Below are positions 1-34,381 of a stretch of 34,381 nucleotides of DNA, in pieces; within the stretch, counting starts at the first letter, position 1; each line of letters begins with the position of its first letter. The stretch lies in assembly GCA_011391595.1 (NCBI GenBank), contig JAABQG010000038.1, forward strand, positions 1-34,381, in the 5' to 3' direction. This DNA comes from Hydrogenophaga sp. GTDB taxonomy: Bacteria > Pseudomonadota > Gammaproteobacteria > Burkholderiales > Burkholderiaceae_C. Under the pieces are notes generated by a model. That model ran no database searches. It saw only the letters and a program-made list of their open reading frames with translations, and was not told the origin of the DNA. Position numbers and translations under genes: made by a program.

Positions 1-3000
1 CGGTCGCGATCTGGGCATCCCCACCCTCAACGAGTTTCGCGCGGCTATTGGCCTGACCCAGTACAACAGCTGGGCCGACTTCGGCGGCAACATGATCCAC
101 CCGGACAACCTGGTGAACTTCATTGCCGCGTACTCATTTGATGGCAATGTGGGGCTGGCGCAAGCCCTCATCGACGCCGAGATGGGCACCGCAGGATCTG
201 CCGACGCATTGGTTACGGCCCTGGCTGCCGTTGGCGTCACCATTGATAGCGCTGACGCGTACGACTACGCGCTCAACTTCATGCAGAACACCGGCACGGC
301 CCTCCACGGCATGGATGGTTTCCAGCACATCGACACCTGGCTCGGCGGCCTGGCCGAAGTGCACGTCACCGGCGGTCTGCTGGGCGAAACGTTTGACACG
401 GTGTTTGCGGACCAGATCAGCCGCCTCATGAACGGCGACCGCTTCTACTACCTGTTCCGCCTGGACCAGCTGCAGATGGGCGAAGGCATCATCAACGAGC
501 AGTTCAAGGACATCGTCGAGCGCAACACCGGCGCCGAGCACCTGAACGGCAGCGTGTTTGCCTATGCCGACAAGTACTACGACCTGTCTGAAACCGCGGT
601 CGCCGATGCCAAGACCGAGCACAAGTACGCCGATGCGCTGGCCGCCAACCCGACCCTGGGCATCTACTCGACCAAAGGCTTGGCCACCACGGGCAATGGT
701 GCCCTGGTCACAGTGGGCGACGTGCAGTACATCCGCGATCTCCGTGTGGAAGACAGCGCGGCCACCTCGGGCACCACCGCCATCAACCGCGGCATGAACC
801 TGGACGGCACGCTCAACAGCGGCGCGGAATCGCATGAAGTGATCGTCGCCACCGACCGCAACGACCTGATCTACGCCTGGGGCGGTGACGACACCGTGTA
901 TGCCGAAGGCGGCAACGACATCATCTACGGGGGCAACGGCATCGACCGCATCTACGGCGGCGACGGCGACGACCGCATTCTCGGCGGCGACGGCGGTGAC
1001 CTGCTGGATGGCGGCGCAGGCGACGACTACGTGAGCGGGGAACAGACCGCGGTGGCAGCGGCCGGCATCGACCAGATCATCGGCGGCGAGGGCAACGACA
1101 TCCTGCACAGTGGCGTGGGCATCGACAAGCTGTCGGGCGAGTCGGGTGACGACTTCATCTTCGGTGAAGGCGACACGGATGCCTTCACCCACGGTGGCGA
1201 TGGCAACGACATCATCGACGGTGGCGCCGGCGGCGACCTGCTCTGGGGCGACAACGGCGACGACCTGATCATCGGCGGCGACGACCAGGACATCTCGGCC
1301 GGTCTGAATGGCGACGACATCCTGCGTCCGGGGTCCCTCTCTCAAGCCATGGGCGGTGGCCCTGACGAAGTGATGGGCGGCGACGGCAAGACCGATTTGG
1401 GCAACGACGGCAAGGGCGTCGGCTTCGACCTGATCGACTTCAGCGACCATGCGGCGGCACCAAAAGGCCTGACGGTTGACTTTTCGACCCAGCAGAACCC
1501 GGCCGTGGCCATCGATGGCACGACGCCGTTCCCGGCCTGGGTCGGCATTGAAGGCGTGATCGGTTCGCGCAACAACGACACCTTTCTGGGTGACGATGCG
1601 GCCGTCGGTGGTGCTGCGAACAACTGGATGATTGGCGGCAGCGGCAACGACACCATGAAGGGCGGAACGGGCAACGACGTCATCATCGGCGACGGCATCC
1701 GCCTGGACAGCCTGATCGGCACTTACGCCAGTGCTTACACACACTACCTGGATGGTGCCAGCGCCCGAGCCGGTGATGCGACCAACGGGTACTTCGTTCA
1801 GAACAACGGCCTGCTCGGCAATGCCGCGATCGGGACTGATGGATTCGAAAAGCATTTCACCACCATGTTGTCGTCAGCCACCTTTGAAGACCTGGTGTTG
1901 GGCGGCAGCGAAGTGACACGCTTGTGGCGCAACGGCGTGGTTGGTACCGATCTGGCGGACAGCGTGACGGTGGGCGACGGCGGTACGGTGGGTGCGTCGG
2001 ACACGGTGGTCTTCACAGGCAACCGCGCTGACTACACGGTCACCGCGATCGACTTCGTCACGGTCAACCAGGGCACGATCAAGGCGTTCAAGATCGTCGA
2101 CAATCGTGATCCTCTCGCTGTCGATGCTGCAGGGGTGCTCATTCCGACCGATGGTACCGATGTCGTCGTCGGCGTCGAAAACTTCAAGTTTGCCGACGTG
2201 ACATTGGTGGCAGGCCAGGCACCCATGGTGGATCTGCATGCCTTTGATACCAATAACTATCTCGATACCTTCAACCCGACTGCCTATAACAATTCCAGTG
2301 GCTCGGCGGCGTGGACGTCAAGCTGGGTGGAATCGGGCGACCTTACTACGCCCCCCGTCACGACGACCGGTCAGATCCGGATCAGCGGCCCCGGCAACGT
2401 GCTGGTATTTGGCGACAACGACAATGACCCTGGAAATGGCAGCGCGACCATCCAGCGGTCGGTCAACCTGGCCGGCGCCTCAACGGCCAATCTGAGCTTC
2501 AGTTACGATGAACTCGGCTTTGATGCTGGTGAGATCGTCACAGTTTCTTTTGCCGCCGACGGGGTGAATTTTGTAAATGTCCAGACCATCGACAGAACTT
2601 CCGATAGCGGCAACTCGAACCTGGCACTGACCGGTCCCTTCACAGACAGCGCCATCGTGCGCTTTGTGGTCAGCGGTACCAATGGCTCCGGGGACACGGT
2701 GCGTATCGATAACGTCAACATCGCCTTCACGACACCCGTGAACGATGGGTCCAACAACTACTCGACCACCTTCACCGAAAATGGCGCTGCGTTAGCGATC
2801 GCATCGGGTCCTGGTATCACGGACAACGGCGCGACGCTGTTCTCAGCGAAAGTCGTGCTGACGAATGCGCAGGCAACGGATGCCCTGTCTTTGGCAGGCG
2901 GTCTGCCAGCGGGTATTGCTTCCCACATCACCAATGCTGCCGGAGTCATCACGCTGGACCTGACGGGCCAGGCCTCGCTCTCGGCCTACCAGACGGCGAT

Positions 3001-3934
3001 TGCGGCGGTGCGCTTCATCAACACGTCGGACACGCCCAGCACGCAAGCGCGTGTGATCGAGGTCACCGTCAACGATGGCCTGTCAGACAGCAATGTCGCG
3101 ACGACCACGGTGAATGTGCTTGCGGTTGATGATCCGATGGTGGCCATCAACGACCGCGTGGTGACTAACTACGGCAACGGCGCGGCCTTCGTGATCGAGA
3201 ACTGGGCGCTGCTGGCCAACGACACCGACCCGGACACCCCGATGGCGATCTCGGTGATCACGTCGCCGAGCAGTCTGATCGCCACCCTGGGAGCCACGGC
3301 CGTCACGGTCACCGACACGAATGCGAGCACCGGCGGCAACTTCGTCTACCGCGGAACGGGCACCGACACCGCCACCGTCACCGTCATGCGCGACACGACC
3401 GGCCCGATCGATGGCGGAAACAACAACGACATCTTGATCGGCGACGGTGCCACCAACAAGGCCGACACCCTGAACGGCGACCGCGGCGACGACATCCTGT
3501 TCGGCCTGACCGGCAACGACATACTCAACGGCGGCTTGGGGCGCGACGTGCTGGTCGGCGGCGCCGGCAACGACACCTTTGTGTACACCGACGTGAATCA
3601 GGTCGTGCTCATCGACAACGGCGCGATCGACGGGGTGACGGCCGTCACGGTGGGCCAGCTGGAGGTAATCCGCGACTTTACCGCGGGCGACAAGATCGAC
3701 CTGTCTGGCATTGATGCGCGCACTGGTACGGGCAACAACAACGACCAGGCGTTCAACTTGCTGGGCACCGGCGCGTTCGCACCGGGCAATACCAACGGCG
3801 GATTGCGTTACAGCTATGACAGCGTTACCAATACAACGCTGGTGGAGGCCAGCAACGACGGCGACGCAGCGGCCGAGTTCCAGCTTGTCCTGACCGGACA
3901 GCACACGTTGACCACCGCGGACTTCGTCCTCTGA
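1..3934 (+). CDS. Secreted heme peroxidase-RTX protein (5' end outside window)
   Basis: The reading frame is open from base 2, so the first ATG at 92 is internal and the gene starts upstream. The first visible residues read GRDLGIPTLNEFRAAIGL, the conserved segment of animal-type (cyclooxygenase/myeloperoxidase) heme peroxidases. Typical C-terminal peroxidase motifs follow at about 320-470 (WLGGLAEVHVTGGLLG, GDRFYYLFRL). The proximal heme histidine region must lie before the window. Glycine/aspartate nonapeptide RTX repeats (GGxGxD type) fill about 845-1345, with another group at 1615-1690 and a last block at 3415-3590. Between them are beta-sandwich and cadherin-like modules (about 2260-3230). 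The protein ends in a hydrophobic LTTADFVL-type tail, as is usual for type I secretion substrates. The ABC exporter and adaptor genes just downstream support export in one step. The predicted role is an extracellular calcium-stabilised peroxidase or adhesin; the substrate is unknown. Confidence 0.9.
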   Translation, partial: GRDLGIPTLNEFRAAIGLTQYNSWADFGGNMIHPDNLVNFIAAYSFDGNVGLAQALIDAEMGTAGSADALVTALAAVGVTIDSADAYDYALNFMQNTGTALHGMDGFQHIDTWLGGLAEVHVTGGLLGETFDTVFADQISRLMNGDRFYYLFRLDQLQMGEGIINEQFKDIVERNTGAEHLNGSVFAYADKYYDLSETAVADAKTEHKYADALAANPTLGIYSTKGLATTGNGALVTVGDVQYIRDLRVEDSAATSGTTAINRGMNLDGTLNSGAESHEVIVATDRNDLIYAWGGDDTVYAEGGNDIIYGGNGIDRIYGGDGDDRILGGDGGDLLDGGAGDDYVSGEQTAVAAAGIDQIIGGEGNDILHSGVGIDKLSGESGDDFIFGEGDTDAFTHGGDGNDIIDGGAGGDLLWGDNGDDLIIGGDDQDISAGLNGDDILRPGSLSQAMGGGPDEVMGGDGKTDLGNDGKGVGFDLIDFSDHAAAPKGLTVDFSTQQNPAVAIDGTTPFPAWVGIEGVIGSRNNDTFLGDDAAVGGAANNWMIGGSGNDTMKGGTGNDVIIGDGIRLDSLIGTYASAYTHYLDGASARAGDATNGYFVQNNGLLGNAAIGTDGFEKHFTTMLSSATFEDLVLGGSEVTRLWRNGVVGTDLADSVTVGDGGTVGASDTVVFTGNRADYTVTAIDFVTVNQGTIKAFKIVDNRDPLAVDAAGVLIPTDGTDVVVGVENFKFADVTLVAGQAPMVDLHAFDTNNYLDTFNPTAYNNSSGSAAWTSSWVESGDLTTPPVTTTGQIRISGPGNVLVFGDNDNDPGNGSATIQRSVNLAGASTANLSFSYDELGFDAGEIVTVSFAADGVNFVNVQTIDRTSDSGNSNLALTGPFTDSAIVRFVVSGTNGSGDTVRIDNVNIAFTTPVNDGSNNYSTTFTENGAALAIASGPGITDNGATLFSAKVVLTNAQATDALSLAGGLPAGIASHITNAAGVITLDLTGQASLSAYQTAIAAVRFINTSDTPSTQARVIEVTVNDGLSDSNVATTTVNVLAVDDPMVAINDRVVTNYGNGAAFVIENWALLANDTDPDTPMAISVITSPSSLIATLGATAVTVTDTNASTGGNFVYRGTGTDTATVTVMRDTTGPIDGGNNNDILIGDGATNKADTLNGDRGDDILFGLTGNDILNGGLGRDVLVGGAGNDTFVYTDVNQVVLIDNGAIDGVTAVTVGQLEVIRDFTAGDKIDLSGIDARTGTGNNNDQAFNLLGTGAFAPGNTNGGLRYSYDSVTNTTLVEASNDGDAAAEFQLVLTGQHTLTTADFVL

Positions 3935-4009
3935 CAAAGTCCAACGTCCACCCGCGACAGCCGGAAGGCTTCGTGGGTGGGACGCAAGGCGAACGTGACG
4001 TGATCACCA

Positions 4010-4032
4010 CCCCGCTCTCGCAGCGGGGTTTT
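4010..4032 (+). terminator. Rho-independent terminator after the peroxidase gene
   Basis: A 7-bp perfect stem, CCCCGCT (4010-4016) with AGCGGGG (4022-4028), encloses a 5-nt loop and is followed at once by TTTT (4029-4032). It lies about 75 bp after the peroxidase stop. It separates the substrate gene from the secretion operon, which therefore probably has its own promoter. Confidence 0.75.
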
Positions 4033-4059
4033 CCGTGAATTTATGCACAGCGCGCGGGA

Positions 4060-4087
4060 TGGACAAAATGGACTTGCCTGCTAGATT
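4060..4087 (+). promoter_or_regulatory. Candidate sigma-70 promoter of the type I secretion operon
   Basis: TGGACA (4060-4065, 5 of 6 to the -35 consensus) and TAGATT (4082-4087, 4 of 6 to the -10) are separated by 16 bp. They sit between the terminator and the ATG at 4112. A short purine Shine-Dalgarno (AGGGA, 4100-4104) precedes that ATG. The call rests on motif spacing only. Confidence 0.35.
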
Positions 4088-4111
4088 GAACCGAGACTCA
4101 GGGACCCTATC

Positions 4112-5920
4112 ATGATGAGCAAGATAACGTCGAAAAATCACAATGAAATCGCGCAGATCCTCGTGGGGTTCAAGGACGTTTTCATCACTGTGGGGGTGTT
4201 CAGCGCGATCATCAATCTGATGATGCTGGCACCGTCCCTGTACATGCTGCAGGTGTATGACCGGGTGCTCTCCAGCCGCAACGAGACCACCCTGCTGATG
4301 CTCACCCTGATGATGCTGGGCGCCTATCTGTTCATCAGCGCACTGGAGTTTGTGCGCAGCTTTGTGCTCATCCGGCTGGGCGCCCAGCTGGACATGAAGT
4401 TGAACAAGCGGGTTTACACCGCGGCGTTCGAGCAAAACCTCAAGCGTTCGGGCGGCAATGCGGGCCAGGCCTTGAATGACCTGGCCAACATTCGCCAGTT
4501 TTTGACAGGCAACGGCCTGTTTGCCTTTTTTGATGCGCCCTGGTTTCCCATCTACCTGGTGGTGATCTTCTTGTTCAACCCTTACCTGGGCCTGTTTGCC
4601 CTGGTGGGAACCATCCTGCTGGTGGCGCTGGCCTACATCAATGAGTCCGTCTCCAAAAAGCCGTTGTCGCAGGCCAGCACCATGGCGGTGGCCGCCGGCA
4701 ACCTGGCCACCAACAACTTGCGCAATGCCGAGGTGATCGAGGCCATGGGCATGCTGCCCAATTTGATGAAGCGCTGGTTCAAGCTGCACAGCCGTTTCAT
4801 CCAGTTGCAGGCCGATGCCAGTGAAAAGGCCGGCATCATTGGTGCAGTGACCAAGTTCGCACGCATTTCCATGCAATCGCTCATTCTGGGTTTTGGCGCC
4901 TTGCTGGTGTTGGAGGGAAAGATCACGCCCGGCATGATGATCGTGGCCTCCATCCTGATGGGGCGGGTGTTGAGCCCCGTGGAGCAATTGATCAACGTCT
5001 GGAAGAACTGGAGCAGCACGCGCAGCGCCTACCAGCGCCTGGTCGATTTGCTGGCCACGAACCTGCCCCGCGTCGCGGGCATGGCGTTGCCCAAGCCGCT
5101 TGGCAAGGTGGCGCTTGAATCGGTGACGGCGGCGCCCCCCGGTGGTTCAGAGGCGGTGATCAAGAATCTGAGTCTTGCGCTCGTCCCGGGGGATGTACTG
5201 GGCGTCATCGGGCCGAGCGGAGCGGGCAAATCGACGCTGGCACGCCTGCTGGTTGGAGTCTGGCCGGTGGCCGTGGGCAAGGTGCGTCTGGACGGTGCCG
5301 ATGTGTACCAGTGGAACAAGGACGAGCTGGGGCCGAGTATTGGCTATCTGCCGCAGGATATTGAGCTCTTTGGCGGAAGCATCAGCGAGAACATCGCGCG
5401 TTTCGGCGAGGTCGATGCGGAAAAAGTGGTCCAGGCGGCAAAGCACGCCGGCGTGCACGACATGATTCTGCAAATGCCCGCAGGCTACAACACCCAGCTG
5501 GGCGATGGGGGCGCGGGCTTGTCGGGCGGGCAGAAGCAGCGCATCGGGCTGGCGCGCGCCTTGTACGGCGACCCTTCCCTGATTGTCCTGGATGAACCCA
5601 ACTCCAATCTCGATGACGTGGGCGAAAAGGCGCTGTTGGCGGCGGTGACCGACTTGCGCCAGCGCGGAAAAACCATCGTGATGATCACGCACCGGCCCAA
5701 TGCGATTGGCGTGACCAACAAGCTGTTGCTGTTGAGCCATGGCGGGGCGCAGCTGTTTGGCCCCACTGTCGAGGTGCTGGGCGAGCTTGAGAAGATGAAC
5801 CAGCAGCACATTGCGCAATCACAGAAATCCATGGTGCCGGCCAACGAGAAGAATATTCACGCCGTACGCGATCCGGCGAAGCGTGTGGTCAACGCATCAG
5901 CGCGAAGCAAGGGGGCATGA
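4112..5920 (+). CDS. Type I secretion ABC transporter (PrtD/HlyB-like permease-ATPase)
   Basis: This is a 602-residue inner-membrane exporter half-transporter that should drive secretion of the upstream RTX peroxidase. An N-terminal membrane domain (about residues 20-300, several hydrophobic segments, with the family motif SLYMLQVYDRV near 42-52) precedes the ATPase. Walker A GPSGAGKS is at 367-374, the Q-loop at GYLPQD, the ABC signature LSGGQ at 470-474, Walker B LIVLDE at 490-495 and the H-loop histidine at 527. There is no C39 peptidase domain. This fits the PrtD subfamily, whose substrates keep a C-terminal signal. The length is usual for the family. The stop overlaps the adaptor start by 4 bp (ATGA), so the two are translationally coupled. 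Confidence 0.93.
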   Translation: MMSKITSKNHNEIAQILVGFKDVFITVGVFSAIINLMMLAPSLYMLQVYDRVLSSRNETTLLMLTLMMLGAYLFISALEFVRSFVLIRLGAQLDMKLNKRVYTAAFEQNLKRSGGNAGQALNDLANIRQFLTGNGLFAFFDAPWFPIYLVVIFLFNPYLGLFALVGTILLVALAYINESVSKKPLSQASTMAVAAGNLATNNLRNAEVIEAMGMLPNLMKRWFKLHSRFIQLQADASEKAGIIGAVTKFARISMQSLILGFGALLVLEGKITPGMMIVASILMGRVLSPVEQLINVWKNWSSTRSAYQRLVDLLATNLPRVAGMALPKPLGKVALESVTAAPPGGSEAVIKNLSLALVPGDVLGVIGPSGAGKSTLARLLVGVWPVAVGKVRLDGADVYQWNKDELGPSIGYLPQDIELFGGSISENIARFGEVDAEKVVQAAKHAGVHDMILQMPAGYNTQLGDGGAGLSGGQKQRIGLARALYGDPSLIVLDEPNSNLDDVGEKALLAAVTDLRQRGKTIVMITHRPNAIGVTNKLLLLSHGGAQLFGPTVEVLGELEKMNQQHIAQSQKSMVPANEKNIHAVRDPAKRVVNASARSKGA

Positions 5921-7272
5921 TGAGTACCGCAATCAACAGCACGGCAGCGACTGATGTTCTTTTCCACGAGACCGACGCCGTGGAGGTCAAGACCGACACC
6001 CGCTGGCACGCGCGTCTGGGCTGGTGGATCGTCCTGGGGGGCTTCGGCAGTTTCTTTGTCTGGGCCTCGCTGGCGCCGCTGGACAAAGGGGTTCCACTGG
6101 GCGGCACGGTCACCGTTGAGAGCAGCAAGAAAGCCATTCAGCACGCCACCGGCGGTACGGTGGAGGCCATCCTGGTGAAGGAAGGTGATGTCGTCAAGGC
6201 CGGTGATGTCCTCCTGAAGATGAACCATGTGCAGGCCACCGCAGATGCTGAAATGTCGCGTGTACAGTATTTTGTTGCGCGCGCGGCGGAAGCGCGCCTG
6301 ATGGCCGAGGGCGCAGGAAAGAAGACCATTGACTTTCCGAAGGAGTTGAAAACGGTCAAGGACGATCCGCGGGTTGCCAGCAGCATTGCCCTGCAGCAGC
6401 AGTTGTTTAACTCGCGTCAGGCAGCAAAACAAAGTGAATGGTCCTCGATCAATGAAAACATCGCCGGCCTTGTTGCGCAGAACAAAGGGCTGGAAGAGTC
6501 CAAAAATGCAAAGCAGAAACAGCTGCAATTCATCAAGGAACAGCTTGACAGTTTGCGGGATCTGGCCAAGGGTGGATTTGTCGCCCGCACCCGCTTGCTG
6601 GACGTGGAGCAGACCCATGCACAGGTCAGTGCGGCCATCGCTGAGGATGTCGGCAACATAGGTCGGGGAAAAAGACAGATTTCCGAGTTGACGATGAAGC
6701 GGCAGCAATCCGTTCAGGAATACCAGAAAGAAGTCAGAACCCAATTGGCGGAGGTGCAGAAAGAAGCCGGTTCATTGGCCAATCGTCTTTCGGGGCTTGA
6801 CTACAACCTGGACAATATCCTGGTGAAGGCCCCCGTGGGCGGAACGGTCATTGGACTGAATGTATTCACCAAAGGTGCGGTCATTGCATCCGGGTTCAAG
6901 ATCATGGATATTGTTCCAACGGATGACCCTCTGGTTGTGGAGGGTCGTCTGCCAGTGCATCTGGTTGACAAGTTGCATGGCGGTCTCGATATCGAATTGA
7001 TTTTCTCCGCGTTCAACCAGAACAAGACGCCGCATATTCCCGGCGTTGTGACGCAGGTCTCGGCAGACCGGCTGGTCGATGAAAGAACCGGTGAACCTTA
7101 TTACAAGCTGCTGGCGAAGGTCACGCCGGAGGGCATGAAGAAGATCGCCAATTTGAAGATTCGGGTCGGCATGCCAGTGGACCTGTTTGTCAAGACGGGC
7201 GAGCGAACCATGATGAACTACCTGCTCAAACCGATCATCGACCACTTCGACATGGCCATGACCGAGGAGTGA
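5917..7272 (+). CDS. Type I secretion membrane-fusion adaptor (HlyD/PrtE family)
   Basis: This 451-residue protein links the inner-membrane ABC exporter to an outer-membrane channel. A short cytoplasmic tail is followed by one membrane segment (about residues 33-53). A lipoyl-like half (GGTVEAILVKEGDVVKAGDVLL, about 79-100) comes next, then a long coiled coil (about 115-300) and the second lipoyl half (ILVKAPVGGTVIGL). A beta-barrel segment and the typical C-terminal RVGMPVDLFVKTGERT region close the protein. The start ATG overlaps the exporter stop; the second candidate ATG lies one codon later. No TolC-like gene follows, so the outer-membrane partner must be encoded elsewhere, upstream of the window or shared with other systems. 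Confidence 0.92.
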   Translation: MMSTAINSTAATDVLFHETDAVEVKTDTRWHARLGWWIVLGGFGSFFVWASLAPLDKGVPLGGTVTVESSKKAIQHATGGTVEAILVKEGDVVKAGDVLLKMNHVQATADAEMSRVQYFVARAAEARLMAEGAGKKTIDFPKELKTVKDDPRVASSIALQQQLFNSRQAAKQSEWSSINENIAGLVAQNKGLEESKNAKQKQLQFIKEQLDSLRDLAKGGFVARTRLLDVEQTHAQVSAAIAEDVGNIGRGKRQISELTMKRQQSVQEYQKEVRTQLAEVQKEAGSLANRLSGLDYNLDNILVKAPVGGTVIGLNVFTKGAVIASGFKIMDIVPTDDPLVVEGRLPVHLVDKLHGGLDIELIFSAFNQNKTPHIPGVVTQVSADRLVDERTGEPYYKLLAKVTPEGMKKIANLKIRVGMPVDLFVKTGERTMMNYLLKPIIDHFDMAMTEE

Positions 7273-7379
7273 AGCGGCGCGAGTGGGTTGCCTGCCTGTC
7301 CAGGGAAGCTCGCCGTGTCACAAGCGTTTGGGATGATCGGGTGTGCCGACTGCCTGGGCGTTCCGGACCGTGTGTCAGA

Positions 7380-8120
7380 TCACACCAAAGTGCCGAACGC
7401 ACTATCCCCTTGCGCCGAGCCTTCCTTTTGACCCTGTACGTGGTAGCCGTCGAGGTGCAAGTGGGATGTGGGCCGTGCAATCAGGCCCAGCTCCATGGCC
7501 GCCAGCGTCAGTTCGGTGGCATTGTGCAAACCGAGCTTGCTCATCAGGCTGGCTCGGTATTTCTCGACGGTTTTCGGGCTGAGGTTGAGGTATTCGGCGG
7601 TGCTGCGATTGGTGCGCCCCTCGGCGACCAGCTGCAGGACGCTGCGTTCCCGGTTGTTGAGCCGTTCCAGCTTTGACGATCGCGCCTCGGTGCGCTCGGG
7701 GTGCAACAAACCCTCCACAAGAAAACACGAGACTTCGGGGCTCAGGTACATCTTGCCCGCTGCTACGCTGCGGATGGCCATCAACAGCTCGTCGAAGTTG
7801 GCATCTTTCAGCACGTAGCCATCGGCGCCAACACCCAGTGCGGCGCGCACATAGTCGCGGGTCCTGAGACCAGTCAACAGAATCACCCGGATCTGTGGTT
7901 GGCGCTGCTTGATCTGCGCCACGGTGTCGAGCCCGCAAACGCCTATCTGCAAGATGTCCATCATGATGATGTCGGGATCCATGCTCAGCGCGGCCTGGAC
8001 GCCTCCCTTGCCGCCACGCACGTCACCGACAACCGACAGGTCTGGCTGCGACGAGAGCAGCGCGGCCACGCCTTTTCGGAACAGGAATTGGTCATCTACG
8101 AGAAGAATCCGGATGCTCAT
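7380..8120 (-). CDS. NarL/LuxR-family response regulator (orphan in window)
   Basis: This is a 246-residue DNA-binding response regulator. The receiver domain (1-120) has the acidic pair D9-D10, the phosphoacceptor D55 (IIMMDI), a threonine at the conserved switch position (LLTG, T83) and K105. A LuxR-type helix-turn-helix (about 153-215, NNRERSVLQLVAEGRTN and LSPKTVEKYRASLM) follows. After it comes an unusual tail of about 30 residues of low complexity, not needed for the fold. The start at 8120 is chosen because AAGGAG (complement of 8128-8133) lies 7 nt upstream and the receiver begins exactly there; the longer frame upstream has no domain. No sensor kinase gene is adjacent. It converges with the secretion operon (stops 107 bp apart), so a regulatory link to secretion is possible but not shown. 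Confidence 0.9.
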   Translation of the reverse strand: MSIRILLVDDQFLFRKGVAALLSSQPDLSVVGDVRGGKGGVQAALSMDPDIIMMDILQIGVCGLDTVAQIKQRQPQIRVILLTGLRTRDYVRAALGVGADGYVLKDANFDELLMAIRSVAAGKMYLSPEVSCFLVEGLLHPERTEARSSKLERLNNRERSVLQLVAEGRTNRSTAEYLNLSPKTVEKYRASLMSKLGLHNATELTLAAMELGLIARPTSHLHLDGYHVQGQKEGSAQGDSAFGTLV

Positions 8121-8293
8121 GGTCTGACTCCTTATGCAGGACCGACGGTGAAAGAAGTGTGACAGTGGCCCGCCGAGTCTGAAACTGAGCGCAGTTTGAG
8201 GGTTGCTCTTTACGGGATGGCGAAAGCAGCCCCCCATTTCCGACTCCTGAGCGTCTGTTTTCCCGAGTGTAGTTCGGTGAAGTTTTATATTGT

Positions 8294-8309
8294 CCTAAAT
8301 CGATATAGG
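8294..8309. promoter_or_regulatory. Palindromic operator candidate in the 8121-8482 intergenic region
   Basis: CCTAAATCGATATAGG is a 14-of-16 perfect palindrome (CCTA-w-ATCGAT-w-TAGG). It lies in a locally AT-rich stretch about 175 bp upstream of the response-regulator start. On the minus strand a TATAAA (complement of 8283-8288) follows it directly. It could therefore be an operator next to the -10 of the regulator promoter, perhaps autoregulatory. The rest of the 362-bp gap holds no convincing gene. Confidence 0.35.
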
Positions 8310-8430
8310 GCGCAAATCTTTTTCCGGTATTTCGTGACTTTTTTGGATTCGGGACGACCTACACCCCTCCCGAAGGGTTCCCCTCGTGCGCAGACTCGTC
8401 AAAGAAGCTCGCTTTTTTTACACGATGGCG

Positions 8431-8475
8431 GCGGGCCGAGCTTGGGCGCATGCAGCGCGCGGCTTCTCGGCCCGC
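8431..8475 (-). repeat. Inverted repeat after the MipA-like gene
   Basis: GCGGGCCGAG (8431-8440) pairs perfectly with CTCGGCCCGC (8466-8475) across a 25-nt loop, just past the stop of the minus-strand outer-membrane gene. On that strand no U-run follows (an A-run does), so it is not a classical intrinsic terminator. It could act as a 3'-end stabiliser or a Rho-assisted terminator. Confidence 0.4.
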
Positions 8476-8482
8476 TGAATCC

Positions 8483-9298
8483 TCAGAAAGCGTACGACAC
8501 CTGAACCACCCCCGACAGGAAGGTGGTCTTCTGGGTCAGAGGGCTGTCTTTGGCATCTCCCTGCAGCGCATTGCCGGAGAGCGCTCCGGTGACGACTGTC
8601 CGGGGGTTCAGGAAATAGGTCAGCGATGCGCTGGCCCGGACGTCGCGAAACCCGGCGCCAGGGCTGTAGGCCGCGTAGCCGCTGGTGAGCGACTGACCCG
8701 GGGTTACGCCGAAGTAGTCCTGCATGTAGGCGGCGTTGACATAGCTGGTCGAGACGCCAAGGCCGGTGCGCCACGAAGGGGCCAGCTGGGTGGAATACGC
8801 GGCGCCAACGTCAATCACCATGCCGTTGCTGGAGTTCCCCGAGCCATAGCGCAGCGACGAAGTCAGCGTGAACTCCCGGTTGATCGAATAGTTCAGGAAT
8901 CCACCATAGGTCGGCTTGATATCGATATCGCCCATGCCGGTGAGGGCGCTGGAACGGTCCTCCTTGCGCCCCAGATCCACCGTGAGCCGCAGGCCGACAT
9001 CCAGCGCCGGATCCTTGGAAAAGTTGTAGCCGATGCCGTTGCCCGTTCCGGCAAACCAGCCGTTGGCCCACTGGTACATAAGGGACGGCAGGATCATGTT
9101 GCGGCGATCACGGGAGCCTTGGTACTCGGCGGCGGAAACAAAGGTCAGGCCGACCGAACGCCCGTCTTCACCCGGTGCGGCGCCAAAAAGGCGAACCACG
9201 TCAAAGGCCTGGGCAAACGCCGACGGGGCCGCGACTGTCAGGCAGGCGAGCAGCGCGGCGGACTTGAATGAGCGGACGGCGGTGAGCTTGAGTTTCAT
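8483..9298 (-). CDS. MipA/OmpV-family outer-membrane protein
   Basis: This 271-residue protein has a clear signal peptide: basic MKLKLTAVRSFK, a hydrophobic core, and AFA before likely cleavage near residue 29. The mature part alternates short amphipathic strands and ends in aromatic SYAF, as outer-membrane beta-barrels do. The segments GLTFVSAAEYQGSRDRR and PSLMYQWANGWFAG match the MipA/OmpV (MltA-interacting, scaffolding) family. The start at 9298 is chosen because the signal peptide begins there. A longer frame to 9361 would put 21 extra residues before it. The family's binding partners differ between species, so the ligand or role cannot be assigned. It is transcribed away from the dehydrogenase-like gene at 9640. 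Confidence 0.82.
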   Translation of the reverse strand: MKLKLTAVRSFKSAALLACLTVAAPSAFAQAFDVVRLFGAAPGEDGRSVGLTFVSAAEYQGSRDRRNMILPSLMYQWANGWFAGTGNGIGYNFSKDPALDVGLRLTVDLGRKEDRSSALTGMGDIDIKPTYGGFLNYSINREFTLTSSLRYGSGNSSNGMVIDVGAAYSTQLAPSWRTGLGVSTSYVNAAYMQDYFGVTPGQSLTSGYAAYSPGAGFRDVRASASLTYFLNPRTVVTGALSGNALQGDAKDSPLTQKTTFLSGVVQVSYAF

Positions 9299-9639
9299 CG
9301 GGGGGCCTGTTTGTGGGTGTGCGAGCCGGTCTGACCGGAATTGAGGAACGGGAAGGATCATAAGCGGGGCGGCATGCCCTGCGGTCAGGCCAGGGATCTT
9401 GCAGCCATGTTCGATGATTTATTTGCTCTCTTTCCCTCGTGGGATGGTCTTAATTCGCTATGAATACGGAAGCATCTGAGCTGCTGGAACGCGATCTTCC
9501 GGCGCTGGCGCGGCGCGCGTTGCGCGGGTCCGGTTGCGCGAGTGACAGGCAACCCGTCTCACAAACCGCACAATTCGCGACATCAACGGCCAGCAGGTGC
9601 CATTCGGCAGGCTGCGGCCCCACACATGCAGGAAACCCC
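9299..9639. other. Divergent intergenic region, no gene seen
   Basis: This 341-bp stretch separates two divergent genes and must hold both promoters. A perfect palindrome, CCGGTC-T-GACCGG, lies at 9326-9338, only 28 bp upstream of the outer-membrane gene start. It could be an operator for that gene. An open frame runs through from 9460 into the next gene but has no recognisable domain, and the Rossmann start lies at 9640. No RNA gene was seen. Confidence 0.4.
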
Positions 9640-10815
9640 ATGATCAAACCCTTTGACCTCGTCGTCCACGGCGCCACCGGCTTCACCGGCCGCCTCGTCA
9701 TCGAATATCTGTTGCAGCGCTACCCGGCGGGCAGCGGCCTGCGCTGGGCCATGGGCGGGCGCAGCGCCGAGAAGCTGGCGGCTGTGCGTGACGAGGTGGG
9801 CGCACCCATCGACACGCCGTTGGTCGTCACCGACAGTGCCGACCCAGCCAGCCTGCAGGCGCTGATGGCGCAGACCCGGCTGGTGCTGACCACCGTCGGC
9901 CCTTACCAGCTCTACGGCGACGAGCTGGTGGCCGCCTGTGCCACGTCCGGTGTGGACTATGTGGACCTGTGCGGCGAACCCGCCTGGATGCGCAAGATGA
10001 TCGACGCACACGAGGCCCAGGCCAAGGCCAGCGGCGCGCGCATCGTGTTTTCCTGCGGCTTCGACTCGATACCGTTCGACCTCGGCGTGCTCATGCTGCA
10101 GACCGAGATGAAGGCCCGCTTTGGCAGCCCGGCGAACCGCGTGCGTGGCCGGGTGCGCAAGATGAAGGGCACCTTCTCCGGCGGCACCGCGGCCAGCCTG
10201 AAAGCCACGATGGCCGCCGCGATGAGCGACCCTGGCGTGCTCGACCTGTTGCGCAACCCGTTCTCGCTGACGCCCGGCTTCGAAGGGCCGCGCCAGCCCT
10301 CGGGTGCCAAGCCCATGCTGGACGAGGCGCTGGGCCTTTGGGTGGCGCCCTTCGTGATGGCGGCCATCAACACGCGCAACGTGCACCGCTCGAACTTCCT
10401 GCTGAACCAGGCCTATGGCGCAGATTTTGTCTATGACGAGATGATGATCACCGGTGCTGGCGAAAAAGGCGAGGCGATCGCGAATGCGGTGGCGGCCGAC
10501 AAGTCGCTGGGTGCCGAGGGCGGTCCGAAACCGGGCGAAGGCCCCTCGCGCGAGGAACGCGAGGCCGGCTTCTACGATGTGTTGTTCCTCGGCGAAAGCG
10601 CCGCCGGCGACCGGCTGCGCGTGGGCGTCAAGGGCGACCGGGACCCGGGCTACGGCTCCACCTCCAAGATGATCACCGAGGCGGCGGTGTGCCTGCTGCA
10701 GGAATGCCCCGACACCGCCGGCGGCATCTGGACCTCGGCCTCCGCCATGGGCATGCGCCTGACGCGGCGGCTGCAGGCCAACGCCGGCCTGAGCTTTGCG
10801 GTCGAGCCGGCCTGA
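9640..10815 (+). CDS. Saccharopine-dehydrogenase-like NAD(P) oxidoreductase (trans-acting enoyl reductase type)
   Basis: The 391-residue protein opens with a Rossmann strand and the nucleotide-binding motif GATGFTG at residues 11-17, then GGRSAEKL and VGPYQLYGDELVAACA. This layout is typical of the saccharopine-dehydrogenase-like family, which includes mycobacterial trans-acting enoyl reductases. A hydrophobic C-terminal half includes SCGFDSIPFDLG and FSGGTAASL, also conserved in that family. Saccharopine metabolism itself is unlikely; a lipid or acyl substrate is more probable, but nothing in the context proves it. The start at 9640 follows an AGGAA at about 9630 and begins the nucleotide fold at once. 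The in-frame ATG at 9460 would add 60 residues of no known domain. The gene stands alone, followed by a convergent cupin gene 35 bp away. Confidence 0.85.
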   Translation: MIKPFDLVVHGATGFTGRLVIEYLLQRYPAGSGLRWAMGGRSAEKLAAVRDEVGAPIDTPLVVTDSADPASLQALMAQTRLVLTTVGPYQLYGDELVAACATSGVDYVDLCGEPAWMRKMIDAHEAQAKASGARIVFSCGFDSIPFDLGVLMLQTEMKARFGSPANRVRGRVRKMKGTFSGGTAASLKATMAAAMSDPGVLDLLRNPFSLTPGFEGPRQPSGAKPMLDEALGLWVAPFVMAAINTRNVHRSNFLLNQAYGADFVYDEMMITGAGEKGEAIANAVAADKSLGAEGGPKPGEGPSREEREAGFYDVLFLGESAAGDRLRVGVKGDRDPGYGSTSKMITEAAVCLLQECPDTAGGIWTSASAMGMRLTRRLQANAGLSFAVEPA

Positions 10816-10850
10816 AGGCGGCAAACTGGCCGGTATTCGGAAGCGGTTGC

Positions 10851-11543
10851 CTAAGGGGTCAGGAACTCGGCACCGAGGTGCCCGACCTTGACATAGATGA
10901 GCGCGCCCTGGGCGCCAGTGAAGGGGGTGTGGCGGCTCCAGCGCGGGCTGCGCAGCCAGGTGCCGGCCGGGTAGTCGCCGGCCTCGTCCTGGAACAGGCC
11001 TTCAAGCACAAGGATTTCCTCGCCACCGGGATGGGCGTGCGTGTTGAATCGCGTCTGCGGTGCCCAGCGCACAAGGGCCGTGCTGACGCCGTCGAATTCG
11101 TGCAGGGGCATCACGGCGAGCCCCGGAACCAGGCCGGCGCGCCAGGGCTCAGCGCGGGTATCGATGCGAACCGTCTCCGTGTCACCTGGGGCGAACTGCC
11201 AGAGCTTGACCAGCAGCACGCAACCTTCGCGGGAGAACGGTGCGTGGGCCGAGCCAGGCGGGTTGCGCAGATAGGTGCCGGCAGGATAGTCGCCGGACTC
11301 GTCCGAAAACACGCCTTCCAGCACCAGGATTTCCTCGCCGCCGCCGTGAAAGTGCCGCTCGAAGTGCGAGTTCGGCGCATAGCGCACCACGCTCGTGGCG
11401 CGCGCCACTTCGCCGCCAACCCGGTCCAGCATGCGCCTTGCGACGCCGGGCTGGGGCGAGGGCGCCCATGCGGCGTCGGTGGCGGGTGCGACCACCCGCC
11501 GGGAGAAATCGTCATTCAGGTTCAAGGGGGTTACCATTTGCAT
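10851..11543 (-). CDS. ChrR-like double-cupin protein
   Basis: These 230 residues consist of two cupin domains of the type found at the C-terminus of the anti-sigma factor ChrR. Each keeps a full metal-binding set: H64, H66, E70 and H100 in the first, H169, H171, E175 and H205 in the second. The repeated segment GGEEILVLEG shows internal duplication. The N-terminal zinc-binding anti-sigma domain of ChrR is absent, and no ECF sigma gene lies nearby. It is therefore probably a free metal-binding (Zn, Mn or Fe) enzyme or sensor, not an anti-sigma factor. AGGA lies 7 nt before the ATG at 11543; an alternative ATG is two codons later. It is divergent from the methyltransferase gene at 11634. Confidence 0.85.
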   Translation of the reverse strand: MQMVTPLNLNDDFSRRVVAPATDAAWAPSPQPGVARRMLDRVGGEVARATSVVRYAPNSHFERHFHGGGEEILVLEGVFSDESGDYPAGTYLRNPPGSAHAPFSREGCVLLVKLWQFAPGDTETVRIDTRAEPWRAGLVPGLAVMPLHEFDGVSTALVRWAPQTRFNTHAHPGGEEILVLEGLFQDEAGDYPAGTWLRSPRWSRHTPFTGAQGALIYVKVGHLGAEFLTP

Positions 11544-11633
11544 CGAGGCATCCTACAGCCCGCGCGTGGGTTCCGTGGGTTTCCGGCGAAAGCCCCTGAA
11601 TGACCGCCCATTTTTCTTGAAGAACTTCATCCA

Positions 11634-12329
11634 ATGCCCACTCCCCTGATCACCGACGAACTCGACGTTCTGCAGTCCCTGGCCGATCCGGCGCAGCACC
11701 CGCGCATCATCGAACTGGGCTGCGGCGCTGCGGCGCTGTCGCGCTCGCTGCTCAAGCGCTATCCAGCCTGTGAGGTCACCGCCCTGGAGGTGGACGAGCG
11801 CCAGCACGCCAAGAACATCGCCCAGCCGCAACAAAGGCTGACCTTTGTCAAGGCTGGCGCGCAGGCGATTCCGTTCGATAACGGGGGCTTCGATCTGGCG
11901 CTGATGCTGAAATCGCTGCACCACGTGCCGCTGGACCTGCTGGACGCCGCGCTGGCCGAGGTGCACCGCGTGCTGCGCCCCGGCGGGCTGCTGTATGTGT
12001 CGGAGCCGGTGTTCGCGGGTGCGCTGAACGAAGTGATCCGCGTGTTCAATGACGAAGAGGTGGTGCGGGCTGCTGCCCTGCGCGCGGTCCAGGCCGCCGA
12101 GGCGTCCGGCGCCTGGGCGTCGGTGACCGAGCTGCATTTCGAGACGCCGGTGCACTACCGCGACTTCGCCGAGTTCGAGCAGCGCATGATCGGCGTGACC
12201 TTTGCCGATCACCGGCTCGACGCCGCCACGCTGGCCAGGGTGCGCGAGCGCTTCGAGCCGCACATGACCCCCGACGGCGCCCACTTTGTGCGGCCGATGC
12301 GGGTCAACCTGCTGAAAAAGACAGCTTGA
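11634..12329 (+). CDS. SAM-dependent class I methyltransferase
   Basis: The 231-residue protein has the glycine-rich SAM-binding motif I IELGCGAAALS (26-36) and the acidic end of strand 2 (ALEVDE). The Methyltransf_11-type segments FDLALMLKSLHHV and LRPGGLLYVSEP follow. The acceptor is not evident: no substrate-binding domain beyond the Rossmann fold is recognisable, and the neighbours (cupin, flavin oxidoreductase) do not define a pathway. The Shine-Dalgarno is weak (GAAG about 10 nt upstream), yet no better start is in frame. It is likely a small-molecule methyltransferase. Confidence 0.85.
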   Translation: MPTPLITDELDVLQSLADPAQHPRIIELGCGAAALSRSLLKRYPACEVTALEVDERQHAKNIAQPQQRLTFVKAGAQAIPFDNGGFDLALMLKSLHHVPLDLLDAALAEVHRVLRPGGLLYVSEPVFAGALNEVIRVFNDEEVVRAAALRAVQAAEASGAWASVTELHFETPVHYRDFAEFEQRMIGVTFADHRLDAATLARVRERFEPHMTPDGAHFVRPMRVNLLKKTA

Positions 12330-12340
12330 AGTCGTTTTTT

Positions 12341-12400
12341 ATGCTTGAAACAGCCATTAGCCATTGCAGGATGGTCACTATTTGCTATCTTAAGAGTAGC
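12341..12400 (+). repeat. Possible dispersed intergenic repeat of the Comamonadaceae type
   Basis: This short AT-richer stretch between two genes ends in GCTATCTTAAGAGTAGC (12384-12400), a hairpin with GCTA/TAGC arms. I associate this layout (TTTTTT-TGCTTG lead-in, then a GCTAT...TAGC hairpin) with intergenic repeats of Polaromonas/Rhodoferax/Acidovorax genomes. This is recall of a general pattern; only one copy lies in this window. Confidence 0.3.
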
Positions 12401-12510
12401 GTCATTGTCGCCAGCCGACCTCCGGTTCAGCGGCACACCCGGCGCCGCCTGTCGTGCCGGGGACAGGCCGTGGCTTGCAGCGCGGCGAGCAGCGCCCCAT
12501 CTGATCGGGC

Positions 12511-13791
<1,281 letters not shown>

Positions 13792-13848
13792 GGGAACGGG
13801 GCCCCACGCGGGCGGGAGCCGGCCCTCGTGCCGTCTCAGCGCCGTCTC

Positions 13849-16200
13849 TCAGGGCCGGGTCAACCGCAACACCTCGCCCACGCGGGCTTTTTCGACGTCT
13901 TCCGGGTGGAAGGGCAGCACCGGCCACTGCTTGCGCGAGAACAGCCAGAGCTGGTCAGTGGCATGCGGCGAGGCCGGGTTGGTGGATTGGCCGTAGGTCA
14001 GCAGTCCCTGCGCCACCGGGCCGCGCGCGTCGAAGGTCACGGTCTGCACATAGCTGGTGCCGTAATCGATCAGCAGGCCCTTTGAGTTGATGCCCGGCGC
14101 GAACTGGTTGCCCAGGTTGTTCAGCACGCCTTCGAACTCGTCGCCGCCATGCAGCGGGATCGGCTCGCTGGTGATCAGCGGGCGCTGCATGCTGCCCAGG
14201 GGGGCGTCCAGCGCGAAGCCGGCGGTGCGCACGGCCTTCACGGCACCGGTGAGTGATTCCATGACCTTGCCCGCGACGGCCGGGTCGTCCATCTTCAGGC
14301 CGGCCGGGGTGGCCACGGGCTGCGCCGGATCGAAGGGCACGCGGTACACGCCGGGGATCAGCCGCGCGGTGCGCCAGAACTCGCGGAACAGGTGGGCGCC
14401 GCGGGCGTCAAGGTTGTTCGTGCGGTCCCAGCCGCGCAGAGCGGCGCAGCCGTCCTTGACCTCGGCGCTGGGTGCCGCCAGGCCGGCGCAGGCGGCCAGC
14501 AGGTCGGGCAGCACCACGCCAGCCATGAAGTTGCGGTTGCCGAAGAGCTGCTTCTGCACCGCCTCGGGCGTGACCTTGCCCTGTGCCAGCAGCGCCGGGA
14601 TCTCGCTCAGGTCGGCGCGGGTGCGCGGGCGTGTGATGCTGACGTCACCCACCAGCGGGGAGATGGCGCCCCACTTCTGCGCCGGGTTGGTATAGAGAAA
14701 GCTGTCGTTGCTGTTGTGCACCCAGTCGGTCCGGATCGCGGTGGGCATGCGGCCGATAGGGATAAGCCCGGGCACGGGCGAGGTGGGGTCGCGCTGCCAG
14801 TCGCAGGCGCTCTTCGAGCCGTCCAGCACCACCAGACCGGCGGCCGGCAGCAGCGCGGCGGCGGGTTTGCTCGGTGCGCAGCGTTGCAGCTGTGCCGCAT
14901 CGACGTCGGGCACGACCGAGACATCGGCATACAGCGCGTTGCCATTGCGGTCCACCGCCAGGGTGTTCACCCAGGGCGTGCCGATGTTCTTCATTGCCTC
15001 GCGCACCTCCTGGACGTTGCGCGCGCGCCCGAAGCCCATTGAGGCGTCGGCGGCGCGCACGTTGCCCAGGTTGGCGTCCTTTAGCGCATAGGCAGTCTTG
15101 GCGGTCCAGTTCAGGCCGGCGCGCGGGATCATTACCACGGGGCCCCAGCGGGTGGACCACAGCGTGGCGGCCTTGGTCTGCTGGCTGCCGTCGGCGCCGC
15201 GCACCGGCGCACTGACGGTACGCGAGGTCATCTTCTCGGGCTTGCCGTCGATCAGGTAGGCGGTGGGGTCGCCATCGGCGAGCGTCAGCTCGTGAAGCGT
15301 GAAGCGCTTGCCAGTGGAGACCGTGTGCGACCAGGCGACGTCCTTGTTGAAGCCGATGGTCACGCCCGGAAAGCTGCCGATGCCCACGCCCATCACGTCG
15401 AGGTTGCCGGGGATCGTGAGGTGCACCTGCCAGAAGCGGTTGACGCCGGCCCACGGAAAGTGCGGGTTGCCCAGCAGCAGGCCGCTGCCGTTGGCGGTGG
15501 TGTCCTTGCCGAAGGCCCAGGCGTTGGAGCCCAGTGGCGAGTCGAGCAGGCCGGCCTCGCGCATCGCGTCGGCGGCATCGGCCAGGTTCACGGGCGCGTC
15601 CGGCGCTGCGGACGATTTGGCTACGGCTGGCGGCTTGGCGCCCAGCACCGCGTCGGCCAGCGCGGCGGTGGCAGCCTGTACCGCGGTCAGTTCGCCCTGG
15701 CGGCGGAACTCGGCCATTGACATCGGCTTGACCCAGGGCTGGCCGTTGCAGGCAGTCGGCAGCTTGCCGGCCTGGTCGGCCAGGTAGCGGTTGTAGCCCG
15801 CCACCGCGCCGCGCGCCATCGCCTGGGATTCGGCGCTGGCGCCGGCCCAGGCGCGCTCCAGCGCGGCGTCGTCCATGTGCGCGGCGATGAACAGGTCGAT
15901 CTGCTCGTTCGGGAACATGCGCCGCGCCAGCAGGCCTGGCGTGGCGCCGCCGAAGTATCGGGCGCGCTCGCCGCGCACGGTGACCAGCTGGTCGGCCGTC
16001 ATGCAGACGTTGTCCTGCGCATAGGCATACGCCATGGCGTAGGCCAGGGTTTCGGCATCGGGGGCACTGATGTGCGGCACGCCGTTGGCGGTGCGCTGGA
16101 TGGTGGCGGTGCGGGCGTCGGGGCCAAGAGGGCCGGTGGCGCAGGCGGCGAGCAGGGCGGCAGCCGCCAAAGGGGTCAGGGCGGCGATCAGAGTTCTCAC
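13849..16200 (-). CDS. Penicillin/acyl-homoserine-lactone-type acylase, lipoprotein
   Basis: This is a 783-residue N-terminal-nucleophile hydrolase of the penicillin amidase (S45) family, which cleaves amide bonds of beta-lactams, acyl-homoserine lactones or related acyl amides. The GTG start at 16200 is chosen because AGGAG lies about 6-7 nt upstream. It also yields a compact lipoprotein signal ending in LAAC with Cys20. The alternative ATG (16323) would place 41 unrelated residues before it. After the alpha chain and a linker (about 188-210), the autocatalytic site Gly224-Ser225 (PLGSNAWAFG) should release Ser225 as the nucleophile of the beta chain. NPHFPWAG and AWSHTVSTGKR are family segments. 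It is probably outer-membrane or inner-membrane anchored and periplasmic. Whether it degrades quorum signals cannot be told from sequence. Confidence 0.88.
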   Translation of the reverse strand: MRTLIAALTPLAAAALLAACATGPLGPDARTATIQRTANGVPHISAPDAETLAYAMAYAYAQDNVCMTADQLVTVRGERARYFGGATPGLLARRMFPNEQIDLFIAAHMDDAALERAWAGASAESQAMARGAVAGYNRYLADQAGKLPTACNGQPWVKPMSMAEFRRQGELTAVQAATAALADAVLGAKPPAVAKSSAAPDAPVNLADAADAMREAGLLDSPLGSNAWAFGKDTTANGSGLLLGNPHFPWAGVNRFWQVHLTIPGNLDVMGVGIGSFPGVTIGFNKDVAWSHTVSTGKRFTLHELTLADGDPTAYLIDGKPEKMTSRTVSAPVRGADGSQQTKAATLWSTRWGPVVMIPRAGLNWTAKTAYALKDANLGNVRAADASMGFGRARNVQEVREAMKNIGTPWVNTLAVDRNGNALYADVSVVPDVDAAQLQRCAPSKPAAALLPAAGLVVLDGSKSACDWQRDPTSPVPGLIPIGRMPTAIRTDWVHNSNDSFLYTNPAQKWGAISPLVGDVSITRPRTRADLSEIPALLAQGKVTPEAVQKQLFGNRNFMAGVVLPDLLAACAGLAAPSAEVKDGCAALRGWDRTNNLDARGAHLFREFWRTARLIPGVYRVPFDPAQPVATPAGLKMDDPAVAGKVMESLTGAVKAVRTAGFALDAPLGSMQRPLITSEPIPLHGGDEFEGVLNNLGNQFAPGINSKGLLIDYGTSYVQTVTFDARGPVAQGLLTYGQSTNPASPHATDQLWLFSRKQWPVLPFHPEDVEKARVGEVLRLTRP

Positions 16201-16263
16201 GAGTGTCTCCTGTTGTGGCAATTCCAATCCAGCAATGTAACGCGAGGGGAGGACGAAATTTCT

Positions 16264-16280
16264 TTTCCGACTGTTGGAAA
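16264..16280. promoter_or_regulatory. Inverted repeat in the acylase/lyase divergent promoter region
   Basis: TTTCC (16264-16268) and GGAAA (16276-16280), spaced by 7 nt, sit centrally in the 149-bp gap (16201-16349) between the divergent acylase and PLP-lyase genes. This region must carry both promoters, so a shared regulator site is plausible. The short arms make chance occurrence quite possible. No tnaC-like leader peptide with a Trp codon and Rho-site context was seen ahead of the lyase. Confidence 0.25.
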
Positions 16281-16349
16281 TGACCGACACCACGATGGTT
16301 TTTCCGGTGCTAACTTCGCCCACCTCACAAGAAATACGCCCAGATCACC

Positions 16350-17726
16350 ATGCCCAAAACCCTCATCGAACCCTTCCGCATCAAGAGCATCGAGCCTATC
16401 CGCATGACCAGTCGCGACGAGCGCACGCAGCTGCTCGAGGCCGCCCATCTCAACGTCTTCAAGCTGCGCGCCGAGGATGTGCTGATCGACTGGCTGACCG
16501 ACTCCGGCACGGGTGCCATGTCCAGCCGACAATGGGGCGCGATCATGGAGGGCGACGAAAGCTACGCCGGCGCGCGCAGTTTCTATCGGCTGGAGGCCGT
16601 GATCCAGAAGATCACCGGCATGAAGTTCTTCGTGCCCACCCACCAGGGGCGCGCGGCCGAGAAGGTGCTGTTCACCGCGGTCTGCAAGAAGGGTGACGTG
16701 GTGCCCAACAACTGCCACTTCGACACCACGCGCGCCAACCTGGAATACATCGGCGTCGACGCCCGCGACCTGGTGATCGCCGAGGGCCTGCAGCCGGCGC
16801 TGATCCATCCCTTCAAGGGCAACATCGATCTGGAGCGGGTCGAGGCGCTGCTGAAGGAACAGGGGGACCGCATCCCGTTCGGCATGATCACCGTGACCAA
16901 CAACACCGGCGGAGGCCAGCCCGTGTCGATGGCCAACATCCGTGCCTACGCCGCGCTGCTCAAGGCCCACGGTAAGCCCTTCATCATGGATGTCTGCCGC
17001 TTCTCGGAAAACGCCATGTTCATCAAGAAACGCGAGCCGGGCTACGAGAACACGCCCATCCGCGACATCGTCAAGGAGATGTTCAGCTACGCCGACGGCG
17101 CCACCATGAGCGCCAAGAAGGACGGCATGGTCAACATCGGCGGCTTCATCGTGCTGAAGAGCGAAGAGTGGATGGACGCGGTGCGCAACGTGCTGATCCT
17201 GACCGAGGGCTTTCCCACCTACGGGGGACTGGCCGGGCGCGACCTGGAGGCGCTGGCCGTGGGGCTGGAGGAGGGCATGGACGAAGACTACCTGCGCTAC
17301 CGTCTGCGCACCGCCGAATACCTGGGCGAGCGGCTGGAGGCGGCGGGCGTGGGCTTCGTGCGGCCCACCGGCGGCCATGCGGTGTACATCGATGCGAAGA
17401 CCGTGCTGCCCGACATGCCGGTGGCGCATTACCCGGCCTGGGCCCTATGCAATGCGCTGTATCTGGAGGGCGGCATCCGCGGTGTCGAGATTGGCTCGGT
17501 CATGTTCGGCAAGCGCCTGAACGACGGCACCGAGACCTACCACAGCATGGAGCTGGTGCGCCTGGCGTTCCCGCGGCGCATGTACACCCAGTCGCACTTC
17601 GACTATGCAGCCGAGGTGATCGACGAGGTCAAGCAGAAAGCATCCAGCATCCGCGGCGTGCGCATCACCAAGCAGCCACCCTTCCTGCGGCACTTCACCT
17701 GCGAGTGTGCTTGGTTGGAGGGCTGA
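16350..17726 (+). CDS. Tryptophanase/tyrosine phenol-lyase family PLP enzyme, tryptophanase-like site
   Basis: This 458-residue beta-eliminating lyase has the normal family length. It carries LTDSGTGAMS, THQGR (R101), D214 and R217 around the cofactor and the PLP lysine K257 in SAKKDGMV. Enzymes of this family split tryptophan to indole, or tyrosine to phenol, with pyruvate and ammonia. The residues that separate the two activities are visible. Asp125 (Asp137 in E. coli TnaA, Thr124 in TPL), Ile381 (Arg381 in TPL) and His448 (His463 in TnaA, Phe448 in TPL) all follow the tryptophanase pattern. I therefore predict an indole-forming lyase, although overall identity to TnaA looks moderate and another beta-substituted amino acid is possible. 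There is no tnaB permease nearby. It is divergent from the acylase and converges with ipdC, with 12 bp between stops. Confidence 0.88.
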   Translation: MPKTLIEPFRIKSIEPIRMTSRDERTQLLEAAHLNVFKLRAEDVLIDWLTDSGTGAMSSRQWGAIMEGDESYAGARSFYRLEAVIQKITGMKFFVPTHQGRAAEKVLFTAVCKKGDVVPNNCHFDTTRANLEYIGVDARDLVIAEGLQPALIHPFKGNIDLERVEALLKEQGDRIPFGMITVTNNTGGGQPVSMANIRAYAALLKAHGKPFIMDVCRFSENAMFIKKREPGYENTPIRDIVKEMFSYADGATMSAKKDGMVNIGGFIVLKSEEWMDAVRNVLILTEGFPTYGGLAGRDLEALAVGLEEGMDEDYLRYRLRTAEYLGERLEAAGVGFVRPTGGHAVYIDAKTVLPDMPVAHYPAWALCNALYLEGGIRGVEIGSVMFGKRLNDGTETYHSMELVRLAFPRRMYTQSHFDYAAEVIDEVKQKASSIRGVRITKQPPFLRHFTCECAWLEG

Positions 17727-17738
17727 GGCCGTTGCGGC

Positions 17739-19361
17739 CTACTTGGGCGCGTTCAGGCGCTTCACCCCGGCCACGAAGCGCGCCAGCGTCTGCGACAGCA
17801 CGCCGCTGGGAATGGTGATGTCGATCAGTTGGAAGCGCCCGCGCGTGGCCACGGCGTGGTCCAGCGCGGCCTTCAGTTCGGCGCGCGTGTTGACGCGCAC
17901 GCCGTCGCCGCCCATGCCGGAGGCCATTTCGGCAAATCCCCAGTGGCTCAGGTCGTTGAAGCCCGACTCGGGCTGGAAGGTGCGCAGCATCTCCCAGCTG
18001 GCGTTGTTGAACACCAGCACGATCGGGTCCCAACCGTAACGCTGGCAGTTGCCCAGCTCCCAGCCGGTCATCTGGAAGGCGCCGTCGCCCACCAGGATCA
18101 GCGGGCGCTCGGCCGTGGCGGCCTGCAGGCCCAGGCCGGCCGGCACGCCGAAGCCCATGGTCGCGTAGTAGCCGGGCGCCACCAGCGCGGTGTGCTGGAT
18201 CTCCATCGCGGTGAACAGGCAGTCGCCCATGTCGCTGGCCATCGGCATCTTGCCGTGCGTGGCCATCAGGTCATTGACGGCGGTGGCGATGTCGGTCGGC
18301 GTGATGCTGGCGCCATCGGCCACCAGGTCGTGCGGGAAGACCGGCGGCGTGACGGCCAGCGGCTTGTCGCCCACGCTGACGCAGGCCAGCATGCGCTCCA
18401 CCACGGCCGCCAACGGCAGGTTCGAATAGGTGTGGTAGCCGATGGTGACGCGGCCGTCCAGCGCCTGGATCGTCTTGCGCATGTCGATTTTGGTCTCGGA
18501 CACCGCGAAGTTGGTGTCACAGATGATTTCGCCCAGCAGGAACAGCCCGTCGGAGCCCTCGACCAGCTGCGTCACCTCGGGGAAACCGGCCACGCCCATG
18601 TAGGTGCCCAGCAGCGGCACATCCTGGTCGGCCAGCAGGCCGCGGCCCATGAAGCCGGTCACCACCGGCATGCCGAGACGGCGCGCCAGTTGCGCCACCT
18701 TGGCCTCCAGCCCGTAGCGGCGCACCTCCACGCCGGCCATCAGCACCGGCGAGCGGGCGCTGGCCAGCCGCGCCAGGATCTCGTCCACACAGGCGGCCAG
18801 CGCATCCGGGTCCACCGGCTGCGGGGCCTCGGGCACCACCGGTGCGCAGGGCAGGGCGACCATGTCGCGCGGAATCTCGATGTACACCGGCTCGGAGCGC
18901 CGCAGGCAGCTCGCCAGCACCCGGGCAATGTCGGCCGGCGCGCGCGCGGCGTCGTCCAGGCGCACCTGGTCGCAGGTGATCTCCTTGAAGATCTGGAACT
19001 GTGAATCCAGCGTCTTGGCCTGGTGGTGCAGCAGCAGCCCGGAGCGCGACTCGCCCTTGCCCGGCCCGCCCGACAGCACCACCAGCGGCGACTTCTCGGC
19101 AAAGGCCGCCGCCACCGAATTGATCATGTTCAGCGCCCCGGCCCCGTAGGTGACGGCCGCCACGCCCAGGCTGCCGTTGATGCGCGCGGCCGCGTCCGCC
19201 GCGAAGCCCACGCCGGGCTCGTGCGACAGCGTGTACAGCGGCAGGATCTTCGACTCCTCGATGATCCGGAAGTAGGGCAGGGCGAAGTCGCCGGGGATGC
19301 CAAAGATCTGGCGTGCGCCATGGTCCTTGAGTGCGTGCAGCAGGGATTCGGTGAGGTTCAT
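17739..19361 (-). CDS. ipdC: Indolepyruvate/phenylpyruvate decarboxylase (Azospirillum IpdC type)
   Basis: This 540-residue thiamine-diphosphate enzyme closely resembles Azospirillum brasilense IpdC/PPDC, including MxxxEALLxALKDxGA-like opening, TLSHEPGVGFAADAAAR and the YTFQPES-like stretch. Glu48 in HEPG is the cofactor-activating glutamate. GDG at 425-427 and NN at 452-453 form the ThDP-magnesium motif, and D282 in CDTNF matches the residue noted in the Azospirillum enzyme. It converts indole-3-pyruvate or phenylpyruvate to the aldehyde, the key step of the IPyA route to indole-3-acetate or phenylacetate. The start at 19361 coincides with the family N-terminus; GGAG lies about 10 nt upstream. 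The aminotransferase and aldehyde dehydrogenase that would complete the route are not in the window. Confidence 0.88.
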   Translation of the reverse strand: MNLTESLLHALKDHGARQIFGIPGDFALPYFRIIEESKILPLYTLSHEPGVGFAADAAARINGSLGVAAVTYGAGALNMINSVAAAFAEKSPLVVLSGGPGKGESRSGLLLHHQAKTLDSQFQIFKEITCDQVRLDDAARAPADIARVLASCLRRSEPVYIEIPRDMVALPCAPVVPEAPQPVDPDALAACVDEILARLASARSPVLMAGVEVRRYGLEAKVAQLARRLGMPVVTGFMGRGLLADQDVPLLGTYMGVAGFPEVTQLVEGSDGLFLLGEIICDTNFAVSETKIDMRKTIQALDGRVTIGYHTYSNLPLAAVVERMLACVSVGDKPLAVTPPVFPHDLVADGASITPTDIATAVNDLMATHGKMPMASDMGDCLFTAMEIQHTALVAPGYYATMGFGVPAGLGLQAATAERPLILVGDGAFQMTGWELGNCQRYGWDPIVLVFNNASWEMLRTFQPESGFNDLSHWGFAEMASGMGGDGVRVNTRAELKAALDHAVATRGRFQLIDITIPSGVLSQTLARFVAGVKRLNAPK

Positions 19362-19479
19362 CGGGGGTGGCTCCGGTGTCGGGGGGATGGCGACATTGTG
19401 GTTCGAACGCGCCGCAGGAAGGCCCCATGTTGCCGCCGGTTTTGTGCGGCTGGCGCAGGAATCCTGCGCGATGGTCGAC

Positions 19480-19962
19480 TCAGCCTTCCGTCGCCTTGAC
19501 GAACGGAAAGAACTCCCGGTCCGCGCCCAGCATGTGTCGCGCGACAACGTCGTGGCTTTGCGCGCCGGGAAAGCCCGTGGCGTTGATGATGGCTTCCTCG
19601 TCCTCGAAATGCCGGACCACATGGGTGATCAGGGCTTCGATCAGCGTGGCCAATTCATCGGCGGGCCGTCCTGAGAGGATGGTGGCGAGCAGACCGTTGG
19701 CATCGCCGAACAGGGCCTTGTGCTGATCGTCGATCACGGCGTTGCCGCATTCGTAGGCCGCATGCCAGGAGAGCTGCACGAAACTCGCCGCGACGCTTTC
19801 GCCGACGCCGGCCCGCCGGGGCGCCTCGGGCGCCCGCTGGACCTGGTTGCGCCCGCTGACGCGTGCGTGAAACAGCGCGGTGTCGGCGCGCTTGAACCAC
19901 TCGTCCCAGGTTTCGCCGGTACTGCACTCGGCCACGCCGATGCTCACTGTCGCAGCGTTCAC
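19480..19962 (-). CDS. GGDEF-tail plus hemerythrin remnant (probably non-functional)
   Basis: The 160-residue frame starts with the last strand and helix of a GGDEF domain (VSIGVAECSTGE, RADTALFHARVSGRNQV) but has no GGDEF active-site loop. A bacteriohemerythrin domain follows: DDQHKALF, HFEDE (HxxxE) and RHMLGAD (HxxxxD) are iron-ligand motifs. The stretch between GFPGAQSH and DVVARHM is too short. The usual second histidine of HxxxH and a helix of about 30 residues are missing, so the four-helix iron site is broken. With the PAS fragment upstream (19987-20280) it looks like the 3' piece of a former PAS-GGDEF-hemerythrin oxygen-sensing diguanylate cyclase. It could still be translated from an internal start, but activity is doubtful. 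Confidence 0.7.
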   Translation of the reverse strand: MNAATVSIGVAECSTGETWDEWFKRADTALFHARVSGRNQVQRAPEAPRRAGVGESVAASFVQLSWHAAYECGNAVIDDQHKALFGDANGLLATILSGRPADELATLIEALITHVVRHFEDEEAIINATGFPGAQSHDVVARHMLGADREFFPFVKATEG

Positions 19963-19986
19963 CGGGGTGAAAGGGGTACCGGCAAA

Positions 19987-20280
19987 CTATTCACGCAGGC
20001 GTTCGAGCGATTGCAGCATGCCTTCGACCGCTTCCTGGCCCGCCACGTTGACCAGCACGGTGCCGATCATCAGCAGCGTGCCGTCAGGGCCGGCCACGGG
20101 AAACTTGAGGCACTGGCAGTGCACCGGATTGCCGTTGACCGTGAAGTCCAGTTCGCTGCTGGCGCTGGCGGCGCCGGTGGCGATGTCCTGATCGCCCTGG
20201 TGGAGCAGTGCGGCCACGTCGGGCGCGGAGAGTTCGGAGTCGGTCTTGCCCGTCAGGGCGCCGGCGTCTTGGGTCTGTCA
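19987..20280 (-). pseudogene. PAS-domain fragment of a degraded diguanylate cyclase
   Basis: The minus-strand frame between a TGA near 20280 and the TAG at 19987-19989 encodes a PAS-like segment (GALTGKTDSELSAPDVAALLHQGDQ in two parts, then LKFPVAGPDGTLLMIGTVLVNV). It ends in a coiled linker (QSLERLRE) of the type that joins PAS to GGDEF. Only about 25 bp later the frame resumes at the very end of a GGDEF domain (19962). Most of GGDEF has therefore been deleted. There is no start codon with a ribosome site and no N-terminal domain. I infer a decayed gene reading leftward together with 19480-19962. Confidence 0.65.
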
Positions 20281-20357
20281 AGCCCCCACCGCGGCCTTGG
20301 CGAAGGCCCGCCACTACACTGGATTGCCATTCAGGTTGCCATTTCTGGAGCACCGCC

Positions 20358-21617
20358 GTGATTGAACAAACCCTGACCTTGCCCTGCGGCCACACCGTCG
20401 CCAATCGCCTGTGCAAGTCCGCCATGACGGAAGGGCTGGCCGACGCAAACGATCAGGCCACAGCGGCGCACCAGCGCCTGTACTCGACCTGGGCGCGCGG
20501 CGGGGCGGCGATCCAGATCAGCGGCAACATCATGATCGACCGGCGCTACCTGGAGCGGTCAGGCAACGTCGTGGTGGAAGACGATTCGGGCCTGCCGCAG
20601 CTGCGCGCCTGGGCAAAGACGGTGCATGAGGGCGGCAGCCAGCTCTGGGCGCAGATCAGCCACCCGGGGCGGCAGTGCCCGCGCCTGGTCAACCTGACGC
20701 CGCTGGCGCCCTCCGAGGTCCAGTTGGCCATGGGGGGCAATTTCGGCAGGCCGCGCGCAGCGACCGAGGCCGATATCCAGGACATCATCGGGCGCTTCGC
20801 CCACACCGCTGCGCTGGTCAAGGAAGCGGGCTTCGACGGCGTCCAGGTCCATTCGGCGCACGGCTATCTGCTGTCGCAGTTTTTGTCGCCACGCACGAAT
20901 CTGCGGCAGGACCGCTGGGGCGGTTCGCTGAATAGCCGGGCCAGCCTGCTGCTGGCCGTCATCGCTGCCGTGCGGGCGAGGGTCGGACCGGCGTACCCGA
21001 TTTCCGTCAAGCTGAACTCTTCCGACTTCGTCAAGGGCGGCTTCACCCTGGACGAAAGCATCCAGGTCGTGCAATGGCTGAACGACGCGGGTGTCGATCT
21101 GCTGGAAGTCTCCGGCGGCACCTACGAGCAGCTCGAGTTCTTCAAGCCGCAGGCCGCGGCGGAGATTCGCGACAGCACGCGCGAGCGCGAGGCGATGTTT
21201 CTGGATTATGCGAAGTCCATCAAGGCCGTGGCGCGCATGCCGATCATGGTCACCGGTGGGTTTCGCACCCTCGCCGGCATGGAGGCCGCGCTGGCGGGTG
21301 GCCACACCGACATGATCGGCCTGGCGCGTCCGTTCTGTCTGGACCCCGACTTCCCGGCGCGGATGTTGGCCGGTCAGATGACGCGCCTGCCGGTGCCGGA
21401 AGACCGCCTGGTGCTGGGCCAGGGCTTCTGGGGCCCCAACAGCGCCTCAAACCTCATGCGCGCCCTGAACAACCAGGCCCAGGCGGGCTGGTACTACCAC
21501 CAGATCGAGCGCCTGGGCGCGGGCCTGGCGCCCGAGCCTGAAGTGAGCCCGCTGCGCGCCATGGTCGCGCATTTCGTGAAGGACTTCGGTCGCGCCCTGC
21601 GCCGCAAGCTCGCCTGA
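20358..21617 (+). CDS. Old-yellow-enzyme-like NADH:flavin oxidoreductase (copy 2)
   Basis: This 419-residue FMN TIM-barrel enzyme is related to the gene at 12511. Both share the NRLxKSAM opening, SHPGRQ/NHPGRQ, the H-x-AHGYLxSQFLSPR-x-N segment, the KLNSxDFxxGGFT segment and the EISGGTYE/EVSGGTYE and VTGGFRT motifs. The GTG at 20358 is preferred because GGAG (20347-20350) lies 7 nt upstream and the family N-terminus begins there. The longer frame to 20208 overlaps the PAS remnant. It differs from copy 1 in its C-terminal 60 residues, which contain aromatic-rich WYYHQIERLG. It is likely an ene-reductase or NADH:flavin oxidoreductase of unknown substrate. Confidence 0.87.
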   Translation: MIEQTLTLPCGHTVANRLCKSAMTEGLADANDQATAAHQRLYSTWARGGAAIQISGNIMIDRRYLERSGNVVVEDDSGLPQLRAWAKTVHEGGSQLWAQISHPGRQCPRLVNLTPLAPSEVQLAMGGNFGRPRAATEADIQDIIGRFAHTAALVKEAGFDGVQVHSAHGYLLSQFLSPRTNLRQDRWGGSLNSRASLLLAVIAAVRARVGPAYPISVKLNSSDFVKGGFTLDESIQVVQWLNDAGVDLLEVSGGTYEQLEFFKPQAAAEIRDSTREREAMFLDYAKSIKAVARMPIMVTGGFRTLAGMEAALAGGHTDMIGLARPFCLDPDFPARMLAGQMTRLPVPEDRLVLGQGFWGPNSASNLMRALNNQAQAGWYYHQIERLGAGLAPEPEVSPLRAMVAHFVKDFGRALRRKLA

Positions 21618-21671
21618 GTCGCCTGAGCGCCGGCGGTTCGACGCGGTCGCGGCGCGGCGGGCGCCCCGCGC

Positions 21672-21890
21672 TCAGTAGTGCGGCGGCAACTCGTCGCGCA
21701 GGCTGCGAAAAGCAAGCGTGCCGCCTTCGGGCGCCCGCTGATGCAGGTCACTGACCTCGCGCATCAAGGCGTCGATCTGCTGTTGCTGCTTGACGATGAT
21801 CTGGTTCAGCTGGTCCAGCAGATCCTCGGTGAAGCTGGCCTTGATCTCGAGGTCGGTCAGGCGCCGGCCGGTGTCGTCGACGCTCGCCAT
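21672..21890 (-). CDS. slyX: SlyX family protein
   Basis: This small 72-residue protein is made of a coiled-coil helix (RLTDLEIKASFTEDLLDQL, then QQQQIDALMREVSDL) and ends in PPHY. This is the signature layout of SlyX proteins, which are of unknown biochemical function. The start at 21890 lies 4 nt past the stop of the AI-2E family permease gene, with GAAG a few bases upstream. The two are therefore one transcription unit read leftward. A longer frame to 21989 overlaps the permease and has no SlyX features. It converges with the OYE copy 2 gene. Confidence 0.85.
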   Translation of the reverse strand: MASVDDTGRRLTDLEIKASFTEDLLDQLNQIIVKQQQQIDALMREVSDLHQRAPEGGTLAFRSLRDELPPHY

Positions 21891-21894
21891 CGCT

Positions 21895-22971
21895 TCAAGG
21901 ACCTTCCTGGGCCGGGCGGGACGTTGTGCCATCGCCCACCCAGGAATCGAGCAGGGTGTAGACCACGGCCAGCATGACCGGCCCGACAAAGATGCCGACC
22001 AGGCCGAAGGCCAGCAGGCCGCCGATCACACCGGCGAAGATCAGCAGGATCGGCAGATCGGCGCCGCGCTTGATCAGCGCCGGCCGCAGGAAGTTGTCCA
22101 TCGTGACGACCACGATCGAGCAGACCAGCAGGAAGGTGCCCCAACCGGTCTGGTCGGTCCAGTACAGCCAGGCCACGGCCGGAAACATCACCAGGCCGGG
22201 GCCAAGCTGGGCGATGCACAGCAGCAGCATCACCGCCGCCAGCAGACCCGCGAACGGCACGCCCGCAATGGCCAGCGCGATCCCGCCCAGACCTGACTGC
22301 ACCAGCGCGGTGACGCCCACACCCAGGGCCACGGCCCGGATCGCCTGTCCGGCCAAAGTGACCACGTTGTCGCCGGCAACACCCGCCAGGCGCCGCCCGA
22401 AACGATGCACCGCAAGTGCCGCCGATTCGCCGCCGGCGTACATCAGCGCCGAAACGATGACCGTGAGCAGGAACTGCAGGAAGATGGAGCCGAGGCTGCC
22501 GGCCTGGGACACGAACCATTTGGCGATGTCGTCGGCATAGGGCGTGAGGCGGGCGACCATTTCCGAAGGGCCGCCAGAGATGGCCTGCTCCCATACCTGC
22601 GCGATTTTTTCGCCGACGAGGGGCACGCCGCTCACCCACTGCGGTGGATGGGGAATCTGCTCGGCGGTAAACGACTTGGCACGGGATATGATTTCATCAG
22701 AGTGGCCGACGACGGTGACGATGGCCACCATCAGCGGCACCATGAACAGCATCAGCATCAGCAGCGTCATGACCAGCACGGCCAGGCTGCGCCGGCCCCA
22801 CAGGCGCGCCTCGAACCACTTCATGACCGGCCAGGTGGCGACGACCAGCATGGTGGCCCAGATCGTCGCCCCGATGAAGGGACGCAGGATCCAGAACGCT
22901 GCGGCGATCAGGGCGCCGATGAACAGCACGCCCAGCGTCGTTCGGACAAGGTCGGGTGATGGGTTTTGCAT
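21895..22971 (-). CDS. AI-2E family (YdiK/TqsA-like) inner-membrane transporter
   Basis: This 358-residue polytopic protein has a pair of N-terminal membrane helices, a soluble loop (about 90-180) and a block of helices. The late segment IKRGADLPILLIFAGVIGG followed by GLVGIFVGPVMLAVVYTLL is conserved in the AI-2E transporter family (UPF0118). Members export diverse small molecules or act as sodium/proton antiporters; autoinducer-2 export is not implied by membership. The ATG at 22971 follows GGAG about 9 nt upstream and gives the family length; a 29-residue extension upstream is not membrane-like. It is in operon with slyX and divergent from the hydrolase gene at 23093. Confidence 0.88.
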   Translation of the reverse strand: MQNPSPDLVRTTLGVLFIGALIAAAFWILRPFIGATIWATMLVVATWPVMKWFEARLWGRRSLAVLVMTLLMLMLFMVPLMVAIVTVVGHSDEIISRAKSFTAEQIPHPPQWVSGVPLVGEKIAQVWEQAISGGPSEMVARLTPYADDIAKWFVSQAGSLGSIFLQFLLTVIVSALMYAGGESAALAVHRFGRRLAGVAGDNVVTLAGQAIRAVALGVGVTALVQSGLGGIALAIAGVPFAGLLAAVMLLLCIAQLGPGLVMFPAVAWLYWTDQTGWGTFLLVCSIVVVTMDNFLRPALIKRGADLPILLIFAGVIGGLLAFGLVGIFVGPVMLAVVYTLLDSWVGDGTTSRPAQEGP

Positions 22972-23092
22972 GCTGGCGGGCTCCGTGACGGTCTTGAATG
23001 GAAACCTATCAAGTGTAGGACGTCCGCAGGCTGCGCCGCGAGGCCCCGGATGCCGCAAAATAGTGCGTCAGACCTATTCCAGGAGTTTCCCG

Positions 23093-23983
23093 ATGTCCCG
23101 CATGAAAAAGCTCAAGGCCTCGATGGTCCAGTTTCCCGATATCGCTGCGCCGTCGATATGGCTGCTGGCCTTCGAGCAGCGCGCGTTCTGGGAGTTCTGG
23201 GCCGGCGTCTACAGCTTCAAGGTGCTGCAGCAAATAGTGCCCAGGGGCGACGGTCATCCGGTGCTGGTGATCCCGGGCCTGGGCGCCTCCGATGTCTCCA
23301 CCATCCTGCTGCGCCGCTTTCTGGACGGCCTGGGCTACGTCACCTATCCCTGGGGTCTGGGTCGCAACAAGGGGCTCAAGGACGAGGATCTGGCGCTGAT
23401 GCACCAGCGCATGAAGGCGGTCTTTGACGATCACGGCCAGAAGGTCAGCGTGATCGGGCAGAGCCTGGGCGGGGTGTTTGCCCGCGAGATCGCCCGCCAT
23501 GATCCGGCGATGGTGCGCCAGGTCATCACGCTGGGTTCGCCTTTCACCGGGCATCCGCTGGCTTCCACCGGCACGCACCTGTACGAGTGGCTGTCGGGTG
23601 ACCGGTTTGAGGACCTGGATTTCAACCGGCACCTGGAAATGCGCATCAAGCCACCGGTGCCGACAACGTCGATCTTCAGCAAGCTCGACGGCGTGGTGGC
23701 CTGGCCGTGCTCGATCGAGGAGGGTCGTCCGGACGGCGAAAGCATCAACCTGCGCGGTGGCAGCCATATCGGGATGTTCAGCAGCCCGAACGCGTTGTAC
23801 CTGATTGCCGAGCGGCTGGCGCAGGCCGAAAACGGATGGAAACCCTTCGAGCCCAAAGGCATCCAGCGCCTCCTGTACGGCACAGGCGACCATCTGCCTG
23901 CGCTGCCGAAAAAGGCGCGGACCGGCCGCGGCTGGCCGTTCGACGCGCTGCGCTCCGCGCGCCAGGACGGCGCCAAGATCTGA
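23093..23983 (+). CDS. Alpha/beta-hydrolase (lipase-like)
   Basis: This is a 296-residue serine hydrolase. HPVLVIPGLGASD (about 55-67) forms the oxyanion region. GQSLGG with Ser124 is the nucleophile elbow, and the GSHIGMF segment near residue 225 supplies the likely catalytic histidine. There is no signal peptide, so a cytoplasmic or membrane-associated esterase/lipase is likely. The ATG at 23093 follows AGGAG (23081-23085) with 7-nt spacing, which decides it over the long upstream open frame. The stop lies 4 bp from the stop of the convergent wax-ester synthase gene, suggesting a storage-lipid neighbourhood. Substrate unknown. Confidence 0.85.
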   Translation: MSRMKKLKASMVQFPDIAAPSIWLLAFEQRAFWEFWAGVYSFKVLQQIVPRGDGHPVLVIPGLGASDVSTILLRRFLDGLGYVTYPWGLGRNKGLKDEDLALMHQRMKAVFDDHGQKVSVIGQSLGGVFAREIARHDPAMVRQVITLGSPFTGHPLASTGTHLYEWLSGDRFEDLDFNRHLEMRIKPPVPTTSIFSKLDGVVAWPCSIEEGRPDGESINLRGGSHIGMFSSPNALYLIAERLAQAENGWKPFEPKGIQRLLYGTGDHLPALPKKARTGRGWPFDALRSARQDGAKI

Positions 23984-23987
23984 GCGC

Positions 23988-25574
23988 CTAGCTCGCGCGC
24001 TGGCTCCGGCTGGCGGCGCGCTTGCGCGGCGCGGCGGCCGTGTCGGCCACCAGCTTGAGTTTTCGTTCGGTCTTGCCCCGGCCGCGCGTGACGCTTGCCG
24101 CCGGCGGTGATGATTCGAGCCTCGCGGGGGCGGGCGCCGCGACGTTCCCGTTTTCCTGTAGATGGGCCTGCGCTCGCGCCATGAGGCCCTGATGTTCGGC
24201 CAGCAGGTAGTCGCCCAGGTCGTTGACGTCAGGCACGGCACGGCGGCAGGCGATGAGGCCGTAGTCGAGGCGGCCGTTGTAGCTCTGCACCGTGACGTTC
24301 AGCGCCATGCTGTGCGCCGGGATCGACACCGGGTAATAGCAGGCCACGCTGGCACCGGCGTAGTACAGCGGCACGGGAATGCCGGCCACGTTGGAGATGA
24401 TCAGGTTGGCAAAGGGCGGCACCACATTGGCCACGCGCGAGCGCCCCACCAGCGAGGCGATGCCCGAAACCAACCAGGGCGAGCCGAGCATCGGGAAGTC
24501 GCTCGGGATGACTGTCTTGACACGGCTCATCATCGCCTTGCCGGCATCCGAAGACTCATGGATGACCTTCAACCGCTCCACCGGATCGGCCACATCGGTG
24601 CCCAGCGTCATGCGCAGCATGCTGACCTGGTTGTTGGCCGACTCGTCGCCCGAGGCGCGCAGGCTTACGGGGACCGCGGCGACCAGCGGCTTCTCGGGCA
24701 GGTTGTCGTATTCGCGCAGGTAGCGGCGCAGCGCGCCCGCCGTCGTGCCCATCACCACATCGTTGAGCGAGACCCCAAAAGTCTTGGCGATGTATTTGGT
24801 CTCGGCCAGCGGGATCGTGCGCCCGGCAAAGGAGCGCTGGTTGGTGATGGCCACGTTGAGCATCGTCCTGGGCGCGAACAGCTTGACGCTGGGCAGGCTC
24901 CAGTGGCGCTTGCCGTTCTCGTCCTTTTCGGGCACCACCACGTCACGCACCGCGCGCAGCATGGAGGGCGCCATCTTGACCAGTTTCACATACTGCTGCA
25001 CGGCATTGCGCGCGGCTGCGCCCGCCAGTTCCGCGATGCCCAGCTGGTAGCGGTTGTGGCGGGCCCGGGCGCGCGGCGGCTTGATGACCCGGCCGGTGGG
25101 CGCCAGGTCGAAGATGGCCTTGGCCACGGCCACGCCGGCCTGGCCGTCGATGCCGGCGTGATGCACCTTGGTGTACAGCCCCACCTGGCCGCTCTTGAGG
25201 CCGTCGATGATGAACACTTCCCACAGCGGCCGACTGCGGTCGAGCAGGGAAGAGTGCAGTCGGGCCACGTACTGCTGCAGCTGCCGGTTCGTGCCGGGCT
25301 TGGGCAGGGTGATGTGGCGCATGTGGTAGTCGATGTCGATGTCCTCGTCCTCCACCCAGACCGGATCGGACAGGTCGAAGGGCATCAGTTCCAGCTTGCG
25401 CGTGAACACCGCGGCCAGATGCAGTCGCTCGGTCATCATCTTCTTGGCGTCTTCATAGAAATCGCCGGTGTAGCCGGGCGGCAGATCGAGCACGTTGAGC
25501 GAGCCGATGTGCATCGGCATCTCGGGCGACTCGATATGCAGGAACATGGCGTCCATGCCGCTGAGGTGGTTCAT
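23988..25574 (-). CDS. Wax-ester synthase/diacylglycerol acyltransferase (WS/DGAT)
   Basis: This is a 528-residue bifunctional acyltransferase. It transfers acyl groups from acyl-CoA to long-chain alcohols or diacylglycerol, making neutral storage lipids at the inner membrane. The catalytic motif HHxxxDG is intact (H138 H139 A G I D143 G144), within VHHAGIDGQAG. The conserved opening MNHLSGMDAMFLHIESPEMPMH (in pieces), the PLWEVFIIDGL segment and the ISNVAGIPVPLY segment are classical. An AAAGGAAT ribosome site precedes ATG 25574. The last 60 residues form a basic, alanine-rich low-complexity tail with several RKR/RSQR clusters, an extension beyond the usual C-terminus. It may help membrane or nucleic-acid association. 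Confidence 0.93.
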   Translation of the reverse strand: MNHLSGMDAMFLHIESPEMPMHIGSLNVLDLPPGYTGDFYEDAKKMMTERLHLAAVFTRKLELMPFDLSDPVWVEDEDIDIDYHMRHITLPKPGTNRQLQQYVARLHSSLLDRSRPLWEVFIIDGLKSGQVGLYTKVHHAGIDGQAGVAVAKAIFDLAPTGRVIKPPRARARHNRYQLGIAELAGAAARNAVQQYVKLVKMAPSMLRAVRDVVVPEKDENGKRHWSLPSVKLFAPRTMLNVAITNQRSFAGRTIPLAETKYIAKTFGVSLNDVVMGTTAGALRRYLREYDNLPEKPLVAAVPVSLRASGDESANNQVSMLRMTLGTDVADPVERLKVIHESSDAGKAMMSRVKTVIPSDFPMLGSPWLVSGIASLVGRSRVANVVPPFANLIISNVAGIPVPLYYAGASVACYYPVSIPAHSMALNVTVQSYNGRLDYGLIACRRAVPDVNDLGDYLLAEHQGLMARAQAHLQENGNVAAPAPARLESSPPAASVTRGRGKTERKLKLVADTAAAPRKRAASRSQRAS

Positions 25575-25883
25575 TGTCAGATTCCTTTGGATCGTGGAGT
25601 GGCGGGCAACCCGGTAGTTTCAGCCCGGCCGGCATGTCGGCATGGCAAGCGTGCGACAGGCAGTGCTTCAGGTGACACAGGGCAAACCCTCGGGAAGAAG
25701 CACCTGGGATGGGCGTTAAATGGCGACTTTATGATTGTTTCGGCGCTTCCCCAGCGTCGTATCGTCTCTTTGTGCTATCAATACAGGATCAAGTTGCGGT
25801 GCGCAAGGAGGGCCTGGCTGGACCGGCGGCGCAGGTCACAAGCGAGCTTTGCACTGACGCGAGGTTTGAGCAACACTGATGCA
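25575..25883. other. Divergent intergenic region, promoters only
   Basis: These 309 bp lie between the WS/DGAT start and the phosphodiesterase start and must hold both promoters. A locally AT-richer zone at 25720-25800 contains ATCAATACAGGATCAA (a direct repeat of ATCAA, not a palindrome). No RNA gene or convincing small gene was seen. An open frame from 24162 runs through it but shares nothing with the downstream enzyme. Confidence 0.35.
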
Positions 25884-26879
25884 ATGAAAAAAAATTGCCT
25901 GTTACACGGTCGCAATGGCGACCGCCGGGCCGCCCGCTGCGCGCTGGTGGTGCTCGCGCTGTGGGCGCCCCTGGGGATGGCCTTTGATCTGCAGGGCCAT
26001 CGCGGCGCCCGCGGCCTGGCGCCGGAGAACACGCTGGCGGCGTTCGAGCGGGCGCTCGAAATCGGGGTCACCACGCTGGAACTGGACATCGCCATCACCG
26101 CCGATGGCATCCCGGTGATCTCGCACGAGCCGGCGCTGTTCGAGGCCATCACCCGCGATGCGCAAGGCCAGTGGCTCAAGCAGCGCGGGCCGCTGATCAA
26201 GTCGCTGACACTGGCGCAGGTGCAGGCGTTCGACGTGGGGCGCAGCAACCCCGAAAGCCCCTACGGCAAGCAGTTCCCGGACCAGGTGCCGCGCGACGGC
26301 CAGCGCATTCCGACGCTGGCATCCCTGTTCAAGCTGGTCAACGAATACGGGGCCACGGGCGTCCACTTCAACATCGAGACCAAGATCTTCCCCGGCAAGC
26401 CCGACGACACGGTGTCGCCCGAGGTCTTCGTCAACGCCCTGCTGGCGACGATCCGCGAGGCTGGCATGACGCGGCGGGTCACTTTGCAGAGTTTCGACTG
26501 GCGCACCCTGCAGATCGTCCAGAAGCTTGAACCCGGCCTGCGCACCGTCTACCTGAGCACGCAGGGCCCCAACAACACCCTGGCGGACGGGAGCTGGACG
26601 GCCGGCATGCTGCTGTCGCAATACCCGTCGGTGGCGCACATGGTCAAGGCCTCCGGCGGGGCGGTCTGGTCACCCAATTTCAATGACATCACTTCCGATG
26701 CCGTCAAGGGCGCGCAGGCGCTGGGCCTCTTGGTCATCCCCTGGACCGTGAACAACCCGGCCGACATGGAACGGCTGATCGACTGGAGCGTGGACGGCAT
26801 CATCAGCGACTACCCGGACCGCCTGCGCGAGGTCATGCGCCGGCGCGGCATGGCTTTGCCGAAAGGGCTGAAGAACTGA
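25884..26879 (+). CDS. Glycerophosphodiester phosphodiesterase, exported
   Basis: This 331-residue hydrolase releases sn-glycerol 3-phosphate from deacylated phospholipids. After a basic N-terminus and a hydrophobic stretch (about 19-33) the GDPD core starts: GHRGARGLAPENT with His39 and Arg40, LELDIA (E67, D69) and ISHEP with His81. This is the full metal and general-acid set. The signal-like N-terminus suggests a periplasmic GlpQ-type enzyme. The start at 25884 is the only ATG that gives this signal; the ribosome site is weak and a TTG at 25866 cannot be excluded. A long frame upstream (to 24162) is antisense to WS/DGAT and is not part of it. It fits the surrounding lipid theme. Confidence 0.87.
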   Translation: MKKNCLLHGRNGDRRAARCALVVLALWAPLGMAFDLQGHRGARGLAPENTLAAFERALEIGVTTLELDIAITADGIPVISHEPALFEAITRDAQGQWLKQRGPLIKSLTLAQVQAFDVGRSNPESPYGKQFPDQVPRDGQRIPTLASLFKLVNEYGATGVHFNIETKIFPGKPDDTVSPEVFVNALLATIREAGMTRRVTLQSFDWRTLQIVQKLEPGLRTVYLSTQGPNNTLADGSWTAGMLLSQYPSVAHMVKASGGAVWSPNFNDITSDAVKGAQALGLLVIPWTVNNPADMERLIDWSVDGIISDYPDRLREVMRRRGMALPKGLKN

Positions 26880-26939
26880 GCGCGTAGGATGTTGACCGAT
26901 GGTGGAGGAAGTGGTTTCAATTCAAACAAGGAGACTCCC

Positions 26940-28577
26940 ATGAAAGACAGCGAAGATGTCATTCCCCACGGTGCAAGACTGCTTTGCGACCCCCTGCACA
27001 ACAAGGGCACGGCCTTCAGCGAGGTCGAGCGCGACGCGCTGGGCCTGCGTGGCCTGTTGCCGCCGCACATCCACACCCAGGACGAGCAGATGGCGCGCTT
27101 CCTGGAGAACCTGCGCAACCTGCCCGACGCGCTGGAGAAGTTTGTGGCGCTCAGCGCGCTGCACGACCGCAACGAGGCGCTGTTTTTCCGCGTGGTCTGC
27201 GACAACGTCGACGAGATCATGCCGCTGATCTACACGCCGACGGTGGGCCTCGCCTGCCAGCGCTTTGGCCACATCTTCCAGCGACCGCGCGGCATGTTCA
27301 TCAGCATCAATGACCGGGGCCGCATTGCCGAGGTGCTGCGCAACTGGCCACGCAAGGCGGGCATCATCGTCGTCACCGACGGCGAGCGCATCCTCGGGCT
27401 CGGCGACCAGGGCGCCAACGGCATGGGCATCCCGGTCGGCAAGCTGTCGCTCTACACCGCCTGCGCCGGCATCGACCCGGCCATCTGCCTGCCGGTGACG
27501 CTGGACATGGGCACCAACAACGAAACCCTGCTGAACGATCCGTACTACGTCGGCCTGCGCCGGCGCCGGGTCACTGGTGCGGCCTATGACGAGCTGATCG
27601 ACGAGTTCATCAGCGCGGCGCGCGAGGTGTTTCCCGACGTCATCATCCAGTTCGAGGACTTCGCCAACCACAATGCGTTCCGGCTGCTGGAGCGCTACCG
27701 CGACCGCATCTGCACCTTCAACGACGACATCCAGGGCACGGCGTCGGTCGCGCTCGCCGGCGTGCTCTCTGCGCTGCGGGTGAAAGGGACTTCGCTGGCC
27801 GACGAAACCTTCCTGTTTCTGGGCGCCGGGGAGGCCGCCACCGGCATCGCCGACCTGATCGTGGCGGCCATGGTGGCCCAGGGCATAGCGCCTGAGGCGG
27901 CGCGCCAGCGCTGCTGGCTGGTGGACTCCAAGGGGCTGGTGGTCAAGTCGCGCGACGGGCTGGCCGCACAGAAGCTGCCTTACGCGCATGAGCACGCCCC
28001 AGTGACGGACTTCCTGTCGGCGCTGAAGGCCTTGAAGCCGACCGCCATCGTTGGCGTGGCCGCTGTGGGGGGCACGTTCACGCCGGAAGTGCTTCGCGCC
28101 ATGGCCGACTTCAACGAGCGACCGATCGTGTTTGCGCTGTCGAATCCGACCTCCAAGGCGGAATGCACGGCAGAGCAGGCCTACCAGGGGACGGATGGAC
28201 GCGCGCTGTTTGCGTGCGGCAGCCCGTTCGCGCCCGTCGAGTTTGGCGGGCAGACGCTGGTGCCGCGCCAGGGCAACAACTCCTACATCTTCCCCGGTGT
28301 CGGCCTGGGTGCCATTGCCTGTGGCGCCACCCGCATCACCGACGAGATGTTCCTCGCCGCCGCCCACACGCTGGCGTCGCAGGTGACGCCGGCCGATCTG
28401 GACCAGGGCAGCCTGTTCCCGCCCTTGGCCAATACCCGCGAGGTGTCGGCACGCATCGCCGTGGCGGTGGCCGAGGTGGCCTACGAGCGCGGGCTGGCGG
28501 GCCGCTCGCGCCCGGAAGACCTGCGCGAGCTGGTGCAGTCGCATGTCTACGACCCGCACTACCGCCGCTACGCGTAG
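26940..28577 (+). CDS. maeA: NAD-dependent malic enzyme
   Basis: The 545-residue enzyme decarboxylates malate to pyruvate with NAD reduction. Y98 in IYTPTVG and K168 in GIPVGKLSLY are the catalytic pair. QFEDFANHNA and FNDDIQGTA supply the metal-binding acids, and FLGAGEAATG is the nucleotide Rossmann motif. The length matches the large malic enzyme subfamily (about 540-570 residues). AAGGAG (26928-26933) sits 6 nt before the ATG at 26940, deciding this start over an ATG 51 bp upstream. The stop is 5 bp from the stop of the convergent Nudix gene. With GltS and the DASS transporter nearby it forms a C4/C5 acid theme. Confidence 0.94.
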   Translation: MKDSEDVIPHGARLLCDPLHNKGTAFSEVERDALGLRGLLPPHIHTQDEQMARFLENLRNLPDALEKFVALSALHDRNEALFFRVVCDNVDEIMPLIYTPTVGLACQRFGHIFQRPRGMFISINDRGRIAEVLRNWPRKAGIIVVTDGERILGLGDQGANGMGIPVGKLSLYTACAGIDPAICLPVTLDMGTNNETLLNDPYYVGLRRRRVTGAAYDELIDEFISAAREVFPDVIIQFEDFANHNAFRLLERYRDRICTFNDDIQGTASVALAGVLSALRVKGTSLADETFLFLGAGEAATGIADLIVAAMVAQGIAPEAARQRCWLVDSKGLVVKSRDGLAAQKLPYAHEHAPVTDFLSALKALKPTAIVGVAAVGGTFTPEVLRAMADFNERPIVFALSNPTSKAECTAEQAYQGTDGRALFACGSPFAPVEFGGQTLVPRQGNNSYIFPGVGLGAIACGATRITDEMFLAAAHTLASQVTPADLDQGSLFPPLANTREVSARIAVAVAEVAYERGLAGRSRPEDLRELVQSHVYDPHYRRYA

Positions 28578-28582
28578 GCGCG

Positions 28583-29467
28583 TCAGCGGGGCGGCAACAG
28601 CGCCGCCAGCCCGCCTTCGGGCTCGAAGCGGCGGTTGCGATAGACCAGGCGGGTGGGCCCGGGCCAGGCAGGCTCGCGCAGGGTGTGGCGCGGGTCGCCG
28701 GGGTAACAGATGACGCGCTGGCCGTCCTCATCGAAAGGCTCAGGCGCGATCAGCGGCGGCGCGCGGCGGCGCGCCGCCGCCATCAGTGCGGCCACGCTGT
28801 CAAAGCGGGCCAGCTGGCTCAGGCTCATGATCTGCGGCGGCGCCAGGTCGATCTGACCTTCCCAGTACTGCTGCAATCCGGCGCGCGGGTGCAGCCAGAC
28901 CGTTTCGGTGGCCTCGTGGTTGTCATGGCGCGCATCCTGCCCGGGCGGCGCTTCGGCCACGAAGAAGCGGGTGTCGAAGCGGCTGCGCGTCACGGACGGC
29001 ACACGCGGCGTGATCCAGCGCGACCACGGCGCGAGGCGGGCCGTCTCCAGCGTCAAACCCAGGGTCAATACCGTCGATACGAAATCCTGGCCAGCCCGGA
29101 TCCGTTCGCGCGCCGCCTCCAGCGCACCGGGATCCGGCGCGTGGGCCAGCAGCAGGCCGCACTCCTCAAAGGTCTCGCGCAAGGCCGCGACGTGCAGGCC
29201 AGCCGCCGTGGCCGTGTCGAGTTCAGGCTGGCCCAGCGATTGATGCAGCTTGTGCAGCGGCTGGTCGAGCAGTGCGACATCTACCCGGAGGTCCTGCTCG
29301 TCGAGCTTGCCACCGGGGAACACATGCGCGCCGCCCAGTACGCTGGAATTGCCGTGCCGGCGCATCATCAGCACCTCGGGACCGGCGGGGCTGTCGCGAA
29401 GCACCATCACCGTGGCCGAGGCCAGCGGCGCGCTGTGAACTTCGTCGGAATTGATTTCAATGGCCAT
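28583..29467 (-). CDS. Nudix hydrolase, NUDT7/NUDT19-like
   Basis: The 294-residue protein has a Nudix signature split by an insertion. GG at 52-53 is separated from RETFEECG (97-104) by about 45 residues instead of the usual spacing. Such an insertion is typical of NUDT7/NUDT19-type proteins, which often cleave CoA or related nucleotides. FDTRFFVAEAPPGQDA and ETVWLHPRAGL are also typical of that group. The protein probably hydrolyses CoA, acyl-CoA or a nucleoside diphosphate derivative; the substrate is unproven. It follows the DASS transporter gene on the same strand with a 59-bp gap, so it may be cotranscribed. Confidence 0.83.
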   Translation of the reverse strand: MAIEINSDEVHSAPLASATVMVLRDSPAGPEVLMMRRHGNSSVLGGAHVFPGGKLDEQDLRVDVALLDQPLHKLHQSLGQPELDTATAAGLHVAALRETFEECGLLLAHAPDPGALEAARERIRAGQDFVSTVLTLGLTLETARLAPWSRWITPRVPSVTRSRFDTRFFVAEAPPGQDARHDNHEATETVWLHPRAGLQQYWEGQIDLAPPQIMSLSQLARFDSVAALMAAARRRAPPLIAPEPFDEDGQRVICYPGDPRHTLREPAWPGPTRLVYRNRRFEPEGGLAALLPPR

Positions 29468-29526
29468 GCACTGAATTCTCGGTGCCAGCCATGAACCGGG
29501 CTGTCACCTGCGGGGCGGGTGGGGCC

Positions 29527-30999
29527 TCAGATGTAGCCCAGCAGCTTCCACCAGACGCCGCCCACCAGCACCAGCACCAGCAGGTTGACCACGCTCATCA
29601 CCGCGCCAGCCGCCCACCATTCGTTCAATGTGGTGTAGCCCGAGCCGAAGATGATGGGTGCGGTGCCGGTGCCGTAGTGCGTCAGCGACATCATCAGTGA
29701 CGACGAGAACGCCAGCAGCAGCGCCAGCAGCATCGGCGGCGCGCCCAGCGCCACGCCCGCCGCGAAAAAGGCGCCGAACATCGCGGTGATGTGCGCCGTG
29801 GTGCTGGCAAACACGTAGTGGGAATAGAAATAGATCAGCACCAGGATCACCGTGGCGCCCATCCAGCCCAGGCCCAGGCCGGTGATGCCAGTCTGGATCG
29901 ACTGCGAAAACCAGGTGATCAGCCCCAGCTTGCCGAGGAAGGTGGCCATCATCACCAGCGCCGCAAACCAGATCAGGGTGTCCCACGCGCTCTTGGCCTT
30001 GAGGATGTCCTCCCACTCCAGCACGCCGGTCAGCAGCAGCAGCGAAAGACCGATCATCGCCGTGGTCGTGGCGTTCAAGTCATAGGCCGGGCCCAGCAGC
30101 AGGGCAGGCACGCCGGCCCACATCAGCAGCATCAGCGCCAGCACCCCGAGCGTGACGTACTCGGCGGCCTTCATGGGCCCCAGCTTCTGGAGCGCGTCCA
30201 GTGCCATGCCCTTGGCATCCGGCGTGTTCTTGATTTCGGGCGGGAAGAAGAGGTACAGCACCAGCGGCATCAGCAGCAGCATGCACAGCCCCGGCAGGAG
30301 CGCCGCCAGCGCCCACTGGCCCCAGGTAATCTTGATGGCGGAATTGGTGGCCTTGGCGATCAGGTCCACGATCAACGGGTTGGGCGCCGTGGCCGTGATG
30401 AACATGGCCGAGGTGATGGGGTTGGTGTTGTAGTTGACCAGTGCCAGGTAGCGGCCGATCTTCTTTTGCGTGCCCAAATCCGGACTGGAGCCGAAGCCGT
30501 CTGCGATGGACCGCATGATCGGGTGAATGATGGCGCCACCGCGCGCGGTGTTGCTCGGCGTGACTGGCGCAATCACCAGCTCGGACAGCACCAGCCCGTA
30601 GGCCACGCCCACGGTCTTCTTGCCGAACAGCGATATGAAAAGGTAGCCAATGCGCGTGCCCAGCCCGGTCTTGGTCAGCGCCACGGCAATCATCACCGCG
30701 ATGGCAATCAGCCAGATCAGCGGGTTGGCGAAGCCGCTCAGCGCATCGGCAATTGCGCCCTCGGGTTTGCCCGGGCGGGTGACTTCGGTGATGGCGACCA
30801 GGGCAATCGCGATGACCGACACCGCGCCGATCGGCAGCGCCTTGCCGATGATGGCGGCGATGGTGCCGGTGAACAGCGCCAGCAGATGCCAGGCCTCCGG
30901 CGTGACCTTTTCCGGGACGGGAATCACGAACCATATCAGCAGGGTGATGCCGACAGAAATGGCGGTGGGAAGAGGCTTGGGAAGGGTGAGCTTGTCCAT
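29527..30999 (-). CDS. DASS-family anion (dicarboxylate/2-oxoglutarate/citrate-type) transporter
   Basis: This is a 490-residue inner-membrane transporter with a dozen or so hydrophobic segments. SNTARGGAI (149-157) holds the SNT substrate/sodium motif of the DASS (divalent anion:sodium symporter) family. TSAMFITATAPNPL and SLTHYGTGTAP are further family signatures (CitT/TtdT/2-oxoglutarate-malate-translocator branch). It likely moves C4-C6 acids such as malate, 2-oxoglutarate or citrate, possibly as an antiporter. GGAAAA lies 6 nt before the ATG. It follows gltS by 51 bp on the same strand, suggesting one operon for glutamate and dicarboxylate uptake. Confidence 0.9.
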   Translation of the reverse strand: MDKLTLPKPLPTAISVGITLLIWFVIPVPEKVTPEAWHLLALFTGTIAAIIGKALPIGAVSVIAIALVAITEVTRPGKPEGAIADALSGFANPLIWLIAIAVMIAVALTKTGLGTRIGYLFISLFGKKTVGVAYGLVLSELVIAPVTPSNTARGGAIIHPIMRSIADGFGSSPDLGTQKKIGRYLALVNYNTNPITSAMFITATAPNPLIVDLIAKATNSAIKITWGQWALAALLPGLCMLLLMPLVLYLFFPPEIKNTPDAKGMALDALQKLGPMKAAEYVTLGVLALMLLMWAGVPALLLGPAYDLNATTTAMIGLSLLLLTGVLEWEDILKAKSAWDTLIWFAALVMMATFLGKLGLITWFSQSIQTGITGLGLGWMGATVILVLIYFYSHYVFASTTAHITAMFGAFFAAGVALGAPPMLLALLLAFSSSLMMSLTHYGTGTAPIIFGSGYTTLNEWWAAGAVMSVVNLLVLVLVGGVWWKLLGYI

Positions 31000-31050
31000 G
31001 ATTTTTCCAGTTGAAAACGGAATAGGGTTTGAACCGACGATGTTCGGCCT

Positions 31051-32253
31051 TTACTTGAAGGGCAACAGCAGAAACAGCTTGATGACCACGGCGTTGGCGA
31101 TGTCGATGAAAAAGGCGCCGACCATCGGTACCACCAGGAACGCCAGCGCTGAATTGCCAAACTTGTCTGTCACGGCCTGCATGTTGGCGATGGCGGTCGG
31201 CGTGGCGCCCAGGCCAAAACCGCAGTGGCCGGCGGCGATCACGGCGGCGTCGTAGTTGCGGCCCATGACCGGGAAGGTGACGAAAATGGCGTAGGCCGCC
31301 ATCAGCGCCGTCTGCCCGACCAGCAGGCCCAGCATCGGCAGTGCCAGGCTGGACAGCTCCCACAGCCGCATCGACATCAGCGCAATCGCCAGGAACAAGG
31401 CCAGCGAGACATTGCCCAGCACCGACACGGCGCGCTCGAACACCGTGTATTGCCCGGCCGCGGCCAGCCCGTTGCGCAGCAGCACCCCGACGAACAACAC
31501 GCAGACGAACGCGGGCAACTCCAGGAAGGTGCCGGCCAGCGCCCGGGCGATGTACTGGCCCGCCAGCAGGCACACGGAGATCAGCGCCAGCGTCTCGATC
31601 ATGGCCGGCGCGGTGATCAGCCGCACCCCGCCGGGGTGCTCGAAGACGGTGGAGGCTTCGGCCGGCGCGGCGCCCGGCCTGCCTGCCGGCACCTTCGTCA
31701 GCAGATGCCGCGCCACCGGCCCGCCGATCACGCCGCCCAGCACCAGGCCGAAGGTTGCGGCGGCGATGGCAATTTCTTTGGCGCTGGCCAGGCCATAACG
31801 CTCCGCAAAAACCGCGCCCCAGGCCGCGCCGGTGCCATGCCCGCCGGACAGCGAGATCGAGCCGGCCAGCAGGCCCACCAAGGGGGACTGCCCCAGCGCA
31901 TAGGCCAGCCCCATGCCGGTGATGTTTTGCAGGATCAGGAAGCCAAGCACCACGCCCAGGAACAGCACCAGCGGCCGCCCGCCGCGCAGCAGGCTGGGCA
32001 GGTCGGCGTTGAGGCCGATGCAGGCAAAGAAGGCCAGCATCAGCGGCGGCCCCAGGGTGCTGTCAAAGCGGATCTGGACGTCGGCCGCGGCGTGGGCCAG
32101 CCAGAACAGAAGGGCCACGGCCAGGCCACCGACCACCGGCTCCGGAATGCTGTAGGTGTTGAGCACCCGCCAGCTCGCCACCAACTTGCGCCCCGCCAGC
32201 AGCACCAGTGACGCCGCTGTCAAGGTGCCAAAGACATCGAGTTCGATCAGCAT
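31051..32253 (-). CDS. gltS: Sodium/glutamate symporter GltS
   Basis: The 400-residue symporter matches GltS along its whole length, with inverted repeats of helices. IPEPVVGGLAVAL, SGGHGTGAAWG, FGLVLGGVIGGPVAR, ELPAFVCVLFVG, VFERAVSVLGNVSL and AAGHCGFGLGATPTAIANMQA are the hallmark segments. It takes up L-glutamate with sodium across the inner membrane. The start at 32253 matches the family N-terminus; an open frame runs 40 codons further but is unconserved. The ribosome site is weak. It heads a likely gltS-DASS-Nudix transcription unit, and an FNR-like box is found about 107 bp upstream. Confidence 0.95.
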   Translation of the reverse strand: MLIELDVFGTLTAASLVLLAGRKLVASWRVLNTYSIPEPVVGGLAVALLFWLAHAAADVQIRFDSTLGPPLMLAFFACIGLNADLPSLLRGGRPLVLFLGVVLGFLILQNITGMGLAYALGQSPLVGLLAGSISLSGGHGTGAAWGAVFAERYGLASAKEIAIAAATFGLVLGGVIGGPVARHLLTKVPAGRPGAAPAEASTVFEHPGGVRLITAPAMIETLALISVCLLAGQYIARALAGTFLELPAFVCVLFVGVLLRNGLAAAGQYTVFERAVSVLGNVSLALFLAIALMSMRLWELSSLALPMLGLLVGQTALMAAYAIFVTFPVMGRNYDAAVIAAGHCGFGLGATPTAIANMQAVTDKFGNSALAFLVVPMVGAFFIDIANAVVIKLFLLLPFK

Positions 32254-32359
32254 GACTTCAGGGCCTTCCGGAGGATGGTGGAAATATACGCTGCATTGGG
32301 CGAAGCACGGCCTTTCGTGAGCGGCAGATTCCGTGTTCCTCTCACCAAGAAGTGCTTGG

Positions 32360-32373
32360 TTGATTTGCGTCAA
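32360..32373 (-). promoter_or_regulatory. FNR/Anr-like box upstream of gltS
   Basis: TTGATTTGCGTCAA is a TTGAT-N4-GTCAA palindrome matching the FNR/Anr consensus TTGAT-N4-ATCAA at 9 of 10 fixed positions. It lies in the 135-bp gap between the DUF3237 stop and the gltS start, 107 bp before the gltS ATG. This suggests oxygen-responsive control of glutamate/dicarboxylate uptake. It also partly overlaps the 3' flank of the DUF3237 gene. Confidence 0.55.
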
Positions 32374-32388
32374 TGGGCGAGGATGCCT

Positions 32389-32844
32389 TCACAAGACCTC
32401 GTGAACCTCGTAGACCGGACCGCTGGCCTCGCGCCGCCCGGTGGCGACAAAGATCGCTCGGTTGAGCCAGCTGTATTTTTCTGAAGACGTCTCGAACACC
32501 GGCACGGAGCGGAAGTAGTAAAGCGCCGGGTCCACTGGCTCGCCCTTGTTCAGGCGGTCGATCACGTCCTTTGGGCCATGGCGCAGGCCCCGGTAGCTCA
32601 TGTAGATCGAGGCGCCATCGTCGGTCTGCAGCGTCAGGCGCACATCGAGGCACAGCACGCCGTCGCTGCGCAAAAGCAGCCAGTCGCCACTCGGCGACGC
32701 CTTGACGGTGCCGCTCAGGCGTTCACCGGCAAAGCTGCCGCCGGCCACCGTCGCGATCTTGCGGATGCCGCTCGGTGTTTCGCCGAGGTCCTCGATGGCG
32801 GGAACGCTGAGGGTGAGGTCGAACAGGGGGCGGGTATGGATCAT
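32389..32844 (-). CDS. DUF3237 domain protein (UPF0311)
   Basis: The 151-residue protein matches the UPF0311/DUF3237 family. Its family features are ATVAGGSFAGERLSGTVKASPSGDWLLLRSDG and MSYRGLRHGP, followed by YYFRSVPVFETSSEKYSWLNRAIFVATG (quoted here in short stretches of the frame at 32420-32750). AGGAG sits 7 nt before ATG 32844. The function is unknown; the fold is expected to be a small beta-barrel. The gltS gene follows on the same strand after 135 bp containing the FNR-like site. Confidence 0.85.
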   Translation of the reverse strand: MIHTRPLFDLTLSVPAIEDLGETPSGIRKIATVAGGSFAGERLSGTVKASPSGDWLLLRSDGVLCLDVRLTLQTDDGASIYMSYRGLRHGPKDVIDRLNKGEPVDPALYYFRSVPVFETSSEKYSWLNRAIFVATGRREASGPVYEVHEVL

Positions 32845-33088
32845 GGAAACTCCTGGTTTTGGAAGGGCGCGACTATCGTTTTATCGAGGTGGATGCATTA
32901 TTTCATGCCTTCCTGGCCCCGATTCCGGCGTCGAATGGACTCGGAGTGCTATCGAAGCAGTAGTTCCCGGGGCTTCGGCCCGCGCTGCTAAGCTCCTTCG
33001 TTGACGAAAGTCCCGCTGCTCAGCCTGTTGATACAGTGGACTTCGAGGTATTTGTGGAGGTACTGACAGAATGGACCATAGGACGACC

Positions 33089-33397
33089 ATGAGACTTCTT
33101 GCATGGGTGACGCTTTGCGCGGTGGCGGCAAGTGCCCAGGCGCAGACACCCACCACCGGACACCAGGGCGCCCTGTCGGCAGCAGGCGGCCGGTACGTTT
33201 TCGGCCAGATTTCAGAGTCCCGGCGCGACCAATACATGCTCGATACCCAGACCGGACGGCTGTGGGTCCAGACATGCATCGCATCCAGCAAGGAAGATCC
33301 GAAGCAATGCGCGCAGACAGGACTCGTGCCGGTCAATTTCACGGACGGCAAGGGTGACTTGGCCGGGTTTGCGCCATCAACTGCGCCTGCCCGATAG
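33089..33397 (+). CDS. Small secreted protein of unknown function
   Basis: The 102-residue protein starts at 33089 (AGGA about 6 nt upstream; an ATG 18 bp earlier is less well placed). It has a signal peptide, MRLLAWVTLCAVAASAQAQ, with cleavage likely after AQA. The mature part contains GRYVFGQISESRRDQYMLDT, then TGRLWVQTC with two cysteines that could pair. I do not recognise a named family. The 244-bp gap before it (32845-33088) holds its promoter; a TTCGT-TG-ACGAA palindrome near 33000 is the only structure seen there. Confidence 0.7.
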   Translation: MRLLAWVTLCAVAASAQAQTPTTGHQGALSAAGGRYVFGQISESRRDQYMLDTQTGRLWVQTCIASSKEDPKQCAQTGLVPVNFTDGKGDLAGFAPSTAPAR

Positions 33398-33503
33398 TTC
33401 ATCCGGCGATCCCAGAACCGGTTTCCTTGCGACAGCGTGCGGGGCGGCGCAGCGCTGTCGAGGCCGCGGCCAGGGACGCCCCAGCGCTGCTGAGCAGCCA
33501 CCT

Positions 33504-34048
33504 ATGCCCGGCGAACCCCTGTCCAGCCTTTGGGCCCACCGCCAGTTCGTGCGCTTCTGGCTGGCGCGCATGGGCGGCATCACCGCCGGCCAGATGCTGA
33601 TGGTGGCCGTGGCCTGGCAGATCTACGACATCAGCTCCAGCTCCAGCGCCTGGGACCTGGGCCTGGTCGGGCTGTTTCAGTTCGTGCCCGCGCTGGTGAT
33701 GACCTTGCCCGCTGGCCACGTGGCTGACCGGCTGCGCCGGGGCCGCATCTTCGCCGCCTGCATGGCGGCGCAGGCCGCGGTGGCATTCTTGCTGGTGGCG
33801 GCCACGCAGGGCGGTCTTGCCTCGCGCGAGCTGATCTTTCGCGTGTCCGTGATGCTGGGCGTGGCGCGGCAGTCAACTTGATCTTCATTGGCGCGTCCAA
33901 CCAGCTGGGCGAATTCGAGTCCGGCGCCAACGCCGCGCCGTTCGGCCCGGTCGGATCGGTGGTGATGGGCTGCGTCGGCACGATGCTGATCGCAGCTCTG
34001 TGGCTGCGGCTGTTCCCGGCGCTGGCGCGTAGCGACCGGATGACGTGA
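33504..34048 (+). pseudogene. MFS transporter gene with large internal deletion
   Basis: The first part (33504 to about 33868) encodes the start of an MFS exporter of the EntS-like group, with HRQFVRFWLARMGG and the loop motif GHVADRLRRGR. The frame then stops at 33879-33881. About 10 bp before that stop, a different frame begins to encode the family C-terminus (NLIFIGASNQLGEFESG, then helix and FPALARSDR) and ends at 34046-34048. Roughly 270 residues, more than half of a usual MFS protein, are missing, together with a frame change. The junction is near GCGGCAG at about 33867. It is non-functional as an exporter. A small hairpin (CCCGG-TAG-CCGGG, 34068-34080) follows. Confidence 0.85.
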
Positions 34049-34140
34049 TACGCGATGCGCGGCTTTACCCGGTAGCCGGGCCTTTGGGGGCGAATGCGTC
34101 CTTCAGACTGGGTGCGGGCAGTCGGATTGCTCCGAAGCAG

Positions 34141-34208
34141 TCGTAACGTTTGACATGAGCGGCTCGCCGAACGAGAGTCCGCTCGATGGAAGGGGCAGAA
34201 CTTAGCGA
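34141..34208 (-). other. attC-like integron recombination site candidate
   Basis: Read on the minus strand, a 68-bp sequence folds as an attC site would. Outer boxes TCGCTAAGTT (34199-34208 complement) and AACGTTACGA (34141-34150 complement) pair with single bulged bases. An inner stem GAGCGG/CCGCTC is extended by CTCG/CGAG and carries a 3-nt bulge. The right half (CCGCTC, then ATGTC, then AAACGTTA) resembles attC ends of known cassettes. The site begins 4 bp past the stop of the 34213 frame, as cassette attC sites do. The R' core GTTACGA differs from the GTTRRRY consensus at one position. Confidence 0.5.
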
Positions 34209-34212
34209 ACCT

Positions 34213-34381
34213 CTACTTGCCCGTCCGCAATAGTTCGACAAAACCAGCCTGAGTGCGGCTGGACTGCTCTTTGACTGCATACCCTTCTTCATTGACTACA
34301 AGAACGCCGTTCTTGAATTTGAGAACCTCATAGTCAACGAAGCCCTCCTTTCCATCCGTATCTTCAGTCTCAGCAACTAAC
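34213..34381 (-). CDS. 3' end of an unknown open frame, possible gene cassette
   Basis: From base 34380 leftward a frame is open for 55 codons (its start lies outside the window) and ends in TAG at 34213-34215. Its product ends FVELLRTGK and includes GFVDYEVLKFKNGVL and VVNEEGYAVKEQ. The base composition is clearly lower in GC than the rest of the window, consistent with an acquired gene. I do not recognise the family. Its stop lies 4 bp from the attC-like site, the usual gene-cassette layout. Confidence 0.55.
   Translation of the reverse strand, partial: LVAETEDTDGKEGFVDYEVLKFKNGVLVVNEEGYAVKEQSSRTQAGFVELLRTGK

Follow-up and report, generated by a model that had tools for sequence, protein, structure and literature searches.

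Positions 34141-34200 of the analysed window, a stretch of 34,381 nt that makes up the entire contig C60 of a draft genome of Hydrogenophaga sp., are supported by their sequence as an integron attC site that closes a gene cassette at its 3′ end. The reading that we consider probable is that a single gene cassette was inserted here by an integron integrase and is now stranded, no integrase having been detected in the genome, with the R″ box of its attC site likely decayed. Stranding is likely because the attC site follows a gene tail in an assembly that has no detected integron integrase, and decay of R″ is likely because the window site has GCC where the AAC partner of the R′ GTT would be expected.

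An attC site beside a gene tail of low G+C content

The right-hand end of the window carries these features:
34141..34200, minus strand (cassette strand): attC site; aligned to all 65 positions of the model (1-65) with 61.5 bits, E 2.1e-14
34141..34147, minus strand: R′ box GTTACGA, core GTT intact in the alignment
34194..34200, minus strand: R″ box TTCTGCC, degenerate in the alignment, GCC in place of AAC
34202..34208, minus strand: TCGCTAA, the alternative outer box of the sequence-only reading, seen in the sequence and unpaired in the predicted folds
34213..34380, minus strand: 3′ end of the putative cassette gene, 55 codons and stop, an open frame cut by the contig end

The sequence-only reading had proposed a possible gene cassette at this place and a covariance search as a check. 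With a model that we derived from 16 related aligned sites, the window site being left out, that search was significant (61.5 bits, E 2.1e-14); the score is not fully independent, because the training sites were first found by their likeness to the window site and to a sister site on contig C86. The attC identity is further borne out by a covarying family and by matches to the same model beside integrases in 14 related genomes. Up to E 10 the site is the sole model match in the window. From 34200 down to 34141 the minus strand reads TTCTGCC-CCTTCCATCGAGCGGAC-loop-GCCGCTCATGTCAAAC-GTTACGA, and a two-half pattern, written from this site and its sister, gave one match in the window and none in 100 shuffles. 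An Rfam search of the window returned no match; attC is not known as an Rfam family.

Across the 16-site alignment, 87.3% of the cells are paired, compared with 78.2% in shuffles, and 31 cells are changed on both sides, compared with 11.0; none of 500 shuffles reached either observed value, and the slid controls favour the structure partly because the sister site and the consensus had served to draw it. The exact two-arm pattern was found on 8 contigs of the species genome collection, labelled Gallionella, Nitrospira, Rhodoferax, Gemmatimonadetes, Burkholderiaceae, Rhodanobacter, Betaproteobacteria and uncultured bacterium. An attC type of the form CCTTCCATCGAGCGG..CCGCTCATGTCAAAC is therefore common to contigs labelled as several phyla, and its occurrence across differently labelled genomes fits exchanged cassettes, as expected.

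The frame that precedes the site also bears out what had been claimed of it, namely a lower G+C content and an end 4 bp before a 68-bp sequence. Its stop codon TAG, at 34213-34215, lies 12 bp from the edge of the attC model at 34200 and 4 bp from the stretch 34141-34208. The last 169 bp of the window have 48.5% G+C against 65.0% for the whole, a level as low being reached in 10 of 3422 segments of 169 bp (step 10), one of which is the position of the gene tail itself. Only the 3′ end of the cassette is visible on C60, its 5′ end and any upstream boundary falling beyond the contig. The 55-residue tail matched nothing in Pfam or NCBIfam, and tblastn found no relatives on plasmids. A protein search, limited to entries roughly 30 to 96 residues long, gave no relative, and in 399 family and 398 phylum genomes (overlapping samples) the tail found only itself; in viral contigs, 36 pattern stretches were seen and none was confirmed. 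Orphan status is not proven by these searches, since a gene fragment is a weak query.

Boxes and predicted folds

R′ retains the GTT of the consensus GTTRRRY and its last four bases fit partly; the crossover point, which we take from established attC knowledge, is predicted to fall between G and TT. R″ departs from the consensus RYYYAAC. Among 70 aligned model matches, which include the 16 training sites, 63 retain the GTT of R′ and 62 the AAC of R″, the window site being one of the 8 without AAC.

What the sequence-only reading had said of the stem held in part. The inner stem with single bulged bases is present in the predicted folds, in which the L arms pair as in attC sites. The attC-like outer boxes did not hold: the aligned R″ misses its consensus, and the outer pair that had been proposed, TCGTAA at 34141 and TTAGCGA at 34202-34208, is present and partly complementary but unused by the predicted folds. 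The box at 34202-34208 is possibly a displaced R″. Folding, also suggested as a check, went against the claim as well. The window site folds in its inner arm only (-10.6 kcal/mol for the plus strand, -10.1 for the minus strand), and its energy does not surpass that of dinucleotide shuffles (z -1.3 and -0.7, and in a second computation -0.5 and -0.8). The fold of the sister site on C86 has -22.2 and z -6.3, and that of a third attC site, on C126, has z -2.9. With minus as the cassette strand, plus would be the bottom strand that recombines, and by analogy with studied sites the window attC would be a poor recombination substrate.

Sister sites, integrases and the proposed origin of the cassette

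The source assembly (3.37 Mb, 126 contigs, 93.8% complete) holds three attC-model matches in all, one on each of the contigs C60, C86 and C126; its first pass scored 84 or 150 candidates, and weak sites may be missed. The two other sites are:
C86:16088-16147 (L006 8089-8148), cassette strand of the preceding gene: sister attC site, 78.1 bits
C126:30362-30419 (L074 4363-4420), cassette strand of the preceding genes: third attC site, weaker, 34.9 bits

The C86 site has the boxes GCCCAAC ... GTTGAAC and shares 79% DNA similarity with the window site over about 90 bases; 33 bp before it, on the cassette strand, ends a frame for an HpcH/HpaI aldolase. A transposase-like frame was seen by eye upstream in this locus. 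The C126 site is preceded at 65 bp, again on the cassette strand, by the end of a pair of genes for a Phd antitoxin and a YoeB-like toxin (L074 4486-4988). Toxin-antitoxin genes such as Phd/YoeB are often found in chromosomal integron cassettes.

No protein of the source assembly scored above the cut-off of the integron integrase profile TIGR02249, an absence judged on a draft of 126 contigs. Of its two tyrosine recombinases, one is above the XerD cut-off and the second is nearest to XerC and under the XerC cut-off; neither the XerD-like nor the XerC-like protein passed the integrase profile. In 60 related genomes, by comparison, 28 have an integron integrase above the TIGR02249 cut-off, and the attC model gave 108 matches in 35 genomes. 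Twenty-four of these, from 14 genomes, share a contig with a listed integrase at a distance of no more than 30 kb, the limit being our choice and one of the 24 being a training site. All 24 point away from the integrase, which is divergent in every case. The other 84 are more than 30 kb away or on a contig without a listed integrase; one such match (G037:C59:175243), at 39 kb from an integrase, points the opposite way. From the 24 concordant cases it follows that an integrase of the window site would lie to the right, so the orientation argument made from the sequence is supported.

We favour, then, a stranded single cassette, which would have arisen as follows, as inferred from established integron biology. 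An integrase, not seen in the assembly, would have inserted a circular cassette here by recombining the folded bottom strand of its attC site with a GTT-containing site. The cassette gene reads leftwards into attC, which would place the integrase side past the right end of the contig, and R″ would have decayed after insertion.

A somewhat unlikely alternative follows the sequence-only reading: the window would end in the distal cassette of a complete integron, and the integrase and other cassettes on its right would have been lost or split off in assembly. The polarity fits, and contig ends are expected at cassettes; the right flank of the window lies beyond the end of its contig. Similar attC sites complicate assembly and inflate the counts of clusters without integrase, as stated in an analysis of draft genomes (PMC9024848). 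A genus-mate (G001), one of the 28 genomes with an integron integrase, carries its own on a contig of 3.1 kb (505 bits, cut-off 435), and the attC model gave no match in that genome. Against this reading, the assembly of the source genome shows no integrase and its two other attC sites each stand alone on a contig. A long array is unsupported by the assembly, because there is no integrase above cut-off and the only two other attC sites are on other contigs.

Quite improbable is the reading in which the frame is no cassette gene and an isolated attC-like site stands between two chromosomal genes. It draws on the fact that the last 55 codons alone are visible and have no relative; the low G+C content, the lack of relatives in the 399 family and 398 phylum genomes sampled and the stop codon at 12 bp from attC, as in cassettes, argue against it. 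A hairpin formed by chance, or a structured element unrelated to attC, to which the poor folding energy relative to shuffles, the degenerate R″ and the absence of an Rfam match might point, is rejected as extremely improbable given the covariance score of 61.5 bits and the conserved arms, common to sites of the same model that lie beside integrases.

Compared with known systems, the window site resembles chromosomal-integron attC sites in its intact R′ GTT, in the unpaired bases of its L arms, in its variable loop and in belonging to a model family whose members point away from the integrase; it differs from them in its degenerate R″ and unfolded outer arm. As an attC site without a detected integrase it is like the CALIN or single attC of IntegronFinder terms, and unlike a CALIN it is the only attC on C60, in a draft genome, below the default threshold of two given in PMC9024848. 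A single attC site with a putative orphan gene adds little beyond one more cassette.

A short repeat beside two of the sites

To the left of the attC site lies one further feature:
34090..34124, plus strand: copy of a short repeat, found by BLAST, 35 bases, 89%

The repeat is about 30 bp long, and its form on contig C45 is GAATGCCCGCTCCCAGTCTGAAGCAC. On the cassette strand R′ is followed by a copy of it after 17 bp in the window and after 19 bp on C86. A 22-base pattern of the repeat, with at most 3 mismatches allowed, occurs at 4 places in the source genome (C45:28374-28411, C86:16051, C55:40249 and C126:29) and at one in the genus-mate (G001:C140:3443); it was found in none of 22 other genomes, and neither did the reversed control give any match. 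Considering the model matches, the motif stands beside 2 of 70 and is absent within 120 bp after the other 68. Its background, 0.007 per 120 bp, makes this look more surprising than it is, because the motif was written after both sites and the C45 copy had been seen. A simple duplication of the window and C86 sites is unlikely, because loop and gene differ between the two.

These observations leave room for an unlikely scenario, in which off-target insertion put cassettes of this lineage at copies of the repeat, which would be specific to the genus and a natural secondary target of an integron integrase since lost. Off-target activity of IntI at GNT triplets has been published (PMC10127599 and PMC12901181). 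Like cassettes at secondary (attG-like) sites, the window cassette is single and apart from an integron; unlike them, it has no empty target that we could find, the left flank matching relatives in pieces only. A GAT, which could serve a secondary site, stands at roughly the corresponding position of the C45 copy, and this is weak evidence as the triplet is common. The idea that the repeat forms part of the attI site of the genus-mate was rejected, no match being found in L076 with up to 3 substitutions.

Two side observations concern these regions. A weak match to the repeat (21 bases, E 0.0165) was seen some 100 bp past the integron integrase gene of a relative (L101 1497-1520, G011:C7:3721-3741). 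Within the window, at 33504-34048, a transporter gene with an MFS_3-like start is interrupted, its two ends being in different frames; about 0.67 kb between the ends, present in four relatives, is missing.

Off-target cassette placement is known mainly from mobile integrons. If the association of the repeat with the attC sites holds, it would represent a natural case of cassette placement by an integrase outside integrons.
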